64,000 nt of DNA, taken from Mucilaginibacter pankratovii. GTDB taxonomy: Bacteria > Bacteroidota > Bacteroidia > Sphingobacteriales > Sphingobacteriaceae. The notes under the pieces were generated by a model that did not search any database, was not told where the DNA came from, and was given only the letters and a program-made list of their open reading frames with translations. The stretch covers positions 186,001 to 250,000 of the forward strand of contig NZ_JACWMY010000007.1 in NCBI RefSeq assembly GCF_014773265.1, given 5' to 3'. The translations under genes and the position numbers were made by a program. This document shows positions 1-64,000 of the stretch, piece after piece (position 1 is the stretch's first letter; each line of letters opens with the position of its first letter).

Positions 1-2
1 AA

Positions 3-401
3 ACCGTTGAAGAACACGAAGAGGGCTACCGCGAAAACACCCGTATAGACCTCGCCACCTATTATAACGATGTGCTGGGCGTTACCAAAAGCCCCGGCCA
101 GCGCGATAACGAGGTGGTATTTTGGGTAGACGATGCCAACGCGCCATATGTAGTCACCAAGCCACTGCATCACACCCAAAAGCTGCTGAAGGAGCAGGAC
201 GGCGGCAAGATCTTCAGCATCCGTGTTATTATGAACTTTGAGCTGGAGCGCGAGCTGCTGGGTTTCGGCGCTAAGCTGCGTGTATTAGGTCCGCGTACGT
301 TGGTTAGGCAGATAAAGTCGCAGTTAAGCAAGGCGCTGGATCGATACACCATCGAACACAGATCGCCGGCTGCTGAGCCCGACGATCAGTCGAGATCGTA
401 G
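3..401 (+). CDS. WYL-domain transcriptional regulator, C-terminal part (5' end outside window)
   Basis: The reading frame is open from the first bases of the window, so only the last ~132 codons are present and the N-terminal HTH is not visible. The visible part matches the end of WYL-domain regulators: a 'VVFWVDDANAPYVVTKPLHHTQ' type segment (V-[VI]-x-W-x-D followed by the P-L-H-x-[ST]-Q element), then the WCX-like end 'LERELLGFGAKLRVLGP'. WYL proteins are usually ligand-responsive DNA-binding regulators of accessory or stress genes. The last 16 bases overlap the end of the convergent gene on the minus strand. No target gene can be named from the window. Confidence 0.75.
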   Translation, partial: TVEEHEEGYRENTRIDLATYYNDVLGVTKSPGQRDNEVVFWVDDANAPYVVTKPLHHTQKLLKEQDGGKIFSIRVIMNFELERELLGFGAKLRVLGPRTLVRQIKSQLSKALDRYTIEHRSPAAEPDDQSRS

Positions 402-1291
402 GAGAGGTAATACTCGCCAGGTGTAGAGCTTGTGCGGATGCTGATGGTGATCATGTGTTTTATTTGGGTGATGGCCTGCATGGGGTCGACATCAAAGGGG
501 AGTTCGCCGGATTCGGTAAAAACTACGCCGCGGACAAAATGCTCCTTCGTTTTGCCCGAGAAATTGTCCGCCCTGTTCACCCCTCGCGCATATTCTGCCG
601 GTAAAGTGCTGCGGGTAGCGGCTTCCAGCTCATCAAATTTTTTGTTTGCCGCGGTAAGGTCGGTATAGGCAGGGAAATTGCAGGCATAGGTAGAAGAGCC
701 GCTCATTACACTTATTTTGCATTCGGCCTCGTTAAACAATTTAACCGTTGGCACAAAGCTGGCGCCCATAAAGCTGTTTGTCTGGCTCAGTTTTACAAAT
801 TCATACCCCAGGAATTTTTGCCCAAGAAGGTACTTCAATTTATCGCTAAAGTTGGTAGTGGCTGTGTTGCGCACCCTGTCGGCACCTTTTCGGTATAGGT
901 ACAGGTCGAGCGAGAATTTGCCGGTAGCGCCTTTTTCTTTGGTAGAAAATATGAAGTTGTACTTTCCTTTAAATGGTGGGCGAAAAGGTAGTTTAAGCAT
1001 GCTGCCTTTGGTTTTGCTAAAAACCCGCTCATCTTGTTTAAGAGAAATTCTGCCCAAAGAATCCTGCACGCCAAGCAGCACAACAAAATCATTGGAGCGA
1101 TAAACGATGAAAGCCGCGTCCCCGGCCTCGAACGGCGCGGCCAACGATTGAAAGTATTTACCATCGCCAGTTTGGGTGGATGCGGCGGTGAATTCGGCAT
1201 CAAAGCGCTGGTGCAAAAATGGCTGGTTTGGCGCCTGGCCAAAAGCGAGGCTTGCAAAACAAAGCAGGATGGGGAGCAGGGATATTTTCAT
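386..1291 (-). CDS. hypothetical secreted protein
   Basis: The open frame extends upstream to 1348, but the ATG at 1291 is chosen because it begins a clear signal peptide (MKISLLPILLCFASLAFGQA, cleavage after FG-Q). The mature part (~280 aa) has alternating beta-rich segments and no motif I recognise. It contains two cysteines spaced like a disulfide pair ('CKISVMSGSSTYAC'). The C-terminal half reads 'IKHMITISIRTSSTPGEYYLSYDLD'. It is convergent with the WYL gene and faces away from the tRNA-Leu cluster. Function unknown; a periplasmic or surface location is inferred from the signal peptide. Confidence 0.7.
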   Translation of the reverse strand: MKISLLPILLCFASLAFGQAPNQPFLHQRFDAEFTAASTQTGDGKYFQSLAAPFEAGDAAFIVYRSNDFVVLLGVQDSLGRISLKQDERVFSKTKGSMLKLPFRPPFKGKYNFIFSTKEKGATGKFSLDLYLYRKGADRVRNTATTNFSDKLKYLLGQKFLGYEFVKLSQTNSFMGASFVPTVKLFNEAECKISVMSGSSTYACNFPAYTDLTAANKKFDELEAATRSTLPAEYARGVNRADNFSGKTKEHFVRGVVFTESGELPFDVDPMQAITQIKHMITISIRTSSTPGEYYLSYDLD

Positions 1292-1411
1292 GTGCTTAGG
1301 GGTGAGGGTTGTTAAGCTAAAGATACCCTGATAAGGACAATATGGCAATAGTACAGATGTAGTATTTGTAGGGCTGTACAGGGAGTAGTCCCTGAAAAGA
1401 TTTGTGAAGTG

Positions 1412-1495
1412 TGCCCAGAACGAGATTCGAACTCGTACATCCTTGCGAATGCCACCCCCTCAAGATGGTGCGTCTACCAATTTCGCCACCTGGGC
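1412..1495 (-). tRNA. tRNA-Leu(GAG)
   Basis: The minus strand folds as a class II tRNA. The acceptor stem is GCCCAGG/TCTGGGC with discriminator A, the D arm is TGGCGAAATTGGTAGACGC, the anticodon stem CCATC/GGTGG closes the loop TTGAGGG (anticodon GAG), there is a long variable arm, and the T arm contains GTTCGAATC. All stems close apart from G-T wobbles. No CCA is encoded. Confidence 0.95.
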
Positions 1496-1505
1496 ATTTT
1501 AAAAA

Positions 1506-1640
1506 AGATTTGAGATGTGAGATTTTAGATATGAGATAAGCTTGTAATTAAGCACTATATCTTATAAGACCAAACGATCAATATGAGATGTAAGTGATGA
1601 GCAAAACTCATATCTTACATCTCATATCTCACATCTAAAA
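1506..1640. repeat. Long inverted repeats between the two tRNA-Leu genes
   Basis: 1581-1601 and 1607-1627 form a 21-bp inverted repeat with two mismatches and a 5-base loop (ATATGAGATGTAAG...CTTACATCTCATAT). A related 'GAGATGTGAGATTTTAGATATGAGAT'-like unit lies at about 1511-1537, and its complement follows at 1618-1636. The whole spacer between the tRNAs is made of variants of the unit AGAT(G/A)TGAGAT in both orientations. It could be a processing hairpin or terminator of the tRNA transcript, or a dispersed intergenic repeat. Confidence 0.7.
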
Positions 1641-1649
1641 AAATGGATG

Positions 1650-1733
1650 TGCCCGAAGAGAGACTCGAACTCTCAAGAGACAATTCTCAACGGCTTCTGA
1701 GACCGCAACGTTTACCAATTTCGCCATCCGGGC
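1650..1733 (-). tRNA. tRNA-Leu(CAG)
   Basis: The minus strand gives acceptor stem GCCCGGA/TTCGGGC with discriminator A, D arm TGGCGAAATTGGTAAACG, anticodon stem GCGGT/GCCGT around loop CTCAGAA (anticodon CAG), a long variable arm and T-loop TTCGAGT. It lies just upstream, in transcription order, of tRNA-Leu(GAG), so the two are probably co-transcribed on the minus strand. Confidence 0.95.
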
Positions 1734-1900
1734 AATAGAACGATTTTCCCGTTAAATGTGTGCAGGCTTGCGGCCCTTAACACATTGCGGGCTGCAAATA
1801 TAAAAGAATACACCATCCAAATAAAAATAAATGCAAAATAACAGGGAAATCGTTTTTGGAACTTTTAGAGGCTTATTTAGAGGTGATCCATTTTAAATTA

Positions 1901-1956
1901 CGCTTGTTCGGGCTTGTTCGGGCTGTTCGGGCTCCATGTCGAACGCGAACAAGCCT
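1901..1956. repeat. Tandem GCTTGTTCGG units with an inverted copy
   Basis: The motif (GC)TTGTTCGGG occurs three times in tandem at about 1902-1931, the last as GCTGTTCGGG, and is followed at 1941-1955 by its complement (GAACGCGAACAAGCC). The RNA would form a hairpin with alternative pairings. It lies in the ~345-bp gap between tRNA-Leu and the DUF2147 gene. Otherwise I see nothing in that gap except the promoter listed separately. Confidence 0.55.
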
Positions 1957-2025
1957 GAAATTATTGCCAAAACCCATTCTGTTGGTGGTTCTGTTTTAAA
2001 GCGATTCTCTGCAAAATAAGCTGCG

Positions 2026-2057
2026 TTTTGCAAATACAATGGTAAAACCTACCTTCG
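2026..2057 (+). promoter_or_regulatory. Bacteroidota-type promoter of the DUF2147 gene
   Basis: A TTTTG (-33 element, 2026-2030) is followed after 19 bp by TACCTTCG (2050-2057), one base from the TAnnTTTG -7 consensus of Bacteroidota sigma factors. The ATG follows 23 bp downstream. Confidence 0.5.
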
Positions 2058-2079
2058 GACTAACCAATTATTACACTAC

Positions 2080-2517
2080 ATGATCAAAAGAACTTGCATG
2101 GCGCTGCTGTTTACCATGGTATGCGCGCTTACCGCTTCGGCACAAAAAGCCGACGCTATTTTAGGCAAATGGATAAACCCAAGTGGCGAAGGCCAGGTGC
2201 TTATCTTTAAAAAAGGGGATAAATATTATGGCAAACTTGCCTGGATGAAAGAGCCAAACGATGCCAGCGGCAACCCCAAGCTGGATGGCCTGAACCCGGA
2301 TAAGGCCCTGCAATCGCGCCCAAAACTGGGGATAGAACTATTGAAGAACTTTACCTTCGATGGCGACGACGTTTATGAGGGCGGCACCATCTACGATCCC
2401 AAATCGGGCAAAACCTATAGCTGTAAAATGACAATAAAGGGCGATATTCTCAAAATTCGTGGCTATATTGGCATTTCGCTATTTGGGCGAAGCGAAAACT
2501 GGGCACGTGTAAAATGA
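2080..2517 (+). CDS. DUF2147-domain exported protein
   Basis: 145 aa with a signal peptide (MIKRTCMALLFTMVCALTASAQ). The rest is one DUF2147 domain, recognisable by 'ILGKWINPSGEGQVLIFKKGDKYYGKLAWM' near the start, the 'GGTIYDPKSGKTYSCKM' turn in the middle and the C-terminal 'LKIRGYIGISLFGRSENWARV', the typical lipocalin-like small barrel of the family. The molecular function of DUF2147 is not established. The stop codon overlaps the start of the next gene (ATGA), so the two are translationally coupled. Confidence 0.85.
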   Translation: MIKRTCMALLFTMVCALTASAQKADAILGKWINPSGEGQVLIFKKGDKYYGKLAWMKEPNDASGNPKLDGLNPDKALQSRPKLGIELLKNFTFDGDDVYEGGTIYDPKSGKTYSCKMTIKGDILKIRGYIGISLFGRSENWARVK

Positions 2518-3539
2518 AACTGAAAACTATCCTTTGCGCCGCACTGCCGGCATTGCTGTTCATCGGCACAAATTTAAAAGCGCAAACCATTAAGCTGGTA
2601 CACGAGGGTACCCGCATTAGTATGCGCGGCCTATCCGTGGTAGACGATAGTACCGCCTGGGTAAGCGGCAGCAGCGGCAACGTGGGCATTAGTAACGACG
2701 GTGGTAAAACATGGGCATTTCAGCAGCTGAAAGGTTACGAGAAATTCGATTTTAGGGATATCGAGGCCTTTAACGCCAAAGAAGCAGTGATCATGAGCTC
2801 GGGTACGCCGGCGGTTATCTTAAAAACCGTTGATGGCGGTGCCACCTGGCAGGAGAAATACCGCAAAACCGATAGCGTATACTTTTTAGATGCCATGGAT
2901 TTTGCAGATAAAAAACACGGCTTTATTATGGGCGACCCAATAACAGACAAATTCCTGCTGCTGGAAACCAAAGATGGCGGCGAAACCTGGGCCGAAATGC
3001 CAAACGCTCCAGCCGCTTTGAAGGGTGAAGCTGCCTTTGCTGCGAGCGGCACCTGTTTGCGGGTGGATAAAAAAGGTATCTCTATTGTTACCGGCGGTGC
3101 TGCCAGTCGTGAGTTGACTTTTAATTACAAAACACCCAACATGTGGGTAGCCCGCGACCTTAAAGTATTGCACGGCCAACAAAGCCAGGGCGCTTTTTCT
3201 GTTGCTAATGGAACGGGCCGGGTTATCGTGGGCGGCGATTATGCAAAGCCCGCCCGTACCGATTCGATAGCGGAATATTATGGGACAAACAATGGCTATC
3301 CTGGGACTCAATGGAAACTCTCTGCTACAAACCCCGTGGGCTTTCAGTCGTCGGTGGAGTATATAAAGGGTGATACTTTTCTGTCTACCGGCACACCGGG
3401 AAGCTGTATAAGTACCGATGGCGGCAAAACATGGGTTAAAATTGACGATAAAAGCTACAACGTTTGCCGCAAAGCAAAGAAGGGTAACCTTGTTTTATTT
3501 GCCGGCGATAGGGGCAAAATAGGAATTTACACCCCTTAA
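2514..3539 (+). CDS. YCF48-like/WD40-type exported beta-propeller protein (oxidoreductase-annotated family)
   Basis: 341 aa beginning with a signal peptide (MKLKTILCAALPALLFIGTNLKAQ). The body is built from repeats of the BNR/YCF48 type 'S-x-D-G-G-K-T-W': 'ISNDGGKTW', 'KTVDGGATW', 'ETKDGGETW' and 'STDGGKTW', as in a beta-propeller. Homologues are often annotated as oxidoreductases on weak grounds; YCF48 itself is a photosystem II assembly factor, which is irrelevant here. It is coupled to the DUF2147 gene by a 4-base ATGA overlap. Periplasmic or outer-membrane-associated location is inferred. Confidence 0.8.
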   Translation: MKLKTILCAALPALLFIGTNLKAQTIKLVHEGTRISMRGLSVVDDSTAWVSGSSGNVGISNDGGKTWAFQQLKGYEKFDFRDIEAFNAKEAVIMSSGTPAVILKTVDGGATWQEKYRKTDSVYFLDAMDFADKKHGFIMGDPITDKFLLLETKDGGETWAEMPNAPAALKGEAAFAASGTCLRVDKKGISIVTGGAASRELTFNYKTPNMWVARDLKVLHGQQSQGAFSVANGTGRVIVGGDYAKPARTDSIAEYYGTNNGYPGTQWKLSATNPVGFQSSVEYIKGDTFLSTGTPGSCISTDGGKTWVKIDDKSYNVCRKAKKGNLVLFAGDRGKIGIYTP

Positions 3540-3591
3540 ATACTGATAATGAAAGCCTTATTTTTTACTTGAAAATAATTTTAAAATAGAC

Positions 3592-3622
3592 TTGCAGGCA
3601 ATGTATTATCGGCGTATATTTG
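3592..3622 (+). promoter_or_regulatory. Promoter of tRNA-Lys
   Basis: TTG at 3592-3594 (-33 element), a 20-bp spacer and a perfect TATATTTG (-7 element) at 3615-3622 precede the tRNA by about 50 bp. The promoter remains intact on the tRNA side of the island junction. Confidence 0.65.
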
Positions 3623-3671
3623 CACCACTTAAAACGGAAACGCTTACAGTAGCGAAACAAGTTGAAAAGAT

Positions 3672-3744
3672 GATTCCGTAGCTCAGCTGGTAGAGCATAA
3701 CACTTTTAATGTTGGGGTCCTGGGTTCGAATCCCAGCGGGATCA
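3672..3744 (+). tRNA. tRNA-Lys(TTT), integration target of the island
   Basis: 73-nt tRNA. The acceptor stem GATTCCG/CGGGATC has one wobble and discriminator A. The D arm is AGCTCAGCTGGTAGAGC, the anticodon stem TAACA/TGTTG surrounds loop CTTTTAA (anticodon TTT), and the T loop is TTCGAAT. Its last 15 bases plus one flanking base are repeated perfectly at 30738-30753, so the gene was rebuilt intact by the incoming element. Confidence 0.97.
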
Positions 3745-3745
3745 C
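3730..3745 (+). other. attL core (tRNA 3' end)
   Basis: ATCCCAGCGGGATCAC covers the 3' part of the T arm and acceptor stem of tRNA-Lys plus one base. The identical 16-mer occurs at 30738-30753 in the same orientation. Bases outside the 16-mer differ (gaatg here, aaaga at the other end), which fixes the core. Confidence 0.85.
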
Positions 3746-3751
3746 GAATGT

Positions 3752-3786
3752 AACACCCTGTAAATCAAGCATTTACAGGGTGTTTT
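3752..3786 (+). terminator. Terminator supplied by the element downstream of tRNA-Lys
   Basis: A perfect 14-bp stem AACACCCTGTAAAT/ATTTACAGGGTGTT with a 5-base loop, followed by TTTT. It starts 7 bases after the tRNA and appears to replace the native terminator, which is now at about 30784 beyond attR. Confidence 0.8.
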
Positions 3787-3978
3787 CGTTTAAAATCAAC
3801 CACTAATAAATGCCCTTATTATTGCTCAATAAGTCCATTTTCACCTTCAAATAGCCGCTTTTTTAATAAAAAAAAGCGTGATCCCATCCATTTTTAACCT
3901 CTTTAAAATCACATTTCAAAAACTACTTAAATATCTAAAAATCAAATACTTATTTCTAAAAATCTGATTATTTATTTA

Positions 3979-4145
3979 TGATCCCGTGTGATCCCGGTGG
4001 GATCACGTCCTTTCGAAAAAAGACCTGTCCAAAACGGACCTTTTCTGTCCAAAATATGATTTACAAAAAATCAAATCTGACTAAATCATGTCAAATCAAT
4101 TTTTATCCATTTGGTTGAGTATAAATCGCCATCACTTTTGGGCAC
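3979..4145 (+). other. Secondary att-like site and candidate integrase arm sites at the left end
   Basis: The 430-bp stretch between the tRNA and the integrase has no gene. 3991-4006 (ATCCCGGTGGGATCAC) matches the 16-bp att core at 14 of 16 positions. Two direct repeats CTGTCCAAAA lie at 4025-4034 and 4045-4054. CACTTTTGGGCAC at 4133-4145 is the near-complement of GTGCCCAAAGTG at 30640-30651 near the right end. Repeats like these near both ends are what arm-type integrase or excisionase sites look like; this is inference. Confidence 0.45.
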
Positions 4146-4232
4146 CAGTTAAGTAAAAAAGTGGTTATGAAATGATAGTTATTACAATATTACCTCCCCT
4201 ATTTCTATCCCGATTAACCGAATTTGTTGGTT

Positions 4233-5573
4233 ATGTTTCGGCTGAACATGAAAAACAATCAAAATATATCTTTGCTTTTTTGGCATAGAAAATCAAAACA
4301 AGATAAGAATGGCTACGCTCCAATTATATGTCGAATCAGTATTAAAGGCGGACCTAAAGCGGAGATTGCGATCGGTAAAAAAGCACATTTTGATGAATGG
4401 GATCTAGACAACAAGAAAGCTAAAGGCAAAGACAAGGAAACCAAGGAAATAAATCTTAAAATCAGCGAATTGACGGTTGATTTAAATCGGTATTTTATAT
4501 TTCTACAAGGTCGGTACGAGAAAATCACAGCATTAATGCTTAAGAATGTTTACTTGGGTAAACCAGCGAAACAGCAGAAAGTAGTTAACAAAAGCGAAAA
4601 ACTTATAGAAAAGAAATCATCAATCCCCACCCTTTTGCAAACGGTCAATATACATATTACAAATTTTGAAAAGATGGTTGAAAAGGGACTGCGGTCTAAG
4701 GAAACGCTAAAACAATGGAACTCAACGAGAACGAAATTGCAAGAGTTTTTGCAATTTAGATATGGCGCCTTTGACATGAACCTCGACAAAATCAGACATG
4801 CTTTCGCCTTCGATTTTTACCTGTATTTAACCACCGAACAGAAAAAAGTAATTAGGGATGCATCGGCCAAAAATCACATCAAAAAAACAAAAAGCGTATT
4901 GAACTTTGCGGAACGAAGTAACTGGATTAATAAAAACCCACTCCTACAGTTTAAGTGCAGAACCGAGGAAAACGAAATTGAACCATTGGAGATTGTAGAG
5001 GTAGAAAAGATATGGAGGAAAAAGATTCCTATACGTCGCCTGGCTGAAGTGAGGGATGCTTTTATCTTTCAGTGTTTCACAGGATTTGCTTTTCAGGACG
5101 TATATGCACTAACACCTGGAAATATAACCGTGGTAGGTGTAGCCAGAGAACGTTGGTTGATTAAAGACAGAGGGAAAACCGGAGTTATCGAGATGGTGCC
5201 AATCATGCCGATTATCGAAGAAATACTTTCGCGTTATGAAAATCATCTCTGCAGAACCGAGCACGGACGGCTAATACCGATAAATAGTAATTATCGTTAC
5301 AACTGCTATTTAAAAGAACTTGCAACGATTTGTGGCATAAACAGGGATCTCAACACACACCTTGCAAGACACACTTTCGCTGATATCATGTTAAATATAT
5401 TGGAATTTTCGCTGGCAGAAGTGAGCAGAATGCTCGGTCATAAAACAATCCGGACAACCCAACGCTACGCACGTGTTGGGAAACAATTGATTAGTAGAAC
5501 TTATGCTAACCGGAGAAAAATTTTATTTACAAAAGATGGGCAACTGAGACAAATAGGTTCATTGAAGCGATAA
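4233..5573 (+). CDS. Tyrosine recombinase/site-specific integrase of the island
   Basis: The frame is open from a TTG at 4224; ATG at 4233 (MFRLNMKNNQ) or 4248 are the likelier starts. About 447 aa in the usual three-part layout: an N-terminal arm-binding domain ('ISLLFWHRKSKQDKNGYAPIICRIS'), a SAM-like core-binding domain (~135-235) and a C-terminal catalytic domain. Visible catalytic elements are HLARH (box II H-x-x-R-H), LGHKTIRTTQRYA (the late His and the Tyr nucleophile) and a beta-hairpin Lys region. In the box I position the sequence reads TGFAFQDV, with Ala where classical integrases have Arg. Loss of this Arg is known in Bacteroidota integrases such as IntDOT. The gene sits just inside attL and points into the island, and it presumably recombines the tRNA-Lys 16-bp core. 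Confidence 0.92.
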   Translation: MFRLNMKNNQNISLLFWHRKSKQDKNGYAPIICRISIKGGPKAEIAIGKKAHFDEWDLDNKKAKGKDKETKEINLKISELTVDLNRYFIFLQGRYEKITALMLKNVYLGKPAKQQKVVNKSEKLIEKKSSIPTLLQTVNIHITNFEKMVEKGLRSKETLKQWNSTRTKLQEFLQFRYGAFDMNLDKIRHAFAFDFYLYLTTEQKKVIRDASAKNHIKKTKSVLNFAERSNWINKNPLLQFKCRTEENEIEPLEIVEVEKIWRKKIPIRRLAEVRDAFIFQCFTGFAFQDVYALTPGNITVVGVARERWLIKDRGKTGVIEMVPIMPIIEEILSRYENHLCRTEHGRLIPINSNYRYNCYLKELATICGINRDLNTHLARHTFADIMLNILEFSLAEVSRMLGHKTIRTTQRYARVGKQLISRTYANRRKILFTKDGQLRQIGSLKR

Positions 5574-5647
5574 AATTAATTGGTTAATAACTAAGCAGTC
5601 TGCAGTGTGTTCGAAGGCTATTTTGATATCTTCCCGTCGTCATGCTA

Positions 5648-6298
5648 TTATATAATAGTTGAGGCTGCTGTACAGCAAACCTTTTTATATTTCCGCCAAT
5701 AAGTACCGTAAACCCAAAACGTCCAAACCAACGGCAAGCAAATAAATAGGCTGATGTACCAGTATTCGCCAAAATAATAAAGACTCGCCTTATGCAATGC
5801 AAAGATCAGAGAGCCAAGTAAAAGAAGCTGGATCAGCGCCATGGCATAAACGAACATTCGGTTAAATTCCGGTAGAAATACGTAAATGGACTTGTTTCTC
5901 GGGTCGAAGGACTTATTACCGAAAATACGGAGGTGGAATACATCGCCCAGGTACTCCTGCCGGATATTAAAGATCACCATCTGGTCACGCCGGAAACCAT
6001 ATCCGATATTCAGGATCAGCGTGATAAGCAGCCCCAAAATGATTTCAGCGATGAGGAAGGACCCGAGCAAATGCAAAATCGCGTAACTCTGCAAAGTGGT
6101 TGTCTTTGGAAATACGGTTACATTAAAAAAATCTGCATTACTTGCGGTATTTGCATAAACGTAACCATACCCGGCCAATATCACCAATACAGCCGAAAGG
6201 AACTGTATAAAAACCGTTTGGAGATGATTTTGGTTCTCCGAGAACTGTTGGTGAAAAGAGGTCAGCAATTCTTCAGTTATTTCTTTTTTGTTTGCCAT
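5648..6298 (-). CDS. Four-helix membrane protein at the end of the Wadjet operon (unknown)
   Basis: 216 aa with about four transmembrane segments: around 29-50 (FIQFLSAVLVILAGYGYVY), 75-97 (LHLLGSFLIAEIILGLLITLIL), 150-170 and 180-200. The termini are polar, and a central cytosolic-looking stretch reads RQEYLGDVFHLRIFGNKSFD. I recognise no family. It starts 46 bp after jetD on the same strand, so co-transcription with jetABCD is likely, and it lies between jetD and the convergent integrase. It could be a passenger or a membrane-linked accessory of Wadjet. No membrane protein is part of the canonical four-gene system. Confidence 0.75.
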   Translation of the reverse strand: MANKKEITEELLTSFHQQFSENQNHLQTVFIQFLSAVLVILAGYGYVYANTASNADFFNVTVFPKTTTLQSYAILHLLGSFLIAEIILGLLITLILNIGYGFRRDQMVIFNIRQEYLGDVFHLRIFGNKSFDPRNKSIYVFLPEFNRMFVYAMALIQLLLLGSLIFALHKASLYYFGEYWYISLFICLPLVWTFWVYGTYWRKYKKVCCTAASTII

Positions 6299-6343
6299 GG
6301 TTATCAGTTAACTAGTTCAAATTTTACTTAAAAATTCATCATT

Positions 6344-7321
6344 CTATTCACCCGGCCAGGGTAATACCTTATTATAAGTCAATAAACCTAACAATTCATA
6401 TGATTCTTCTTCGATCCATTGATCATCCTGAATTAATTCTTCGATCAGTTTCCTTTCTTCTATCGTAAACAACTCCGGCTTGAAGCCGGAAAAAGGCTTA
6501 TCGTGAAGCCATTTGCTTTTATGATTTGGCATTACAACCGGGAGCCGCAAATCGCTGTTCTCCGGAAATAAAAGCGTAAGATCACAGCCTTTGCTTTTCA
6601 GTTTCTCTTTGATCATTAAATAGATGCGGATACCATGGTGGTCCCAATCACAGGAATAATAGATGGGCAGCTTTAGGTTATCTTCGCTGATAAAATCGAT
6701 GATAGCCGTGTTGTTACCCCCGACATACCAGAGCTCTACCTGGTTTTCCCTTGCGGTCCAGGGCACTTTGAGAAAATCAAGGTTTTCGCATAACACCACA
6801 GCACGAGGGGCCGTACAGTCCACTACCAGCCGCCATTGTAAAGTTTTAGGATCTTTTTCCGGGAATTCAGTAATGTCGAGCAATTTACATACCGCCAGCT
6901 GTAAACCCGGGTGCTGACCTAAGTATTTGGAGCCATGGCCTTTAAAAATAAGATTGGAGAACTTCCTGATCGTAGTGAGGCCGGCTTTCAGAGTTGACCT
7001 GTTTTCTGCAATAAACATCAGGGTCAACAGGTCCTGCGCAGAATATTTTTGGCGGGCATCATCATTCAGGTTGTGATCATTAAGGAACTTTTCAAAACGT
7101 TCATACGTTGTTTTAAACTCCTTTTCATAAAAAGCCTTAAAGGCCGGCTGGGCTTCCAAAATTTTGATATTGCCGGCTTTAGGCTTGATCAGTTTTTTCT
7201 GTTTGATCAGAACAGCATTAATATAGGCGTTCTTGGTAATTTTCGCCAGTGTCCGCCCCTTAGTATAAAGTTCGTTCAGCGCTTTGTAATGCCGCCAGAC
7301 AAGATTTTGATTCGCTTTCAT
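6344..7321 (-). CDS. jetD: Wadjet nuclease subunit JetD (DUF3322/DUF2220, Toprim)
   Basis: 325 aa. JetD is the Toprim-fold nuclease that cleaves plasmid DNA after the JetABC SMC motor has extruded it. The C-terminal Toprim domain is visible as 'VVLCENLDFL' (metal-binding Glu at ~179) and 'YYSCDWDHHG' (D225-x-D227), equivalent to the usual 'D-I-D-x-x-G' motif of DUF2220. The N-terminal ~150 residues are the helical DUF3322-like part. The start ATG overlaps the jetC stop (ATGA), indicating coupled translation. It is the fourth gene of the operon, followed 46 bp later by a membrane protein. D-W-D in place of the common D-I-D, with both acidic residues retained, suggests an active nuclease. Confidence 0.9.
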   Translation of the reverse strand: MKANQNLVWRHYKALNELYTKGRTLAKITKNAYINAVLIKQKKLIKPKAGNIKILEAQPAFKAFYEKEFKTTYERFEKFLNDHNLNDDARQKYSAQDLLTLMFIAENRSTLKAGLTTIRKFSNLIFKGHGSKYLGQHPGLQLAVCKLLDITEFPEKDPKTLQWRLVVDCTAPRAVVLCENLDFLKVPWTARENQVELWYVGGNNTAIIDFISEDNLKLPIYYSCDWDHHGIRIYLMIKEKLKSKGCDLTLLFPENSDLRLPVVMPNHKSKWLHDKPFSGFKPELFTIEERKLIEELIQDDQWIEEESYELLGLLTYNKVLPWPGE

Positions 7322-10300
7322 TTAATATCCCGGTCAAAAAAGACAGCCATCGGGCGGTAGTTTACCGGCGCCTCGACCTCCATATTTTTGTGTAACATAT
7401 AGATATATTGATCCCCTTCACGGAACTTCCCTACCGGATTGATCGACATTGAAATGATCTGATAATCGTATTCACGGGCAATTTCATAAAGCATATCGTA
7501 ATTGGAACCCAAACCTTCGGCTTCGTCAATAGGCATCACCCTTACTGCCTTGCCGAAGTTTTTACCCTCCTCCCGGCTCATCACAGATAACCGCGCTATA
7601 CAAAGCAAAGCGATGGCCGCGTAAGTTTGCCCGGTACTCCCCTTATTGATCCTGCCGGACGCCGATTCCATGGTAAAGTTAAGATCATAATACATTGCCG
7701 GGTCCAGTAACTTATTGATGGTCATTTCCTGGCCTTTGACGCCCCCGCAGAAATAAAAGGCGGCGATCATCATTTCGGACAGACTGACTTTATGGGCTAA
7801 ATTAGCCGTCAGGCCGTCTGTCGGGGCAAAAAGGCCGATTTCCTGCTCCACCTTTTGTTTGAAATTATCCATCCATTCCTTGGGATATCCCCCGGCAAAG
7901 TTCCTTTTAAGCCTTGCATGGTAGCCCCCGGTAATATTATGCCCGGTTTTCAGAAAGTTATCGATCCGGCGGACGATCTCCATCTGGGCAGTGATGGTGT
8001 TGTCGACTTCATCAAGCAGGTCCTTGATCTTCTGAATTTTGCGGTTATTCAGCTGCCTGTTTTTTTCGTTGATACGGATGAGATAGCGCTGTACGGTTTC
8101 AATCACCGTCGCCTCCGCGTCAGTGGTCACCAGCTCAGCGAAGGCTTCGGGTAACAGGCTTTTACTCAACGCAAAGAAATTGTCATCATCCTGAAGTTTA
8201 AAGGCCTCTGTTGGAATATAAAGGCTAATGATATTATTATAAGTCAGGATATAGGTTTGTTCTGCTTTGTGATAGGCTTCTGTAACCGATTTGGGGTCCC
8301 CTGCCATAAACTCCGGATCGGGCTCCCATAATTTGTCCGGGTACGCTTTTGTAAATTGCGTACTGATTTTCTCCAACTCGGTTTCGGCGGCACGAAGGGA
8401 AGCCAACTGATCCGCCCATTTATCCGTCTGCCGGACGCTGTTCTCCATTTGCCGCAACTGCTCTTTAATCAACGCCTTATCGAAATCAGTACCGATCGAT
8501 GGCAGGACAACTTCGTTTTTGGGAACATAGGCGGCAACAGGCGCTGAAACCGTTAGCTGGCTGATCCTGGACTTTAGAATTGTTAACTGACCTGAAGCAT
8601 CCTGCAATTCGGATTGCAGGGTTTTATGCGCAATAAGTTGATCGGACGCCGTGTTTTTCTGCTCATCCAGGGACTTGAAATCTTCCTTGATCTGGTCCTT
8701 CCTCCGGTAACACGCAACACTGTCCTCAAAATCCTGGCGGGACATCGCTAATTCAGTTACGGGTTTGAAATCTGCAAGGCTTTGCCGGCGTTGGTACGCG
8801 TCCAGTATGGCGTTGGTATTTTCAAAAGAAAGCCAGGTTTCTTTTAATTTTTTTAGCAGATCGACATCTGCTGTCAATGTGGAAATATATTGGGCCGTAG
8901 TCTGGCTCACCCCGGCAAAGTATGACCGGATCTTCTCCGGGTCATAGGCGGTCAATATTTGTTCTTTTACGTAGGGTATATATTTTCTTAAGCCATTTAA
9001 ATTCAGCCAGAACCCGTTATCGTCACGGTCAGTAATTTGAAGGCGGCCAAACAATTCTTCCGGATCGGGTAAATAATCTTTGTTCAGCGGCGGTTTATTC
9101 CGGGGCAGTTCCTGCAATTTCAGGATGACACTTTCCTCATCTTTAGAGAATCCCCTTTCCTGCGAAAAGGCCCAGTTCGTCAGCGAATCCGGGTCATCGA
9201 TATCGATATATTTTTTTAGCAGGTTTTTCTCGGCAAGGCTATCAGACTTGGTATTAATTTCCTCATCGAGATGATCCAGCAATTCCTTGGAATTCGTATA
9301 GGAGCCGGCTATATTTTTAAAAACATCAAGTATCCCCTCCGATTTCAGCTTATTGATAACGGTCTGTAACAGGCGCTGCCTGGCCGTGTTTTCCTGGTTC
9401 TCGCGGTAGAATCCTTCCAATTCAACCAGGCTGCAATCTAAGGTAAGCAGCAAGGATTCCATGGCTTCCACTTTTTGGTTTTCCGGGGCGAGCCTGATCA
9501 TCCGGCTGTCCAGCTGTTTCACGGTTTGCTGCAGTGCAGGTAATTCTTCCTGGGCAGCCGCTACCGCAATTTCGATGGCCGATCCGATCAAACCGGACTG
9601 ATGTTCAGCGATCTTAAAATCACGGAAAGTGGTTTCTAGTTCCTGCAAATAATTCTCCGTCTCCTGGTGATAAAAGGCCATACTTTTATATAGATACTCC
9701 CGCTCAGATTTATCCAGGTCCTCCTTTTTCTGTTTCAGGTCGATCAGCGCCTTTTGCTTTTGCGTAACCCGTTCAATTTCTTTTAGGTTATTCCCGTATT
9801 CTCCGATGGTCGCTTCCATTTCCACCACGGCCTGCTTAAATTTATCATAAATATCCACCGCCTTATCACGGCCGAATAAAAAGTCCTTGATACTGCTGCC
9901 TTTTTGCGTATCAAGCGTTTTTCCCCTGGAAAAAGATTGGAGGATGCTGGCATAGTCTTTTAGCAAGCGGTCGTTTGCAGCCAGGTCCAGGGGTAAAATA
10001 TTTTCCTTAAACAGAATTTCATGATACTTTTTAGGCTTCTGCCAGGACTCGCAGAACAGTCCTTTTTCACTCATATGGTCTTTTAGCAGGTCAATAGGCA
10101 GAATCTCCTCCGCTTTTAACAGATCCTCGTAAGTTAAGGGTGCTGTAAGATAAGTGATCGGTTCATAGTCAAATCCTGCCTGTATAATAAAGCTGTGCGT
10201 ATTCCGGTTGCCCGATTCGATACAAACGCCGATCACGAGATATTGCTGCGGCCCGGTTTCGATGTTGAGAAAGGCATAGCCAATACTATTGGATTTGCCT

Positions 10301-10536
10301 TTACCGCTTTCTTCCAGTACCATCCCGGCCGGCTTTCGTTCCCCCGTAGCCTTGGTTGCGGACTCAAAGGCGTCGGAACCGACAAAGATCAATTGCAGCA
10401 AATCGGCGATCATACTCTTACCGGCCCCGCTTTCACCCACAAAATCGGTGCGGAACGGGTGGAATTGATAGTTATATTCCTGGTGATGGATCAAACCGAG
10501 CGTGGAGAGGCTGTATATTCTGGGATATTTTTTCAT
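7318..10536 (-). CDS. jetC: Wadjet SMC ATPase JetC (MukB-like)
   Basis: 1072 aa, in the size range of JetC. The Walker A motif GESGAGKS is at residues 34-41 after an N-terminal 'IYSLSTLGLIHHQEYNYQF' strand region. Long coiled-coil regions (~230-480 and ~600-900) flank a hinge-like segment. Near the C-terminus come the ABC signature-like 'RINKGSTGQTYAAIALL' and Walker B 'VRVMPIDEAEGLG' (D/E at ~1004-1005). JetC forms the loop-extruding SMC dimer with kleisin JetA and KITE-type JetB. Its start overlaps the jetB stop by 4 bases and its stop overlaps the jetD start. Confidence 0.93.
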   Translation of the reverse strand: MKKYPRIYSLSTLGLIHHQEYNYQFHPFRTDFVGESGAGKSMIADLLQLIFVGSDAFESATKATGERKPAGMVLEESGKGKSNSIGYAFLNIETGPQQYLVIGVCIESGNRNTHSFIIQAGFDYEPITYLTAPLTYEDLLKAEEILPIDLLKDHMSEKGLFCESWQKPKKYHEILFKENILPLDLAANDRLLKDYASILQSFSRGKTLDTQKGSSIKDFLFGRDKAVDIYDKFKQAVVEMEATIGEYGNNLKEIERVTQKQKALIDLKQKKEDLDKSEREYLYKSMAFYHQETENYLQELETTFRDFKIAEHQSGLIGSAIEIAVAAAQEELPALQQTVKQLDSRMIRLAPENQKVEAMESLLLTLDCSLVELEGFYRENQENTARQRLLQTVINKLKSEGILDVFKNIAGSYTNSKELLDHLDEEINTKSDSLAEKNLLKKYIDIDDPDSLTNWAFSQERGFSKDEESVILKLQELPRNKPPLNKDYLPDPEELFGRLQITDRDDNGFWLNLNGLRKYIPYVKEQILTAYDPEKIRSYFAGVSQTTAQYISTLTADVDLLKKLKETWLSFENTNAILDAYQRRQSLADFKPVTELAMSRQDFEDSVACYRRKDQIKEDFKSLDEQKNTASDQLIAHKTLQSELQDASGQLTILKSRISQLTVSAPVAAYVPKNEVVLPSIGTDFDKALIKEQLRQMENSVRQTDKWADQLASLRAAETELEKISTQFTKAYPDKLWEPDPEFMAGDPKSVTEAYHKAEQTYILTYNNIISLYIPTEAFKLQDDDNFFALSKSLLPEAFAELVTTDAEATVIETVQRYLIRINEKNRQLNNRKIQKIKDLLDEVDNTITAQMEIVRRIDNFLKTGHNITGGYHARLKRNFAGGYPKEWMDNFKQKVEQEIGLFAPTDGLTANLAHKVSLSEMMIAAFYFCGGVKGQEMTINKLLDPAMYYDLNFTMESASGRINKGSTGQTYAAIALLCIARLSVMSREEGKNFGKAVRVMPIDEAEGLGSNYDMLYEIAREYDYQIISMSINPVGKFREGDQYIYMLHKNMEVEAPVNYRPMAVFFDRDIK

Positions 10537-11189
10537 GCGTTATGCTCTTTAAACCACTCATCCAGGTTATGAATATAGTCGCTGTAGATGTTGGGTAACC
10601 GGTGGAACGAAGGCATTGTGTCAAATGTCTCCCCCTCGAACATGATCCAGCCGACCTTACTGAATTCCTGCATGGCATCTTCAATAATTTTATCCACTTT
10701 TTCACCGTCCATCTTGGTGTTCTTATCCCTCCTGGCTTTAGCCAGGGTCCGGTAGATCCCCGGCTTCAGTTCCTCATAATCCAGGCGGATCATTTTTTGC
10801 AGCCGCCCCACAGTATTCAGTTCAATATAACCGTCTATAAAAATGATCTTATAGAGCAGAAAGCCAATGATCACATATTCATTGGGCATGAAATGGCGGT
10901 TATCCTCGGGGACATTACCACGCGATTGCGCCAGAAAATTGATATAGAAATACTTATCGACCGACTCTCCGCCGAAGTCCAGCACGATGTTAAAATAATC
11001 CCTGTAATATTGCTGCAGGCTGGCCTGGTTTTCATTGATGAACCGAAACAGGTCCGTCTGGTGTTTATAATTCTGAATATGAATGCCGTTCTTTAAGGCA
11101 TAGTCAACTTTTGCAAATAACCGCCCGGCATCCGGGTGGAGCAGGAAATCGGCTACCACGCTTATCGCTTTTGAATTGTCATTTCCCAT
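10533..11189 (-). CDS. jetB: Wadjet subunit JetB (MukE/KITE-like, DUF4194-type)
   Basis: 218 aa, predominantly helical with winged-helix-like segments. It has no catalytic motif, as expected for the MukE-like KITE subunit that bridges kleisin and SMC heads. Recognition rests mainly on operon position and size: it lies between jetA, which overlaps it by 28 bases, and jetC, which overlaps it by 4 bases. The segment 'NEYVIIGFLLYKIIFIDGYIELNTVGRLQKMI' resembles the helix-wing region of DUF4194/MukE proteins. The Wadjet subtype cannot be fixed from sequence reading alone. Confidence 0.82.
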   Translation of the reverse strand: MGNDNSKAISVVADFLLHPDAGRLFAKVDYALKNGIHIQNYKHQTDLFRFINENQASLQQYYRDYFNIVLDFGGESVDKYFYINFLAQSRGNVPEDNRHFMPNEYVIIGFLLYKIIFIDGYIELNTVGRLQKMIRLDYEELKPGIYRTLAKARRDKNTKMDGEKVDKIIEDAMQEFSKVGWIMFEGETFDTMPSFHRLPNIYSDYIHNLDEWFKEHNA

Positions 11190-12517
11190 AAGGATATTTG
11201 GTTATCAGGCTTTGTCGCCAGGTGTGACTGAATGGTTAACTGGTATAAGTTATGCTGTTCAAAAAAACGCATAACGCGGAAGGTCAGGCCGACGGCAAGC
11301 GTCAGTTCGGCTTCGCTGCCCTGCCGGACAATCGCAAAGAAATAATCAGAAAAGCGGACACTGCCGGCCTCTCTTAAATCCTTGCTGATTTGGTCGATCC
11401 AACCGGAGATCACATCCTGCTGCACAAGCTTTTCTTTAAATCCGCTGAAAGCAATTGCCTTAGCCGCTTCATCTTCTTCCGCGATAAACCGTTTTTTCGC
11501 TTTTAACGGAAACAGGTCCTTCTTCCGCTCGAATATGATGAAGTTCATCGGTGGGCCGTGCAATTCTGTCCTGGGTATGCCCGCAGGCAATTCAAGTATT
11601 TTTTTACTGCCTTTGGCGACCGTGATCTGGCTGTGTAAAATCAGGTTACCGAGAAAACCCTCGATCCTGCTGTTGAACAAAGGCTTATTTAAATTGGTAA
11701 ATAATTGCCGGACCTTGGGCTGGATCCGGTCCAGGCGGCTGTCAACCAGCGAAAGTGTTTGCTTCATCTCCTGGAAAAACAAAATGGCATCAAATATCAG
11801 GTCGCCGATCCGCTCCTGCTCATTCTGCACCGCGAAAGCTTCCAGTACCCGCCGGATCAGGTCCATTTCACTAAACCCGGCTCTCAGCTCGTTGTTTTGC
11901 TTCCGGATCAGATCGAACCGCGCATCGATTTTTTTAAGGATTTCGGTGATATTCCTGTTTTTTAAATTTAGGTTTTGCCGCATCTCTATGACCGAATGAT
12001 CGATCTGCCGGTCAAGGTGATCGATTTGCTGCCGCAGTACCGGCTGGAACGTTTTAAAATGAATATCAAACCAATCCGTAAGGTCGCCCTTTTCTTTGTA
12101 GCTCTCCAGCCGCTCCCGCAGGCTGAAACATATTTTCTCAATAATGGTAGGATCAAAGCTTGCCTTCAGCGTATTATAGGCGTGCCTGCAGAATTCATTG
12201 GCATATTCTTTTAACTTGTAAACCTGCCTTGATTCATCATAATATAAAAAGTATTCCTGGAGATCGGCAATAACGCGATTGTACACCTCCCAGGAATAAC
12301 GCGCATTAACAGCCGTAGTGGTTTGATTGACCGCCTGCAAGGCATCATGAATATCCCCTTCCGTAAATGTCTTATCTAAAAACACCCCGCTTTCTATCCG
12401 CTGATATAGCCATACGATCGCAAGCCCGGCTTTTGGGTCGGGAAAGAGTAAATGATAAGTATACCCTTTTGAAATTTCTGACAGGAAATCAAAATTATTA
12501 TTATCAGGTTTATCCAA
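11162..12517 (-). CDS. jetA: Wadjet kleisin subunit JetA (MukF-like, DUF3375-type)
   Basis: 451 aa. The N-terminal winged-helix-like part ('AGLAIVWLYQRIESGVFLDKTFTEGDIHDALQAVN', residues ~30-64) is followed by a long helical middle (~130-260, 'LKNRNITEILKKIDARFDLIRKQNN') and a C-terminal wing region, the layout of MukF/JetA kleisins. The start is a TTG at 12517; no ATG lies nearby and the next in-frame Met is more than 150 residues in. It is the first gene of the operon, downstream of a palindrome-covered promoter at about 12534-12571. Assignment relies on order and size with jetB, jetC and jetD. Confidence 0.82.
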   Translation of the reverse strand: MDKPDNNNFDFLSEISKGYTYHLLFPDPKAGLAIVWLYQRIESGVFLDKTFTEGDIHDALQAVNQTTTAVNARYSWEVYNRVIADLQEYFLYYDESRQVYKLKEYANEFCRHAYNTLKASFDPTIIEKICFSLRERLESYKEKGDLTDWFDIHFKTFQPVLRQQIDHLDRQIDHSVIEMRQNLNLKNRNITEILKKIDARFDLIRKQNNELRAGFSEMDLIRRVLEAFAVQNEQERIGDLIFDAILFFQEMKQTLSLVDSRLDRIQPKVRQLFTNLNKPLFNSRIEGFLGNLILHSQITVAKGSKKILELPAGIPRTELHGPPMNFIIFERKKDLFPLKAKKRFIAEEDEAAKAIAFSGFKEKLVQQDVISGWIDQISKDLREAGSVRFSDYFFAIVRQGSEAELTLAVGLTFRVMRFFEQHNLYQLTIQSHLATKPDNQISLWEMTIQKR

Positions 12518-12533
12518 GGTTAGGCAACTTTAA

Positions 12534-12571
12534 TAATATTAAATGTACGATTTTAATATTAGTAATATTAA
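12534..12571 (-). promoter_or_regulatory. Putative jet operon promoter under a palindromic operator
   Basis: On the minus strand TACATTTA (12540-12547) fits the TAnnTTTG -7 element, 23 bp before the TTG start. It lies inside an inverted repeat TAATATTAAA (12534-12543) / TTTAATATTA (12552-12561), with a third half-site TAATATTAA at 12563-12571. Repressor or autoregulator binding is inferred from the overlap; no regulator gene is adjacent. Confidence 0.5.
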
Positions 12572-12659
12572 ATCAGTTAAGTGACTATATATTTGAAAAC
12601 GCTGTAATCATGCCGAACGACCATGACCGGGAAATCATTGTCAGCAGAATCACCGAAAA

Positions 12660-12806
12660 ATGCCAGACCCAGATGACGAGGAAAGTATGCAGAAAACGCA
12701 GCATAGATTGACGAAAGAAAGGATAGCAGAGCGGATCAGATAACTGTCTGGTTTGAACGAACTGAACAAACTGCTGGTTAATATATATTTGAGTCAATTA
12801 AAGTGA
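12660..12806 (+). pseudogene. Possible decayed ORF with an in-frame stop
   Basis: An ATG at 12660 opens 27 codons ending ...RLTKERIAERIR, then TAA at 12741-12743. The same frame continues for 20 protein-like codons (LSGLNELNKLLVNIYLSQLK) to TGA at 12804. It reads like the N-terminus of a helical protein broken by a stop. Family unknown; it may be chance. It lies in the 740-bp gap between jetA and the PRTase-like gene. Confidence 0.25.
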
Positions 12807-12854
12807 GCTTATTTTTAACCTACCACTCAACCTACAGAAAATTTAATTTACATA

Positions 12855-12945
12855 CAAAAGATTGAAAACTGAGACAAATGGGTCACATGCGTTAAAATTT
12901 ACTGGATAACAACTATTCAGCCTGCAGTGTGTTGGCAACGGATAT
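12855..12945 (+). pseudogene. Degenerate copy of the integrase 3' end and its downstream flank
   Basis: This stretch aligns with 5530-5615, which holds the last codons and 3' flank of the island integrase. The shared blocks are AAAAGAT, AACTGAGACAAAT, TAAAATT and CTGCAGTGTGTT in the same order and spacing, at roughly three quarters identity by eye. The reading frame is destroyed (TGA immediately after the KD codons). It is best explained as the relic of a second, related integrase, that is an older element junction inside the island. Confidence 0.6.
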
Positions 12946-13257
12946 CTAATATATATTGGTTTATATTTGCGCGATATCTGGCCGGTACTAAAGCCAGACC
13001 AACATTGTCCATGTACTTTGTCAATGACTTGTGGATCATTGTTTGTAAAAGATTTTTCGTCACCAAAACGATGGATATTTATAATTAATTTATTGTTTAA
13101 TTTGGCAATAATTTATTTAAAGGTCAAAGACAGTGTAAGCTGAAAACCCATTTTTTCCTTCCCTTGAAGTAGAAAACAGAAAGAAGAACAATGCTATTCA
13201 CCTGATTATGTTGTTTAAAACCATTAGCTTTGAAGTTAAATTGGTTCGTTAATACAC
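12946..13257 (+). promoter_or_regulatory. Leader/upstream region of the PRTase-NADAR pair
   Basis: AT-rich, no convincing gene. TAGCTTTG at 13225-13232 fits the -7 element and lies 25 bp before the ATG at 13258. A second, isolated TATATTTG at 12962-12969 is followed by a hairpin TCTGGC...GCCAGA (12976-12997), which may mark a short untranslated RNA. No -33 element of good spacing is visible for either. Confidence 0.35.
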
Positions 13258-14301
13258 ATGGAAGAAAAAGCTCAGCGCATTGTTGATATTATAAATGACT
13301 ACGAAAATAACGCGATGACGCCGGAGCATGTTATTGATTGGGTTTCCCAATTTGAACGAGAAGATCAGGAGTTTATACTTGATGAACTGGCTGTTATTTT
13401 TGAAAAAACTTATTTTTCAAAAGCCAAATGCAAGGAGATGCTGAGCGGTTACTTAAAGTTTTTAAAAGGTCATTATAAATATGCCGATGTCCCGACATTT
13501 TTAAGGGAAACAGTATTTCTTGATTTGCAGCTCGCTGATAAAAGTCAAAGTGAACTTTTGAGTCTTTTAGAGGAAATTATCCAGGAGGAATATCAAATGC
13601 CCCTGGCCGATTGTGGGAAGATAGCAAATCATTATCTATATCTCGATGATGTTTTATCTACTGGAAACACGATCTACGGTCAGATCTCAAATTGGTTAAA
13701 TGAAGATAATGAGATAGATGCGTCGAAGACCAATTTCGCTTATCTTAAAGCCCATAATATCAAGTTGAGCGTTTGTCTGTTGTGCCTTCATCAATGGGGA
13801 TATAGTAATGTGGAGTATCGCTTGATGATGAATGTAGATGCGGAAACCAAGAAATATATCACGTATTTTCGATTTTATGAAATAGAAAATAATTTAAAGG
13901 CTCTTAAACCCGCCTTGAATTTAATGTTACCTGTTGATAGTCAACTCGCAGAGGTAGGAAATTATTTGGCCACTCTGGAAGAGGCCACTGCCAATGCCGA
14001 CCGGGCTTTTAGGAAAGCAAACCAGCCAGTTGAAGAGAAATTATTTTCTTCGCCAGAAAACAGGACAAGGATTGAAAATATTTTTTTGAAAAAAGGGATA
14101 GAAATTTTAGGAAGAGTACAGAATTTGACTGTAAAATCGATAAGACCATTAGGATACACGGTAAAGTCACATAAAACACTCGGACTGGGCACTTTATTTT
14201 TTACTTACCGTAATATTCCGAATAATTGTCCCATTGTATTTTGGTGGGGAAACAATAATTGGCGACCTTTATTCGTATTAAAAAACAGAGGGGATCATTA
14301 A
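13258..14301 (+). CDS. Phosphoribosyltransferase-like conflict effector (PRTase-CE type)
   Basis: 347 aa. The key motif is 'YLYLDDVLSTGNTIYGQI' (residues ~126-143), the D-D-x-x-x-T-G-x-T PRPP-binding loop of type I phosphoribosyltransferases (acidic pair at 130-131, S-T-G-N-T at 134-138). The N-terminal ~110 residues are helical and lack any nucleotide-synthesis signature. The C-terminus carries 'RPLGYTVKSHKTLGLGTLFFTYRNIPNNCPIVFWWG', not found in housekeeping PRTases. The gene shares one base (TAATG) with the NADAR gene downstream. This pairing and the defence setting point to the PRTase-like families described in biological-conflict systems rather than to salvage. The reaction is unknown; transfer of ADP-ribose or phosphoribose to a target is inference. 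Confidence 0.7.
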   Translation: MEEKAQRIVDIINDYENNAMTPEHVIDWVSQFEREDQEFILDELAVIFEKTYFSKAKCKEMLSGYLKFLKGHYKYADVPTFLRETVFLDLQLADKSQSELLSLLEEIIQEEYQMPLADCGKIANHYLYLDDVLSTGNTIYGQISNWLNEDNEIDASKTNFAYLKAHNIKLSVCLLCLHQWGYSNVEYRLMMNVDAETKKYITYFRFYEIENNLKALKPALNLMLPVDSQLAEVGNYLATLEEATANADRAFRKANQPVEEKLFSSPENRTRIENIFLKKGIEILGRVQNLTVKSIRPLGYTVKSHKTLGLGTLFFTYRNIPNNCPIVFWWGNNNWRPLFVLKNRGDH

Positions 14302-14930
14302 TGCAAAAGGAAAATTCAAAAACCAGGATCTACAATCCCAAAGACAGCATAGTTTTTGGAAAGACAGACGCGCCGTTTGGCGGCCTTTCAAATATGGCTC
14401 CTGGCTACCCATTATTTATTAATGACAACATTATTCCGACAACCGAAGCATTATACCAAGCAATGCGGTACCCTTTATTCCCGGACATTCAACATGAAAT
14501 CATTACCCAGAACAGTCCGATGACTGCAAAAATGATAAGTAAGAAATACCGTGAGAAAACCCGCCAGGATTGGGATGATATTAGGGTGAAGATCATGCGC
14601 TGGGTTTTGGAAGTGAAGCTTTCGCAAAACTGGACAAAATTTTCAACACTTTTAAAAGACACTGACAACAAGGCTATTATAGAATATTCGGCTAAAGACC
14701 AATTTTGGGGAGCGCAAAAGGATGCGGATGGTCAGTTAATAGGCACGAATGCGTTAGGAAGGCTTTTAATGGAAATCAGGCAAAAATATGTTGTTAATGA
14801 TCATAAACCCGAATGTATATCTCCTGTAAATATTACAGGCTTTATGCTATTTGGCTATGAGATTGAGACGATTTGCAACGAGGATTATTTTGTTACTGAC
14901 GATAGTTCCAGTGAATTGGAATACGCCTGA
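14301..14930 (+). CDS. NADAR-family ADP-ribose hydrolase-like protein
   Basis: The ATG at 14301 (MQKENSKTR) is chosen over an upstream in-frame codon because it overlaps the preceding stop by one base. ~209 aa with the NADAR (formerly DUF1768) signatures 'FGGLSNMAPGYPLFINDNIIPTTEALYQAMRY' (conserved Glu at ~49) near the start and 'FWGAQKDADGQLIGTNALGRLLMEIR' (G-x-N-x-L-G-R) at ~135-160. NADAR enzymes act on ADP-riboside N-glycosidic linkages, and some reverse guanine ADP-ribosylation as antitoxins of DarT-like toxins. Next to a PRTase-like effector it may be the immunity or reversal partner. The C-terminal ~45 residues extend past the core domain. Confidence 0.88.
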   Translation: MQKENSKTRIYNPKDSIVFGKTDAPFGGLSNMAPGYPLFINDNIIPTTEALYQAMRYPLFPDIQHEIITQNSPMTAKMISKKYREKTRQDWDDIRVKIMRWVLEVKLSQNWTKFSTLLKDTDNKAIIEYSAKDQFWGAQKDADGQLIGTNALGRLLMEIRQKYVVNDHKPECISPVNITGFMLFGYEIETICNEDYFVTDDSSSELEYA

Positions 14931-14966
14931 TTTATAATGTAGTTTTTCAAGCCGGACTATGTACAA

Positions 14967-15206
14967 TTATATAATTGTGAATATAGCGTCATAAAGATTA
15001 AAATACAATGTCGGGGATCGATAATAGCCATTATGCTCGTAACCAAGATTGACGCTCATGGCATTCTTACAATCAACGTGCAAATGCCAGTAGGTGATCC
15101 CGTCCATCAAGTATTCCCTGAAAATACTGTACAGCATTTCATTAATCAGGCCGGAATGTCGTTCAGGCGTTTCGCCCTCCACCAGAAACTCATAATTAAC
15201 CGTCAT
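14967..15206 (-). CDS. Small hypothetical ORF, possibly a gene fragment
   Basis: 79 aa with protein-like composition ('VNYEFLVEGETPERHSGLINEMLYSIFREYLMDGITYWHLHVDCKNAMSVN'). The frame stays open and protein-like for about 13 further codons upstream before a stop. No family is recognised. It lies in the ~380-bp gap between the NADAR gene and the SMC-like gene, on the minus strand and downstream of the latter in transcription order if transcription continues. It may be a real small gene or a relic; nothing else is seen in this gap. Confidence 0.35.
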   Translation of the reverse strand: MTVNYEFLVEGETPERHSGLINEMLYSIFREYLMDGITYWHLHVDCKNAMSVNLGYEHNGYYRSPTLYFNLYDAIFTII

Positions 15207-15311
15207 GACATGGGCAGGCGGAGTCGCTATGATCGATTGATGTACTTAATTCGGTTCGACTACATCGCGTACAGTAATTCTTCCATGGTTTGATCAGGCG
15301 TTCTTGTTTTT

Positions 15312-18300
15312 TCAATTATTAGTGACCAATTCCAAAAATCTTTCTCCCTCAGCCGGATCCAAACCTAATTTCCTAACTTTAATTTGCACAAGTTGAGCAA
15401 GTTCGTCTCCGGCTAGCAATGGCTCTTCGCTAATATAGCCCTCATCCACTAGATATGTCTCCAACTTTTCCTTACTGTTCGATCTGAAGCCTGAGACGGC
15501 GTTTTGGCCAAGTTCACGGATAAGTTCTTCCGGGTTATAAACAACCGCTTTTAACACCTCATAAACTTCCTGGAGATAGCGTTCCGTCACCGCATTAGAA
15601 CCTTTCAAAACATTCAAATCGATGACCTTTGGCCTTCCCTTTTGATAAAGTTCCTGGAATGCTTCAAGCAGCCTGATTTTCTTTTCTAACTGTTGAAGCC
15701 TGTCCTGATCGAAACCAGGTATAATCCCCCCATTTTTGATGTAACTGGTCAACTGCCCATAAGTAGTTATCCGGTTTTCTAGGCAGGTCGCCAGATCCGA
15801 CAAATCATCCAGTAAATACCACAAGTGGAGCTGAGCCGGATCCTGAGCCATCAATTGAAATCCGGGGATAGCAATCAATTTCCGGTAGCTGTCATGGGTC
15901 TGCCCGGCAATCGCGGGAATCTTTTCAAACAGGTTCAGTGAAAAAGGCTCGTCGTTAGCCCCCAGATAATCACTTTTTTCGCTTGCATCACTCTCCAGCA
16001 CATATATCTTAATTTCAAAACCGACATGCTCATCAGCGTATGACTTCCATTTGGCGATTTCTTCCTTTTGCGCTGTAAAATAAAAGACCTGCCGGCCTTC
16101 CATGGCTATCTCCGCCAGCGCTTCAATGATCTGACTGGCGCGCTGATCATCACTGTTCGCTAACAGCTCATCGGCAATAATGGGGATCTGAAATTCCTTC
16201 TCCTGACTTTCGATATAAGCCAAACGGATAGAGAGTAATAATTGGATACGTGTCCCGGTGGATAACTGGTTCAGACTTTGCCCCTCATGAAGAATATGAT
16301 CGTAAGCCAGAAAATCCAGCTGTGCCATATTGTTGATCCTAAGTTCATACCGCCCACTCGTGATCTTGTTAAACAACTGGTTCCCGCGTTTCAGCACATT
16401 GGATGAATTACGCTCCCCGCCTTCCTTCTCCAGGTGGCTGATCAACAGGCTGCCAGTCAGGGCGGATAAATTATCATCGTAGACTTGCTGCAGGTTATCA
16501 AGTGCGGCTTCCTTTTTAGCCAAGGCATCTTCCAGGTCGTGCCCGCTTTTTTCCCGTTGTATCAGCGCATTCGTACTGATGATTTTATCGTTGAGTCCAT
16601 CGAATTCAGCGGCCACGGAAGCAAAATCGCTAACAGAGCGTTGTGCGGTCGCCAGATCCATATCCGGCAGTTTATCCTTATAGGACGCATATGTCTCATG
16701 ATTTTGCTGCAAGCGCTCCATTTCCACGTACAAAATCTTCTTTTCCTGGCAACCGGCTTCGGCTTTTTTGTAATCATCCAGTTGGTCTACCAGTCGGTAG
16801 ACCTCGTGCTTATCCGGTGTTTCCAGGCCTAACCGTTTATAGATCCCCTCAAGTTTCAGACCAGCCTCTTTAAGCTGTTTTCCCTTTTCATCACCTAATT
16901 CAATAAGGCCATCTATGGTCGTTACGGTATTTTTCCGGGCGTTTTCTTTTTCTAATAAATGTTTAACAGTAGCCTTTGCCACTATACCATCTTCTACCGC
17001 AAGGCCGAAGTGGTTCAGTAAGCCGTTGATCTTTTTCAATTCAGCATCCCGTTGATTCGCTGCAGCTTTTTCCCTGCCGCGTTTCCCTTTCAGTTCTACG
17101 GCAAATTCTGCATACTTACTCAACTGACTGATATACCAAAAAAAAGCGCTGTAATTTTTAAGGTCATCGGAAGGCAGCGCGGGCGCATGCCCCAAGAACC
17201 TGATCCAGTCGTCGCGCTGAGCTTCGGTCTTTTGCAACTCGGGCTGCAGGGATTCTAATTCCACTGTCAGCCGGTTCACTTCCTGTTTTTCCAGAGCATA
17301 AAGTTCTGCCGCCTGTAGTTGAAGGCATAATTCTTCAAATACGGTACGGACATTCTCCGGTTGCCAGTCAGTCGGCTCCTTTAGCCCCGTTTTTCTGAAG
17401 TCTTCACGGCGGACATCAGCTTTCCCATCCGCCTTTTTACCTTGCCCCAATAACGCGAAGGCAATCAGGATAATAACCCCGGCCATTCCCCACCAACCCC
17501 ATAAAGCAACAGCCAGGGCGACAGCACAAGCGCCCGCCACAAGCAACCACAACCAGTATATTTTTGTCCCGTCGGTTCCCTTTTGTTCGCCAAGCCAGTT
17601 GGTCAGTGATTTTATCCCCTCTTTTATTTGACCCGCGTTTTGATTTACGGGAGCCGATTTTTTGCTTAAACTGTCAATCTGGATCTGTATAAATTTCATT
17701 TGACTCAACAAACGATGCGCGCCGTCTATAAATTCATCCAACTTCGCTATCTTACTTAGGTCCATCTTAATTTCCTCACCCGGCTCGTAGTCCGGATGTA
17801 TCTGTAATTTCAAGGCCTCCATGGTCCCAGTCAGGTCTGCAATCGCTATACCCAGCTCTGAAATCGTGCGTTCCGCTTCGATAAGCGCCTCAACGCGGTC
17901 CTCCAGTTCCTTCAGCACCGGGGGACTTATCCCCTTTTCCGACAGGCCCAATTCACTGATCGCATCTTTATGTTTTTGAATAGCTTCCCGGTTCGTTTCC
18001 AGTCCTATCCGCAGGGCTTCCATCCGGTCCTCTAGTGCAATGATTTCCTCATATTCGTTACCGAACATGACCCTAAGTTGCTGTGGATAAGCCGACAATT
18101 TAAGTTCATGGCTCTCTTTGAGTTCCCTGGCTTCCAAACAATTGACCATCGCCTGGTAAAATTCTTTTAATTTACTGGCCTCCGCAGCTTTGTCGCGTGC
18201 CGCTATCCAGACAGACAGGGAATTTTCTTTGTCTTTTAAGTCTTGCTGCTTCCCATTGATCTCTGCTACCTGGGCATCGGCGGCTGTAACACCTGTGTAG

Positions 18301-18773
18301 GCGCCGCTGTTTTTCTTCTTGATATCACTGCTGTATTTTAAGGCGGCAGCCGCGTTGCCTAAATTGTAACCGCCCATTGCTTCCTGGTAGATCTTCCCGG
18401 CAAGATCCTTATCATTGATATGCACCAGTTCCTGTAAGGAAAAATTATACCGTACCGATTCATCGCTTGCCGGAATGCCGGGTAATTCACCTGTTATACC
18501 ATTCCGCTGGGCGCGGAACTGTCCGTAATCCAGCCTGACATCCCAATTGTTATTCCCCGTTTCAATCGCACCCTCCAAATTCATCCTGCCGGATGTTGGT
18601 GGCCATAAAAGCTGGTGAATAGCGGTTGCCGTACTGGTCTTCCCGGAAGCATTAGGGCCCGCAATAATATTAACATGTCTGGACAAGCCAGTAATTGGTT
18701 TCAAACCATCGGGGAAACCCGGCATTTTGCGGACATGCAGCGAGGTAAAATGTAAAGATTGCTTTTCCATCAC
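15312..18773 (-). CDS. SbcC/YhaN-like SMC ATPase with transmembrane hairpin
   Basis: 1153 aa. Walker A GPNASGKT (39-46) lies in an N-terminal half-head ('VNIIAGPNASGKTSTATAIHQLLWP'). Coiled coil follows from ~165, a hydrophobic hairpin at ~404-445 ('WLWLLVAGACAVALAVAL' / 'AGVIILIAFALL'), more coiled coil to ~790, then the ABC signature region LNQLSTGTRIQLLLS (~835-848) and Walker B PIIADELLANSDD (~863-875). Unlike SbcC there is no zinc-hook CxxC; the membrane hairpin in mid-coil is the YhaN arrangement. About 240 residues follow the D-loop/H-loop region (from ~915), a helical C-terminal extension I cannot assign. It starts 2 bases after the stop of the upstream metallophosphoesterase, so the pair is an operon, presumably an Mre11-Rad50-like nuclease complex at the membrane. 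Confidence 0.87.
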   Translation of the reverse strand: MMEKQSLHFTSLHVRKMPGFPDGLKPITGLSRHVNIIAGPNASGKTSTATAIHQLLWPPTSGRMNLEGAIETGNNNWDVRLDYGQFRAQRNGITGELPGIPASDESVRYNFSLQELVHINDKDLAGKIYQEAMGGYNLGNAAAALKYSSDIKKKNSGAYTGVTAADAQVAEINGKQQDLKDKENSLSVWIAARDKAAEASKLKEFYQAMVNCLEARELKESHELKLSAYPQQLRVMFGNEYEEIIALEDRMEALRIGLETNREAIQKHKDAISELGLSEKGISPPVLKELEDRVEALIEAERTISELGIAIADLTGTMEALKLQIHPDYEPGEEIKMDLSKIAKLDEFIDGAHRLLSQMKFIQIQIDSLSKKSAPVNQNAGQIKEGIKSLTNWLGEQKGTDGTKIYWLWLLVAGACAVALAVALWGWWGMAGVIILIAFALLGQGKKADGKADVRREDFRKTGLKEPTDWQPENVRTVFEELCLQLQAAELYALEKQEVNRLTVELESLQPELQKTEAQRDDWIRFLGHAPALPSDDLKNYSAFFWYISQLSKYAEFAVELKGKRGREKAAANQRDAELKKINGLLNHFGLAVEDGIVAKATVKHLLEKENARKNTVTTIDGLIELGDEKGKQLKEAGLKLEGIYKRLGLETPDKHEVYRLVDQLDDYKKAEAGCQEKKILYVEMERLQQNHETYASYKDKLPDMDLATAQRSVSDFASVAAEFDGLNDKIISTNALIQREKSGHDLEDALAKKEAALDNLQQVYDDNLSALTGSLLISHLEKEGGERNSSNVLKRGNQLFNKITSGRYELRINNMAQLDFLAYDHILHEGQSLNQLSTGTRIQLLLSIRLAYIESQEKEFQIPIIADELLANSDDQRASQIIEALAEIAMEGRQVFYFTAQKEEIAKWKSYADEHVGFEIKIYVLESDASEKSDYLGANDEPFSLNLFEKIPAIAGQTHDSYRKLIAIPGFQLMAQDPAQLHLWYLLDDLSDLATCLENRITTYGQLTSYIKNGGIIPGFDQDRLQQLEKKIRLLEAFQELYQKGRPKVIDLNVLKGSNAVTERYLQEVYEVLKAVVYNPEELIRELGQNAVSGFRSNSKEKLETYLVDEGYISEEPLLAGDELAQLVQIKVRKLGLDPAEGERFLELVTNN

Positions 18774-18775
18774 TT

Positions 18776-20053
18776 TTAAGAATTAAGTTGTCCGTTAAGT
18801 TCTGCCAATAGGCGGTTACACTCGTTAAGGATGAAATTCATGCCTTCCTGGTCCCCGGGCGGGCCGATCCGCCGTCCGATCAATAAGGGGGTGTACGTTC
18901 CGGACTGATAGGCATGGCCGGCTTTAACTTTCCAGTCCGCGATCAACCGACCCAGGAAGGGCGTGACGACACCTTTCCTATGTTCGAGGATTGTATGTGC
19001 AAGGACACCGGCGGGCGAATTGGACAATGCAAGTTCCTCGAGTTTTTGTAATGCTGGCCGGAGGCGGCTATAGATCTTCCGGACGCTGATAGTAGTCCTG
19101 TTGAGTACCTGGCTATACTGGATAATGTCGCGGGTCCAGCGTTCCACCTCGTTGATTGTGATATGTTCTCCGGTCAGTTTGACCTGGTAAACAATGGACT
19201 GCAATTCCGGCATTTCATTTTCCGCGTCCATGCCGTCTTTCACTAGGGCATTGATGATCCGGTCTCTCAGTTCTGTTTCCTCGTCAATGGCGGAAACTGG
19301 TATTTCCACGGTACGGTATAAAACAGTTGACAACAACACCTGACTGATGCCGATCATACCGGACCGACTCACCTCCGCCAGGAGTGCCCCATGGCCATCG
19401 GGTTCTTTTGCGCTCATGGCCTGCGGGGAGCCTACGTACCAAACTTCCGGGTTTTGCCTCAATCGCTCCGGTTTGTGGATATGACCCAATAGCCAGAGAT
19501 TCAGCTCACTTTTGACCAGCTCATCCAGTTTAAAAGGATGATATTCGCTCCCCGGCTTGTCAATGTCCCCGTGCAGCAATCCGATGCAGGGATATTTCGA
19601 ATCATAACCAGGCAGTCCCCAATCTAAAAACGCACTCTCCCTTACCGATCTTGTGGGAAACGACCAACCGACAAATTGGACAATCTGCCCATCTTTTTCA
19701 AATTTTTGTACTTCCCACCGGCCTTTAGCTCCGATCAAATGGACATTCGGCAACTTTATATTTCCGGCGATACCGGCCAGCACGTCAAAATCATGATTGC
19801 CGGAAACCATATATACGACTATACCATTGCGGTACAGTTCTTCAAAGCCTCTTTGCAGCGCGCCGACTGCTTCAAAGTAACGGTTATCCCAATCCACGAT
19901 GTCGCCGCAGAGTGCTAAAACATCCACATTGTTTTGAATACAGTAATTGATGATCTTTTGCCAGGTATACTTGGTGGAAGCATGTGATCCGGAAACATCC
20001 GCAGAGGATTTACCCAAATGCAAATCCGCAGTCGCGAGTATTTTGATAGACAT
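18776..20053 (-). CDS. SbcD/YhaO-like metallophosphoesterase (Mre11-type nuclease)
   Basis: 425 aa. All phosphoesterase motifs are present: DLH (D10, H12), GD (50-51), GNHD (85-88), LLHGD (H161) and LLGHIH (H191, H193). The Mre11-like N-terminal domain covers ~1-250, and the C-terminal ~175 residues fit the capping/ATPase-binding region. It is the first gene of the pair with the SMC-like ATPase 2 bases downstream. Such pairs process DNA ends and hairpins; in this island the likely role is attack on foreign DNA or repair coupled to the neighbouring defence systems. It starts divergently from the giant helicase gene, 302 bp away. Confidence 0.9.
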   Translation of the reverse strand: MSIKILATADLHLGKSSADVSGSHASTKYTWQKIINYCIQNNVDVLALCGDIVDWDNRYFEAVGALQRGFEELYRNGIVVYMVSGNHDFDVLAGIAGNIKLPNVHLIGAKGRWEVQKFEKDGQIVQFVGWSFPTRSVRESAFLDWGLPGYDSKYPCIGLLHGDIDKPGSEYHPFKLDELVKSELNLWLLGHIHKPERLRQNPEVWYVGSPQAMSAKEPDGHGALLAEVSRSGMIGISQVLLSTVLYRTVEIPVSAIDEETELRDRIINALVKDGMDAENEMPELQSIVYQVKLTGEHITINEVERWTRDIIQYSQVLNRTTISVRKIYSRLRPALQKLEELALSNSPAGVLAHTILEHRKGVVTPFLGRLIADWKVKAGHAYQSGTYTPLLIGRRIGPPGDQEGMNFILNECNRLLAELNGQLNS

Positions 20054-20355
20054 AAGCCAAAGATTTAGTTCCTCTAAAGTACAGTTTAATCACTTCAATA
20101 GTTAAATCTTTCAGGGGCATCTAATATTATTTAATCACAACCCCAGCCCCCCGCATCACTTTATCTCCTTCAACACAAAACGGCTCTCAATATGGGTATT
20201 AGCGTGTTTGTCCTAACCGTGTGTATTCTTGCCTCGGGTTTTCCGTGAAATTCAAGGAAAGAAGCTGCTGCTAAATGCTGCCCGCACTGTGTGGAAGCAC
20301 TGCATAATTAAGGATGGCGGATTTGCGGTAAAATATCGTTAATTTCACTTTAATT
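20054..20355. promoter_or_regulatory. Divergent intergenic region between the SbcD-like and DUF4011-helicase genes
   Basis: 302 bp that must contain promoters in both directions. TACTTTAG on the minus strand near 20075-20085 is a weak -7 candidate for the nuclease operon. A single TAATATTA (20124-20131) resembles the half-site in the jet operator. TTTG at 20322-20325 lies about 30 bp before the helicase ATG but has no clear -7 partner. No ORF or RNA gene is seen. Confidence 0.3.
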
Positions 20356-23300
20356 ATGACTACTGAAACCTTACCCACAATCCAAATAGACTTAACATTG
20401 GCACCCGTGATCAATTTTGCTATGCAGCAAAATCATGTTCCGGTGGTAAAACAGCTGATTTTGACCAATGCTGGTGAATTAGATTATGAAGACCTGACAG
20501 TGGAAATCAGTTCAGAGCCTGAATTTTCGATTGTTTGGAAAGCGAGCCTTGATCGTTTGAAAATGGGTGAAAGTTATACTTTTGGGGCGGTACCGCTACG
20601 TATCTCTGCGGCTTATTTGGCCGGTTTAACCGAGCGGCTCAGCGGTCGCTTGAATTTAAAGATCATGGCTGCTGAACAGGTGATCAGTTCAGCCATTTAT
20701 GATATAGACTTACTGGCCTATGACCAGTGGAACGGCGCTGGTTCAGTGCCGGAGCTACTCGCTGCTTTTGTAACACCAAATCATCCTGAGATCCCAACGA
20801 TTATTCGTAATGCCTCGGTTCTATTGCAGCAATGGACGGGGGATCCGTCTTTTAATGCTTATCAGACCCGAAATCCGGATCGGGTAAAAAAACAGATGGC
20901 GGCGATCTATGAGGCCATCGCCGATTTGAATTTAATCTATTGTGCTGTTCCAGCCAGCTTTGAAGAGACCGGGCAGCGCGTAAGGCTGAGCGATGCCATT
21001 CTTTCTCAACGACTGGCGAATTGTTTAGATCTTTCACTTTTATATGCTGCCTCTTTGGAGGCAGTGAGCATCAACGCGTTGATTGTGATGATCAAGGGAC
21101 ATGCTTTTGCGGGCGCCTGGTTGGTGGACGAATCTTTCCCCGACGCGGTCAATGACGACCCTTCACTGATCACCAAGCGAACCGCGGCTGGCATCAATGA
21201 TATCGTAGTGGTCGAATCAACGTGCATGAACGCAGGTAATCATCCGCCTTTTGATGAGGCGGTACGTTCAGCGGATGCCAGGATGCTTGAGACGCATAAC
21301 TTCCAGTTATTCGTGGATATCAAACGTGCGCGTTTTGGTGGCATTCGCCCACTGCCACTCCGAATACCTGGTAATCAGGGCTGGGAGATCAAGTATGACG
21401 AAAAATCCCTCACCTCGGGTTATACGCCGGAAGAGGTGTTAGTGGATCACAAACCTTTGCAGGTTGATAAGATCGGTATTTCCAAGCAACAGATCTGGGA
21501 GCGCAAACTACTGGATCTTACACTGCGAAATACTTTATTGAATACCCGGATGACCAAGAGCATAATCCAATTCATTAGCATTAACTCCGGCAAACTGGAA
21601 GATGCGCTGGCGGCGGGTAAAGAATTCCAAATACTAGCTAAGCCTTCCGACTGGAGCAATTCCCCACGGGATGCAGGCATTTATCAAGCCATAAATACTT
21701 CTGATCCAATCTCGGATCTGGTAAATCACGAACTTTCCCATCAGCGATTGCGGACGTACCTAACTGAAACCGAGTTGAACCTGAATTTAACTCATCTATT
21801 CCGTTCGTCGCGGTTATCGTTGGAGGAGAATGGTGCGAATACTTTGTTCGTTGGCATTGGCCTGCTCAAATGGTACGAAACGCCGGCAAGTGAACGCCCC
21901 CGGTTCGCACCTATTTTATTGATCCCTGTGGAGATCATCCGCAAATCCGCTCAAAAGGGTTTTGTGATCCGCTCTCGGGAAGAAGAAACGATCCTGAATA
22001 TTACTTTGCTGGAAATGATGCGCCAGGATTTCGGTATCGGCATCGGTGGCCTCGAAACTTTACCCAAGGATGAAAGCGGTGTGGATGTTCGCGGCATTCT
22101 GAATACAGTACGGCAGGCCATCATGTCCCAGTCTCGCTGGGATGTGGAAGATCAGGCTTTACTAGGCATTTTTTCGTTTAACAAATTCATTCTGTGGAAT
22201 GACATCCATAATAATTCAGCGCAGTTAGCAAAAAACAAAGTGGTAGCGAGCCTGATCTCGGGTAAGTTACAGTTAAATAGTTTACCAGTTGTTACTGATC
22301 TGGATATTCATCCTGGTGAACTTGCTTTACCGATCAGCACCGATTCTTCGCAATTACAGGCTATTATCAGTTCGGGTAAGGGCGAAAGCTTTGTTTTGCA
22401 TGGCCCCCCTGGTACGGGTAAGTCCCAAACGATCACGAACATCATAGCTAACGCGCTCTACAACGGCAAAAAGGTGTTGTTCGTTTCGGCAAAAAAAGCG
22501 GCGCTGGAAGTTGTTCAGAAAAGGCTCGAGACGATCGGCATTGGCGATTTCTGTCTGGAACTACATTCCAATAAATCCAAAAAGTCCGATGTGTTGGCGC
22601 AATTGAAAAAGGCGACTGAGGTTATCAAAAAAGACAGTCCAGAAAATTTCCTAAACACCGCTGAACGGCTTTTAAGCGTGCGGAATGAACTCAATGTTTA
22701 CGTGCATGCCTTGCACCGCAAACGCCCGGGCGGTTATACACTTTTTGAACTCTTCTGTAAGTATGCAGAGTTGGCCCAAACTCCTTTTACAGTATTTTTT
22801 CAGGGCAGCGAGGTTACCCGGTTATCAGCGGCGGACTTAACAACTTGGGATGATCTGGCTGCTGAGTTGGAAACCGTGGCTGCCATTGTTTCCGCACCTG
22901 CTCAACATCCCTTAAGAGAGTTGCAGCTATCAAACTATAGTCAGCAATTAAAAACAGATATCCAGCAGACACTGGAAGAAATATTGGAGTTTGCTGCCCA
23001 ACTGGATCTGACTCGCGCAAGTGTTACCGAAGCTTTGGGCTTTGGCGGCCATTCGGCTGATCAGACCGAAGTGCTAGGCGAAATGATTGGGATTTTACTG
23101 AAATTGCCGGATTCACCTGCATCATTTTTAACAAATGAATCGCTGGAGCAGACGCTGGCCCAAGTCATTGGTATCGCTGGTCATGGTCAGCAACGCGATG
23201 CCTTACGCACCGACTTGCTTCAAATTTTCAACAAAAGCATTTTGGAATTTCCTGCCGAACAAGTATTGGCAAATTGGGAAATCGCCGCTCAAAAGTGGTT

Positions 23301-26121
23301 CTTACCCAAGTGGCTGAAGCAGAGAGCCATTATTAAATCGCTTAAATCTAAATCGCCTTCCGGCAATTTTGTCAATGAGGAGATCCCTGGACTTCTAAAT
23401 AAGATCATCGCCTATCAAGCTGAACAGTCCCTAGTTTCCGGTGCTGTTTATTTACCGGGCTTAACAGGTTTTTTGTGGAACAATGGCAACCCCGATTGGG
23501 CGGTAATCATCCAGGTGAGTCAGGCCTATATCGCGCTAAACCGGGCGGCCTCTAAAGGCATCGGCCTGGATGGTTTGAAAAGCTGGCGCGAGCGTTTTGC
23601 AGCCAAACTCAACGAAGGAAGTGGCGCTTACCTGCGTATACATGAAGCGGAATTTCGGAATTTTATAGCGTTGGGCGGACGTTTAAAGACCTCTCGTGAA
23701 AAAATCCAACTGTTAACAGGTTGCCCGATTACTAATCTTCAGGTTCAAGCAGAACAGTGGCTTCGCAATCTCGATGACTTAAAAGACTGGTTTACTTACA
23801 CGACCATCAAAAGCCGGCTAACCGCCGGCGGCTTAATTGCCTTGGTGGATGCATTCGAAGATCAAGCTATACCGTCTCATCAACTATTAAATAGCTATAA
23901 AAAAGGGCTTTATAGAAGCATTGCCGACCAATTAATCGAAAACAACCCGGCACTTTCTGGTTTTCACGGACAGTTGTTCGAAGGGAAGATCCGCAAGTTC
24001 CGCGAACTGAGCGACCAATTCGAAAAACTTACCCGTGAAGAACTCTACGCACGGTTGGCGGCCAGAACGCCTTCATTTACTCAGGAAGCTGCTCAAAGCT
24101 CAGAAATTGGGCTTCTGCAACGAACATTGCGCAATAATGGGCGTGCTATGCCACTAAGAAAACTATTCGATTTGATTCCAAATGTATTGCCACGGCTTAC
24201 GCCTTGCATGCTCATGAGCCCGATCTCGGTCGCCCAGTATTTTGATGCCAGCAGCGCCAAATTCGACCTGGTTGTTTTCGACGAGGCTTCCCAGATGCCA
24301 ACCTGCGAAGCAGTAGGCGCTATCGCTCGCGGTAACAACGTAATTGTGGTAGGTGACCCTAAACAGATGCCGCCAACCAGTTTCTTTTCGACGAATACTT
24401 TTGATGAGGATAATGTCGAACAAGAAGATCTGGAAAGCATTCTTGACGATTGTCTGGCACTATCCATGCCATCTTATCATCTTTTATGGCATTATCGCAG
24501 CAAGCATGAAAGCTTGATCGCTTTCAGTAATGCGATGTACTATGATAACAACTTACTGACCTTCCCTTCGACCGATGATCTGGCAACAAAAGTTAAACTG
24601 ATAAAAGTTAAAGGATTTTATGATCGCGGGAAAACTAAGCAGAACCGGGCGGAAGCTAAAGCTATTGTTGACTATATTATTTACCGCTTATCAACGCCGG
24701 CGATCATCAAGCGGTCTATGGGAGTAGTGACTTTCAGTTCAGTCCAGCAGTCGCTGATCGAAGATTTACTAACCGAAACCTTTTTGTTGCGACCGGACCT
24801 GGAACGCCTGGCCTACGAAGCAGAAGAGCCCTTGTTTGTCAAAAATCTCGAGAATGTCCAGGGTGATGAGCGCGACATAATTTTATTTTCAATAGGTTAC
24901 GGGCCTGATGAGACCGGTAAGGTAGGCCTGAATTTTGGGCCGATCAACCGCGAAGGTGGTTGGCGGCGCTTAAATGTGGCTGTTTCGCGGGCACGTTATG
25001 AAATGCAAGTTTTTTCTACCTTAAGATCCGATCATATAGACTTGAATCGTACTAATTCTGAAGGGGTGGCGGGTTTAAAAGCTTTCTTAGCTTATGCCGA
25101 AAAGGGCAAGCAAGGCCTGCCGACTAATCTGATGAGTGCTAACAAGCATGATCCGGGGCTGGAAGAAATTATAGCCACAGAAATCCGAAAGCATGGCTAT
25201 CAGGTCAATACCGGGATCGGTTGCTCTGCCTATAAGATAGATATTGGCATAGTGCATCCTGATCATGCTAATCAATATATCTTGGCCATCCTTTGCGACG
25301 GGCGCACGTATCAGGCGGCTAAGACACCAGGTGATCGCGAGATCGTTCAGCCGGGTGTACTGAAAAGCCTGGGCTGGAATATGATAAAGGTTTGGTCGGC
25401 AGAATGGTGGGAAAAACCGGACAAAGTATTACAGGAAATATTATCCGCAATTCACCATGCTCAGCAAGGCATCAGGATAGAACCGGAAGCTATACCCGAG
25501 CCGGCCGCAGAGGAAACCATCCCCTACAATTTTCGGGCGACGAAAGCCACGGCAATACAGACATCTTATTACGAAGCTGCCAATGTTGAGGTGATCCGCA
25601 GTATCAATTCTGAAGATTTTTTTCAATATGGATACCGAAATACCATTAAGTCACAGATCCATGATGTATTAGCCGTAGAAGCGCCGGTCAGTAAAAATCT
25701 TCTGTGCAAACGCGTCCTTTTAGGCTGGGGCATTGCCAGAATGGGTTCCCGAATCTCGGTGCATTTCGAAATCATCTTCAAGGAACTTGGCCTACAGCAA
25801 ACCAGCAATAATGGTAATATCATCTTCTGGCAGGCCGATCAACAGCCGGAAACTTATCAGCTTTACCGCCTGCCCCCCAACGAAGTGCTGAAGCGAGACG
25901 CCGATGACCTACCCTCACATGAGATTGCGAACGGCATTAAAGCAGTTTTGCAAAACCAGATCAGTCTTACCAAGGAAGATCTGGTCCGAGAAACCGCCAA
26001 ATTATTTGGTTACGCTCGCCTCGGAACGAACGTGGACATTGCCATGCAACTCGGTATACGTACAGCATTGGCCAAAGGCATTGCAAAAACTGAAGGTCAG
26101 CGTATTGTATTGAATGAATAG
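20356..26121 (+). CDS. Giant DUF4011-SF1 helicase-Vsr-DUF3320 defence protein with transglutaminase-like N-terminus
   Basis: 1921 aa. In order: an N-terminal beta-rich part (1-120); a transglutaminase-like segment with candidate triad C223 ('ANCLDLSLLY'), H249 ('GHAFAGAWL') and D258; DUF4011 from ~378 ('IWERKLLDLTLRNTLLN'); an SF1 helicase with Walker A GPPGTGKS (683-690), DEASQ (1309-1313), GDPKQMPP and the late 'VAVSRAR' motif; a Vsr-like PD-(D/E)xK domain (~1600-1695, D1629 in KIDIGIV); and DUF3320 (~1755-1805). DUF4011-helicase-Vsr proteins are an experimentally reported antiphage family (hhe). A second copy lacking DUF3320 lies at 34305. The neighbours are a SbcCD-like pair upstream and a T5orf172 gene downstream. 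Helicase-coupled nicking of invading DNA is the likely activity. Confidence 0.9.
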   Translation: MTTETLPTIQIDLTLAPVINFAMQQNHVPVVKQLILTNAGELDYEDLTVEISSEPEFSIVWKASLDRLKMGESYTFGAVPLRISAAYLAGLTERLSGRLNLKIMAAEQVISSAIYDIDLLAYDQWNGAGSVPELLAAFVTPNHPEIPTIIRNASVLLQQWTGDPSFNAYQTRNPDRVKKQMAAIYEAIADLNLIYCAVPASFEETGQRVRLSDAILSQRLANCLDLSLLYAASLEAVSINALIVMIKGHAFAGAWLVDESFPDAVNDDPSLITKRTAAGINDIVVVESTCMNAGNHPPFDEAVRSADARMLETHNFQLFVDIKRARFGGIRPLPLRIPGNQGWEIKYDEKSLTSGYTPEEVLVDHKPLQVDKIGISKQQIWERKLLDLTLRNTLLNTRMTKSIIQFISINSGKLEDALAAGKEFQILAKPSDWSNSPRDAGIYQAINTSDPISDLVNHELSHQRLRTYLTETELNLNLTHLFRSSRLSLEENGANTLFVGIGLLKWYETPASERPRFAPILLIPVEIIRKSAQKGFVIRSREEETILNITLLEMMRQDFGIGIGGLETLPKDESGVDVRGILNTVRQAIMSQSRWDVEDQALLGIFSFNKFILWNDIHNNSAQLAKNKVVASLISGKLQLNSLPVVTDLDIHPGELALPISTDSSQLQAIISSGKGESFVLHGPPGTGKSQTITNIIANALYNGKKVLFVSAKKAALEVVQKRLETIGIGDFCLELHSNKSKKSDVLAQLKKATEVIKKDSPENFLNTAERLLSVRNELNVYVHALHRKRPGGYTLFELFCKYAELAQTPFTVFFQGSEVTRLSAADLTTWDDLAAELETVAAIVSAPAQHPLRELQLSNYSQQLKTDIQQTLEEILEFAAQLDLTRASVTEALGFGGHSADQTEVLGEMIGILLKLPDSPASFLTNESLEQTLAQVIGIAGHGQQRDALRTDLLQIFNKSILEFPAEQVLANWEIAAQKWFLPKWLKQRAIIKSLKSKSPSGNFVNEEIPGLLNKIIAYQAEQSLVSGAVYLPGLTGFLWNNGNPDWAVIIQVSQAYIALNRAASKGIGLDGLKSWRERFAAKLNEGSGAYLRIHEAEFRNFIALGGRLKTSREKIQLLTGCPITNLQVQAEQWLRNLDDLKDWFTYTTIKSRLTAGGLIALVDAFEDQAIPSHQLLNSYKKGLYRSIADQLIENNPALSGFHGQLFEGKIRKFRELSDQFEKLTREELYARLAARTPSFTQEAAQSSEIGLLQRTLRNNGRAMPLRKLFDLIPNVLPRLTPCMLMSPISVAQYFDASSAKFDLVVFDEASQMPTCEAVGAIARGNNVIVVGDPKQMPPTSFFSTNTFDEDNVEQEDLESILDDCLALSMPSYHLLWHYRSKHESLIAFSNAMYYDNNLLTFPSTDDLATKVKLIKVKGFYDRGKTKQNRAEAKAIVDYIIYRLSTPAIIKRSMGVVTFSSVQQSLIEDLLTETFLLRPDLERLAYEAEEPLFVKNLENVQGDERDIILFSIGYGPDETGKVGLNFGPINREGGWRRLNVAVSRARYEMQVFSTLRSDHIDLNRTNSEGVAGLKAFLAYAEKGKQGLPTNLMSANKHDPGLEEIIATEIRKHGYQVNTGIGCSAYKIDIGIVHPDHANQYILAILCDGRTYQAAKTPGDREIVQPGVLKSLGWNMIKVWSAEWWEKPDKVLQEILSAIHHAQQGIRIEPEAIPEPAAEETIPYNFRATKATAIQTSYYEAANVEVIRSINSEDFFQYGYRNTIKSQIHDVLAVEAPVSKNLLCKRVLLGWGIARMGSRISVHFEIIFKELGLQQTSNNGNIIFWQADQQPETYQLYRLPPNEVLKRDADDLPSHEIANGIKAVLQNQISLTKEDLVRETAKLFGYARLGTNVDIAMQLGIRTALAKGIAKTEGQRIVLNE

Positions 26122-26203
26122 GGCTAATAGTAAGACTGAATCAGCACTTCCAGAAAAGAACGCATCCTTTTCTTTGGCAGATCAAATTGTTTTCCCGTCT
26201 TCA

Positions 26204-26512
26204 TTAACTAATCATCGCATCAAAGTGTTCATGTTTCGTAAATCTTGGCAGGCGCATGTTTCGTTCATAGACCGCGTCTAGTTGCTGTTGGACGGCAGAA
26301 TTTTTACAGCTGATTTTCATATCCACAGCATAACTGTGTCCTAAGTCTTTGATGACGTGATCGATCTTGATCTCCTCTTTGGGGTTATTAGTATTAATTG
26401 CCATGAGATCATTCCATAAATCCATATTAGCACGGTCTACTACTTCCCGGTGTTCTTTGGGCATCAGCAAGGAATTGTATTTTAGGGATTGTTTAAAAGG
26501 TTTTGGAATCAT
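26204..26512 (-). CDS. Small hypothetical protein
   Basis: 102 aa, basic and mostly helical ('MIPKPFKQSLKYNSLLMPKEHREVVDRANMDLWNDLMAINT'), with no recognised family. Its ATG is only 20 bp from the divergent ATG of the T5orf172 gene, so the promoters must overlap the coding regions or one start is further in (an internal Met lies at residue 17). The codon pattern and lack of low-complexity sequence make a real gene likely. Its tight divergence from a nuclease-like gene would suit a small regulator or antidote, but nothing in the sequence shows that. Confidence 0.55.
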   Translation of the reverse strand: MIPKPFKQSLKYNSLLMPKEHREVVDRANMDLWNDLMAINTNNPKEEIKIDHVIKDLGHSYAVDMKISCKNSAVQQQLDAVYERNMRLPRFTKHEHFDAMIS

Positions 26513-26532
26513 AATGGTAAAAATAACAAGAA

Positions 26533-27300
26533 ATGTCCGATAAATTCTTCACCTGCTGTTTCCGACTGGAAGAAGCGGATATCCGTGAACTGGATAAAGC
26601 AGATAACGGCCCTATCAATAATGTGATGGCGGGCCTGGCAAAACATTGCTACGGGGTGAATCTCGCGGATGATCAGCTTGGCTTGCTGGCCAAGATCTAT
26701 TATATCAACGGAGTACGGGAACTAAAGGGAGATATTATCGAACTTGATCCGCGCGATCCGGATTACTTTGAACTGCTCATGCGTTTTTGTATGATGCTGG
26801 CTGACGACTACAAGGAGTTAGATGCGATCGATGCGTTTAATACTTTTCAAACCAAATTGCGGGGCTTTCTGGAAAAGCTAGGTTTCCAGACCGTGACCTG
26901 TCAGGAACTTGAACAATTCAAAGGACAAAACGCGGTCATGTTCAGTGCCGCTAAGCGCGGGCTTTTTAAATTGACCGTCATTGACAAAAAGGACTTTTAC
27001 ATGGATTTTTTCGGTAACAATCACACCTGCGAAATCGATAAGACCAAGCAGTATGTATACCTGATGGTCAATATCGATACCGCTTTGATCAAAATCGGTA
27101 AAAGCAACAACCCGCGCTACCGTGAGCGGACCCTGCACTCCCAGGAACCCGTGGTGCATCTTATCGCGGTTTGGTGCTGTGACTCTAAAATCGAAAAAGA
27201 GCTGCACACCAAATTTGCAGCGAAACGGGTACGCGGCGAATGGTTCCGACTTCAAATCTCTGACTTAACGGAAATCGAAATGCACATGAAAGCTATCTAA
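26533..27300 (+). CDS. T5orf172/MUG113-type GIY-YIG domain protein
   Basis: 255 aa. The C-terminal third is a T5orf172 domain: 'QYVYLMVNIDTALIKIGKSNNPRYRERTLHSQ' (from ~172, with Y-V-Y...K-I-G-K-S-x-x-P-x-x-R replacing GIY...YIG), then 'KIEKELHTKFAAKRVRGEWFRL', where the Glu of GEWF is the usual metal ligand position. The N-terminal ~170 residues are helical and unassigned. Such domains occur in phage and defence genes as nucleases. The end overlaps the convergent hamB stop by 4 bases. Its role may be independent of the flanking systems. Confidence 0.8.
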   Translation: MSDKFFTCCFRLEEADIRELDKADNGPINNVMAGLAKHCYGVNLADDQLGLLAKIYYINGVRELKGDIIELDPRDPDYFELLMRFCMMLADDYKELDAIDAFNTFQTKLRGFLEKLGFQTVTCQELEQFKGQNAVMFSAAKRGLFKLTVIDKKDFYMDFFGNNHTCEIDKTKQYVYLMVNIDTALIKIGKSNNPRYRERTLHSQEPVVHLIAVWCCDSKIEKELHTKFAAKRVRGEWFRLQISDLTEIEMHMKAI

Positions 27301-29591
27301 TTTAGGAACCTGGAAATAGATGATTTGTCGATATCCGGCACTTCCGAAATGGAATTTTTGAAAACTATCTCAGCCGGGCTGATTTCATCGATATGCTTGT
27401 CTAAAATTTCGATATCTTCAAATGACAGACCATAGCGGAGCATCCAAATAAACCGGGGGCTATCAGTTCCGTATTTAACGTATTTGGCCAGTCTATCTGC
27501 GCGCGGGTCGGCCGTTCTTTCGAAATATTTGATAAATGTGGCATAAAAAATGTCACTTAGCTTAAAACCGATCAGCTTATCTATATAATCATAAGTATCA
27601 TACATTACTAAATCGTAAGACACGTCTTTTGCTTTGGTCCCCAATGGGAACATACTGAAAACGCTCAGAGATTTGTCTGGAATATCTTTACACTGAGTAA
27701 AAAAGGCCGCGGGCAGCTCCTCCGCGTTCTGTCCGCCACTTTCGCGTTCATGCGATCGGCTGGCATAGGAGTACCTGTACCAACAGATGTTTTTAAAGGT
27801 TTTGCCGTGTATTTTCCATAATATGATCTTGATTGCAGTATCTAATACGTTAATTTCGCCGGCTTCCAATGTTCGCCCTAAATACATGGCATATATTTCC
27901 CTGAAATTGGCATATAACGCTAATCGGTAACGCAGATCGGCGCTGATGGTTGAAAGAGAAATCAGCGTATTTTCTTCAAAAGTCGAATTTAAAATATTTT
28001 GAATAACCAGATCAATGTTGTTTGCCGTAAGTTTTTCCAAGTCTTTTTCGGAAAGATTATACTCATCGGAATAGGTATCATTTAATATAGCTTCCTTAAA
28101 CTCATTAAAGTCTTCATCCTGCAGGTCAGTTTTCTCTAAGGAGGATACGTCATCCAGTTCTTCATCTTGGTTCATGATCTTCCGGAAATTGCTAATGTTC
28201 GAAGCATTAATGATCACATAGCCAAAATCAAATTTCAGATCAGTTGATGACCTGCCGGCCCTTCCAATGAGGTTTTTCACTGACAGGGGCTTGCTATTTT
28301 CCATGCGGTCAAGAAATACTACATCAAAAGGCATATTGATGCCTTGTTCCAGTGTGGATGTAGCAAAGCATATTTTGCAAAGTCCATCTTTAGTAAATTG
28401 CTCAATGATCAGGCGGGTCTGCAGTGGTAGTGAACCATGATGGATGACGATGCCTCGTTTAAGCAAGGCGAGCAAAAGTGAGTAGTGACTCTGATTCACC
28501 CCTGTATCGCCGCCCGTATATTGTTTAAGGCGCTCTATGTAATCTTCAATTTTTTCACTCTGTACTTCCTTGCATAAGTCGACATACTTACTGAATTTTT
28601 TTAAAATGCCGCCATTATATATTTGCGCTTTCGAAACATAAAATAATGCTGTGCCGCCGTCCAATATTGTTTTTTCTATGGGATCAAAATCGGCGCGCTG
28701 CTTGGTTTTTCCCATTACTTGGGGATCAATTCCAAAATGATAAAAATTGAAATCTTTGTCTTTACAAAAAAACAACTGCCCTACATTTTTTTGAGTGTAC
28801 TGTATCGCGGCGGAAGTGTCCTGATTAAAATGATTCTTTGCGATCTGCGAACCCGGATTTTTCACAAATGGGTGAGCAAAAACAAATTTAGCATGGGGAA
28901 AAGCTTTTAAGCATCTCCTGACAATACTGTCAAAATATAAACCGCGTTTAGAATCTTCATTGCTGAGCTGCGCTTCGTCGAACAAGAACATGTCTACTGT
29001 AAAAGAATCTTTCTGCTTAAATAATTCCCGGCAGCGCTCAGGCGTAACCACAAAAACGTTTTTTCTCGCATGATTTGTATTGATTTTGTCAATAAAGGTC
29101 AGAATATTGACGCTTCTATCTGTAATAAGCGTGCTTAACTTCAAATAATATTCGTTAATCAGCGCACGCGAGGGCACTACCACTACAATGTCGTGTTGGC
29201 TTTCCTGTATCAAATTCATAAAGACAAAGGATTTGCCCGTACTAGTCGGCGCTGAAAAACTGAAACAGTTGCTGTTAGCTATTCCTTTGATAATATCGGC
29301 TTGCACGGGAGTATAGTCCTGATGATAAGTATCCTTGATATAGCGTCGGTATTGTCCGAATACAGCATCTCGGAGTGTGTTGCGGCTGGTTTCTTTGTAA
29401 TAAACCGCCATATAATTCAAGATGGCATTTTTATGATTTTCAAATGCCTCGGGGCTGTAAAGCGCTAAATATGAAAGGATTTCCATATCAGTAACGGAAA
29501 CTGGGCCATACTTGTATATGTTGTCCATTACATAAGAAAAGGTCCTTTCAATGCCGGTATTACTTTTGATATTTTTGATCAGGTCCTTCAT
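27297..29591 (-). CDS. hamB: Hachiman helicase HamB (SF2 DEAD/DEAH-type)
   Basis: 764 aa SF2 helicase. Q-motif-like YTPVQADI (~93-100), Walker A APTSTGKS (114-121), 'VVVVPSRALINEYYLKL' (Ia), DEAQ (205-208), 'CFATSTLEQGINMPFDVVFLD' (IV-V) and 'NLIGRAGRSS' (VI) are all visible. The ~250 C-terminal residues are helical and without motif. The start codon overlaps the stop of the upstream DUF1837-like nuclease gene by 4 bases, the gene order of Hachiman (and the related AbpAB): HamA nuclease then HamB helicase. HamB is thought to hold HamA inactive and to release it on damaged or phage-modified DNA. Confidence 0.85.
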   Translation of the reverse strand: MKDLIKNIKSNTGIERTFSYVMDNIYKYGPVSVTDMEILSYLALYSPEAFENHKNAILNYMAVYYKETSRNTLRDAVFGQYRRYIKDTYHQDYTPVQADIIKGIANSNCFSFSAPTSTGKSFVFMNLIQESQHDIVVVVPSRALINEYYLKLSTLITDRSVNILTFIDKINTNHARKNVFVVTPERCRELFKQKDSFTVDMFLFDEAQLSNEDSKRGLYFDSIVRRCLKAFPHAKFVFAHPFVKNPGSQIAKNHFNQDTSAAIQYTQKNVGQLFFCKDKDFNFYHFGIDPQVMGKTKQRADFDPIEKTILDGGTALFYVSKAQIYNGGILKKFSKYVDLCKEVQSEKIEDYIERLKQYTGGDTGVNQSHYSLLLALLKRGIVIHHGSLPLQTRLIIEQFTKDGLCKICFATSTLEQGINMPFDVVFLDRMENSKPLSVKNLIGRAGRSSTDLKFDFGYVIINASNISNFRKIMNQDEELDDVSSLEKTDLQDEDFNEFKEAILNDTYSDEYNLSEKDLEKLTANNIDLVIQNILNSTFEENTLISLSTISADLRYRLALYANFREIYAMYLGRTLEAGEINVLDTAIKIILWKIHGKTFKNICWYRYSYASRSHERESGGQNAEELPAAFFTQCKDIPDKSLSVFSMFPLGTKAKDVSYDLVMYDTYDYIDKLIGFKLSDIFYATFIKYFERTADPRADRLAKYVKYGTDSPRFIWMLRYGLSFEDIEILDKHIDEISPAEIVFKNSISEVPDIDKSSISRFLN

Positions 29592-30316
29592 ATATTAACG
29601 GCAACACAGATAAGTTCTTTAAATTTAATGGCTTCTTGGTAATCCGTGTTCGCAGTAATGCCTTCGATTAGTTTTTCCGTTGAGGTATTTTTGCTGGCAA
29701 AAGCGGCAATGAATCCTTTATGCCCTTTAGCAAAATTATTCTTGGAATTCACACAACAGAACCGGTCAATATCAATAATATCGGAACTATCCTGCTTTTT
29801 CTTTTCAAACCTGATGATCTGTTCAAAAGCGAGACCGTAAGCATTTTGGCGTGCATTATATTTGGCTTCGCCGAAAAGAAGGATTTCGTCCTGGTTTTTA
29901 GTATAAAAATCAAAACCGTGATTACCGACATCTTTGATCTTTATGAGTTCTGCCAACGGTATATCAAGGTAAGCCAGTTTGTCGACAACAGCTTTCCTGG
30001 CAAGTTCGGATATGACATATTCACCGGAACTACTGGTAATACTGTCGTCCGTTGTTTTGATAATATTTTCTGCAATATATTTCACAGATGCTTCCGCTCT
30101 AACTTGAAAGCCGTCCCGGAGATATAACTCATCAAAGGCGCTGATCCATGCCAAGTCAGCCAATGAGGCAAAGACCTCTTTTAAAGTCAGCGCAATATCT
30201 GTAGGATTGATCCTAATGAAAGTAATATGGCTATCGATCTTTTGATGATCGACGATGGCGTATCCGCTCATGGATTGATAGGTTATGCTTAGGTTTTCTG
30301 ACGGCCAAGTAATCAA
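29588..30316 (-). CDS. hamA: Hachiman effector nuclease HamA (DUF1837-like)
   Basis: 242 aa. A PD-(D/E)xK-type active site is visible: GEYVISELA (E99), GFDF (D136) and LLFGEAKYN (E150, K152), matching the E...D...GEaK pattern of the DUF1837/HamA family. The start is a TTG at 30316, supported by a well-spaced promoter (30352-30381); a later ATG at ~30271 is the alternative. It is the first gene of the hamAB operon. HamA degrades DNA once released by HamB and can cause abortive infection. It lies at the right-hand edge of the island, ~420 bp from attR. Confidence 0.83.
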   Translation of the reverse strand: MITWPSENLSITYQSMSGYAIVDHQKIDSHITFIRINPTDIALTLKEVFASLADLAWISAFDELYLRDGFQVRAEASVKYIAENIIKTTDDSITSSSGEYVISELARKAVVDKLAYLDIPLAELIKIKDVGNHGFDFYTKNQDEILLFGEAKYNARQNAYGLAFEQIIRFEKKKQDSSDIIDIDRFCCVNSKNNFAKGHKGFIAAFASKNTSTEKLIEGITANTDYQEAIKFKELICVAVNI

Positions 30317-30351
30317 TGAAGCACCTGACTCATTATCAGAATAATAATTTT

Positions 30352-30381
30352 TAAATGTAGCGAATCTCTTTAATAATTCAA
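30352..30381 (-). promoter_or_regulatory. Promoter of hamAB
   Basis: On the minus strand TTG (30379-30381) is followed after 19 bp by TACATTTA (30352-30359), a -33/-7 pair with correct spacing. The same octamer TACATTTA serves as the -7 candidate at the jet operon. Confidence 0.5.
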
Positions 30382-30737
30382 TAACACAACCATAGCGTTA
30401 ACAAGCCATGAAATTTATTTAAAATCCGGATACCTCTGTCCACGTCGGCAGTTAGTCTTCAGTTATGCAGTGAGTCTTCCGTTATAGTGAAATATCATTA
30501 AGATTAAGCACATTAACAACACCTTTTAATAGTGTCTCATTTTGATAACACAACATTTGTGATTGTCCAATTATAGATTTATCTTTGAATTGGGACAACC
30601 GAACGTTCTTAAATTGCATCAAATCGTGTCAATATAACTGTGCCCAAAGTGGTGCCCTGTTTTGATGAAAAAATGATAAAAAGTGCGTTTAAAGCGCCTA
30701 ATGGCATATAAAACAACTCGTTGAAGGATCACAAATT
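30382..30737. other. Right-end flank of the island (candidate integrase arm region)
   Basis: About 355 bp without a gene. It contains GTGCCCAAAGTG at 30640-30651, the inverted counterpart of 4133-4145 at the left end, and a GTCCAATT/AATTGGGAC inverted pair at about 30568-30597 (compare the CTGTCCAAAA repeats of the left end). A first GGATCACAAA at 30726-30735 precedes the real attR copy by 20 bp. Confidence 0.35.
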
Positions 30738-30753
30738 ATCCCAGCGGGATCAC
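30738..30753 (+). other. attR core
   Basis: ATCCCAGCGGGATCAC, identical over 16 bases to the tRNA-Lys 3' end (3730-3745). The tRNA body upstream is missing, so this is the att remnant and not a second tRNA. It is followed by what is probably the original downstream sequence of the tRNA, including a terminator. Confidence 0.85.
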
Positions 30754-30783
30754 AAAGACCACCCAACAGGTCGCAAGTTTTGA

Positions 30784-30817
30784 AAAAAGAGCCTCTTGAA
30801 AAAGTGGCTCTTTTTTT
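30784..30817 (+). terminator. Displaced native terminator of tRNA-Lys
   Basis: AAAAAGAGCC...GGCTCTTTTTTT forms a strong stem followed by a T run, 31 bp after attR. A paralogous terminator (GCCTCTTGAAAAAGAGGC core) lies at the same distance after the att-like scar at 33128. Confidence 0.8.
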
Positions 30818-30834
30818 GTTTTTAAGCACCCGGC

Positions 30835-30865
30835 TTTGGGCTGGCGGTAATATATTTTATCTTTA
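30835..30865 (+). promoter_or_regulatory. Promoter of the ABC-F gene
   Basis: TTTG (30835-30838), 19 bp, TATCTTTA (30858-30865). It sits between the terminator and the GTG start at 30891 and therefore rules out the longer upstream open frame as coding. Confidence 0.55.
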
Positions 30866-30890
30866 CCGGCAATTTCAATATTTCCATACT

Positions 30891-32525
30891 GTGATTAATG
30901 TAAATAATATTTCCGTTTCATTTGGCGGAACCACCCTGTTTAGCGATGTAACTTTCTCAATCAACGAGAATGACAAGATAGCCCTGATGGGTAAAAATGG
31001 TGCAGGCAAATCTACCATCCTCAAAATTATTGCCGATGTAGCCAAACCTACTACCGGTAGTGTAACCGGTCCTAAAGACGCGGTCATCGCTTATTTGCCG
31101 CAGCATTTACTAACTCAGGATAAGGTGACCGTTTTTGAAGAGGCCATGAAGGCCTTTGCCGAGGCGAACCAAATGGAAAAGGAACTGGAGGAATTAAATG
31201 AGCAGCTGAATATCCGCACCGATTACGAGAGCGATGACTACATGAAGCTGATCGAAAGGGTATCGGAACTTAGTGAGAAAGTTTATACAGTAGAGGGCAC
31301 TAATTATGATGCAGAGGTTGAAAAAGTGCTCAAAGGTCTGGGATTCGAACGGAAAGATTTTACCCGACAGACCTCAGAATTTTCGGGCGGCTGGCGGATG
31401 CGTATTGAGTTGGCGAAAATTTTGTTGAAAAAACCCGATCTGATTTTGCTTGATGAGCCCACCAATCACATGGATATTGAAAGTATACAGTGGCTGGAAG
31501 ATTTCCTGATCAATTCGGCCAGGGCGGTGATGGTAATCTCGCACGACCGGGCCTTTGTAGATAACATCACCAATCGCACCATTGAGGTTACGATGGGCCG
31601 GATATATGATTATAAAGCTAAATACAGCCATTATCTTCAGTTGCGTGCCGACCGCCGCGTGCACCAACTGAAGGCTTATGAAGAGCAGCAGCGCTTCATT
31701 GCCGATAATCAGGAATTTATAGACAGGTTTAGGGGAACTTACTCTAAAACCTTACAGGTGCAATCGCGGGTAAAGATGCTGGAAAAGCTCGACGTGATTG
31801 AGATCGATGAAGTAGATACTTCGGCATTGCGATTGAAATTCCCCCCTTCACCACGTTCCGGCCAATATCCGGTAATCGTAGAAGATCTGACCAAAACCTA
31901 CGGTGATCACGTCGTATTCAAGAACGCGTCTATGGTGATCGAGCGGGGCGAAAAGGTAGCTTTCGTAGGGAAGAACGGTGAAGGTAAATCGACCATGATC
32001 AAAGCCATCATGAACGAGATCGATTTTGAAGGAAGTTTGAAAGTTGGTCACAATTCCAGGATTGGCTACTTCGCCCAGAACCAGGCCGCATTGCTGGATG
32101 GAAATTTAACGGTATTTGAAACTATTGATCAGATACCCTTAAGCGATAGCACGTTGAAGATCAAAGACCTTTTGGGTGCGTTTATGTTCAGCGGTGATGA
32201 TACTACCAAAAAAGTCAAGGTGCTATCCGGAGGAGAGAAAACCCGTTTAGCGATGATCAAGTTGTTGTTAGAACCCGTGAATTTGTTGATACTGGATGAG
32301 CCGACCAACCATTTGGACATGAAGACCAAAGATATTATCAAAGACGCGCTTAGGGCTTTTGACGGCACTTTGATCCTGGTATCTCACGACAGGGATTTCC
32401 TGGATGGCCTGGTGCAAAAAGTATTCGAGTTTGGTCATCGGCGGGTACGCGAGCACTTTGAAGATATCAAAGGGTTTTTAGCCTACAAAAAAATGAATAG
32501 CTTAAAAGAGATCGAGCAAAGTTAA
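30891..32525 (+). CDS. ABC-F family ATPase
   Basis: The frame is open from 30780, but those first codons lie in the terminator and promoter. GTG at 30891 (VINVNNISVSFGG) gives the standard ABC-F N-terminus and 544 aa. Two ABC cassettes are seen: Walker A GKNGAGKST and GKNGEGKST, signatures FSGGWRMR and LSGGEKTR, Walker B LILLDEPTNHMD and LLILDEPTNHLD, joined by a charged linker (~240-320, 'HQLKAYEEQQRFIADNQEFIDRFR'). There are no membrane domains. ABC-F proteins act on the ribosome as translation factors or antibiotic-protection factors. It is probably core chromosome, originally just downstream of tRNA-Lys. Confidence 0.92.
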   Translation: MINVNNISVSFGGTTLFSDVTFSINENDKIALMGKNGAGKSTILKIIADVAKPTTGSVTGPKDAVIAYLPQHLLTQDKVTVFEEAMKAFAEANQMEKELEELNEQLNIRTDYESDDYMKLIERVSELSEKVYTVEGTNYDAEVEKVLKGLGFERKDFTRQTSEFSGGWRMRIELAKILLKKPDLILLDEPTNHMDIESIQWLEDFLINSARAVMVISHDRAFVDNITNRTIEVTMGRIYDYKAKYSHYLQLRADRRVHQLKAYEEQQRFIADNQEFIDRFRGTYSKTLQVQSRVKMLEKLDVIEIDEVDTSALRLKFPPSPRSGQYPVIVEDLTKTYGDHVVFKNASMVIERGEKVAFVGKNGEGKSTMIKAIMNEIDFEGSLKVGHNSRIGYFAQNQAALLDGNLTVFETIDQIPLSDSTLKIKDLLGAFMFSGDDTTKKVKVLSGGEKTRLAMIKLLLEPVNLLILDEPTNHLDMKTKDIIKDALRAFDGTLILVSHDRDFLDGLVQKVFEFGHRRVREHFEDIKGFLAYKKMNSLKEIEQS

Positions 32526-32737
32526 CGGCCATTATCCCTGCCTGTGATCGCCGATCTTTAAATGCGCCGCAGGGCAAGGATACTGACGCAGGAAACACGG
32601 TAGATGAGAAACTGGCCAAACTCTGCACCTGATGGCTTCTTGTGTAAACAAGCCATTAACACATTGCTAAGTTTTCAACAGTACGTACGCGTTTGTTTTA
32701 CTTTTCCTATCTTGTAATTCATCTTTAACACTACGCT

Positions 32738-33022
32738 ATGAAAACAGGAAACGGTTTAACCTTTTTAGGTCGTCTTTTAGACAAAGTATGCGCTGCTGAT
32801 TTGCTGCACAGTGAACATCGATTGGCTTTAGGTGCACGTATTGAGCATTTGCTTGCGGAAACCGGATTGAACCGTATGCAGTTCGGTAATCATATCCGGG
32901 TGGAAATGAATGAACTGCGGGGCTGGTTATCAGGTACCCGCGACCTGACATTGGAAACGCTGACGGAGATATGCGCTTTATTCCACATCAGCATTGGTGA
33001 CCTGGTGACCGAACAGGCTTGA
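32738..33022 (+). CDS. Small XRE-like HTH protein
   Basis: 94 aa. 'RIEHLLAETGLNRMQFGNHIRVEMNELRGWLSGTRDLTLETLTEICALFHISIGDLV' (~37-89) has the five-helix Cro/C1 pattern, with N-E-L-R-G-W-L-S-G-T at the turn and the S-G-x-x-x-[LP]-[ST] element. It is a likely DNA-binding regulator. No toxin partner is adjacent. It stands alone between the ABC-F gene (~210 bp upstream, nothing recognised there) and an att-like scar. Confidence 0.75.
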   Translation: MKTGNGLTFLGRLLDKVCAADLLHSEHRLALGARIEHLLAETGLNRMQFGNHIRVEMNELRGWLSGTRDLTLETLTEICALFHISIGDLVTEQA

Positions 33023-33127
33023 CATAATCAGGTGTTATTAGAAGCGGGTTGTTCTATTTTGGGTGCTCAATTCATATAAAACCGCTTTAACTTGTTTATT
33101 TTCAAGAAAGTAAGATATATAAAATCG

Positions 33128-33143
33128 ATCCCGGCTGGATCAC
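33128..33143 (+). other. Third att-like scar
   Basis: ATCCCGGCTGGATCAC matches the att core at 13 of 16 positions and is followed by CACAAAGAC, exactly as at attR (30751-30759), and then by a terminator like the one after attR. There is no tRNA body upstream. Confidence 0.55.
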
Positions 33144-33174
33144 AAAGACGTATCAACAGCGCCGAAAGTTTATC

Positions 33175-33202
33175 AAAAAGCCTCTTGAAAAAGAGGCTTT
33201 TT
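33175..33202 (+). terminator. Terminator paralogous to that of tRNA-Lys
   Basis: AAAAAGCCTCTT-GAAA-AAGAGGCTTTTT, a perfect stem with a T run. No gene on this strand ends immediately upstream except the HTH gene 150 bp away, so it looks like a tRNA terminator relic. Confidence 0.75.
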
Positions 33203-33360
33203 GCGTTTAAGGCTTTTTAAGGCTAAAAACGAAGCTTCAAATCATAACTACCATTTATGCATTAGCAAAGGCTGCTATATCCCTTCGTGCTTTGTTTCCA
33301 TCGATGCCGCTTTTCTAATATTAAGCCCTGTAAAAATACTAAAATTATTAGCTTTTTATT

Positions 33361-33368
33361 TATCTTTG
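33361..33368 (+). promoter_or_regulatory. -7 element of the small-gene pair
   Basis: TATCTTTG, a perfect TAnnTTTG, 16 bp before the ATG at 33385. No TTTG with standard spacing is seen upstream. Confidence 0.4.
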
Positions 33369-33384
33369 AAAAAAGCTTTGAACA

Positions 33385-33663
33385 ATGCAGCAGCTCAAAT
33401 CAAAAATATTCCTGCGAGACGAGGCGAAAGCCTGGCTGAACCGGCACAACGGCGCCAGTGAAGTGATCAGGGTGGTACCATCTTACGCGCCTGTAGGGCA
33501 CCAATGTTACGAACTATATACCGCGTATGACCAAAGCGGCGAAAATTTAGGGAGGATCTTATTTGATGCGAATGGTTATTGGATCTACGATGGAGAAGAC
33601 CTGAATATCATTGAGCAGGAACAGGTAGCCAAATTCATTATCAACTATGTGGAGATACTATGA
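33385..33663 (+). CDS. Small hypothetical protein
   Basis: 92 aa starting MQQLKSKIFLRDEAKAWLNRHNG, with an acidic C-terminal half ('FDANGYWIYDGEDLNIIEQEQVAKFIINYVEIL'). No family recognised. It overlaps the Cdd1-like gene by 4 bases (ATGA), so the two form an operon. It is preceded by a good -7 element. Confidence 0.65.
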   Translation: MQQLKSKIFLRDEAKAWLNRHNGASEVIRVVPSYAPVGHQCYELYTAYDQSGENLGRILFDANGYWIYDGEDLNIIEQEQVAKFIINYVEIL

Positions 33664-34154
33664 AAAAGAACATTAATTACCGGCTGACCGGGGAAGAAAA
33701 GCAAACGCTGAAAGCCCAAAAGATTAGCCAAAAGATGCTACAGGATCACGCTGCCGACGAGGTTGCAGTACTTTTGCACGCTTCGCCGAAGCGTGCAAAA
33801 GAATTGCAAGCCCTTGCGGCGTTTCAAAGTATTCCCTCGTTGGGCATCAACTTTGCAGAGGAACTTATCAGCCAGGGCTACTATTCGCTGGCACAACTGG
33901 AAGGGAAAACAGCAGTTGAGCTCTTTGATGCTTTTGAAAGGCAATGCGGTGCCTGGGCCGATCCTTGTGTAGAAGATTCCTACAGGCTGCTCGTCCATTA
34001 TATCGAAAACAGGGACGATACTAAACGCTGGTGGCATTTTACAGCCGAACGTAAAGCTTACCGCGAACAGCATGGCTTCCCTGCCGACCGGCCGAAAACG
34101 CCCTGGTATGAGAGTGAAAAATATCCCAAAATGAATGCCTACAAAAGGGATTAG
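33660..34154 (+). CDS. Helix-hairpin-helix 'pathogenicity locus' (Cdd1-like) protein
   Basis: 164 aa. The central region 'LAAFQSIPSLGINFAEELISQGYYSLAQLEGKTAVELFDAFERQCGAWADPCVEDSYRLLVHY' (~52-120) is the Cdd1-family HhH fold, with the C-G-x-x-x-D-P-C-V motif typical of the family. A C-terminal tail 'WWHFTAERKAYREQHGFP' follows. The role is unknown; HhH suggests nucleic-acid binding. It is translationally coupled to the preceding small gene, with the second giant helicase 150 bp downstream. It contains a perfect in-gene palindrome (33771-33801). Confidence 0.75.
   Translation: MKKNINYRLTGEEKQTLKAQKISQKMLQDHAADEVAVLLHASPKRAKELQALAAFQSIPSLGINFAEELISQGYYSLAQLEGKTAVELFDAFERQCGAWADPCVEDSYRLLVHYIENRDDTKRWWHFTAERKAYREQHGFPADRPKTPWYESEKYPKMNAYKRD
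33771..33801 (+). repeat. Perfect 15-bp inverted repeat inside a coding region
   Basis: CTTTTGCACGCTTCG (33771-33785), one base, CGAAGCGTGCAAAAG (33787-33801). It is coding, spanning codons ~38-47 of the Cdd1-like gene, so it is constrained in two ways at once. The mRNA would form a very stable hairpin. Confidence 0.9.
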
Positions 34155-34304
34155 GCTATCAAACGGATCAATTAACGGTGAACTTTAAGGGCGTTTAATT
34201 AATATTTTAGCTGTACCAGCAGACCGCGGACGATCTCCATTATTGCGGACCGGAATTTTTCGGGCTATTTTCCTTCCGATTATTTGCTATCTTAACCTCC
34301 AACT

Positions 34305-37300
34305 ATGAGTAGCCAAACCCTGCCAAAAACAGAGGTGAATTTTGATTATTCGCCTGTAATAAATTTCGCGCTGCAGCAAAACCACGTTCCTGTTATCAGA
34401 GAACTGGCCATAAAAAACGTATCGGGTTACGATTGGCAGAATGTAACGGTTGAGCTTTCGTCAGAGCCGGATTTTGCGGCGTTATGGAAGCAATCTATTG
34501 GGACTTTAAGAGACCAGGAAAGCCACCCTTTTAAAAGCATATCACCGCTTATCTCCTCAAAATACCTGGCCGAGCTTACGGAGCGGGTTTCGGGCAAATT
34601 TATATTAACGATTACGGCAGACGAAGAAATTGTATACCAGGAGCATTACGGGGTTGATCTGTTGGCTTACGACCAATGGAACGGCCTTGGCTTGCTGCCC
34701 GAAATGCTGGCTGCTTTTATTACGCCAAATCATCCTCAAATTGTAAAGATCATCCTGGCGGCATCAGCCATATTAGAAAAATGGACAGGCAACCCATCTT
34801 TCGACGAATACCAAAGCCGTAATCCTAACCGGGTACGTAAACAAATGGCCGCCATTTATGAGGCTATTGCCGCTATGCAGTTTATCTATTGCACCGTGCC
34901 GGCAAGTTTTGAAGAAGGGGGCCAGCGGATCCGGCTGGCAGATACCATCTTCACCAACAAACTGGCCAATTGCCTGGATCTGTCGCTACTGTATGCGGCC
35001 TGCCTGGAAGCTGTTGGCATACATCCAATTATTACGATGGTTAAGGATCACGCTTTCGCTGGCGGCTGGCTTATAGATGAATCCTTTGCTGATGCGGTGA
35101 ACGACGACCCATCGCTGATAACCAAGCGGGCAGCAGATGGCATTAACGATATTGTAATGGTAGAAGCCACCTGTATGAACGCGGGCAACAATACATCTTT
35201 TGATGATGCGGTGAGCTCTGCCGATCAAAAGCTTCTGCGCATCAGCGATTTTTTGTTGTTTATAGATATTAAGCGTGCGCGGTTCAGCGGCATCAGGCCG
35301 TTGCCGCTAAGGGTGCCTACGCCAAACGGCTGGGAGATTGTGGAAGAAGCCAGGCAAACGCGAGAGAACGCTTTGCCCGGTGATATATTTGTTGGACAAA
35401 AACTGGTACACAGCGAAAAGATAGACATTTCCAAACAACGCCTTTGGGAGCGTAAGCTGCTCGATCTTACCCTGCGCAACAGCCTGCTAAACATCCGCAT
35501 CACAAAAAGCGTGATCCAGTTCATCACCATAAATGCCGGTAAACTGGAAGATGCTTTATCTGCCGGGACGGAGTTCCAGGTGCTGGCAAAACCGTCCGAC
35601 TGGGATAACAACCCGCGCGATACAGGTGTTTACGAAGCCCTGCATCAAACCGACCCCATTGCCGACCTGGTAAAGAATGAACTGGGGCAGCGGCGGCTGC
35701 GGACTTACCTGTCCGAAATGGAATTGGGCAACAGCCTTACCAATTTATACCGCTCGTCGCGCCTTTCGATAGAAGAGAACGGTGCCAACACACTTTATGT
35801 AGGTTTAGGCTTGCTGAGGTGGTTTGAGACCGACTTGAGCGAGCGCCCGCGATACGCACCTATATTGCTTTTACCGGTAGAGATCATTCGCAAATCGGCG
35901 CAAAAAGGGTACGTTATTCGCACCCGCGAAGAAGAAACCATCATGAATATTACCTTGCTGGAAATGATCAGGCAAGATTTTGGCATCACCATTGGCGGCC
36001 TGGAGACCCTGCCTAAGGATGAAAGCGGTGTGGATGTAAAACTCATCTTCAACATCATCCGGCAGGCTATCATGACCAAATCGCGATGGGATATTGAGGA
36101 GCAGGCGCTGCTGGGCACATTCTCGTTCAGCAAGTTTATTTTATGGAACGATATACATAATAACGCCGATAAACTTGCCCGCAATAAAGTAGTAGCAAGT
36201 TTAATATCAGGCAAACTGGAGTGGCAGCCGGAGGAAGATACCTCAGGCATGGCTATTGAAGATGGGCAGCTGCACCCCAAGAATGTAGCGCTGCCCATCA
36301 GTTCGGATTCATCGCAGCTTCAGGCCATCCTAACTTCGGGCGAGGGCAAAAGTTTTGTATTGCACGGGCCGCCGGGTACGGGTAAATCGCAAACCATTAC
36401 CAATATTATAGCAAACGCGCTTTACGCCGGCAAAAAGGTACTGTTTGTAGCGGCTAAGAAGGCCGCGCTGGATGTAGTGGAAAGCCGGCTGGAGGCCATA
36501 GGGATCGGCGCGTTTTGTTTGGAGCTGCATTCCAACAAATCAAAAAAATCTGCTGTGCTGGAGCAGCTCAAGGCAGCTACGGAAAAAGTACAGAAGGATG
36601 CGCCGGATAATTTTGTTTCGGAAGCGGAGCGCTTGTACAGCCTGCGGAACGAACTAAATGTATATGTTGCCGCCCTGCACGAAAAGTACCCTTTCGGGTA
36701 TTCTTTGTTCGACCTGTTTACACAATATAGCCAGTTGCCGGAGGCTGAGGACCGTGTGATCTTTCCGTCTGAGTCTATCCAAACCCTCACTCCGGATCAT
36801 GTTATTGTTTGGCGCGATGTTGCCAACGATCTGCAGGCGGCAGGTGCGTTAATAGGCAGCCCGAAAGGCCACCCGCTTAAGGCCATTAATGTAAAACAGT
36901 ATACCCTACAGTTAAAACAAGAGGCCGGCAAATTCATAGAGGAACTGTTAGGCTTTCTTAAAACTTTAACCGACCAAACCGATATTGTAAGCGATATTAT
37001 AAAGGTTGGCGGCTTGGTTAAAAGCAAAGAACAGGAGCTTGGTGGCCTTGCCCAACTGCTTAGCAACACCGCAGACTTCCCCGCTTCGTTAATGCAGGTT
37101 GACGCGCCAGAGCAAAACCTTGCCCAGGTGATAGGCATAGCGATACACGGCAAACAACGGGATGCATTGCGGCGCGGATTGCTTGCCCGTTTCCAAAAAG
37201 AGATCTTAAACTTCCCGGCTGCCCAAACGCTAAGCGAATGGAATATAGCCGCCGGTAAATGGTTTTTGCCGCGCTGGTTAACACAACGATCGTTGTTAAA

Positions 37301-39509
37301 AAATCTGTCGAAACTAACCTTGGGTGGGGGTATTGCCAATGACGAAGTGCCCACTGTTTTGCAGCAAATTATGGCTTACCGCGAAGAGCAGGACATTATT
37401 GAAAAAGCCACCTGGCTGCCTCTAATGCTGGGCTTTATGTGGCAAAACGGCGAGTGCGATTGGGATAAAATTGAAAGCAGTTGCCAGCAGGTCATCCAAA
37501 TGAACCGCGCGGCTGCCGGTATAGTGGGCAGCGCCGGTTTAAAAGCATGGCGCTCGGCATTGGCCGCTGAGTTTTCGGAAGGAAGCAAAGCATACGCCAC
37601 GGAGCATAAAAGACTTCTGGACGATTACCTGCAAACCACCAGTAATATAGCCGAAGTAGAAACAGTGCTGCACAACTTGTTAGGCATTAATTTCAGTTCG
37701 ATGCAAAACAATGTTGCTGATTGGAAAAGCGAACTTTCTCAAACTGCAGCAGGCTGGCTGCAGCATTTGGATGGACTAAAAGATTGGTACAACTGGCTGG
37801 CCGTAAAAGAGCGCGCCCTCGAAACAGACCTGCAGCCGCTGATAGCTGCTTATGAAAATGGCGCGGTGCAAAGCGCGGACCTCGTAATGCAGTTTGAGAA
37901 AGGGTTTTATCGCTCTGCGGCCGAATACATTATCGAGCGTACACCGCAGCTGGCAACCTTCAATTCCAGTCTGTTCCAGGAAAAAATAAAACGGTTCAGG
38001 GAGATCAGCAGCAATTTTGAAAAGTTGACCAAGCAGGAGCTTTACGCCCGCCTGGCCGCGCGGATCCCATCATTTACGCAGGAGGCATCGCAAAGTTCGG
38101 AGATAGGGATGCTGCAGCGTACTATCCGCAACAATGGCAGGGCCATGTCTATCCGCAAGATTTTCGATGCCATTCCAAACCTGCTGCACCGCCTTACGCC
38201 CTGTATGCTGATGAGTCCGATCTCGGTGGCCCAATATTTTGATGCAGATAGTGTGAAGTTCGACCTGGTTGTGTTCGACGAGGCGTCGCAAATGCCTACC
38301 TGCGAAGCCATTGGCGCCATTGCCCGCGGCACCACCGTAATTGTAGTAGGCGACCCTAAACAAATGCCGCCGACCAACTTCTTCTCCACTAATAATATCG
38401 ACGAGGAGAATATTGATAAGGAAGACCTGGAAAGCATTTTGGATGATTGCCTGGCCCTATCCATGCCATCGCACCACCTGTTGTGGCATTACCGCAGTAA
38501 GCACGAAAGTCTCATCGCTTTCAGCAACGCTAAGTACTATGATAATAAGCTGCTCACATTCCCCTCTACCGACGATATTGTGAGTAAGGTAACTTTTGTA
38601 AAGGTGGAGGGCTATTATGATAAAGGCAGGTCGCGACAGAATAAATTTGAAGCAAAGGCCATTGTTGATGAAGTGATCCGCAGGCTCTCAGACCCAGTGC
38701 TGGCGTTACGGAGCATGGGTATCGTAACCTTTAGTTCGGTACAACAAATATTGGTAGAGGACCTGCTGACCGATGTATTTAAACTGCGGCCCGACTTGGA
38801 ACGTATAGCCCTGGAATGCGAGGAACCTATCTTTATCAAAAACCTGGAGAACGTACAGGGAGATGAACGCGATGTTATCCTGTTCTCCATCGGTTACGGC
38901 CCCGATGAAAACGGAAAAGTAAGCTTAAACTTTGGCCCGATAAACCGCGAAGGGGGCTGGCGGAGGCTGAATGTGGCTGTATCGCGCGCGCGTTACGAAA
39001 TGAAGGTATTCTCTACCTTAAACTCCGACCAGATAGACCTCAATCGTTCCGGCTCCGAAGGTGTGGCAGGGCTTAAAGCATTCCTGGCTTATGCCGAAAA
39101 GGGGAAAACGGCATTGCCTGTACGGGTTGCTGAAAAAAGCGGGCAGGGGCCATCTTTCGAAAACTTGATAGCTGCCGAGTTGCGGAAGCAGGGGTACGAA
39201 GTGCATACACAAATAGGCTGCTCGGCCTACAAAATAGACCTGGGTATTGTTGATAAGGAAAACCCGACGGGGTATATTTTAGGGGTACTTACTGATGGCA
39301 AAAGCTACCAAAGCGCCAAAACATCGCGCGACAGGGAGATAGTACAAGTAGATGTGCTGAAACTGCTGGGCTGGAACATTCACAAAATATTCTCTACCGA
39401 ATGGTGGGAAAAACCGGACAAGGTAATTGGCGGCATTGTAACAGCCATACGCCTTGCCGAAGAAAATAAAAGTAAAACGGCGCAAACACCGATATCGCCA
39501 CGGCATTAA
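34305..39509 (+). CDS. Second DUF4011-SF1 helicase-Vsr protein (no DUF3320)
   Basis: 1734 aa, collinear with the 20356-26121 protein over almost its whole length. N-terminal beta-rich part; transglutaminase-like C223 and H249 at the same residue numbers as in the paralog; DUF4011 ('LWERKLLDLTLRNSLLNIR'); Walker A GPPGTGKS (688-695); DEASQ (1325-1329); 'VAVSRARYEM'; and a Vsr-like domain (GCSAYKIDLGIV...TEWWEKPDK). It ends about 25 residues after the Vsr-like domain, so DUF3320 is absent. The nucleotide sequence has diverged widely while the protein stays similar, so this is not a recent duplication. It lies outside attR, with a Cdd1-like operon directly upstream. Presumably antiphage. Confidence 0.9.
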   Translation: MSSQTLPKTEVNFDYSPVINFALQQNHVPVIRELAIKNVSGYDWQNVTVELSSEPDFAALWKQSIGTLRDQESHPFKSISPLISSKYLAELTERVSGKFILTITADEEIVYQEHYGVDLLAYDQWNGLGLLPEMLAAFITPNHPQIVKIILAASAILEKWTGNPSFDEYQSRNPNRVRKQMAAIYEAIAAMQFIYCTVPASFEEGGQRIRLADTIFTNKLANCLDLSLLYAACLEAVGIHPIITMVKDHAFAGGWLIDESFADAVNDDPSLITKRAADGINDIVMVEATCMNAGNNTSFDDAVSSADQKLLRISDFLLFIDIKRARFSGIRPLPLRVPTPNGWEIVEEARQTRENALPGDIFVGQKLVHSEKIDISKQRLWERKLLDLTLRNSLLNIRITKSVIQFITINAGKLEDALSAGTEFQVLAKPSDWDNNPRDTGVYEALHQTDPIADLVKNELGQRRLRTYLSEMELGNSLTNLYRSSRLSIEENGANTLYVGLGLLRWFETDLSERPRYAPILLLPVEIIRKSAQKGYVIRTREEETIMNITLLEMIRQDFGITIGGLETLPKDESGVDVKLIFNIIRQAIMTKSRWDIEEQALLGTFSFSKFILWNDIHNNADKLARNKVVASLISGKLEWQPEEDTSGMAIEDGQLHPKNVALPISSDSSQLQAILTSGEGKSFVLHGPPGTGKSQTITNIIANALYAGKKVLFVAAKKAALDVVESRLEAIGIGAFCLELHSNKSKKSAVLEQLKAATEKVQKDAPDNFVSEAERLYSLRNELNVYVAALHEKYPFGYSLFDLFTQYSQLPEAEDRVIFPSESIQTLTPDHVIVWRDVANDLQAAGALIGSPKGHPLKAINVKQYTLQLKQEAGKFIEELLGFLKTLTDQTDIVSDIIKVGGLVKSKEQELGGLAQLLSNTADFPASLMQVDAPEQNLAQVIGIAIHGKQRDALRRGLLARFQKEILNFPAAQTLSEWNIAAGKWFLPRWLTQRSLLKNLSKLTLGGGIANDEVPTVLQQIMAYREEQDIIEKATWLPLMLGFMWQNGECDWDKIESSCQQVIQMNRAAAGIVGSAGLKAWRSALAAEFSEGSKAYATEHKRLLDDYLQTTSNIAEVETVLHNLLGINFSSMQNNVADWKSELSQTAAGWLQHLDGLKDWYNWLAVKERALETDLQPLIAAYENGAVQSADLVMQFEKGFYRSAAEYIIERTPQLATFNSSLFQEKIKRFREISSNFEKLTKQELYARLAARIPSFTQEASQSSEIGMLQRTIRNNGRAMSIRKIFDAIPNLLHRLTPCMLMSPISVAQYFDADSVKFDLVVFDEASQMPTCEAIGAIARGTTVIVVGDPKQMPPTNFFSTNNIDEENIDKEDLESILDDCLALSMPSHHLLWHYRSKHESLIAFSNAKYYDNKLLTFPSTDDIVSKVTFVKVEGYYDKGRSRQNKFEAKAIVDEVIRRLSDPVLALRSMGIVTFSSVQQILVEDLLTDVFKLRPDLERIALECEEPIFIKNLENVQGDERDVILFSIGYGPDENGKVSLNFGPINREGGWRRLNVAVSRARYEMKVFSTLNSDQIDLNRSGSEGVAGLKAFLAYAEKGKTALPVRVAEKSGQGPSFENLIAAELRKQGYEVHTQIGCSAYKIDLGIVDKENPTGYILGVLTDGKSYQSAKTSRDREIVQVDVLKLLGWNIHKIFSTEWWEKPDKVIGGIVTAIRLAEENKSKTAQTPISPRH

Positions 39510-39704
39510 CTAAGAACTTAGCCCCGACGCTTATCGATAGCGATCAGGGCTAATCAATTTGGCTCAACTTAACAAAAATATAATTGGTATCGTGATTTTC
39601 TACACAAATTATCGCCGAAAAAGGCCTGTAATTTGCTGTAAATAGCTTTTTTAATAAAAAGTCTATTAATTCTATAGTTTTTATAGTTTATTTAAAATCT
39701 TTTA

Positions 39705-39712
39705 TATATTTG
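39705..39712 (+). promoter_or_regulatory. -7 element of the sulfatase/SusCD operon
   Basis: TATATTTG, a perfect TAnnTTTG, 17 bp before the leader-peptide ATG and ~355 bp before susC. It sits at the end of a 200-bp AT-rich gap after the helicase gene. In that gap only an imperfect hairpin (AGCCC...GGGCT, ~39521-39552, without a T run) is visible. Confidence 0.55.
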
Positions 39713-39729
39713 CGCCGTAAACAATCGCA

Positions 39730-39813
39730 ATGAAAGCAATTTTACGTTCCCCCGTTTCTACATTCAACCACATACCCATGCATTCTGCAGTGTGTATGTG
39801 TTGCTGTTGTTAA
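39730..39813 (+). CDS. Cys-rich leader peptide (27 aa)
   Basis: A complete short ORF ATG...TAA whose C-terminus is HSAVCMCCCC: five of the last six codons are Cys (TGT ATG TGT TGC TGT TGT before TAA). It lies just downstream of a perfect -7 promoter element and ~250 bp upstream of susC, in a 5' leader with several alternative hairpins. Runs of one amino acid at the end of a short ORF are typical of attenuation leaders. Cys would make the operon sense cysteine/sulfur supply, which fits the sulfatases it precedes. Translation itself is not shown by the sequence. Confidence 0.7.
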   Translation: MKAILRSPVSTFNHIPMHSAVCMCCCC

Positions 39814-40066
39814 TCATTCCCAATAATATTCCCGCAAGCAAATAAGGGATACGGTGTGCAAATACCGTAAGCGAATTTCGCACGCAAAAACATTTAATTA
39901 CCCCAAAAAAATAATAGAAAAGATGACCTGATAAGAAGATCTGTATCAACCGCTAAGGAAGCTTTAACGGTTAGTCGGATGACAGGGCAGCAGTAACGCC
40001 AATCATACACCGCCCCTCATCCCCGGTTTTACCAACATAAATATTGACATAAAAAATTTTAAAGAT
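39814..40066 (+). promoter_or_regulatory. Structured 5' leader RNA (candidate attenuator)
   Basis: Between the leader stop and susC are hairpins ACGGT-GTGCAAAT-ACCGT (~39855-39872), GCGAA-TTTCGC (~39876-39887), with GTGTGC/GCACGC able to pair across both, and AACCGCTAA-GGAAGCT-TTAACGGTT (39948-39972). No U-rich terminator is obvious, so control could act on elongation or translation. I looked for SAM and cobalamin riboswitch cores and did not find them. Confidence 0.4.
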
Positions 40067-43000
40067 ATGGAAATATATCTCCATGCCAAGTACTATTTAT
40101 ATAGATCGGGCACATATATACGAACGGGCACCCTCGCCCTTTTATTGCTGCCTTTAACACTATTTGCACAAACCCCTACTCAGCCAACCATCAACTCTAA
40201 GCTGTATGGTAAGGTGATAGATGCCCGCACCAAAGAAACACTGCCGGGCGCAACAGTAAGTATTAAAGGCGTTACCAATACCACAACCACCAACGTCAAC
40301 GGCGATTTTGAGCTCATCACCGGCCAAAAATTCCCATACACCATTGTGGTGAGTTACGTAAGTTATAAAACGCAGGAGGTATATGTAAACGGAAGCCCCG
40401 TTACCGTTGGGCTGGAATATGATGCCCGCCAGCTGAATGATGTGGTTGTAGTAGGCTATGGCACCCAAAAACGTGCCGACGTAACGGGCGCGGTATCATC
40501 AGTATCAAAAACCAATTTACAGCAGCCGGTTACTTCTTTCGACCAGGCGCTTAAAGGGGCCGCACCCGGTGTGCAGGCCACCCAAACATCCGGCGAACCG
40601 GGTGGCGGGGTGAGTATCCGTATCCGCGGTGGCAGCTCTATCCAGGGTGGTAACGAACCGCTTTATGTGATAGACGGCTTCCCTATTTATAACTCAAATA
40701 CCACCGCAGGTACCTTAAGCGGTACGCCAACCAACCCGCTCAGCAGCATCAACCCCGGAGATATCGAGAGCATCGACATCTTGAAAGATGCTTCGTCCAC
40801 CGCTATTTACGGTTCGCGCGGTGCAAATGGCGTGGTTATCGTTACCACCAAAAAAGGCAAGGCCGACAGGAGCAGCATCATTTACGAAGGTACTTTCGGT
40901 GTGCAATCGCTTCGTAAAAAGGTGGATGTATTGAACGCTCATGATTTTGCCATTTTAAGGAATGCGGCCCTTTACGATGCTACCCCTGCAAAAGGCGAGT
41001 TTCAGTACCAAACACAGGCACAGATAGACCAGTTAGGTGCCGGTATCGACTGGCAGGGAGCAGCTTTCCGCAACGCGCCTACGCAAAACCATAATTTAAC
41101 CATCAGCGGTGGTAACGTAAAGGTACGCTACCTGATCTCGGGAAATTACCTTAACCAGGACGGGATCATCAAAAACACCGACTTTAGAAGGTATGGTTTG
41201 CGTACCAATATAGATGCACAGCCTTTTAGCCGCCTTAAACTGAGCGCCAGCCTGAGCCTCAGTAAAGCGGACGCTAATGTAGCACCGGGAGGTATTGTAG
41301 GTTCCCTTCTGATAATGCCGCCTACAGCTACAATTTATGACCCTAACGGTGGGTATACACTGCGCAACCCTTTTGAAAATATTTTTGCTAACCCCATTGC
41401 AACCATTACCGAGCAGATCAACAAATCAACCACTAACCGGGTGCTGGGTACCGCCTTTGGCGAATACAAAATTATTGAAGGACTGAACCTGAAAGTGCTG
41501 TTTGGTACCGATGTAAACAACATTGCCGAGAAGAGCTATATCCCGAGCACCATTTACGAGGGCAGCCTTACCCATGGCTCGGCAGGTCGCGGCTCGCTCA
41601 ACAGCTATTCCTGGTTAAATGAAAATACGTTGAGCTACGATAAAGCTTTTGGCAAACACGCCATCAATGTTTTAGCCGGCTTTACGCAGCAAAGCTTCAA
41701 CAGGGAAAACTTTACGGCGGCGTCGCAAAATTTTGTTACCGATGCGCTTACGTACAACGGGCTTGGTGGTGGTTCTACACTGATTGCGCCTACATCTGAT
41801 GCTACCAACTGGAACCTGAACTCGTACCTGGGCCGGGTAAATTATAACTACGACCGCCGGTATTACCTTACCGCCAGTCTGCGTGCAGATGGGTCATCCC
41901 GTTTTGGAGCAGGTAATAAATGGGGATATTTCCCATCGGCTGCCGCTTCATGGAACATCAGCAATGAGCACTTTTTCGAAAATCTTAACAAAACTATCAG
42001 CGACTTTAAGTTGAGGGCCAGCTACGGTAGAACGGGTAATCTGGAGATAGGGGAATACCAGTCGCTGGCTACGCTGGGCACTTATACCTATGTTATTGGC
42101 AACAACATCATCACTGGTTTTGCGCCAAACCGTATAAGCAATGATAAGTTGAGCTGGGAAACAACCGACCAGTATAACGCCGGTATCGATATTGGTTTTT
42201 GGGATAACCGCTTATTATTTAACCTGGACGCCTACTATAAAAAAACCAGCAACCTGCTGCTGAATGTACAGATCCCATGGACATCGGGCTACGATGCATC
42301 GCTGCAAAACTTTGGCTCGGTAGAGAACAAGGGTATTGAATTGGCGGTAGCCACCCGCAACCTCATTGGCGTGTTTAAATGGAACACACAGTTAAACATC
42401 TCGTTCAACCGCAATAAAGTTTTGAGTATTGGTAACGGTGCCAGCAGCTATATTTCGGGTAATTACATCATCCGTGTAGGCCAGCCTTTAGGCAGCTTTT
42501 ATGGCAGCGTAACCGATGGTATCCTGCAAACCGGGGAGGAAGCCGCGAAGGGTAAATACACCGGTAACGCGGTGCCAAAAGCCGGCGACAGGCTTTACAA
42601 GGATATTAATGGCGATGGTACGTTTACAACCGCCGCGGATAAGGATATTGTGGGTAATGCGCAGCCCGATTTTCTTTTCGGTGTAACCAACACTTTCTCT
42701 TATAAAGGTTTCGACCTGCTGGTATTCCTGCAAGGCTCGTATGGTAACCAGATCCTGAACACCAACCGCCAAAACCTGGAGCTGTTCACCGGCCAGCAAA
42801 ATGCCGCGGCATCTGCGTTGGATCGCTGGACGCCCACAAACCCCAGCCAAACCATCCCAAGGGCAAAGCTCGACCCTGCACCCGTATTTTCCAGCCGCTT
42901 TATCGAGAACGGCTCTTATCTGCGGGTGAAGAACGTAAGCCTGTCGTACAACCTGCCTAAAAACCTCATTAGCAAGGCTGGTTTGGCAAATGCAAGCATC

Positions 43001-43150
43001 TACGTATCGGGCCAAAACCTGCTTACCTGGACAAAATACACCGGTTTCGACCCGGAAGTTACTTCCGGCAGCAATGTGTCGCCCGGTACCGATTCGGGCA
43101 TTTACCCGGTTGCGCGTGTGTACAACTTAGGCGTACGGGTTGGCTTTTAA
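40067..43150 (+). CDS. susC: SusC/RagA-type TonB-linked outer-membrane transporter
   Basis: 1027 aa. A hydrophobic export segment lies at ~22-36 (TLALLLLPLTLFAQ), then a CarboxypepD-reg-like domain (~46-120, 'LYGKVIDARTKETLPGATVSIKG'), a TonB box/plug beginning 'VVVGYGTQKRADVTGAVSSV', 'YVIDGFPIYN', 'ILKDASSTAIYGSRGANGVVIVTTKKG', and a barrel ending in Phe ('YNLGVRVGF'). With SusD it imports an oligosaccharide or glycan, here probably a sulfated one given the downstream sulfatases. First large gene after the Cys-rich leader; susD follows after 24 bp. Confidence 0.95.
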   Translation: MEIYLHAKYYLYRSGTYIRTGTLALLLLPLTLFAQTPTQPTINSKLYGKVIDARTKETLPGATVSIKGVTNTTTTNVNGDFELITGQKFPYTIVVSYVSYKTQEVYVNGSPVTVGLEYDARQLNDVVVVGYGTQKRADVTGAVSSVSKTNLQQPVTSFDQALKGAAPGVQATQTSGEPGGGVSIRIRGGSSIQGGNEPLYVIDGFPIYNSNTTAGTLSGTPTNPLSSINPGDIESIDILKDASSTAIYGSRGANGVVIVTTKKGKADRSSIIYEGTFGVQSLRKKVDVLNAHDFAILRNAALYDATPAKGEFQYQTQAQIDQLGAGIDWQGAAFRNAPTQNHNLTISGGNVKVRYLISGNYLNQDGIIKNTDFRRYGLRTNIDAQPFSRLKLSASLSLSKADANVAPGGIVGSLLIMPPTATIYDPNGGYTLRNPFENIFANPIATITEQINKSTTNRVLGTAFGEYKIIEGLNLKVLFGTDVNNIAEKSYIPSTIYEGSLTHGSAGRGSLNSYSWLNENTLSYDKAFGKHAINVLAGFTQQSFNRENFTAASQNFVTDALTYNGLGGGSTLIAPTSDATNWNLNSYLGRVNYNYDRRYYLTASLRADGSSRFGAGNKWGYFPSAAASWNISNEHFFENLNKTISDFKLRASYGRTGNLEIGEYQSLATLGTYTYVIGNNIITGFAPNRISNDKLSWETTDQYNAGIDIGFWDNRLLFNLDAYYKKTSNLLLNVQIPWTSGYDASLQNFGSVENKGIELAVATRNLIGVFKWNTQLNISFNRNKVLSIGNGASSYISGNYIIRVGQPLGSFYGSVTDGILQTGEEAAKGKYTGNAVPKAGDRLYKDINGDGTFTTAADKDIVGNAQPDFLFGVTNTFSYKGFDLLVFLQGSYGNQILNTNRQNLELFTGQQNAAASALDRWTPTNPSQTIPRAKLDPAPVFSSRFIENGSYLRVKNVSLSYNLPKNLISKAGLANASIYVSGQNLLTWTKYTGFDPEVTSGSNVSPGTDSGIYPVARVYNLGVRVGF

Positions 43151-43174
43151 TGATCAAACGAAAGGAAAACAAAC

Positions 43175-44647
43175 ATGAAAAAATTAATATATATCACATT
43201 GCTTGGCACGGCGCTAATGGCCGTTTCCTGCAAAAAACTGGATGAAAAGCCCGAGGCGCTATTGGTATCGGGCGAATTTTACCAGGACCAGGCACAAGCC
43301 ACCGCAGCGGTTACAGCTGCTTACCGCAAACTTTATGATAGCGGGCAATCATTATACAACAGCTTATTTCAAATAGGCGTAGAGATGGCAACCGACGATT
43401 ACGAGGCCGGACCGAGGGCACGTAACGCTGCGGTTAGAGCGATCTCGGGCCTTACGCACGATTCGTCTAACGACCGGATGGAGCAGCTTTGGAAACAAAG
43501 TTACGACGGGATTAACGTGGCAAATATTGCCGTTGACAAGATAGCGCTGATAGACGCCGCCAAGATTGATGAAGCCGTAAGAGTCCGCCTCATCAACGAA
43601 GCGAAGTTTCTGCGGGCGCTGCACTATTTTAATTTGGTACGATGGTTTGGTGGGGTGCCCTTGGTACTGCATCAGCCAGCCGATCTTTCGCCGGATAACC
43701 TGTATGTAAGCAAAGCTACCGAAGATGAGGTTTACGCCCAGATCATCACTGATCTGAAAGCCGCCGAGGCCTTGCCGGCGCAATATGCTGCTGTAGATGT
43801 GGGCAGGGCCACTTCGGGCGCGGTAAAAAGCCTGCTCTCCAAAGTTTACCTCACGCATAAACAATGGCAATTGGCAGCCGAAAAAAGTAAAGAGGTGATA
43901 GACAGTAAGGTGTACCAGCTTTTCACCGATTTTGCCGATGTGTTTAACGTGGCCACTAAAAACGGCAAAGAGCATATCTTTTCCGCCCAGTTTAAAGGTA
44001 ACTCTGGTTATCAGGGGAATAGTTTAGCCAGCCGCTCGGCACCGGCAGATGTGCCCGGCATCAATGGCGATTATGCAGATGCACTGCACGTTGCGGGTGG
44101 TTTGTATGCCTCATACAGTGCCGATGATAAGCGCCGCGCCGTAACTTTTGTTACCCAGATAGTGAGCCCCGTCAACGGTAACCTTTATACGCTGGCTACG
44201 CCGCAATTCAATAAATATTACGACCCCGCGGTGGTGGGCAACCAGGGGCAGTCGTCAAAAAACCTGCCTATCATCCGCTATGCGGAGGTACTATTGATCT
44301 ACGCAGAAGCCTTGAACGAGTGGAAAGGCGCCCCAACCGCAGAAGCCTATGCTGCTATTGATGAGGTGCGCACACGGGCAGGCATCGCTAAACTGCAGGA
44401 CACAACGCCGGGGCTTAACCAGTCCGATTTTAGGGACGCGGTTTTCCAGGAAAGGCGCAAGGAGTTTGTGTACGAATACCAACGCTGGTTCGATCTGGCA
44501 CGCCGTGGGCCCGATTATTATATCAAAGTGTTGAAAGCAGCAGGCAAAACGCTGGCCGCACCCCGCCACGTACATTTTCCAACGCCACTGCGCGAAATTA
44601 ACCTGAATCCCAACCTGAAACAACACCCGGATTGGGTAGGTTTCTGA
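43175..44647 (+). CDS. susD: SusD/RagB-type surface glycan-binding lipoprotein
   Basis: 490 aa lipoprotein. Signal peptide with lipobox LMAVSC (lipidated C19), SusD-like TPR core ('FLRALHYFNLVRWFGGVPLVL', 'VKSLLSKVYLTHKQW') and C-terminal RagB/SusD domain ('PIIRYAEVLLIYAEALNEW', 'FQERRKEFVYEYQRWFDLARRG'). All family landmarks are intact. It caps the SusC barrel and delivers the substrate. Located between susC and the first sulfatase in the same operon. Confidence 0.95.
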   Translation: MKKLIYITLLGTALMAVSCKKLDEKPEALLVSGEFYQDQAQATAAVTAAYRKLYDSGQSLYNSLFQIGVEMATDDYEAGPRARNAAVRAISGLTHDSSNDRMEQLWKQSYDGINVANIAVDKIALIDAAKIDEAVRVRLINEAKFLRALHYFNLVRWFGGVPLVLHQPADLSPDNLYVSKATEDEVYAQIITDLKAAEALPAQYAAVDVGRATSGAVKSLLSKVYLTHKQWQLAAEKSKEVIDSKVYQLFTDFADVFNVATKNGKEHIFSAQFKGNSGYQGNSLASRSAPADVPGINGDYADALHVAGGLYASYSADDKRRAVTFVTQIVSPVNGNLYTLATPQFNKYYDPAVVGNQGQSSKNLPIIRYAEVLLIYAEALNEWKGAPTAEAYAAIDEVRTRAGIAKLQDTTPGLNQSDFRDAVFQERRKEFVYEYQRWFDLARRGPDYYIKVLKAAGKTLAAPRHVHFPTPLREINLNPNLKQHPDWVGF

Positions 44648-44678
44648 TAGGCTTTCACACAACTAAATAAAAGATCAG

Positions 44679-46322
44679 ATGAAAAAATATTTAAACATTG
44701 GCTTTAGCGCAGCGGCAGCAACACTGCTTTTAGCGACCGCGCCAGCGCTTGCACAAAAAGCAAGCCGCCCCAATATCGTGCTGGTATTGGTAGATGACCT
44801 TGGTTTCTCGGATATAGGCCCTTACGGCGCCACCGAACTGGAAACCCCCAACCTGGATAAACTTGCCGCGCAAGGTTTGCGCTTAAAGGAGTTTTATAAC
44901 AACTCTATTTGCGCGCCAACCCGCGCCTCGCTGCTCACCGGGCAGTACCAGCATAAGGCGGGCGTAGGTTACTTTAACGTAAACTTGGGCTTACCGGCTT
45001 ACCAGGGTTTTTTAAACCACGAATCGCTTACGCTTGCGGAAGTGCTGAAAACGGGAGGATACTCTACCTTAATGGCCGGTAAATGGCACGTTGGCGATGA
45101 TAAGGACCAGTGGCCAAACCAGCGCGGGTTTGATAAATTCTTTGGCTTTATTGGCGGCGCCAGCAACTATTACGAGATAGGCAGCGAAGAAAAAGCTACC
45201 GCACCCCTCGTAAAAAACAATCAGCCGTACTACCTGCAGCCAGGTAAATACCTCACCGAGGAGATCACCAATAACGCGCTCGGCTTTTTAGATGAACAGG
45301 ATAAAGAGAAGAAACCCTTCTTTTTATACCTGGCCTACAACGCGCCGCACTGGCCGCTGCAAGCCCTGCCCGAAGATATAGCCAAGTATAAAGGCAAATA
45401 CCAGGTAGGCTGGGATTCGCTGAGGCAGTTGCGGTATCAAAATGCCATCAAAAAAGGATTGATTGATCCAAACCAAAAAATAAGCGCGCACGATCCGCAG
45501 TTGAAACCATGGAAAACACTTACTTATGATGAGCAACAATACTGGCAAACCCGCCAGGAAGTGTTCGCGGCGATGATAGACCATGTGGACCAGGGGATAG
45601 GCCGGCTGTTAGCCAAACTGAAAGAACTGAAAAAAGATCAGAATACGCTGATCATCTTCATTTCGGATAACGGCGCGCAGGGTGGTAATGGGTTAAGGCC
45701 TTATACACAGCGCACCACCGGGCCGGTAGGTACAGCGGGTTCTTACGAAACGCAGAACAGTAACTGGTCGCAAACCGGCAATTCTCCGCTGCGTAACTAT
45801 AAAGATTCGCCTTACGAGGGTGGTATCAGTGCGCCATTCATTGCCTGGTATCCAAAATTGATCCAACCCAATACTATTCGCCAGGGAACCGCGCACCTGA
45901 TAGATCTTGCCCCCACTTTTTATGAACTGGCAGGCGTAAAATATCCCGAGGCATATAAAGGTGTAAAAGCTAATACCCTCGCAGGCAAAAGCCTGGTGCC
46001 CTTGCTTACCGGTAAAGCCGACCATGTAAACCGTGGCGAACCCCTGTTTTGGGAGCGCAGCGGCAAGCAAGCCGTAAGGGATGGCAAGTGGAAATTAATA
46101 TTACCGGCAGGCGCCAACCCACAGTACGAATTGTACGACCTGGAGGCCGACCGCGCGGAAAACAACAACCTGGCAGCCGCCAACCCCGAAGTAGTAACCC
46201 GTTTGAAAGCAGCCTACAAAGAATGGGCGGCCAAAAACGACGTGGTAGACTATAATAAACTAAGACCGGCACCAGCGGGCCGGTCGGCCGCCGCCCCATC
46301 TGGCAGACGTAACAACGATTAA
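44679..46322 (+). CDS. Arylsulfatase-type sulfatase (Cys-type)
   Basis: 547 aa with a signal peptide (~1-26, ending ALAQ). 'RPNIVLVLVDDLGFSDIGPYG' supplies the metal-binding Asp pair. The sulfatase signature CAPTRASLLTGQY has the formylglycine-forming C78 in C-x-P-x-R. 'GKWHVG' and 'IFISDNGAQ' are the further active-site motifs. It cleaves sulfate esters in the periplasm after maturation by a formylglycine-generating enzyme encoded two genes downstream. The tail is Pro/Ala/Arg-rich (GRSAAAPSGRR). Highly similar in layout to the next gene, suggesting a tandem duplication with substrate divergence. Confidence 0.93.
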   Translation: MKKYLNIGFSAAAATLLLATAPALAQKASRPNIVLVLVDDLGFSDIGPYGATELETPNLDKLAAQGLRLKEFYNNSICAPTRASLLTGQYQHKAGVGYFNVNLGLPAYQGFLNHESLTLAEVLKTGGYSTLMAGKWHVGDDKDQWPNQRGFDKFFGFIGGASNYYEIGSEEKATAPLVKNNQPYYLQPGKYLTEEITNNALGFLDEQDKEKKPFFLYLAYNAPHWPLQALPEDIAKYKGKYQVGWDSLRQLRYQNAIKKGLIDPNQKISAHDPQLKPWKTLTYDEQQYWQTRQEVFAAMIDHVDQGIGRLLAKLKELKKDQNTLIIFISDNGAQGGNGLRPYTQRTTGPVGTAGSYETQNSNWSQTGNSPLRNYKDSPYEGGISAPFIAWYPKLIQPNTIRQGTAHLIDLAPTFYELAGVKYPEAYKGVKANTLAGKSLVPLLTGKADHVNRGEPLFWERSGKQAVRDGKWKLILPAGANPQYELYDLEADRAENNNLAAANPEVVTRLKAAYKEWAAKNDVVDYNKLRPAPAGRSAAAPSGRRNND

Positions 46323-46342
46323 TGATCTCAGCTTAACATATC

Positions 46343-48001
46343 ATGAAAAAAGTATTAACGCTATTGCTGATAACCGCCGCCATAAACGGTTATGCGCAAA
46401 ATAACAACACCAGCAGCAAACCCAATATCATCCTTATTTTGGCGGATGACCTGGGCTATTCAGACATCGGCGCTTATGGCTCCGAAATTAAAACCCCCAA
46501 CCTGGACAGGCTGGCAACCGAAGGGCTTCGCTTAAAGGAATTTTATAACAACTCCATTTGCGCGCCAACCCGTGCCTCGCTACTTACCGGGCAATACCAG
46601 CATAAAGCTGGGGTGGGTTATTTTGCCAACGATTTGGGTTCGCCGGCTTACCAGGGCTATATCAACCAGGAATCGCTAACACTTGCCGAGGTGCTGAAAG
46701 GCGCGGGCTACACCACCTTGATGGCTGGCAAGTGGCACGTAAGCGGCAAGGGGCTAAGCTTTCCCTGGCAGCGCGGGTTCGACCATTCATTGCTTTCAGA
46801 AAACGGCAGCTACTTTGACCAGGGCGATTACAACGGCGGCCCCAAACGCCCTTACTTTGAGGATGGTAAGCCTTACCCGCTGGAAGCCGGCAAATATTAT
46901 CAAACGGATGTGATCACCGAGCATGCGGTAAAATACCTGGATGAACAGGGCAAGGATAAAAAGCCATTCTTTTTATACCTGGCCTACACCGCGCCACACT
47001 GGCCGCTGCAGGCACTGCCCGAAGACATAGCCAAATACAAAGGCAGGTATGATAAAGGCTGGGACGATTTGCGTAAAGAACGCTTTGCCAAACAGAAGGA
47101 ATTGGGCATAGTGGGTAAAGACGCCGTGTTATCAAATAAGGATGCCGATATCTACGATTGGAGCCGCCTGTCATACGACCAGAGATCGCAATGGACCGCA
47201 AAAATGGAAGTCTTCGCGGCGATGGTTGACCGGATGGACCAGGGCATAGGCCAGGTGCTGGATAAGCTTAAACAAACCGGGCAGGATAAGAACACCCTGG
47301 TGATCTTTATCTCGGATAACGGCGCCCCTGCCGAAGATCTGATAAAATGGCATAACGGCGCAACACGTAACACCGGCCCGGTTGGTACCATTGGTTCGTA
47401 CGAATCGCAAGGGAAAAACTGGTCGTATGCCTCCAATACGCCATTCTTAGCCTTTAAGGATTATGTGTACGAGGGCGGTATCAGCTCGCCATTCATTGCC
47501 TGGTATCCATCCAAAATTAAACCGGGAACCATCAGCAAAGGTACCGGCCACCTGATAGACCTGGCACCCACCTTTTATGAGTTAGCCGGTGCCGCTTACC
47601 CTAAAAAGTATAAAGATATTGTGCCTAACGCCCTGCCGGGCAAAAGCCTGCTGCCGGTACTGTACGGGCAGGATAATGAAGTGAAACGCGGCGAACCCCT
47701 GTTTTGGGAGCGCGCGGGTAACCGTGCTGTGAGAGACGGTAAATGGAAACTGGAATCGCATTACCCATCCTACACCTGGGAACTTTACGATGTGGAGAAC
47801 GACCGCGGCGAAACCCGTGATGTGGCACGCCAAAATCACGATGTCGTAAGCCGCTTATCGATTGCTTATTTTCAATGGGCCAAAAAAGTTGGTTCGGTTG
47901 ATTTTAGCACGATTGAAGACCGCGAACCGCAAACGATGAAGGATTACCGCAAAAGCAAGTTGCAGGACGTAGTTGCCCCAGGCGGCCCGGGCTTGCAATA
48001 A
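46343..48001 (+). CDS. Second arylsulfatase-type sulfatase (Cys-type)
   Basis: 552 aa, signal peptide ~1-19 (ING-YAQ). Metal-binding 'PNIILILADDLGYSDIGAYG', signature CAPTRASLLTGQY with C73 as the formylglycine precursor, 'GKWHVSG' and 'VIFISDNGAP'. It starts 20 bp after the previous sulfatase and precedes the FGE gene by 23 bp. The substrate-binding middle region ('LSFPWQRGFDHSLLSENGSYFDQGDYNGG') differs from the first paralog, so a different sulfate position or sugar is plausible. Confidence 0.93.
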   Translation: MKKVLTLLLITAAINGYAQNNNTSSKPNIILILADDLGYSDIGAYGSEIKTPNLDRLATEGLRLKEFYNNSICAPTRASLLTGQYQHKAGVGYFANDLGSPAYQGYINQESLTLAEVLKGAGYTTLMAGKWHVSGKGLSFPWQRGFDHSLLSENGSYFDQGDYNGGPKRPYFEDGKPYPLEAGKYYQTDVITEHAVKYLDEQGKDKKPFFLYLAYTAPHWPLQALPEDIAKYKGRYDKGWDDLRKERFAKQKELGIVGKDAVLSNKDADIYDWSRLSYDQRSQWTAKMEVFAAMVDRMDQGIGQVLDKLKQTGQDKNTLVIFISDNGAPAEDLIKWHNGATRNTGPVGTIGSYESQGKNWSYASNTPFLAFKDYVYEGGISSPFIAWYPSKIKPGTISKGTGHLIDLAPTFYELAGAAYPKKYKDIVPNALPGKSLLPVLYGQDNEVKRGEPLFWERAGNRAVRDGKWKLESHYPSYTWELYDVENDRGETRDVARQNHDVVSRLSIAYFQWAKKVGSVDFSTIEDREPQTMKDYRKSKLQDVVAPGGPGLQ

Positions 48002-48024
48002 TCACTCAATCTATTTGGTAAAAA

Positions 48025-49167
48025 ATGAAAAGGATCAAAGTATTAAGTTTAGGTATTGTTGCCGCGATAGCGGCAACAAGCCTTGCTTTTGTAGAAAAAC
48101 CAGCTAAACCAATAACCCCTGCCAGGCCCATAGTAAAGAAAGTTGCGATATGCTGCGAATCGAATATCCCGAAGCGGTTTCCATCGCTTACGGTGAGCGT
48201 GACCTCCGCACTGCCTACGGTGAAATCACATAGCGGTATGGTGTGGATAAGCGGCGGCTCGTACGCTATGGGCGCAGATAATAAGCAGGCCGCAGATGAC
48301 GAATATCCAAAGCATCGCGTAAGCGTAAAGGGCTTTTGGATGGATGTTAGCGAGGTGACCAACGCGCAATTTGAAAATTTTGTGAAAGCCACAGGTTATG
48401 TAACTATAGCGCAGCGCAAACCCGACTGGAACGAACTGAAAAAGCAATTACCCCCCGGAACGCCAAAACCAGCCGATGATGTGCTGGTAGCGGCGTCGCT
48501 GGTTTTTAAACAACCAAAGGGTGCGGTTCCGTTAAACGATTACAGCCAATGGTGGGATTGGAAAAAAGGTGCCGATTGGAAACATCCGCATGGCCCGGGC
48601 AGCGATATAAAAGGCAAAGAGAATTTCCCGGTGGTGCATATCTCCTGGTTTGATGCAGTTGCCTATTGCAAATGGGCAGGCAAGCGCTTACCTACCGAGG
48701 CAGAGTGGGAGTGGGCCGCCCGCGGCGGGCGGGACGGTAATGTGTACCCCTGGGGTAATGAACCAGTTGACGAAGGAAAGGCCAAAGCCAATACCTGGCA
48801 AGGGGATTTCCCTAATATCAACACGGTGAAGGATAAATTCTTCTACACCGCACCAACGCGGTCTTTTGCCGCCAACGGCTATGGATTGTATGATATGGCC
48901 GGCAATGTGTGGGAATGGTGCGCCGATTATTACCGCAACGATTATTATAAAACCACCACAAGGGTAGGAGGCATTGCCGACCCAAAAGGGCCTGCAGACA
49001 GCTACGACCCTGCCGAACCTTATACCAAAAAACGCGTGATACGCGGCGGTTCTTTTTTGTGTAACGATAGCTATTGCTCGGGCTACCGCGTGGCAAGGAG
49101 GATGAAGAGTACGGAAGACAGCGGTATGGAGCATTTGGGATTTAGATGCGTGGCTGATAATAAATAG
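48025..49167 (+). CDS. Formylglycine-generating enzyme family protein
   Basis: 380 aa. The FGE-sulfatase domain spans ~70-378: 'MVWISGGSYAMGADNKQAADDEYPKHRVSVKGFWMDVSEVTNAQFENFV', 'LPTEAEWEWAARGG', 'YGLYDMAGNVWEWCADYY' and 'VIRGGSFLCNDSYCSGYRVARR'. Both redox-active cysteines (C346 and C351, equivalent to the catalytic pair) are present, so it should be an active oxidase converting the sulfatase Cys to formylglycine. An N-terminal hydrophobic segment suggests periplasmic export. Its position directly after two Cys-type sulfatases supports this role. Confidence 0.92.
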   Translation: MKRIKVLSLGIVAAIAATSLAFVEKPAKPITPARPIVKKVAICCESNIPKRFPSLTVSVTSALPTVKSHSGMVWISGGSYAMGADNKQAADDEYPKHRVSVKGFWMDVSEVTNAQFENFVKATGYVTIAQRKPDWNELKKQLPPGTPKPADDVLVAASLVFKQPKGAVPLNDYSQWWDWKKGADWKHPHGPGSDIKGKENFPVVHISWFDAVAYCKWAGKRLPTEAEWEWAARGGRDGNVYPWGNEPVDEGKAKANTWQGDFPNINTVKDKFFYTAPTRSFAANGYGLYDMAGNVWEWCADYYRNDYYKTTTRVGGIADPKGPADSYDPAEPYTKKRVIRGGSFLCNDSYCSGYRVARRMKSTEDSGMEHLGFRCVADNK

Positions 49168-49183
49168 GCGTACATATAATAAA

Positions 49184-49255
49184 GGCGGGGTGGCCGAGTG
49201 GTTAGGCGGAGGTCTGCAAAACTTCTTACAGCGGTTCGAATCCGCTCCCACGCCT
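49184..49255 (+). tRNA. tRNA-Cys(GCA) with a bulged acceptor stem
   Basis: The D arm GCC/GGC, anticodon stem GAGGT/ACTTC with loop CTGCAAA (GCA), T arm AGCGG/CCGCT with TTCGAAT and discriminator U73 (a Cys identity base) are all normal. The acceptor stem pairs GGCG-GGG with CCC-a-CGCC, leaving A49250 as a single-base bulge. The RNA is 72 nt, one longer than expected. It lies 16 bp after the FGE gene. Confidence 0.85.
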
Positions 49256-49270
49256 CATAATATCTTGCAT

Positions 49271-49298
49271 AAAAAAGCCCACCTGTTGGCAGGTGGGC
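49271..49298 (-). terminator. Terminator of the minus-strand CMD/TonB operon
   Basis: GCCCACCTG-TTGG-CAGGTGGGC (49277-49298) has a 9-bp perfect GC-rich stem. The A6 run at 49271-49276 becomes the U tract on the minus strand, so it stops transcription arriving from the CMD genes; on the plus strand there is no T run after the stem. Confidence 0.8.
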
Positions 49299-49375
49299 GG
49301 TATCGGCTATTTTTAAGGTATCGGCAAATAAAGATCGTTACCGCCCCGAATAAATAACAGTTTAGGGTTTCAGGC

Positions 49376-49924
49376 CTATTTGTAAACACTGCTTTGGTAA
49401 CCGTCCTCTGCGCGTTGCGGGGCGCGGTTTACATAAAACTGCCTGTCCTGTGGGGCCCATGTAGCTAAGCCATCCACATAGCGGTTAAACATACAGAAGG
49501 ACGCGGCTATCAATACCGTATCGTGGATCTCTTTATCTGTAGCGCCTTCTGCCCTGGCGGCAGCAACCTGTTCTTCGGTTACGGCTTTACCGCCTTTCTG
49601 CACGCTGGCTGCAATTGCCAGCAGGGTTTTGATTTTGGGCGACAGATCCGCTGAGGTGAAGTCATTTTTAATGGCGTCTATCTCATCTATATTGCATCCC
49701 AGGTAATGCCCGGCCAACGCGCCGTGTACATTCTGGCAAAAAAAGCAATCATTTAAGTAAGATACATACGCGCCTATCAGTTCGCGTTCGCCGCGACTAA
49801 GCGTGTTATCATCATCGCGAAGCAACACTTCTGCAAGGGCATTCAGCGGAGCTTCGGTTTTAGGGCTGTAAGCCATCAGGCCGCGGATGCCGGGTAATTC
49901 GTTCTCTAAATTAATGTGTGCCAT
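49376..49924 (-). CDS. AhpD/carboxymuconolactone-decarboxylase-family protein
   Basis: 182 aa, CMD/AhpD fold. The redox motif is DCFFCQNVH (C60-x-x-C63, H67), with the usual helix 'ERELIGAYVSYLND' before it and 'ATDKEIHDTVLIAASFCMFNRYVDGLATW' after. Such proteins are often peroxidase-related thiol enzymes. It is the last gene of a minus-strand series, 11 bp after a close paralog, and is followed by a strong terminator. A third copy is at 58157. The substrate is unknown. Confidence 0.9.
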   Translation of the reverse strand: MAHINLENELPGIRGLMAYSPKTEAPLNALAEVLLRDDDNTLSRGERELIGAYVSYLNDCFFCQNVHGALAGHYLGCNIDEIDAIKNDFTSADLSPKIKTLLAIAASVQKGGKAVTEEQVAAARAEGATDKEIHDTVLIAASFCMFNRYVDGLATWAPQDRQFYVNRAPQRAEDGYQSSVYK

Positions 49925-49935
49925 TGGCTTAATGT

Positions 49936-50487
49936 TTAAGTGGTTGCCGGTTTTTGTGGTAGCGCATAACCCTGTATCATGCGTTTACCCATTTCTTTAT
50001 AAGCTTCGGGATCGGTGGGAGTGAGGCTTGCCAGCCCATCTACGTAGCGGTTAAACATGCTGAAGGCGGCGGCTATCAGCACCGCATCATGGATCTCCTT
50101 ATCAGTAGCATCCTGCGCTTTCGCGGCATCAATATCTTCCTGTTTTACCTGTGTACCCAGGATCTGCACTTTGCCGGCGATATTGAGTAACGCTTTTAGT
50201 TTAGGACTAATTTCTGCGGCGTTCATATCTTTTAAGACATCATCTACCGTGGTATCGTCCTCGCCATACAAACACCTTGCGGCGGCGGCGTGGCTGCTGC
50301 TACAAAACACGCACTCGTTGCGTTTAGATACATATGCGGCTATCAGCTCACGGTCGGCCTGCGATATGGGCGATTCTCCGCGCAGCAAAACCTCCGCCAG
50401 ATCGTACAAATGCTTACCCGTTTCGGGCCTGAACATTACCAGCGATCTGATACCCGGTACGCCTTCGGGAACTTGTATGTGTGCCAT
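49936..50487 (-). CDS. AhpD/carboxymuconolactone-decarboxylase-family protein (paralog)
   Basis: 183 aa. C59-x-x-C62 and H66 in ECVFCSSSH; same layout as its neighbour ('DRELIAAYVSKRNE', 'ATDKEIHDAVLIAAAFSMFNRYVDGLASL'). Both begin MAHI-x-x-x-x-x-x-PGIR-x-L and clearly arose by tandem duplication. The C-terminal tail differs. It starts 27 bp after the S41 peptidase stop. Whether the pair works as hetero-oligomer subunits is open. Confidence 0.9.
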   Translation of the reverse strand: MAHIQVPEGVPGIRSLVMFRPETGKHLYDLAEVLLRGESPISQADRELIAAYVSKRNECVFCSSSHAAAARCLYGEDDTTVDDVLKDMNAAEISPKLKALLNIAGKVQILGTQVKQEDIDAAKAQDATDKEIHDAVLIAAAFSMFNRYVDGLASLTPTDPEAYKEMGKRMIQGYALPQKPATT

Positions 50488-50514
50488 AATTTTTTGTTTT
50501 TTAATTGTTATAGT

Positions 50515-51678
50515 TTAGTTTATTATGTTTATAGCTTTCTCCAGCTGTGCATCTTTGCCGTTATTAAAATCGAACGGGGTAATGGTTAGCTTTATATCAG
50601 GAGGAAACCCTTTGCTTTCGTAAATAACTTTATCAATATATCTGTAAGTAGCTGATGAGGTGTAGACTTTACAAAATCCGCCCACATCAAATTGCCCGGC
50701 GTTGTAAACAATATTATCCGTGAGCGGGCCAGTCGCACCGAAAGTAGTTTCTCCTACTAATTTTACGTTTTTCTGCGTACGCAAAGCCATTGCAATAACT
50801 TCTGCTAACGAAATGGTGTAATTGTCCACCAGCACAATCAAGGGAGTGCTTAAATTACTTTTAAGTAAGCCAGGAATGGTCTGTGCCGATATCCAGGGAG
50901 TAAACTGTAACCTACCATTTCCGGCTTTATATCTTGTATCGCCAAAATTTATTGGATCATGTGTTAAATGCGATAAGAAATAGTTAAGATCCGAAAGACC
51001 TCCTCCTTGATTATTTCTAAGATCGATTATAATGCCTCTGTATTTGGAGATGTTGTTTTCTACTTCATCAAAAAAACGGCTAATTACCGTTTTTAAAGTG
51101 TTTGAATTATCTTTTAAAACTGCCTCTTTTAATTCGAAGCCCGAACAAGAAAAAAAGAGAATATTTTTATTTATTGTACCCGTTGTAGCTGTGATCTCAA
51201 TTTTTGAGTTGGTTAAATAATTACCGGTCGTATATCCTTCATCCAAATAGTGAGGGTCTACCATGGAAAAAAGATACGGTTCGTGAAAGCTGCTTTCAGC
51301 TCTTTTTCTATCAATTGCCGGAGTCACCGAAAAATCACTGATGGCTTCCGGAGAAAATAAAATGGTGTAATGTCCGTCAATTAACTCTTTTGAGATTTCT
51401 TTGAAATAGGATACCGATTTTTTCAGGTCAACACTGTTGTGAATATCTAACTCATCAAATTTCGGTTTGTATTGATCATGAATCGCGTCCCAATTTGTTT
51501 TATCGATATCCCAATACACATAATTAATGTTCATTTCAGCCCAAAAACTATCAAATAGTTCGGTGAAATTTTGTGGATCTTTATGTATGCTAAATCGCTC
51601 TGTAGTTTTTTTGCAAGAACAACACAGGGTTAGTAAAAAGACGACTAGGACCGAAAAAATCATACCTTTTTTTACCAT
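50515..51678 (-). CDS. S41-family peptidase lipoprotein
   Basis: 387 aa. Lipoprotein signal (LTLCCSC; the third Cys would be lipidated), an N-terminal TSP-like helical part, then the S41 catalytic domain: 'GIIIDLRNNQGG', 'LIVLVDNYTISLAEVIAMAL' (nucleophile Ser in T-x-S-x-A-E) and 'KLVGETTFGATG' (Lys/Glu region). A PDZ domain is not obvious. Similar Bacteroidota proteins are annotated as C-terminal processing or tricorn-like peptidases. Placed between a beta-barrel protein (7 bp upstream) and the CMD pair; base composition is more AT-rich than the flanking genes. Confidence 0.85.
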   Translation of the reverse strand: MVKKGMIFSVLVVFLLTLCCSCKKTTERFSIHKDPQNFTELFDSFWAEMNINYVYWDIDKTNWDAIHDQYKPKFDELDIHNSVDLKKSVSYFKEISKELIDGHYTILFSPEAISDFSVTPAIDRKRAESSFHEPYLFSMVDPHYLDEGYTTGNYLTNSKIEITATTGTINKNILFFSCSGFELKEAVLKDNSNTLKTVISRFFDEVENNISKYRGIIIDLRNNQGGGLSDLNYFLSHLTHDPINFGDTRYKAGNGRLQFTPWISAQTIPGLLKSNLSTPLIVLVDNYTISLAEVIAMALRTQKNVKLVGETTFGATGPLTDNIVYNAGQFDVGGFCKVYTSSATYRYIDKVIYESKGFPPDIKLTITPFDFNNGKDAQLEKAINIIN

Positions 51679-51685
51679 TTCTACT

Positions 51686-52396
51686 TTAATTTAGTGAATA
51701 AATCAATGATAAGCATGCCGTGCCTGTGCCATTATAATTAGTATATGTATTGGCCGTATTCACCTTGTAGCGACTTGTGAGCGCCTGATAATATTTTACC
51801 GACAACCCTATTTTATACTTCTCATTCAAAGGATAACGTAAACCACACGAGGCCGAAACTCCAAATTCCCATCGGTTATCGAGCGTTGGGTCAAATCGAT
51901 GAGACTTTTTAAAATACACTAGTGTTAAAGTATCGGAAGTATCGTCTGCCTGTTGAGACGCTGAGAAGATATCTGGTATATTCCCATATTCAGAGCCCGA
52001 CAGCCAATAAGCAGTATAGATCCCAGGCCCCAAAAAAAACTTTAGTTTATTTCCAAAAACAAAATTCAGTGTCACCGGCAACTGAAGGTAGTTGTTCTCG
52101 AATGACAGAAACGCCCCTTTCAATAAACCCGTTCTTGCAAACGAATACTTTTTGCTTACAAAACCAGGTGTTGTCTCTATAAATGTATTATCCGTCAGTT
52201 TATATTGTATTATCAAGCCCGTCGTCGCCCCCAATTTTGTGACATTTTTTGTGGAATTGTAACCTATCATTTTAGTAAATAAATGGTTCAAACTAAAGCC
52301 GCCCTCGACGCCCAGGCTAACCTGGGCGTTAGAGGTACTGCTATTGATAAACAAACAAATTAGAAGTATTAAAAACCCTTTTAAAGCGTTTGCCAT
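51686..52396 (-). CDS. Outer-membrane beta-barrel protein (PorT-like)
   Basis: ATG at 52396 (MANALKGFLILLICLFI) is preferred to the upstream in-frame Met because it starts the signal peptide, cleaved near SNA-QVS. ~236 aa of alternating beta strands ('VSLGVEGGFSLNHLF', 'LQLPVTLNFVF', 'KFFLGPGIYTAYWL', 'FGVSASCGLRYPL') ending in 'SLIYSLN', typical of the 8-stranded porin-family/PorT barrels of Bacteroidota. It overlaps no neighbour; 30 bp separate it from the lipoprotein gene upstream. Role unknown. Confidence 0.75.
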   Translation of the reverse strand: MANALKGFLILLICLFINSSTSNAQVSLGVEGGFSLNHLFTKMIGYNSTKNVTKLGATTGLIIQYKLTDNTFIETTPGFVSKKYSFARTGLLKGAFLSFENNYLQLPVTLNFVFGNKLKFFLGPGIYTAYWLSGSEYGNIPDIFSASQQADDTSDTLTLVYFKKSHRFDPTLDNRWEFGVSASCGLRYPLNEKYKIGLSVKYYQALTSRYKVNTANTYTNYNGTGTACLSLIYSLN

Positions 52397-52426
52397 CTCA
52401 TCTATCAAATTAATAAAATTAATAAA

Positions 52427-53908
52427 TTAATTAACTGTGCAATTTGCCGCAAAGGTTTTTACTATTGTTGTGGCAGGCGTACCGTTGTTGGGCTGTACTT
52501 TAAAAGTACATCTAACAGCAGCATTAAAATAAGGAGGCGAGTATGCCGGCCCCCAATATTGATACTGGCTGTAAGATACGCTTGCTCCCGAACGAATTGA
52601 ATGATTGCTTGCTTGTTCTACCGTACCAGTGGTAAATGTGGTATTTCCCATGTCATATAAAATCACTTCTTTGTTTACCAAAGTCACAGTAGCTAAAGCG
52701 GATACTGCAGGATTTACCACCGGCGTAACAGTTGCTACAGTTGCGGTAGCGAAAAAATTATACAATGGAAATCCCCAGCTATTATCATATGAATATCCGG
52801 TTACGTGAAAATTCAGTACTGGTTTTGCTGAAAGGTTTACAACGCCCATTGTGCTATTATAAATAGGCGTTAACCCATCAGCAGTTTGGCTATCCGGCTG
52901 TCCTGGCATTGTAAGTTTGTAATTCATCAATCCCCCATTGTTCACTGCAGTCCCTGCCATCTCTACGTTAGCGTTCAGCTTTATATTTACCTGTTGGGGC
53001 CCCGGGCCACTACTTCCACCCAATAACCCGCTCAGAAAATTTTTAACAGTACCGCCTAAAAGATCGCTTGCTGCCGATAGCAGTTTTTTGATCAAATCAG
53101 ACCTATTCGCTTCCGGAATTTTTTTTAACTCGGTAACTCCGATCGCAAGTACGCCACCCTTCACCGCAGTTTTTACGGTTCCGTCAAGGTCGAAAGAATT
53201 TGCTTCAGTACCAATGGTGCCTGTCGCGGTGCCGTCAATTGTTCCATTGAGCTTTAACTGTGTTATGTTTATATACTTGCCGATCCATCCCAATTGCAAG
53301 CTGGTAGAAGCGGTGGTCGCTATAGTTGGATCATATGCCATCTCGTACTGAAATGCAAACCATGTTCCGCCATTGGCGTTTATCTGTTGGTTTAAAACAT
53401 TGGTGAATGCGGGGACATTTTGGTCAATTATGTCGTCGCCTCCAAAATTCAACATCGAACTATTTGCGCTACCATAAAGGTTTAAACCATGTTGAATAAG
53501 AGAAGTATACACCACAGCAGAGGGCTGCCATAAGTAAAGTCTTAAAACACCCCTATATTGGTTATAAAGTGCAAAATAATACCCCATTCCATTTCCCGTA
53601 AGCGGTGTTGTAGGTTTAAAAGTATTATATACAAGTTTCCAACCATCGGCTGATTTAAAATCATTTACTATATCGGAATTAATTTGTGTTGTGCCCGAAT
53701 TCCACGGCATTGGAATTTGGTTGGCCGGACTTGACGGCAGATAGGTTGCGGTTTCCCAGTTGAAATTATAACTGGGAATAGGGGCGTTTATTCCGCTCCC
53801 CACTTTAACAGTAGTAACTGGAACTTCTTTTTTACAACCATACGTCAGGGCGATACCCGTCAGTAAGGAAAGCGTGATAAGGTTTCTTAGGTTTTTTGAC
53901 TTTTTCAT
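52427..53908 (-). CDS. Hypothetical surface lipoprotein
   Basis: 493 aa. Lipobox ALTYGC (lipidated C~25), then KKEVPVTT. The mature part is rich in Thr, Ser, Asn and Gly, beta-rich, with a glycine/serine-rich centre ('LLGGTVKNFLSGLLGGSSGPGPQQ'). No domain is recognised. Placement next to a small barrel protein and an S41 peptidase lipoprotein suggests a surface module. The three genes share an AT-rich composition unlike the GC-richer TonB and CMD genes on both sides, which may point to a separate acquisition. Confidence 0.7.
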   Translation of the reverse strand: MKKSKNLRNLITLSLLTGIALTYGCKKEVPVTTVKVGSGINAPIPSYNFNWETATYLPSSPANQIPMPWNSGTTQINSDIVNDFKSADGWKLVYNTFKPTTPLTGNGMGYYFALYNQYRGVLRLYLWQPSAVVYTSLIQHGLNLYGSANSSMLNFGGDDIIDQNVPAFTNVLNQQINANGGTWFAFQYEMAYDPTIATTASTSLQLGWIGKYINITQLKLNGTIDGTATGTIGTEANSFDLDGTVKTAVKGGVLAIGVTELKKIPEANRSDLIKKLLSAASDLLGGTVKNFLSGLLGGSSGPGPQQVNIKLNANVEMAGTAVNNGGLMNYKLTMPGQPDSQTADGLTPIYNSTMGVVNLSAKPVLNFHVTGYSYDNSWGFPLYNFFATATVATVTPVVNPAVSALATVTLVNKEVILYDMGNTTFTTGTVEQASNHSIRSGASVSYSQYQYWGPAYSPPYFNAAVRCTFKVQPNNGTPATTIVKTFAANCTVN

Positions 53909-53995
53909 GTTTTAAGATGTATTTGTTAAGTATAATTTGATAGACTATTTAACGTTCAGGTTTCTATTACCGATGGGTTCACACTGTATTTATTG

Positions 53996-55264
53996 TTATT
54001 GACTAGTTTCATTTATGACGGAGGCGGGGCTTTCCTTTTTATCTTTCACTACAAATAGTGTCACTATCAACCCTAAAACAAACACCAGCGAAAAGATGAA
54101 GATGGCATTGCCATAACCACCCAGTGCAGATACCAGTACACCTATAAACAATACCGCAGTAGCGGTAAACAACCGGCCTACATTAAAGCAAAAGCCCGTT
54201 GCGGTTGCCCTGATGCCCGTGTGAAATAGCTGCGGTATATAGGCTGACAGCACGCCTTGGCTTGCGCCAAAGAAAAGCCCCATTATAGCTATTTCCGAAT
54301 AAACCGCACCCGATATGCTGCTATTGGTTTTGAATAATACGAACGATAACCCGGTGCAAACCGCAAAACAAAGCAGCATGGATTTGCGCAAGCCAAGCAG
54401 GTTTACCAGCCAACCGGAGAGGAAGCCTCCTATTAAGCCTCCCATTCCTAAGAATTTTATACTCATGCCGCGTGCTTTTGGCGCATCGGTAGCAATGAGG
54501 CTTTGTACCCAGGTGGGCAGCCAGGAGAAAATAGCCCAAAGCCCTATTAACATAGTGCCGAACAGCAATGAACCCACTATAACTTCGCGGCGGTTTAACG
54601 GCGAGAAAAGTGCGTTTGATGAACTTGCCGGTTTTTGCTTGTGGCTAAGCCATTGCTCCGACTCTTTTATTACAAAAAGTGCGATAATGCCCATAGCCAG
54701 TGGCACGGCGCCTATAAAGAAACCATGACGCCAGTCAGGTACATTATCAGTAATGAATCCGGAAGCAAATATCCCGATAGGAAAAGCTATGGATAGGATG
54801 CCAATAATCACCGGTTTATTTTTTTGTGGCCATATCTCGCTAATGAATGTCATCGCGATAACCATTTCCCCGCCAACGCCAAACCCGCTTAAAAAGCGGC
54901 AAAGCACAATACCCTCCCATTGGGGCATCAGCCCGGTTAAAATGGTGAAGCTGCCATAGCAGGCAATCGAATAAACCAGCGCCTTTTTGCGGCCAATTTT
55001 ATCGCTCACCACCCCCCAGCTAAAACCACCTATGGCCCAGCCAAAAATGAAAGTAGCGTTTATATAGCCACTAACGCTATTGAGCTGGCTGGCGGCAACA
55101 TCTCCCTGTAAATCCTTTACAACTACAGGGAGATAAACCGACATGAGGGTAGATACCGAGCCGCCCAGTACGCTGCTCACAAAGCAAATGATAAAAACAG
55201 CCGCCAGGTAGGCGGTGCTTTTTTGTGTGCGTGTGTTTTCTATTTCTATCGTTATCGCATTCAT
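53996..55264 (-). CDS. MFS transporter (sugar/aromatic-acid symporter type)
   Basis: 422 aa with 12 predicted membrane helices. The loop 2-3 MFS signature GVVSDKIGRKKAL (~84-96) and 'RFLSGFGVGGEMVIAMTFISEIWP' in helix 4-5 are typical of the metabolite:H+ symporter group; the mirrored loop 8-9 is degenerate ('GWLVNLLGLRKSML'). It starts 7 bp after the TonB receptor stop, so the two are one transcript: outer- and inner-membrane steps for the same solute. Substrate not deducible; an organosulfur compound is a guess from context. Confidence 0.9.
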   Translation of the reverse strand: MNAITIEIENTRTQKSTAYLAAVFIICFVSSVLGGSVSTLMSVYLPVVVKDLQGDVAASQLNSVSGYINATFIFGWAIGGFSWGVVSDKIGRKKALVYSIACYGSFTILTGLMPQWEGIVLCRFLSGFGVGGEMVIAMTFISEIWPQKNKPVIIGILSIAFPIGIFASGFITDNVPDWRHGFFIGAVPLAMGIIALFVIKESEQWLSHKQKPASSSNALFSPLNRREVIVGSLLFGTMLIGLWAIFSWLPTWVQSLIATDAPKARGMSIKFLGMGGLIGGFLSGWLVNLLGLRKSMLLCFAVCTGLSFVLFKTNSSISGAVYSEIAIMGLFFGASQGVLSAYIPQLFHTGIRATATGFCFNVGRLFTATAVLFIGVLVSALGGYGNAIFIFSLVFVLGLIVTLFVVKDKKESPASVINETSQ

Positions 55265-55271
55265 GATGTTA

Positions 55272-58040
55272 TTATTTTAACGGGCTGTCAAAAACAAGCG
55301 CTACGTAATAGATACCGCCAATAGCAGGTGAGCCGTACGACTGCGAAATATGCTTGTTGAATATGTTACTTGCGCCAAGCTTAATGGTAGTATGCTGTGC
55401 AGGTAATTTTTTGTTCACCTGTGCATCAAACAGCGAATAAGCCGCTATGCGGCCCGGGCGGTTACCGTTAAAGGTACCGTACCAGTCGAACTGGCTTTGC
55501 CAGTGCCAGTTGATGTTGAAACCGAAGCCGTTGCTTACATTAGGGTTGCCAAAATTCATGTTGGTACTATACTCGGGCGTATTGTACTGTGCAATGTTGT
55601 TGGCGTTTGCGCTGCCCAGGTTAAAGTTCGATTTGGTGATGTTGCCACCTAATACATAACCCCTTTCCAACAGGTAGGTTAGGCCAAGGCTTACACCATG
55701 TGCCGATACTTTGTCAGATGCGTTGGTGTATAATTGATAAGCATTAACCGAACGGAGAGCCACCTGGCCCGCAGCAGCAGGGTTAACTTTACCATCGGCA
55801 CCCAATACCGCGGCTGTTGGCTGTACAACTACGGTATTCAGGATAAAATCGGTGTACGAGCTATGGTAATAGTTTACATCAACCAGCAATTTTTCGTTCA
55901 CTACGCCTTTGTATCCAATTTCAAATGCTTTTTGCTGCTCTGGCTTGATGTAGGCAACGTTTGATTTTACAAGCAGGTCTTTATTTTGTACCGCCGCTTG
56001 CTGAGGTGTTGCTCCACCACCTATAGCTGCACCTACAGCAGCACCAAATGCGTTTGCAGAAGCCGATGTGTAGGAATTCTCGTAAACGTTTAAGCCTTTG
56101 CTGTTATTTGGCGCACCACCCAGGATGGTGATAGGCCCTACATTGAGGTGGATGAACTGATCTACCGGGGTTGGGTTACGGAAACCGGTTTGGTACGATG
56201 CCCTGAAGTTGTGCATTGGCGTTACCGAATAAACGCCCGAGAAGCGCGGCGTAAAGCTGCCCTTAAAGTTCTGGTTCTTGTCGTAACGGATAGAGGCGGT
56301 AAGCTTCAGTTTTTCTTCGAACAGTTTTTTGCCGGCCTGCAGGAAACTGCCCCATTCGGTAATGTTTATACGGTTGGTTTTATCATCAAACAAACTGCCA
56401 TTGGTAAACATTTTGTACTGGCGAAGGCTTCCACCGGCCAGCAATTCAAATACTTTAATCTGTTTGCTAAAATCGTACTGCCCGTCGGAATGGTAGAATT
56501 TGCTGTTGCTAAATACACCGGCACCGCTTAAGCCATAGTTATGGATAGAGGCATCCTTAGCAGCATCATACGCCGAAGTGCCCGGTAAAAGGCGGCCCTG
56601 GTCTGCAAAGGTGCGGGCGGCAGTATGGTTATTGCCGCTAACGCCGTTAACATTGCCGTTGAATGCCGATTCGTAACGGGTAAACCAAGTGGCATCTGCA
56701 CTGGCCGGACTAACGGTTTGTCCGTTCAGGTCTTGCACCCAGGTGCGGTTGATAAACTGCCCCAGCGAGCGGGTGTTGTATGAGTCGTGCGAGTTTTCTT
56801 CTACCGAGTAGCCGCGGAAAAAAAAGTTACTGCCCTTCAATTCCAAACGGTGAGTTTGCAGCACAAAGTTATTAAGGTCGAAACGGCTGCTGCCCGTATA
56901 GCTTGCGGTACCACGGCCGTAGTTGTATTGGTATATAGCCTCCAGATTATTACTGATGCGGTATTGTAAAGCGCCGTTCAGTTTTAAGCTATAAACGCCG
57001 TAGTTCATCAGGTCTTTTTCCTCATAACCGGTGCGCGTTACCAAGCCAGCACCTACTAAAGGTTTTGACACCTCGTCGCCGTAGATGTTTAGGGCATCGC
57101 GGGCCGGATCGTTAGGGCCGCGGTTGGCTACAGGCACCAAGGGGTTTATATCGGTGTAATCGTTGGCATACCAATCAGTGCCGGTTAGGTATGATGCGTT
57201 TACCTTAAAGGCGAACTTATCGTTAAAAGATTTTGCAAAACGCAGCGCGAAATCGTATAAACCTTTTGTATCGGCAAAGCTTTCACCAACATGGTTAATG
57301 CCTGTTTTTACGGCTACTGATAAGCCCTGGTATTTAAAAGCGTCCTTAGTTTTAATAGATAACAAGCCATTGAAGGCAACCGGCCCATATAATGCTGATG
57401 CCGCACCTGGGATGATCTCTGCCGATTCTACATCCAGATCTGACGCGCCAAATTGGTTACCTACCGAGAAGTTTAGGCCCGGGGTTTGATTATCCACACC
57501 ATCCACCAGCTGTAAAAAGCGCGAGTTACCGGTGGTGTTAAAACCACGGGTGTTTATTTGTTTGTATGTGATACTGCTGGTAACCGCTTCAATGCCTTTA
57601 AGGTTGATCAACCCATCGTAAAAAGTAAACGATGGGTTCTCCTTAATAGCTTTGGTGGTCATTTTTTCAATACTCACCGGCGACTGCAATATGCTTTGGT
57701 TTACACGGGTTGCGGAGGTAACTACCTCGTTAAGCATAGTGGTACGTACAGGTAAAGCCGCGCTTACGGTTTGGCTTGCAGAGTTAATGGTCACTTCCTG
57801 CTGATCGTACCCAACGGCGGTAATTATAATGGTGAACGGCAATTTTATTTTGCCTGCCGATAGGGTGAACTGCCCTTTAGAATTGGTAGTTGTACCGGCT
57901 ATTTTTTCTTTTACGTTGATGGTTGCGCCGCTTAATGGCTCGTTGGTACCGGCGCCCGTTACGGTGCCCGATATTTTTACATCCTGCGCAAATATGCGCG
58001 CAGACGAAAGCAAAAGTATAATGAGTAAAAACTTTTTCAT
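55272..58040 (-). CDS. TonB-dependent receptor with carboxypeptidase-regulatory-like domain
   Basis: 922 aa. Signal peptide to IFAQ (~18), CarboxypepD-reg-like domain (~22-100, 'ISGTVTGAGTNEPLSGATINVKE'), plug with 'VVTSATRVNQSILQSPVSIEKM', 'RGFNTTGNSRFLQLVDGVDNQTPGL' and 'GAASALYGPVAFNGLLSIKTK', then a barrel. There is no SusD partner, so it is of the siderophore/small-molecule type rather than the SusC type. It forms an outer-membrane uptake unit with the MFS gene 7 bp downstream; the CMD gene upstream ends 116 bp before it. A 7-bp hairpin (ATGTAGC/GCTACAT, 58089-58116) lies in that gap. Confidence 0.93.
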   Translation of the reverse strand: MKKFLLIILLLSSARIFAQDVKISGTVTGAGTNEPLSGATINVKEKIAGTTTNSKGQFTLSAGKIKLPFTIIITAVGYDQQEVTINSASQTVSAALPVRTTMLNEVVTSATRVNQSILQSPVSIEKMTTKAIKENPSFTFYDGLINLKGIEAVTSSITYKQINTRGFNTTGNSRFLQLVDGVDNQTPGLNFSVGNQFGASDLDVESAEIIPGAASALYGPVAFNGLLSIKTKDAFKYQGLSVAVKTGINHVGESFADTKGLYDFALRFAKSFNDKFAFKVNASYLTGTDWYANDYTDINPLVPVANRGPNDPARDALNIYGDEVSKPLVGAGLVTRTGYEEKDLMNYGVYSLKLNGALQYRISNNLEAIYQYNYGRGTASYTGSSRFDLNNFVLQTHRLELKGSNFFFRGYSVEENSHDSYNTRSLGQFINRTWVQDLNGQTVSPASADATWFTRYESAFNGNVNGVSGNNHTAARTFADQGRLLPGTSAYDAAKDASIHNYGLSGAGVFSNSKFYHSDGQYDFSKQIKVFELLAGGSLRQYKMFTNGSLFDDKTNRINITEWGSFLQAGKKLFEEKLKLTASIRYDKNQNFKGSFTPRFSGVYSVTPMHNFRASYQTGFRNPTPVDQFIHLNVGPITILGGAPNNSKGLNVYENSYTSASANAFGAAVGAAIGGGATPQQAAVQNKDLLVKSNVAYIKPEQQKAFEIGYKGVVNEKLLVDVNYYHSSYTDFILNTVVVQPTAAVLGADGKVNPAAAGQVALRSVNAYQLYTNASDKVSAHGVSLGLTYLLERGYVLGGNITKSNFNLGSANANNIAQYNTPEYSTNMNFGNPNVSNGFGFNINWHWQSQFDWYGTFNGNRPGRIAAYSLFDAQVNKKLPAQHTTIKLGASNIFNKHISQSYGSPAIGGIYYVALVFDSPLK

Positions 58041-58156
58041 TGTTGGTTAATAGTTTAAGGGATTAGGATTTTTATGGACGAGCCATGGATGTAGCACACT
58101 CTTTGGGGAGCTACATAGCCCACAACTTTCCACGTGATTTGGGTTTAGCGAATAAT

Positions 58157-58723
58157 TTAAACTGCCTTTTTTAAATGGTCGTAACCTTGCGGAAGCCGTG
58201 TGTAGCCATGGTTTACCAGCCTGCCTGCCAATACATCGTAATAACCGGGTTCGGCCGGTAATGATGTTGCCAGCCCGTCCACATAGCGGTTGTAAAGGCA
58301 AAACAAGGCAGCTATCAGCACAGTATCATGGATCTCCACGTCGGTTGCACCGGCTTCCTTCGCACGCGCTACAGCTTCAGCCGTTACGCTTTTGCCGCTT
58401 TCGCGTGTTTGCGAAGCAATGGTTAAAAGCGCTTTCATCTTATCGCTCACGGGGGCGGTCTCGATGTTTTGCTTTACGCTTGCGGCGGTTTCGGTTTCGC
58501 CGGCCAGCAAGTCGGCAGCGGCGGTATGGGCTGTGGTGCAAAAAGTGCATTGGTTACCGTAGGATACCACGGTGGCAATCAGTTCGCGTTCGGCCTCGGT
58601 TAGGGTTGATGGGCCGCGCAGTAAAAATTGGGTAAGCTCGCGTATTGGCTGAGCGGTACCCTTGCTATATTCCAATAAGCCGGTTATCCCCGGCAAATGG
58701 TCTTCAAGTGCTATATAAGGCAT
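58157..58723 (-). CDS. AhpD/carboxymuconolactone-decarboxylase-family protein (third paralog)
   Basis: The open frame extends to 58777, but ATG at 58723 (MPYIALEDHLPGITGLLEY) aligns with the starts of the other two CMD proteins and is chosen. ~188 aa with C-x-x-C...H in QCTFCTTAH, 'ERELIATVVSYGN' before and 'VEIHDTVLIAALFCLYNRYVDGLATSL' after. It heads the receptor/transporter unit. The three copies bracket the whole TonB-MFS-lipoprotein-peptidase series. Confidence 0.88.
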   Translation of the reverse strand: MPYIALEDHLPGITGLLEYSKGTAQPIRELTQFLLRGPSTLTEAERELIATVVSYGNQCTFCTTAHTAAADLLAGETETAASVKQNIETAPVSDKMKALLTIASQTRESGKSVTAEAVARAKEAGATDVEIHDTVLIAALFCLYNRYVDGLATSLPAEPGYYDVLAGRLVNHGYTRLPQGYDHLKKAV

Positions 58724-58844
58724 AAAAAGGATATTAAAAGTAAATGGAAAGGGGAATGAAGTACGTATGCAACGCATCAGGTGCCTGCGCGTTAGTTATC
58801 GACAGCAGCTATAGGCTCTGCCGGTATTCCCCGTAAAATTCAAT

Positions 58845-59405
58845 TTAAGCTAATATGCCTTGTAGTTCGGGTGGCTGCCCGGGGGTGGACAGGTGAGTTG
58901 TTGGGATGAGTTGTTTAAGATCAGTATACGGGTTTTGTAAGGTCGAAGTATTTAATACAAGGTTAAAAAGCGCCACAGGGTAATTGTAGGTATTATCTAC
59001 GCCCGATTTTTTAGCAACAGGTAAGTGGTTCTTTTTGGCAAGCGGGCTATCGCTTACGTTTTTGGCTGTGATGATATTTTCGCCGATGAGCCTTGTTTTT
59101 TCGTAGTTGGGGATACACATCAAAAACATGGTATCCCTTGTCATTTTTATAGCAACATAGTTGTAATCGTTATCACTTAATTTAACCTGACCGGCAATGG
59201 CCTGAAAATCGCTTTGTTCCTGTATGTGAGGTAGGTTTACAGGTACCTTTATCTCCACCAGCTCGTCGGGCTTGTACAGGCCCTTGCTAATTTGTTCGTT
59301 CGCGTAATCATCGCTATGCTTGATGAAATATTGAAACAACAGCATATACCCGCCTATATTAAATATAAGTACTGTAAGCATCGTTATCGCGAAGAACTTT
59401 TTCAA
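58845..59405 (-). CDS. Hypothetical membrane-anchored protein
   Basis: 186 aa with an N-terminal signal anchor (~5-28, FFAITMLTVLIFNIGGYMLLFQYF) and a periplasmic part 'LYKPDELVEIKVPVNLPHIQEQSDFQAIAGQVKLSDNDYNYVAIKM'. The C-terminus is Pro/Thr-rich. No domain recognised, no cysteine pair. It lies 122 bp upstream of the third CMD gene and ~215 bp downstream of the TPR gene on the same strand. The 215-bp gap holds only a GCATGC...GCATGC repeat. Could be a receptor-associated regulator or unrelated. Confidence 0.65.
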   Translation of the reverse strand: MKKFFAITMLTVLIFNIGGYMLLFQYFIKHSDDYANEQISKGLYKPDELVEIKVPVNLPHIQEQSDFQAIAGQVKLSDNDYNYVAIKMTRDTMFLMCIPNYEKTRLIGENIITAKNVSDSPLAKKNHLPVAKKSGVDNTYNYPVALFNLVLNTSTLQNPYTDLKQLIPTTHLSTPGQPPELQGILA

Positions 59406-59620
59406 TGCAAGAGGTTATGATTGGGTTAAGGTAAAAATAGTAGTTATATATTAAAAAGCAAGTTTATTATAATAATACTTCATAATATACCTTGTGCCTT
59501 CAGATTACCACTGTGATACCTAGCCGGATAAGTAGTTGGTGGGAGAAACCGCATGCATATAGCTAATAGTGGGTTAATAGCATGCAAGGCGGCAGATGGG
59601 TTTGGTGCGTGTGCAGGAAC

Positions 59621-60244
59621 TTAATTCTTAGCCTTATTCAACCCGTCGGTACTGGATGCATCTTCGGGTTTAATAATGAGGGCCTGTTCAAAATAAACGC
59701 GGGCCTGGGCCTTGTTGCCGCTCATGAGGTAAGCCCAGCCAAGCATTTGGTTGCCATCGTAATCAAAGGGATATAGCGTAACCACTTTGGTAAAGTAGCG
59801 TGCTGCTGCATCATACTGTTTACGGTTGTAGAAGATAACTCCCGCCCAGTAATTGGCCTGCGTATTTTGCGGGTCGATCTTTAGGATGGCAGCGTATTGG
59901 GCAAGCACTTTGTCCCAACTCGCTAATAGTGACAGAGGTTTTACATAGCCGAATTTTGCTTCGAGCGCGTTGGGTTTAATGCGCACTGCTTTAGCGTAAT
60001 AGCTTTCGGCCGCGGTGTAGTTTTTACTAAGGAAGTACAGCCAGCCCAGGCGCAGGTTGCTTTCGTAATCGCCATCGCTGTAAAAGGGTTTTATATCGTT
60101 GATGGCTTCGGCGTAGTTTTTTTTCGCTTCATCAGCGTAGCTGCTTTTGTAGGCGCGCTGCATGGCGGCTTCCGACTGTGCCCTGGCCTGCAACATTGCA
60201 AACAGGCAGATTAAAACCGTAAATAATTTTTTTAAAACTTCCAT
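59621..60244 (-). CDS. Exported TPR protein
   Basis: 207 aa. Signal peptide (MEVLKKLFTVLICLFAMLQARAQ), then TPR units at ~39-72, ~73-106 ('YTAAESYYAKAVRIKPNALEAKFGY'), ~107-140 ('DKVLAQYAAILKIDPQNTQANYWAG') and ~141-200 ('YDAAARYFTKVVTLYP', 'AQARVYFEQALIIKP'). A protein-interaction scaffold in the periplasm. Its start overlaps the end of the YaiO-like gene by 13 bases, the last step of a four-gene overlapping operon. Confidence 0.85.
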   Translation of the reverse strand: MEVLKKLFTVLICLFAMLQARAQSEAAMQRAYKSSYADEAKKNYAEAINDIKPFYSDGDYESNLRLGWLYFLSKNYTAAESYYAKAVRIKPNALEAKFGYVKPLSLLASWDKVLAQYAAILKIDPQNTQANYWAGVIFYNRKQYDAAARYFTKVVTLYPFDYDGNQMLGWAYLMSGNKAQARVYFEQALIIKPEDASSTDGLNKAKN

Positions 60245-61392
60245 GTAAGTCCCCCGGTTACCGAATGTTGTTTATACTCTTGAATTTTGTAAAAATCTTT
60301 CTTTTGCTCAAACGCATAATTCAGGTGCAAAAGTACATGGCCGCTTAGCTGGTAATAAGCCGTTGCACCTGTTTTAAATGTAGCAATATCTATGGCATTA
60401 TACACGTACAATGCATCTGCATCCAAATAGTTGTTTAACGTACCTATCGTTACATTGGCATCTGCCCAAAAATTACGGAACACTTTTGTGCCGACGGTTT
60501 GGCTGAATACAAATTTGGAGCCACCCTGGCGCAGCAAACTTGCCCTCGAAATAAAATATAAATGGATGTTACCCTTAGGATAAAGGCTCAACTGGGCGTT
60601 GTATTGCTGGAACGTGGTGTCGCTAATGCGGCCAAAGTTAGCGTCGGCCTGCAGTACTGCGTCGCCTGTGGCATATTTTAATCCGCCAATACCAATGTGG
60701 TTGTTATAGGTGCCTACGCTGTATTTGGTGTTGAGGTAATGATAGCCCCCGAAAACGGATAAAGCACTGCTTGCCGAATAGTTGAGTTTACCGTAGTACT
60801 CCAGCTGTTGTATGGGGCTGTTTACCAGGCTGCCAAAAAAACGGTGGTAAATATCCTGCCCAAAATAGGCGAAGGATTCGTCCAGAACAAAACGGTAGCC
60901 TAAAGTATTGGTGAAACCCAGCCGCATATAGGTGCCATTACCGCGCCGGGGATTTTTGGAAAACTTGCTACCGCCCTCGGCAGATGCGCTGATAAATTTA
61001 ACCGGCGATGGTTTTGCAGTGTAGGTGCTGTCATCCAACAGGGCAAGGTGGTAGCCTGCGGCATCGGTACGGTTGAGGTACAGGTTGCAGAGGTACGCGT
61101 AATAGTTGGCGGTTTGGTTGCGCTGATCTTGCTTCAATACCTCGCGGTACTGGCTTAACGCAGTGGTGTAATTGCCGGTTATGAAATGGGCGTAAGCCAT
61201 GCGCAAGTGTAGCAAAGGGAAATCCACGCCGTTTTTTAGCGACTGGTTGCCATAGCTGATCAGTTGCTGCCAGTTTCCCGCCAGGTAGAACGAGTAGCTG
61301 ATGCTATCGGTTTTTGGGTAGCTATCCTGTGCACGGGCTATAGCAGTGCACAATAATAGGGTAGTTATCAGTATGAACTTTATGCCTCCCAT
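60232..61392 (-). CDS. YaiO-family outer-membrane beta-barrel protein with TPR N-terminus
   Basis: 386 aa. Signal peptide (LITTLLLCTAIARAQ); TPR-like helices ~45-115 ('YTTALSQYREVLKQDQRNQTANYYAYL'); then a barrel (~130-386) with YaiO-like strands ('LSVFGGYHYLNTKYSVGTYNNHIGIGGLKYATGDAVL', 'GGSKFVFSQTVGTKVFRNFWADANVTIGT') and a C-terminal 'SVTGGLTWKF' ending in Phe for outer-membrane assembly. YaiO-like proteins are linked with surface polysaccharide or export systems. It overlaps both neighbours by 13 bases, so it is made with them. Confidence 0.8.
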   Translation of the reverse strand: MGGIKFILITTLLLCTAIARAQDSYPKTDSISYSFYLAGNWQQLISYGNQSLKNGVDFPLLHLRMAYAHFITGNYTTALSQYREVLKQDQRNQTANYYAYLCNLYLNRTDAAGYHLALLDDSTYTAKPSPVKFISASAEGGSKFSKNPRRGNGTYMRLGFTNTLGYRFVLDESFAYFGQDIYHRFFGSLVNSPIQQLEYYGKLNYSASSALSVFGGYHYLNTKYSVGTYNNHIGIGGLKYATGDAVLQADANFGRISDTTFQQYNAQLSLYPKGNIHLYFISRASLLRQGGSKFVFSQTVGTKVFRNFWADANVTIGTLNNYLDADALYVYNAIDIATFKTGATAYYQLSGHVLLHLNYAFEQKKDFYKIQEYKQHSVTGGLTWKF

Positions 61393-63548
61393 TTTGCCTC
61401 CGTTTGCCTGCCGTTTATATCAATAGTGAATTCCGAAAGCTTGTTGTTGGTTATCAGCACATCGGCCCGCATAAATTGTTTGCTTTTGCCAAAGCCGGTT
61501 TTATAGCCAAAAGCGGTAACCAGTAAGCCATTACCAAGCGTACGGGTATAACTTTGATAAACACGTTTAATGAAATTATAAAAAGGCGATACAAGATCGT
61601 AAAGCCAAATCCCCGGGTTACCCGCCGCTATATTTACTGGGTACAGGTCCTGAGCTTTCACGTGGCTTTCTGCCGAGAAGATAACCTTATATGCCGCTAA
61701 CTGAAACTTGTACAGTACCGAGGCCCGCCCGCCATAAAAGGTGGTAAAATAAAACGCCGTGTCGTTACTTACAAAGTAGGCAATATCACCGCTCTCATGA
61801 TCGAAAAGATAGGTTTGATTCAATGGATCTGTAAATACTTCCCAGGTTTCGGTATGGCTGCCGGCGCTAACCCGGGCCACATACCCAGGCTGGAAGGCAA
61901 AGGCTTGTTTTAAGGCATTTGATGCATCTATATTACTCACTGTGCTTTCTGCAGCCGGCACTTTAAAGCTGGTGAATTGCGTGTTGCCTGCATTGCTTTC
62001 TTTAAAGTAAGCGAATGGATAAGCAAGGGTTTTGGAACCCACATAAGGTGTTGCCTGCATCTGGAAATGCAGATGCGGCTCGGGGGATCGGCCACTATTT
62101 CCGCATAACGCCAGGATATCACCACGTTTTACAAAATCGCCCGGTTTTACTTTGGCGCTATTTGGTTTTAGGTGCGATACTTTGCTGTACAAACCATCGG
62201 CATGTTTTATCACGACAGTGTTGCCCCAGTTTTCGCGGGTGTTTATTTCGCCGATGGAATTGTCCTCCACATGGCTTACCACGGTTTCTACCACGCCATC
62301 GGCACAGGCTAAAACGGGTTTGTTGTAGCAATAAAAGTCATAGGGTTTTTCGCCGGGGAGTTTGTAGGTGCGGTTGTCTTCGTCTTTGATCACAAAATCG
62401 AGCGCCTGGCCCCATTCTGCATTGTGGGTAATACCGCCCTCGTAGCCCTGCGAAACCGACCAGCCCCCCATAAACGGCAGAGAAAGGTTAAAGTAGCGCA
62501 AATCATTCAGGCGTTCCTGCCCATTAAGGTATTGATAGAGGTTTGCCTCGGGCGAGTAATTTTGGTAAACGGTAAGCTGCAATGCACGCGGGTGCTGCCT
62601 CAGTTTTAAAAAATACAGGATGCCTATAACAATAAGGCAAAACGGCAGCGAAAGGATAGGCAGGTTCCAATCGTCGAGCAAGCTGGTAAAAGCACCTGTG
62701 AGCAGATAAGGCAAGGGGATTATCACGATAGCTAAAAGGTACGACCTTGTAGATGGCACAATAAAAAATCCGCTCAGCGCCATGCCCGTCATCATGAAGT
62801 TAACGCCCAAATGGTAATGTCCCAAGCCATCCGGGTAAATATGGGTGAACGAATTGAACAGACATGCCGATACAAAACTCAGAACCAATAAGCTAAAACT
62901 GATACGCGAATGAATAAGCAGCCCAATGCTGATCACCAGCCCCGCAAATGCATTATCCTGAAATAAAATAGCACTTACAGCCCTAAAAAACAGCCTAACG
63001 TAATAGGGCAGGGGTACCGCGTTTAACGTGCCGAAAAGCTGGTAGGGATGGGCGCTTTCTTTTACTGATAGCTCATTTAGCAGATAGCTTTCTTTAGGTA
63101 CAAGGCCCATTTGCCCGTAACCATTGGCGGCTAACAATATCAACCAAAAAACAACAACAAAAGGAAGGGATAATGCAGGTAGCCCGCGTTTTGCCAGCGT
63201 TGCAGTAAGAATAACCGTCAGCATTACCGTAAGCCCGGTAGCCACCATCAGCCAAACGCAAAATGCCATATTGAAATGGAAGAAGCTGCCAAAGCCCAGC
63301 CCGGTGAGGATGGCATTAAAGGTGTACAAACCGGATTGTGTGGTATCGTGCCGGTAACCCGAGAGCTTAAGCAAAGCCAGCGAGCCGCAAACTGCAGCCA
63401 GCCCCGCTGCCCCGGCAACCGGATTGAAAAAGGAAGTAACCAGCAGTAGTACCGCCAACACATTATGCTGCGAAAAAAACACAATGGAATAGCTGTTGAG
63501 CAATGCCTGTACAAATAAGAGTGTTTGTTTTTTCACAGCGATATTCAA
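61380..63548 (-). CDS. Urea-transporter/M23-peptidase fusion protein
   Basis: 722 aa; TTG at 63548 or GTG at 63536 as start. Residues ~5-320 form a UT-type membrane domain ('GLYTFNAILTGLGFGSFFHFN', with the family's duplicated helices). After ~320 a soluble part contains an M23 (LytM) peptidase: 'EWGQALDFV' (preceded by H for H-x(n)-D zinc ligands), 'CADGVVETVVSH', 'GNTVVIKHADGLYSKVSHL', 'VKRGDILALCGNSG' and 'PHLHFQM' (H-x-H). A beta-rich C-terminal ~170 residues follow. It starts 2 bp after the decarboxylase stop and overlaps the YaiO gene. Possible role: coupling solute (urea or polyamine-like) channel activity to cell-wall contact; inference only. Confidence 0.85.
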   Translation of the reverse strand: MNIAVKKQTLLFVQALLNSYSIVFFSQHNVLAVLLLVTSFFNPVAGAAGLAAVCGSLALLKLSGYRHDTTQSGLYTFNAILTGLGFGSFFHFNMAFCVWLMVATGLTVMLTVILTATLAKRGLPALSLPFVVVFWLILLAANGYGQMGLVPKESYLLNELSVKESAHPYQLFGTLNAVPLPYYVRLFFRAVSAILFQDNAFAGLVISIGLLIHSRISFSLLVLSFVSACLFNSFTHIYPDGLGHYHLGVNFMMTGMALSGFFIVPSTRSYLLAIVIIPLPYLLTGAFTSLLDDWNLPILSLPFCLIVIGILYFLKLRQHPRALQLTVYQNYSPEANLYQYLNGQERLNDLRYFNLSLPFMGGWSVSQGYEGGITHNAEWGQALDFVIKDEDNRTYKLPGEKPYDFYCYNKPVLACADGVVETVVSHVEDNSIGEINTRENWGNTVVIKHADGLYSKVSHLKPNSAKVKPGDFVKRGDILALCGNSGRSPEPHLHFQMQATPYVGSKTLAYPFAYFKESNAGNTQFTSFKVPAAESTVSNIDASNALKQAFAFQPGYVARVSAGSHTETWEVFTDPLNQTYLFDHESGDIAYFVSNDTAFYFTTFYGGRASVLYKFQLAAYKVIFSAESHVKAQDLYPVNIAAGNPGIWLYDLVSPFYNFIKRVYQSYTRTLGNGLLVTAFGYKTGFGKSKQFMRADVLITNNKLSEFTIDINGRQTEAKWEA

Positions 63549-63550
63549 TA

Positions 63551-64000
63551 CTATACAGTTTTAACTTGCTGCAAATGCACAGGGGACACCTCGGGCATTT
63601 CCAGATACTCCAGCGTTTCCGCTTTGCGGATGAGGTGCGGCTGGCGGTTTTCATCAATCAAAACCACAGCAGGGCGCATGCTAATGAACTGCATCCATTG
63701 CGTCATGTTGTAAGCACCTACTTTATGTACCACCACGTTGTCGCCGGGTTCCATCGCAGGCAGGTTTACGCTTTCGCGGATCACGTCGATATTCATGCAA
63801 AGCGGGCCGTAAAGCACCACATTGTCGATATGCTGCGAAGCATCCTGCGCGGGACTGATCTTATGATCATACCAAAGGGACGTGAACAACGTGTTGATGC
63901 CAAAATCCATAATAAGGGAACGGCGGCCATCGCTTAGGCGTTTGTTGGCAACCACGCTGCCCAGCAGGTAACCGGCATCGTCTATCAGTACCCGGCCGCT
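63551..64000 (-). CDS. PLP-dependent ornithine/DAP/arginine-decarboxylase-like enzyme, C-terminal part
   Basis: Only the last ~149 codons are in the window; the frame is open to base 64000. 'NVVLYGPLCMNIDVIRESVNLPAMEPGDNVVVHKVGAYNMTQWMQFISMRP' is the C-terminal barrel of fold-III decarboxylases: the G-P-x-C with the active-site Cys that lies across the dimer, and the G-A-Y motif with the PLP-contacting Tyr. The amino-acid substrate cannot be told from this part. It heads the overlapping operon with the UT-M23 fusion, YaiO and TPR genes. A polyamine or urea-cycle-linked product would fit a urea-transporter-like partner. Confidence 0.85.
   Translation of the reverse strand, partial: SGRVLIDDAGYLLGSVVANKRLSDGRRSLIMDFGINTLFTSLWYDHKISPAQDASQHIDNVVLYGPLCMNIDVIRESVNLPAMEPGDNVVVHKVGAYNMTQWMQFISMRPAVVLIDENRQPHLIRKAETLEYLEMPEVSPVHLQQVKTV

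Follow-up and report, generated by a model that had tools for sequence, protein, structure and literature searches.

The question raised by this locus is whether a short cysteine-rich reading frame ahead of a SusCD-sulfatase operon could report the supply of charged Cys-tRNA, and by what route such a signal would reach the operon. The window, by which we mean the whole stretch of 64,000 nucleotides of Mucilaginibacter pankratovii DNA that was analysed, carries the leader and operon in the following order:

39705..39712, + strand: -7 element TATATTTG, read from the sequence and found at a comparable position in most relatives of the R1 type described below
39730..39813, + strand: leader ORF of 27 codons plus stop with the tail CMCCCC, from its translation and family comparison
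40067..43150, + strand: susC (TIGR04056)
43175..44647, + strand: susD (PF07980/PF14322)
44679..46322, + strand: sulfatase (PF00884) with a CAPTR motif in the sequence
46343..48001, + strand: second sulfatase (PF00884), also with a CAPTR motif in the sequence
48025..49167, + strand: FGE-sulfatase domain protein (PF03781), sulfatase maturation-like
49183..49254, + strand: tRNA-Cys (GCA), called by ARAGORN and the Rfam tRNA model

The original prediction placed a 27-codon Cys-run ORF right after a -7 element, and this is confirmed both by the coordinates and by shuffling. Specifically, 39730-39813 translates as MKAILRSPVSTFNHIPMHSAVCMCCCC with the C-terminal end HSAVCMCCCC, its ATG lies 17 nt 3' of TATATTTG, which we take to be a Bacteroidota-type -7 element, and its stop lies 253 nt from the susC start at 40067. 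The pattern MCCCC followed by T[AG][AG] has one match in the window versus none in 100 dinucleotide-shuffled windows, and the window has, as read from its sequence, a short ORF with clustered Cys codons in its putative 5' leader region.

Family models also bear out the predicted SusCD-sulfatase operon, identifying SusC, SusD, two sulfatases whose CAPTR we presume to be the active-site motif, and the FGE domain protein. The operon has the SusC/SusD pair of a polysaccharide utilisation locus and shares SusC, SusD and sulfatases with such loci. It differs from them in that scanning its five proteins with family models revealed neither a glycoside hydrolase nor a lyase, and in that its leader is of a type common to sulfur genes. 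That the operon frees sulfate from glycans is unproven; from its gene content it looks built for the uptake and cleavage of sulfate esters. The tRNA-Cys gene begins 15 nt past the FGE gene, the last protein gene of the operon, a distance that leaves no room for a promoter between them, although a promoter within the FGE gene is possible. At 49277-49298 lies a hairpin that resembles a terminator on the - strand but not on the + strand. Facing the operon are two AhpD-like peroxidase-related genes of the CMD family (49376-50487, - strand).

We looked for relatives of the leader across genomes. A protein search with the 27-aa peptide gave only weak matches, none better than E 0.16 and spread over 14 of 60 other Mucilaginibacter genomes, because the leader body varies; DNA patterns of the Cys tail worked instead. 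In 151 family genomes CMCCCC plus T[AG][AG] occurs ten times, in eight genomes that are all Mucilaginibacter, and the reversed control pattern has no match. The MCCCC-stop pattern is found in 81 of 149 Mucilaginibacter genomes versus 1 of 149 for its reversed control, this strict pattern being absent from the other 68. Among 105 distinct Cys-tail places that were parsed, 102 have the CCCC-stop ending and 48 are followed by a metY-like gene; four of the 105 are unconvincing as leaders, since the frame continues beyond the tail in two (L029, L105) and has six codons in two more (L057, L125). Some leaders carry 1-5 residues after the Cys codons (for example L322, L325, L326, L327, L331, L374, L386 and L388). 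Cys-tail matches were present in 15 of 395 genomes in a phylum search, and a scan of 84,980 genomes returned at least 116 matching stretches; many matches of these two scans, mainly those outside Bacteroidota, look fortuitous. When five leader peptides were compared with NCBIfam, no model fitted and the single match was meaningless (E 1.7). An MRM stretch recurs ahead of the tail in many leaders, among them those of L296, L303, L308, L035, L143 and L150, and also outside the genus.

The genes behind these leaders are largely concerned with sulfur. It was originally suggested to look for Cys-rich short ORFs upstream of other Bacteroidota sulfur genes; the Cys-tail searches turned them up before metY, metX-like, cysH and OsmC genes among others, and the polyCys uORF is conserved ahead of sulfur and cysteine genes. 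Targets above the NCBIfam cut-offs are metY, cysH and uroporphyrinogen-III C-methyltransferase; OsmC and metX-like genes (best NCBIfam matches under cut-off) are also found, as are a peroxiredoxin-like protein, PhyH, and the S10 and M14 peptidase families. At loci without a Pfam or NCBIfam scan the gene type was read from the N-terminus. One locus from another genus of the class (L277) has the leader followed by susC, susD and three sulfatase homologues. The SAM riboswitch model RF00162 matches at gathering score upstream of the leader at all 28 Mucilaginibacter metY loci tested (48 are known), and outside the genus at 6 of 6 metY-type, 1 of 1 metX-type and 3 of 3 OsmC-type loci; it is absent from two cysH-type, one methyltransferase and two susC loci. 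The window's own genome has such a tandem, with a SAM riboswitch (L020, 1292-1403), then a Cys-run leader, then metY. At the window leader itself an Rfam scan detected no SAM riboswitch (RF00162), and SAM control was rejected there. RNAalifold gave only a weak consensus for 46 of the 48 metY leaders; by eye, and uncounted, many have an ACACGT...ACGTGT-type hairpin after the stop. The tRNA-Cys gene, the RNA element and operator-like motif described below, and this riboswitch and leader tandem in the same genome are observations beyond the original prediction.

Between the leader and susC lies a conserved element, which we call R1:

39940..40072, + strand: conserved structured RNA element R1, extending over the susC start (model and covariation)
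39948..39972, + strand: R1 hairpin 1, AACCGCTAAGGAAGCTTTAACGGTT (covariation in relatives)
39977..40022, + strand: R1 hairpin 2 with the conserved loop GTAACGCCAATCA (covariation and a fresh fold)
39987..39997, + strand: segment inside hairpin 2 that pairs with the Cys run at 39800-39810, strongly in the window, not generally

The R1 model was built from alignment A1 of window-type leaders, and the Cys codons lie outside it. It matches 93 places in 64 of 149 Mucilaginibacter genomes. Among the 30 best-scoring loci fetched, the susC start could be read in 27, and six of those, one being the window, had contributed to building R1. Each of the 27 carries an ATG ORF with three or more Cys among its final nine codons; these ORFs end 157-278 nt 5' of susC and encode 26 distinct peptides. 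The same best-of-all-ATG-ORFs procedure gave a mean of 0.45 loci (maximum 2) in shuffles and none of the 27 when applied to the reverse strand. TG-starting codons in these 27 tails are TGT (95), TGC (42) and TGG (4), and the residues ahead of the tail are variable. At 20 lower-scoring places the Cys ORF is present in 18 (shuffles mean 0.15, maximum 1), so that a Cys-ending short ORF lies upstream at 45 of the 47 R1 places read in the genus (47 of 93). The two exceptions (L392, L393) are weak matches and both follow a long reading frame. Six R1 matches lie in other genera of the family: two (L363, L365) have at least three Cys, L364 and L367 have CCCN (by eye) and CC tails respectively, L368, the weakest match (E 8e-4), has no Cys tail, and L366 is unreadable. 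The weak matches L392, L393 and L368 stand before susC-like genes, after a frame with what by eye is a FecR-like end. R1 may have a role wider than Cys leaders.

The fold of R1 is backed by covariation. Across 33 matches, of which 27 are distinct, both partners have changed in 13 of the 22 pairs and 89.3% of cells are paired, counts that lean towards the model's structure since the alignment was fitted to it; none of 500 shuffles attains either value, and slid structures drop to 16-42%. Refolded from scratch with RNAalifold, this alignment again formed hairpins 1 and 2; 9 of its 18 pairs had both partners changed, and the covariation term was small (-0.35 kcal/mol). By this comparative evidence R1 is a structured RNA. 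Rfam, including its riboswitches and T-box, has no match at the window leader or R1, and the R1 model in turn has no match at 12 other leader loci, indicating that Cys leaders exist without R1. When three hairpin 2 loops were compared with tRNAs, those of the window and L259 paired best with the window's operonic tRNA-Cys and that of L260 preferred a Leu and the Lys tRNA; pairing between loop and tRNA is no more than an idea.

Operons headed by R1 again largely concern sulfur, with gene content called by similarity to family-assigned reference proteins. Sulfatase homologues are present in 13 of 20 such operons, 11 of these with an FGE homologue; four others encode a sulfite dehydrogenase homologue and a YeiH-like transporter, and three have neither sulfatase nor sulfite dehydrogenase. 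A tRNA-Cys gene lies within four of the 20 (L350, L351, L354, L362).

The association with tRNA-Cys extends beyond R1 operons. A similarity search and ARAGORN put the number of tRNA-Cys genes in the window's genome at five or more. Across 21 leader loci of about 10-16 kb each, five have a tRNA-Cys gene downstream on the same strand: the window, L259, L270 and L271 by ARAGORN, and L263 by similarity only. Other tRNAs lie near the leaders of L260 (opposite strand) and L274 (five, beside a translation-factor-like gene). The reverse test took 20 tRNA-Cys neighbourhoods, being the best matches to the window tRNA plus the window's own genome, and eight of them proved to have a Cys leader 5' of the tRNA and on its strand: L293 (tail CCCCG), L296, L297, L298, L300, L303, L308 and L311, the last of which was known before the count. 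The opposite strand of L296 has one stray leader-like ORF without a tRNA-Cys partner. At L297, L298, L300 and L303 the leader stands directly before tRNA-Cys with no ORF of at least 100 aa between. Since the output of a tRNA gene cannot be translation initiation, at least these four leaders, if functional, act on transcription or processing.

Several further features of these tRNA neighbourhoods were observed. An accessory tRNA-Cys class (window 49183-49254; L286-L292, L296-L306) has by eye an apparent conserved G-A mismatch in the acceptor stem; some of its genes were missed by ARAGORN and several are paired with a second tRNA-Cys type. Cysteine desulfurase-like genes lie near tRNA-Cys at L293, L299, L301, L302, L309, L310 and L312, of which only L293 was family-tested (PF00266, with NCBIfam NifS under cut-off). 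L304, L305 and L306 have tandem tRNA-Cys genes after a carbonic-anhydrase-like gene (judged from its N-terminus), and no Cys leader was found there.

How, then, might the leader act? It had been proposed as an attenuator sensing Cys-tRNA through alternative hairpins before susC. In its classical trp-type form, Cys stalling would decide whether an antiterminator or an intrinsic terminator forms in 39814-40066. The window seems to favour this reading, as its Cys run at 39800-39810 pairs strongly with 39987-39997 in hairpin 2 (z -4.2, with 0 of 100 shuffles as strong). However, this pairing is not general: over 25 R1 loci, the window included, the mean z is -0.39 and two fall below -2 (L337 at -2.8), and among 102 leaders of all kinds 10 are at or below 5 of 100 shuffles where about five are expected. 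Moreover, a consensus scan of the window alone found no intrinsic terminator on the + strand in 39500-40100, and six S10-type leaders lie just 40-63 nt from their gene. With no terminator bearing a U tract found in that scan and no conserved pairing of the control codons, the classical intrinsic-terminator attenuator is not supported, and we consider it very unlikely. Of the original prediction, comparison supports the conserved Cys-codon leader and does not support alternative-hairpin attenuation with an intrinsic terminator; as to the hairpins, two that covary are indeed present, and the Cys-run pairing is a strong feature of the window that its relatives do not share in general. R1 could instead be the real switch, a riboswitch or a protein- or tRNA-binding RNA, with the uORF merely modulating it. 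Its structure, strong conservation, well conserved loop, lack of an Rfam match and two weak occurrences without a Cys leader agree with such a role, which is nonetheless unlikely given that a Cys leader accompanies 45 of the 47 genus R1 loci read and is found without R1 at the 12 other loci.

A different layer of control could reside in the promoter, which has the following feature:

39663..39677, unstranded: operator-like palindrome CTATTAATTCTATAG, matching the pattern CTAY-N5-8-[AGT]TAG, 5' of the -7 element

A DNA-binding regulator at this motif, perhaps of the Rrf2 family, might be the main control and the leader a minor layer. The motif is found in 25 of 27 R1-type leader promoters (shuffles mean 1.4, maximum 4) and in 24 of 47 other non-metY promoters, or 30 of 53 when six R1-type loci are included (shuffles of those 53: mean 2.6, maximum 6), and one leader operon (L271) encodes an Rrf2 protein. 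However, Rrf2 is present in 26 of 31 relatives, so its link to the motif is weak and binding of Rrf2 to it a guess. Furthermore, metY loci keep their Cys tails even though the motif occurs in none of the 140-nt stretches before 45 of these tails; the metY promoter itself should lie further up, 5' of the riboswitch and outside those 140 nt. We regard a regulator as main control as doubtful. It is hardly credible that the peptide is the active agent, say as a small protein that binds metals or thiols: the Cys-rich tail would suit this, but body sequence and length differ widely among groups while the Cys codons stay constant, and the ORF keeps to the 5' flank of sulfur genes.

The uORF and its conservation, its gene associations, R1 before susC and a common promoter motif are all present in the DNA. 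Since the groups share the codon tail and not the body, and since the genes are mostly ones that would relieve sulfur shortage, stalling for want of Cys-tRNA is the simplest reading. Going by sequence comparison, the uORF is very likely Cys-responsive, and the best explanation, which we hold to be probable, is that its Cys codons gauge charged tRNA-Cys and that stalling raises expression of a sulfur-scavenging operon. This suggests that these bacteria would gauge sulfur by a ribosome short of charged Cys-tRNA. When Cys-tRNA is scarce, a ribosome would stall at the end of the uORF, and stalling would switch the operon on, raising SusCD uptake, the sulfatases, the sulfatase maturase-like protein and the extra tRNA-Cys. 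The signal would pass via R1, either by blocking Rho-dependent termination or by freeing the susC start; we judge the chances even that the output is transcriptional rather than translational. As most leaders have their Cys codons right beside the stop, a stalled ribosome would cover the RNA just 3' of the stop, and a TnaC-like, Rho-type mechanism therefore fits at least as well as a trp-type attenuator. The E. coli tnaC peptide senses free tryptophan. The likeness is that a ribosome may stall at the end of the ORF and so block Rho; the difference is that tnaC senses through its peptide, whereas in the window leader the codons are the likely sensor.

Related leaders are known elsewhere. Polycysteine uORFs of mycobacteria were reportedly described by Canestrari and colleagues in 2020, and are leaderless by the title of that work, whereas the window ATG follows its -7 element at 17 nt. 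The available portions of two texts add that mycobacterial polyCys uORFs are mentioned with a citation of Canestrari 2020 (PMC13236596), and that cys/cbs leaders of Actinobacteria have no conserved terminator, with Rho suggested and E. coli tnaC cited as a model (PMC1262725). Like the window leader, these are short ORFs with Cys codons near the stop and sulfur genes downstream; unlike it, they belong to another phylum and, in those portions, none is reported before SusCD-sulfatase operons, before tRNA-Cys or after SAM riboswitches. In Rhodobacterales, uORFC-8-2 before cysS likewise has Cys codons and inferred tRNA-Cys sensing, but the number of such codons is two, mostly at positions 14-15, and a U run is interpreted there as an intrinsic terminator (PMC8632094, excerpted text). 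For Flavobacterium psychrophilum, the excerpt of PMC9723704 mentions, in no detail, clues for leader-peptide attenuation before amino-acid operons. Among the literature matches listed, no title or abstract opening reports a Bacteroidota Cys leader, a leader peptide ahead of tRNA-Cys, or a tandem of SAM riboswitch and Cys leader. As far as could be seen, the principle is known, and the phylum, the targets and the combination are new.

Taken together, we give even chances to a Bacteroidota-wide Cys-tRNA regulon in which polyCys leaders control sulfur assimilation, SusCD operons for sulfate esters or sulfite, and, with no intervening protein gene, accessory tRNA-Cys, with metY under a two-input gate shared with a SAM riboswitch and susC reached via the new RNA class R1. 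If this is true, the sensed tRNA-Cys is itself a product of the circuit, and the metY tandem is a gate that reads methionine and cysteine status together, a ready system for RNA logic gates. The regulon would reveal how Bacteroidota sense sulfur status, in a detail not described in the accessible parts of the matching literature, and would provide tRNA genes whose own charging is read by the leader peptide that controls them. It would also put SusCD-sulfatase operons under the control of nutritional sulfur rather than of glycans.
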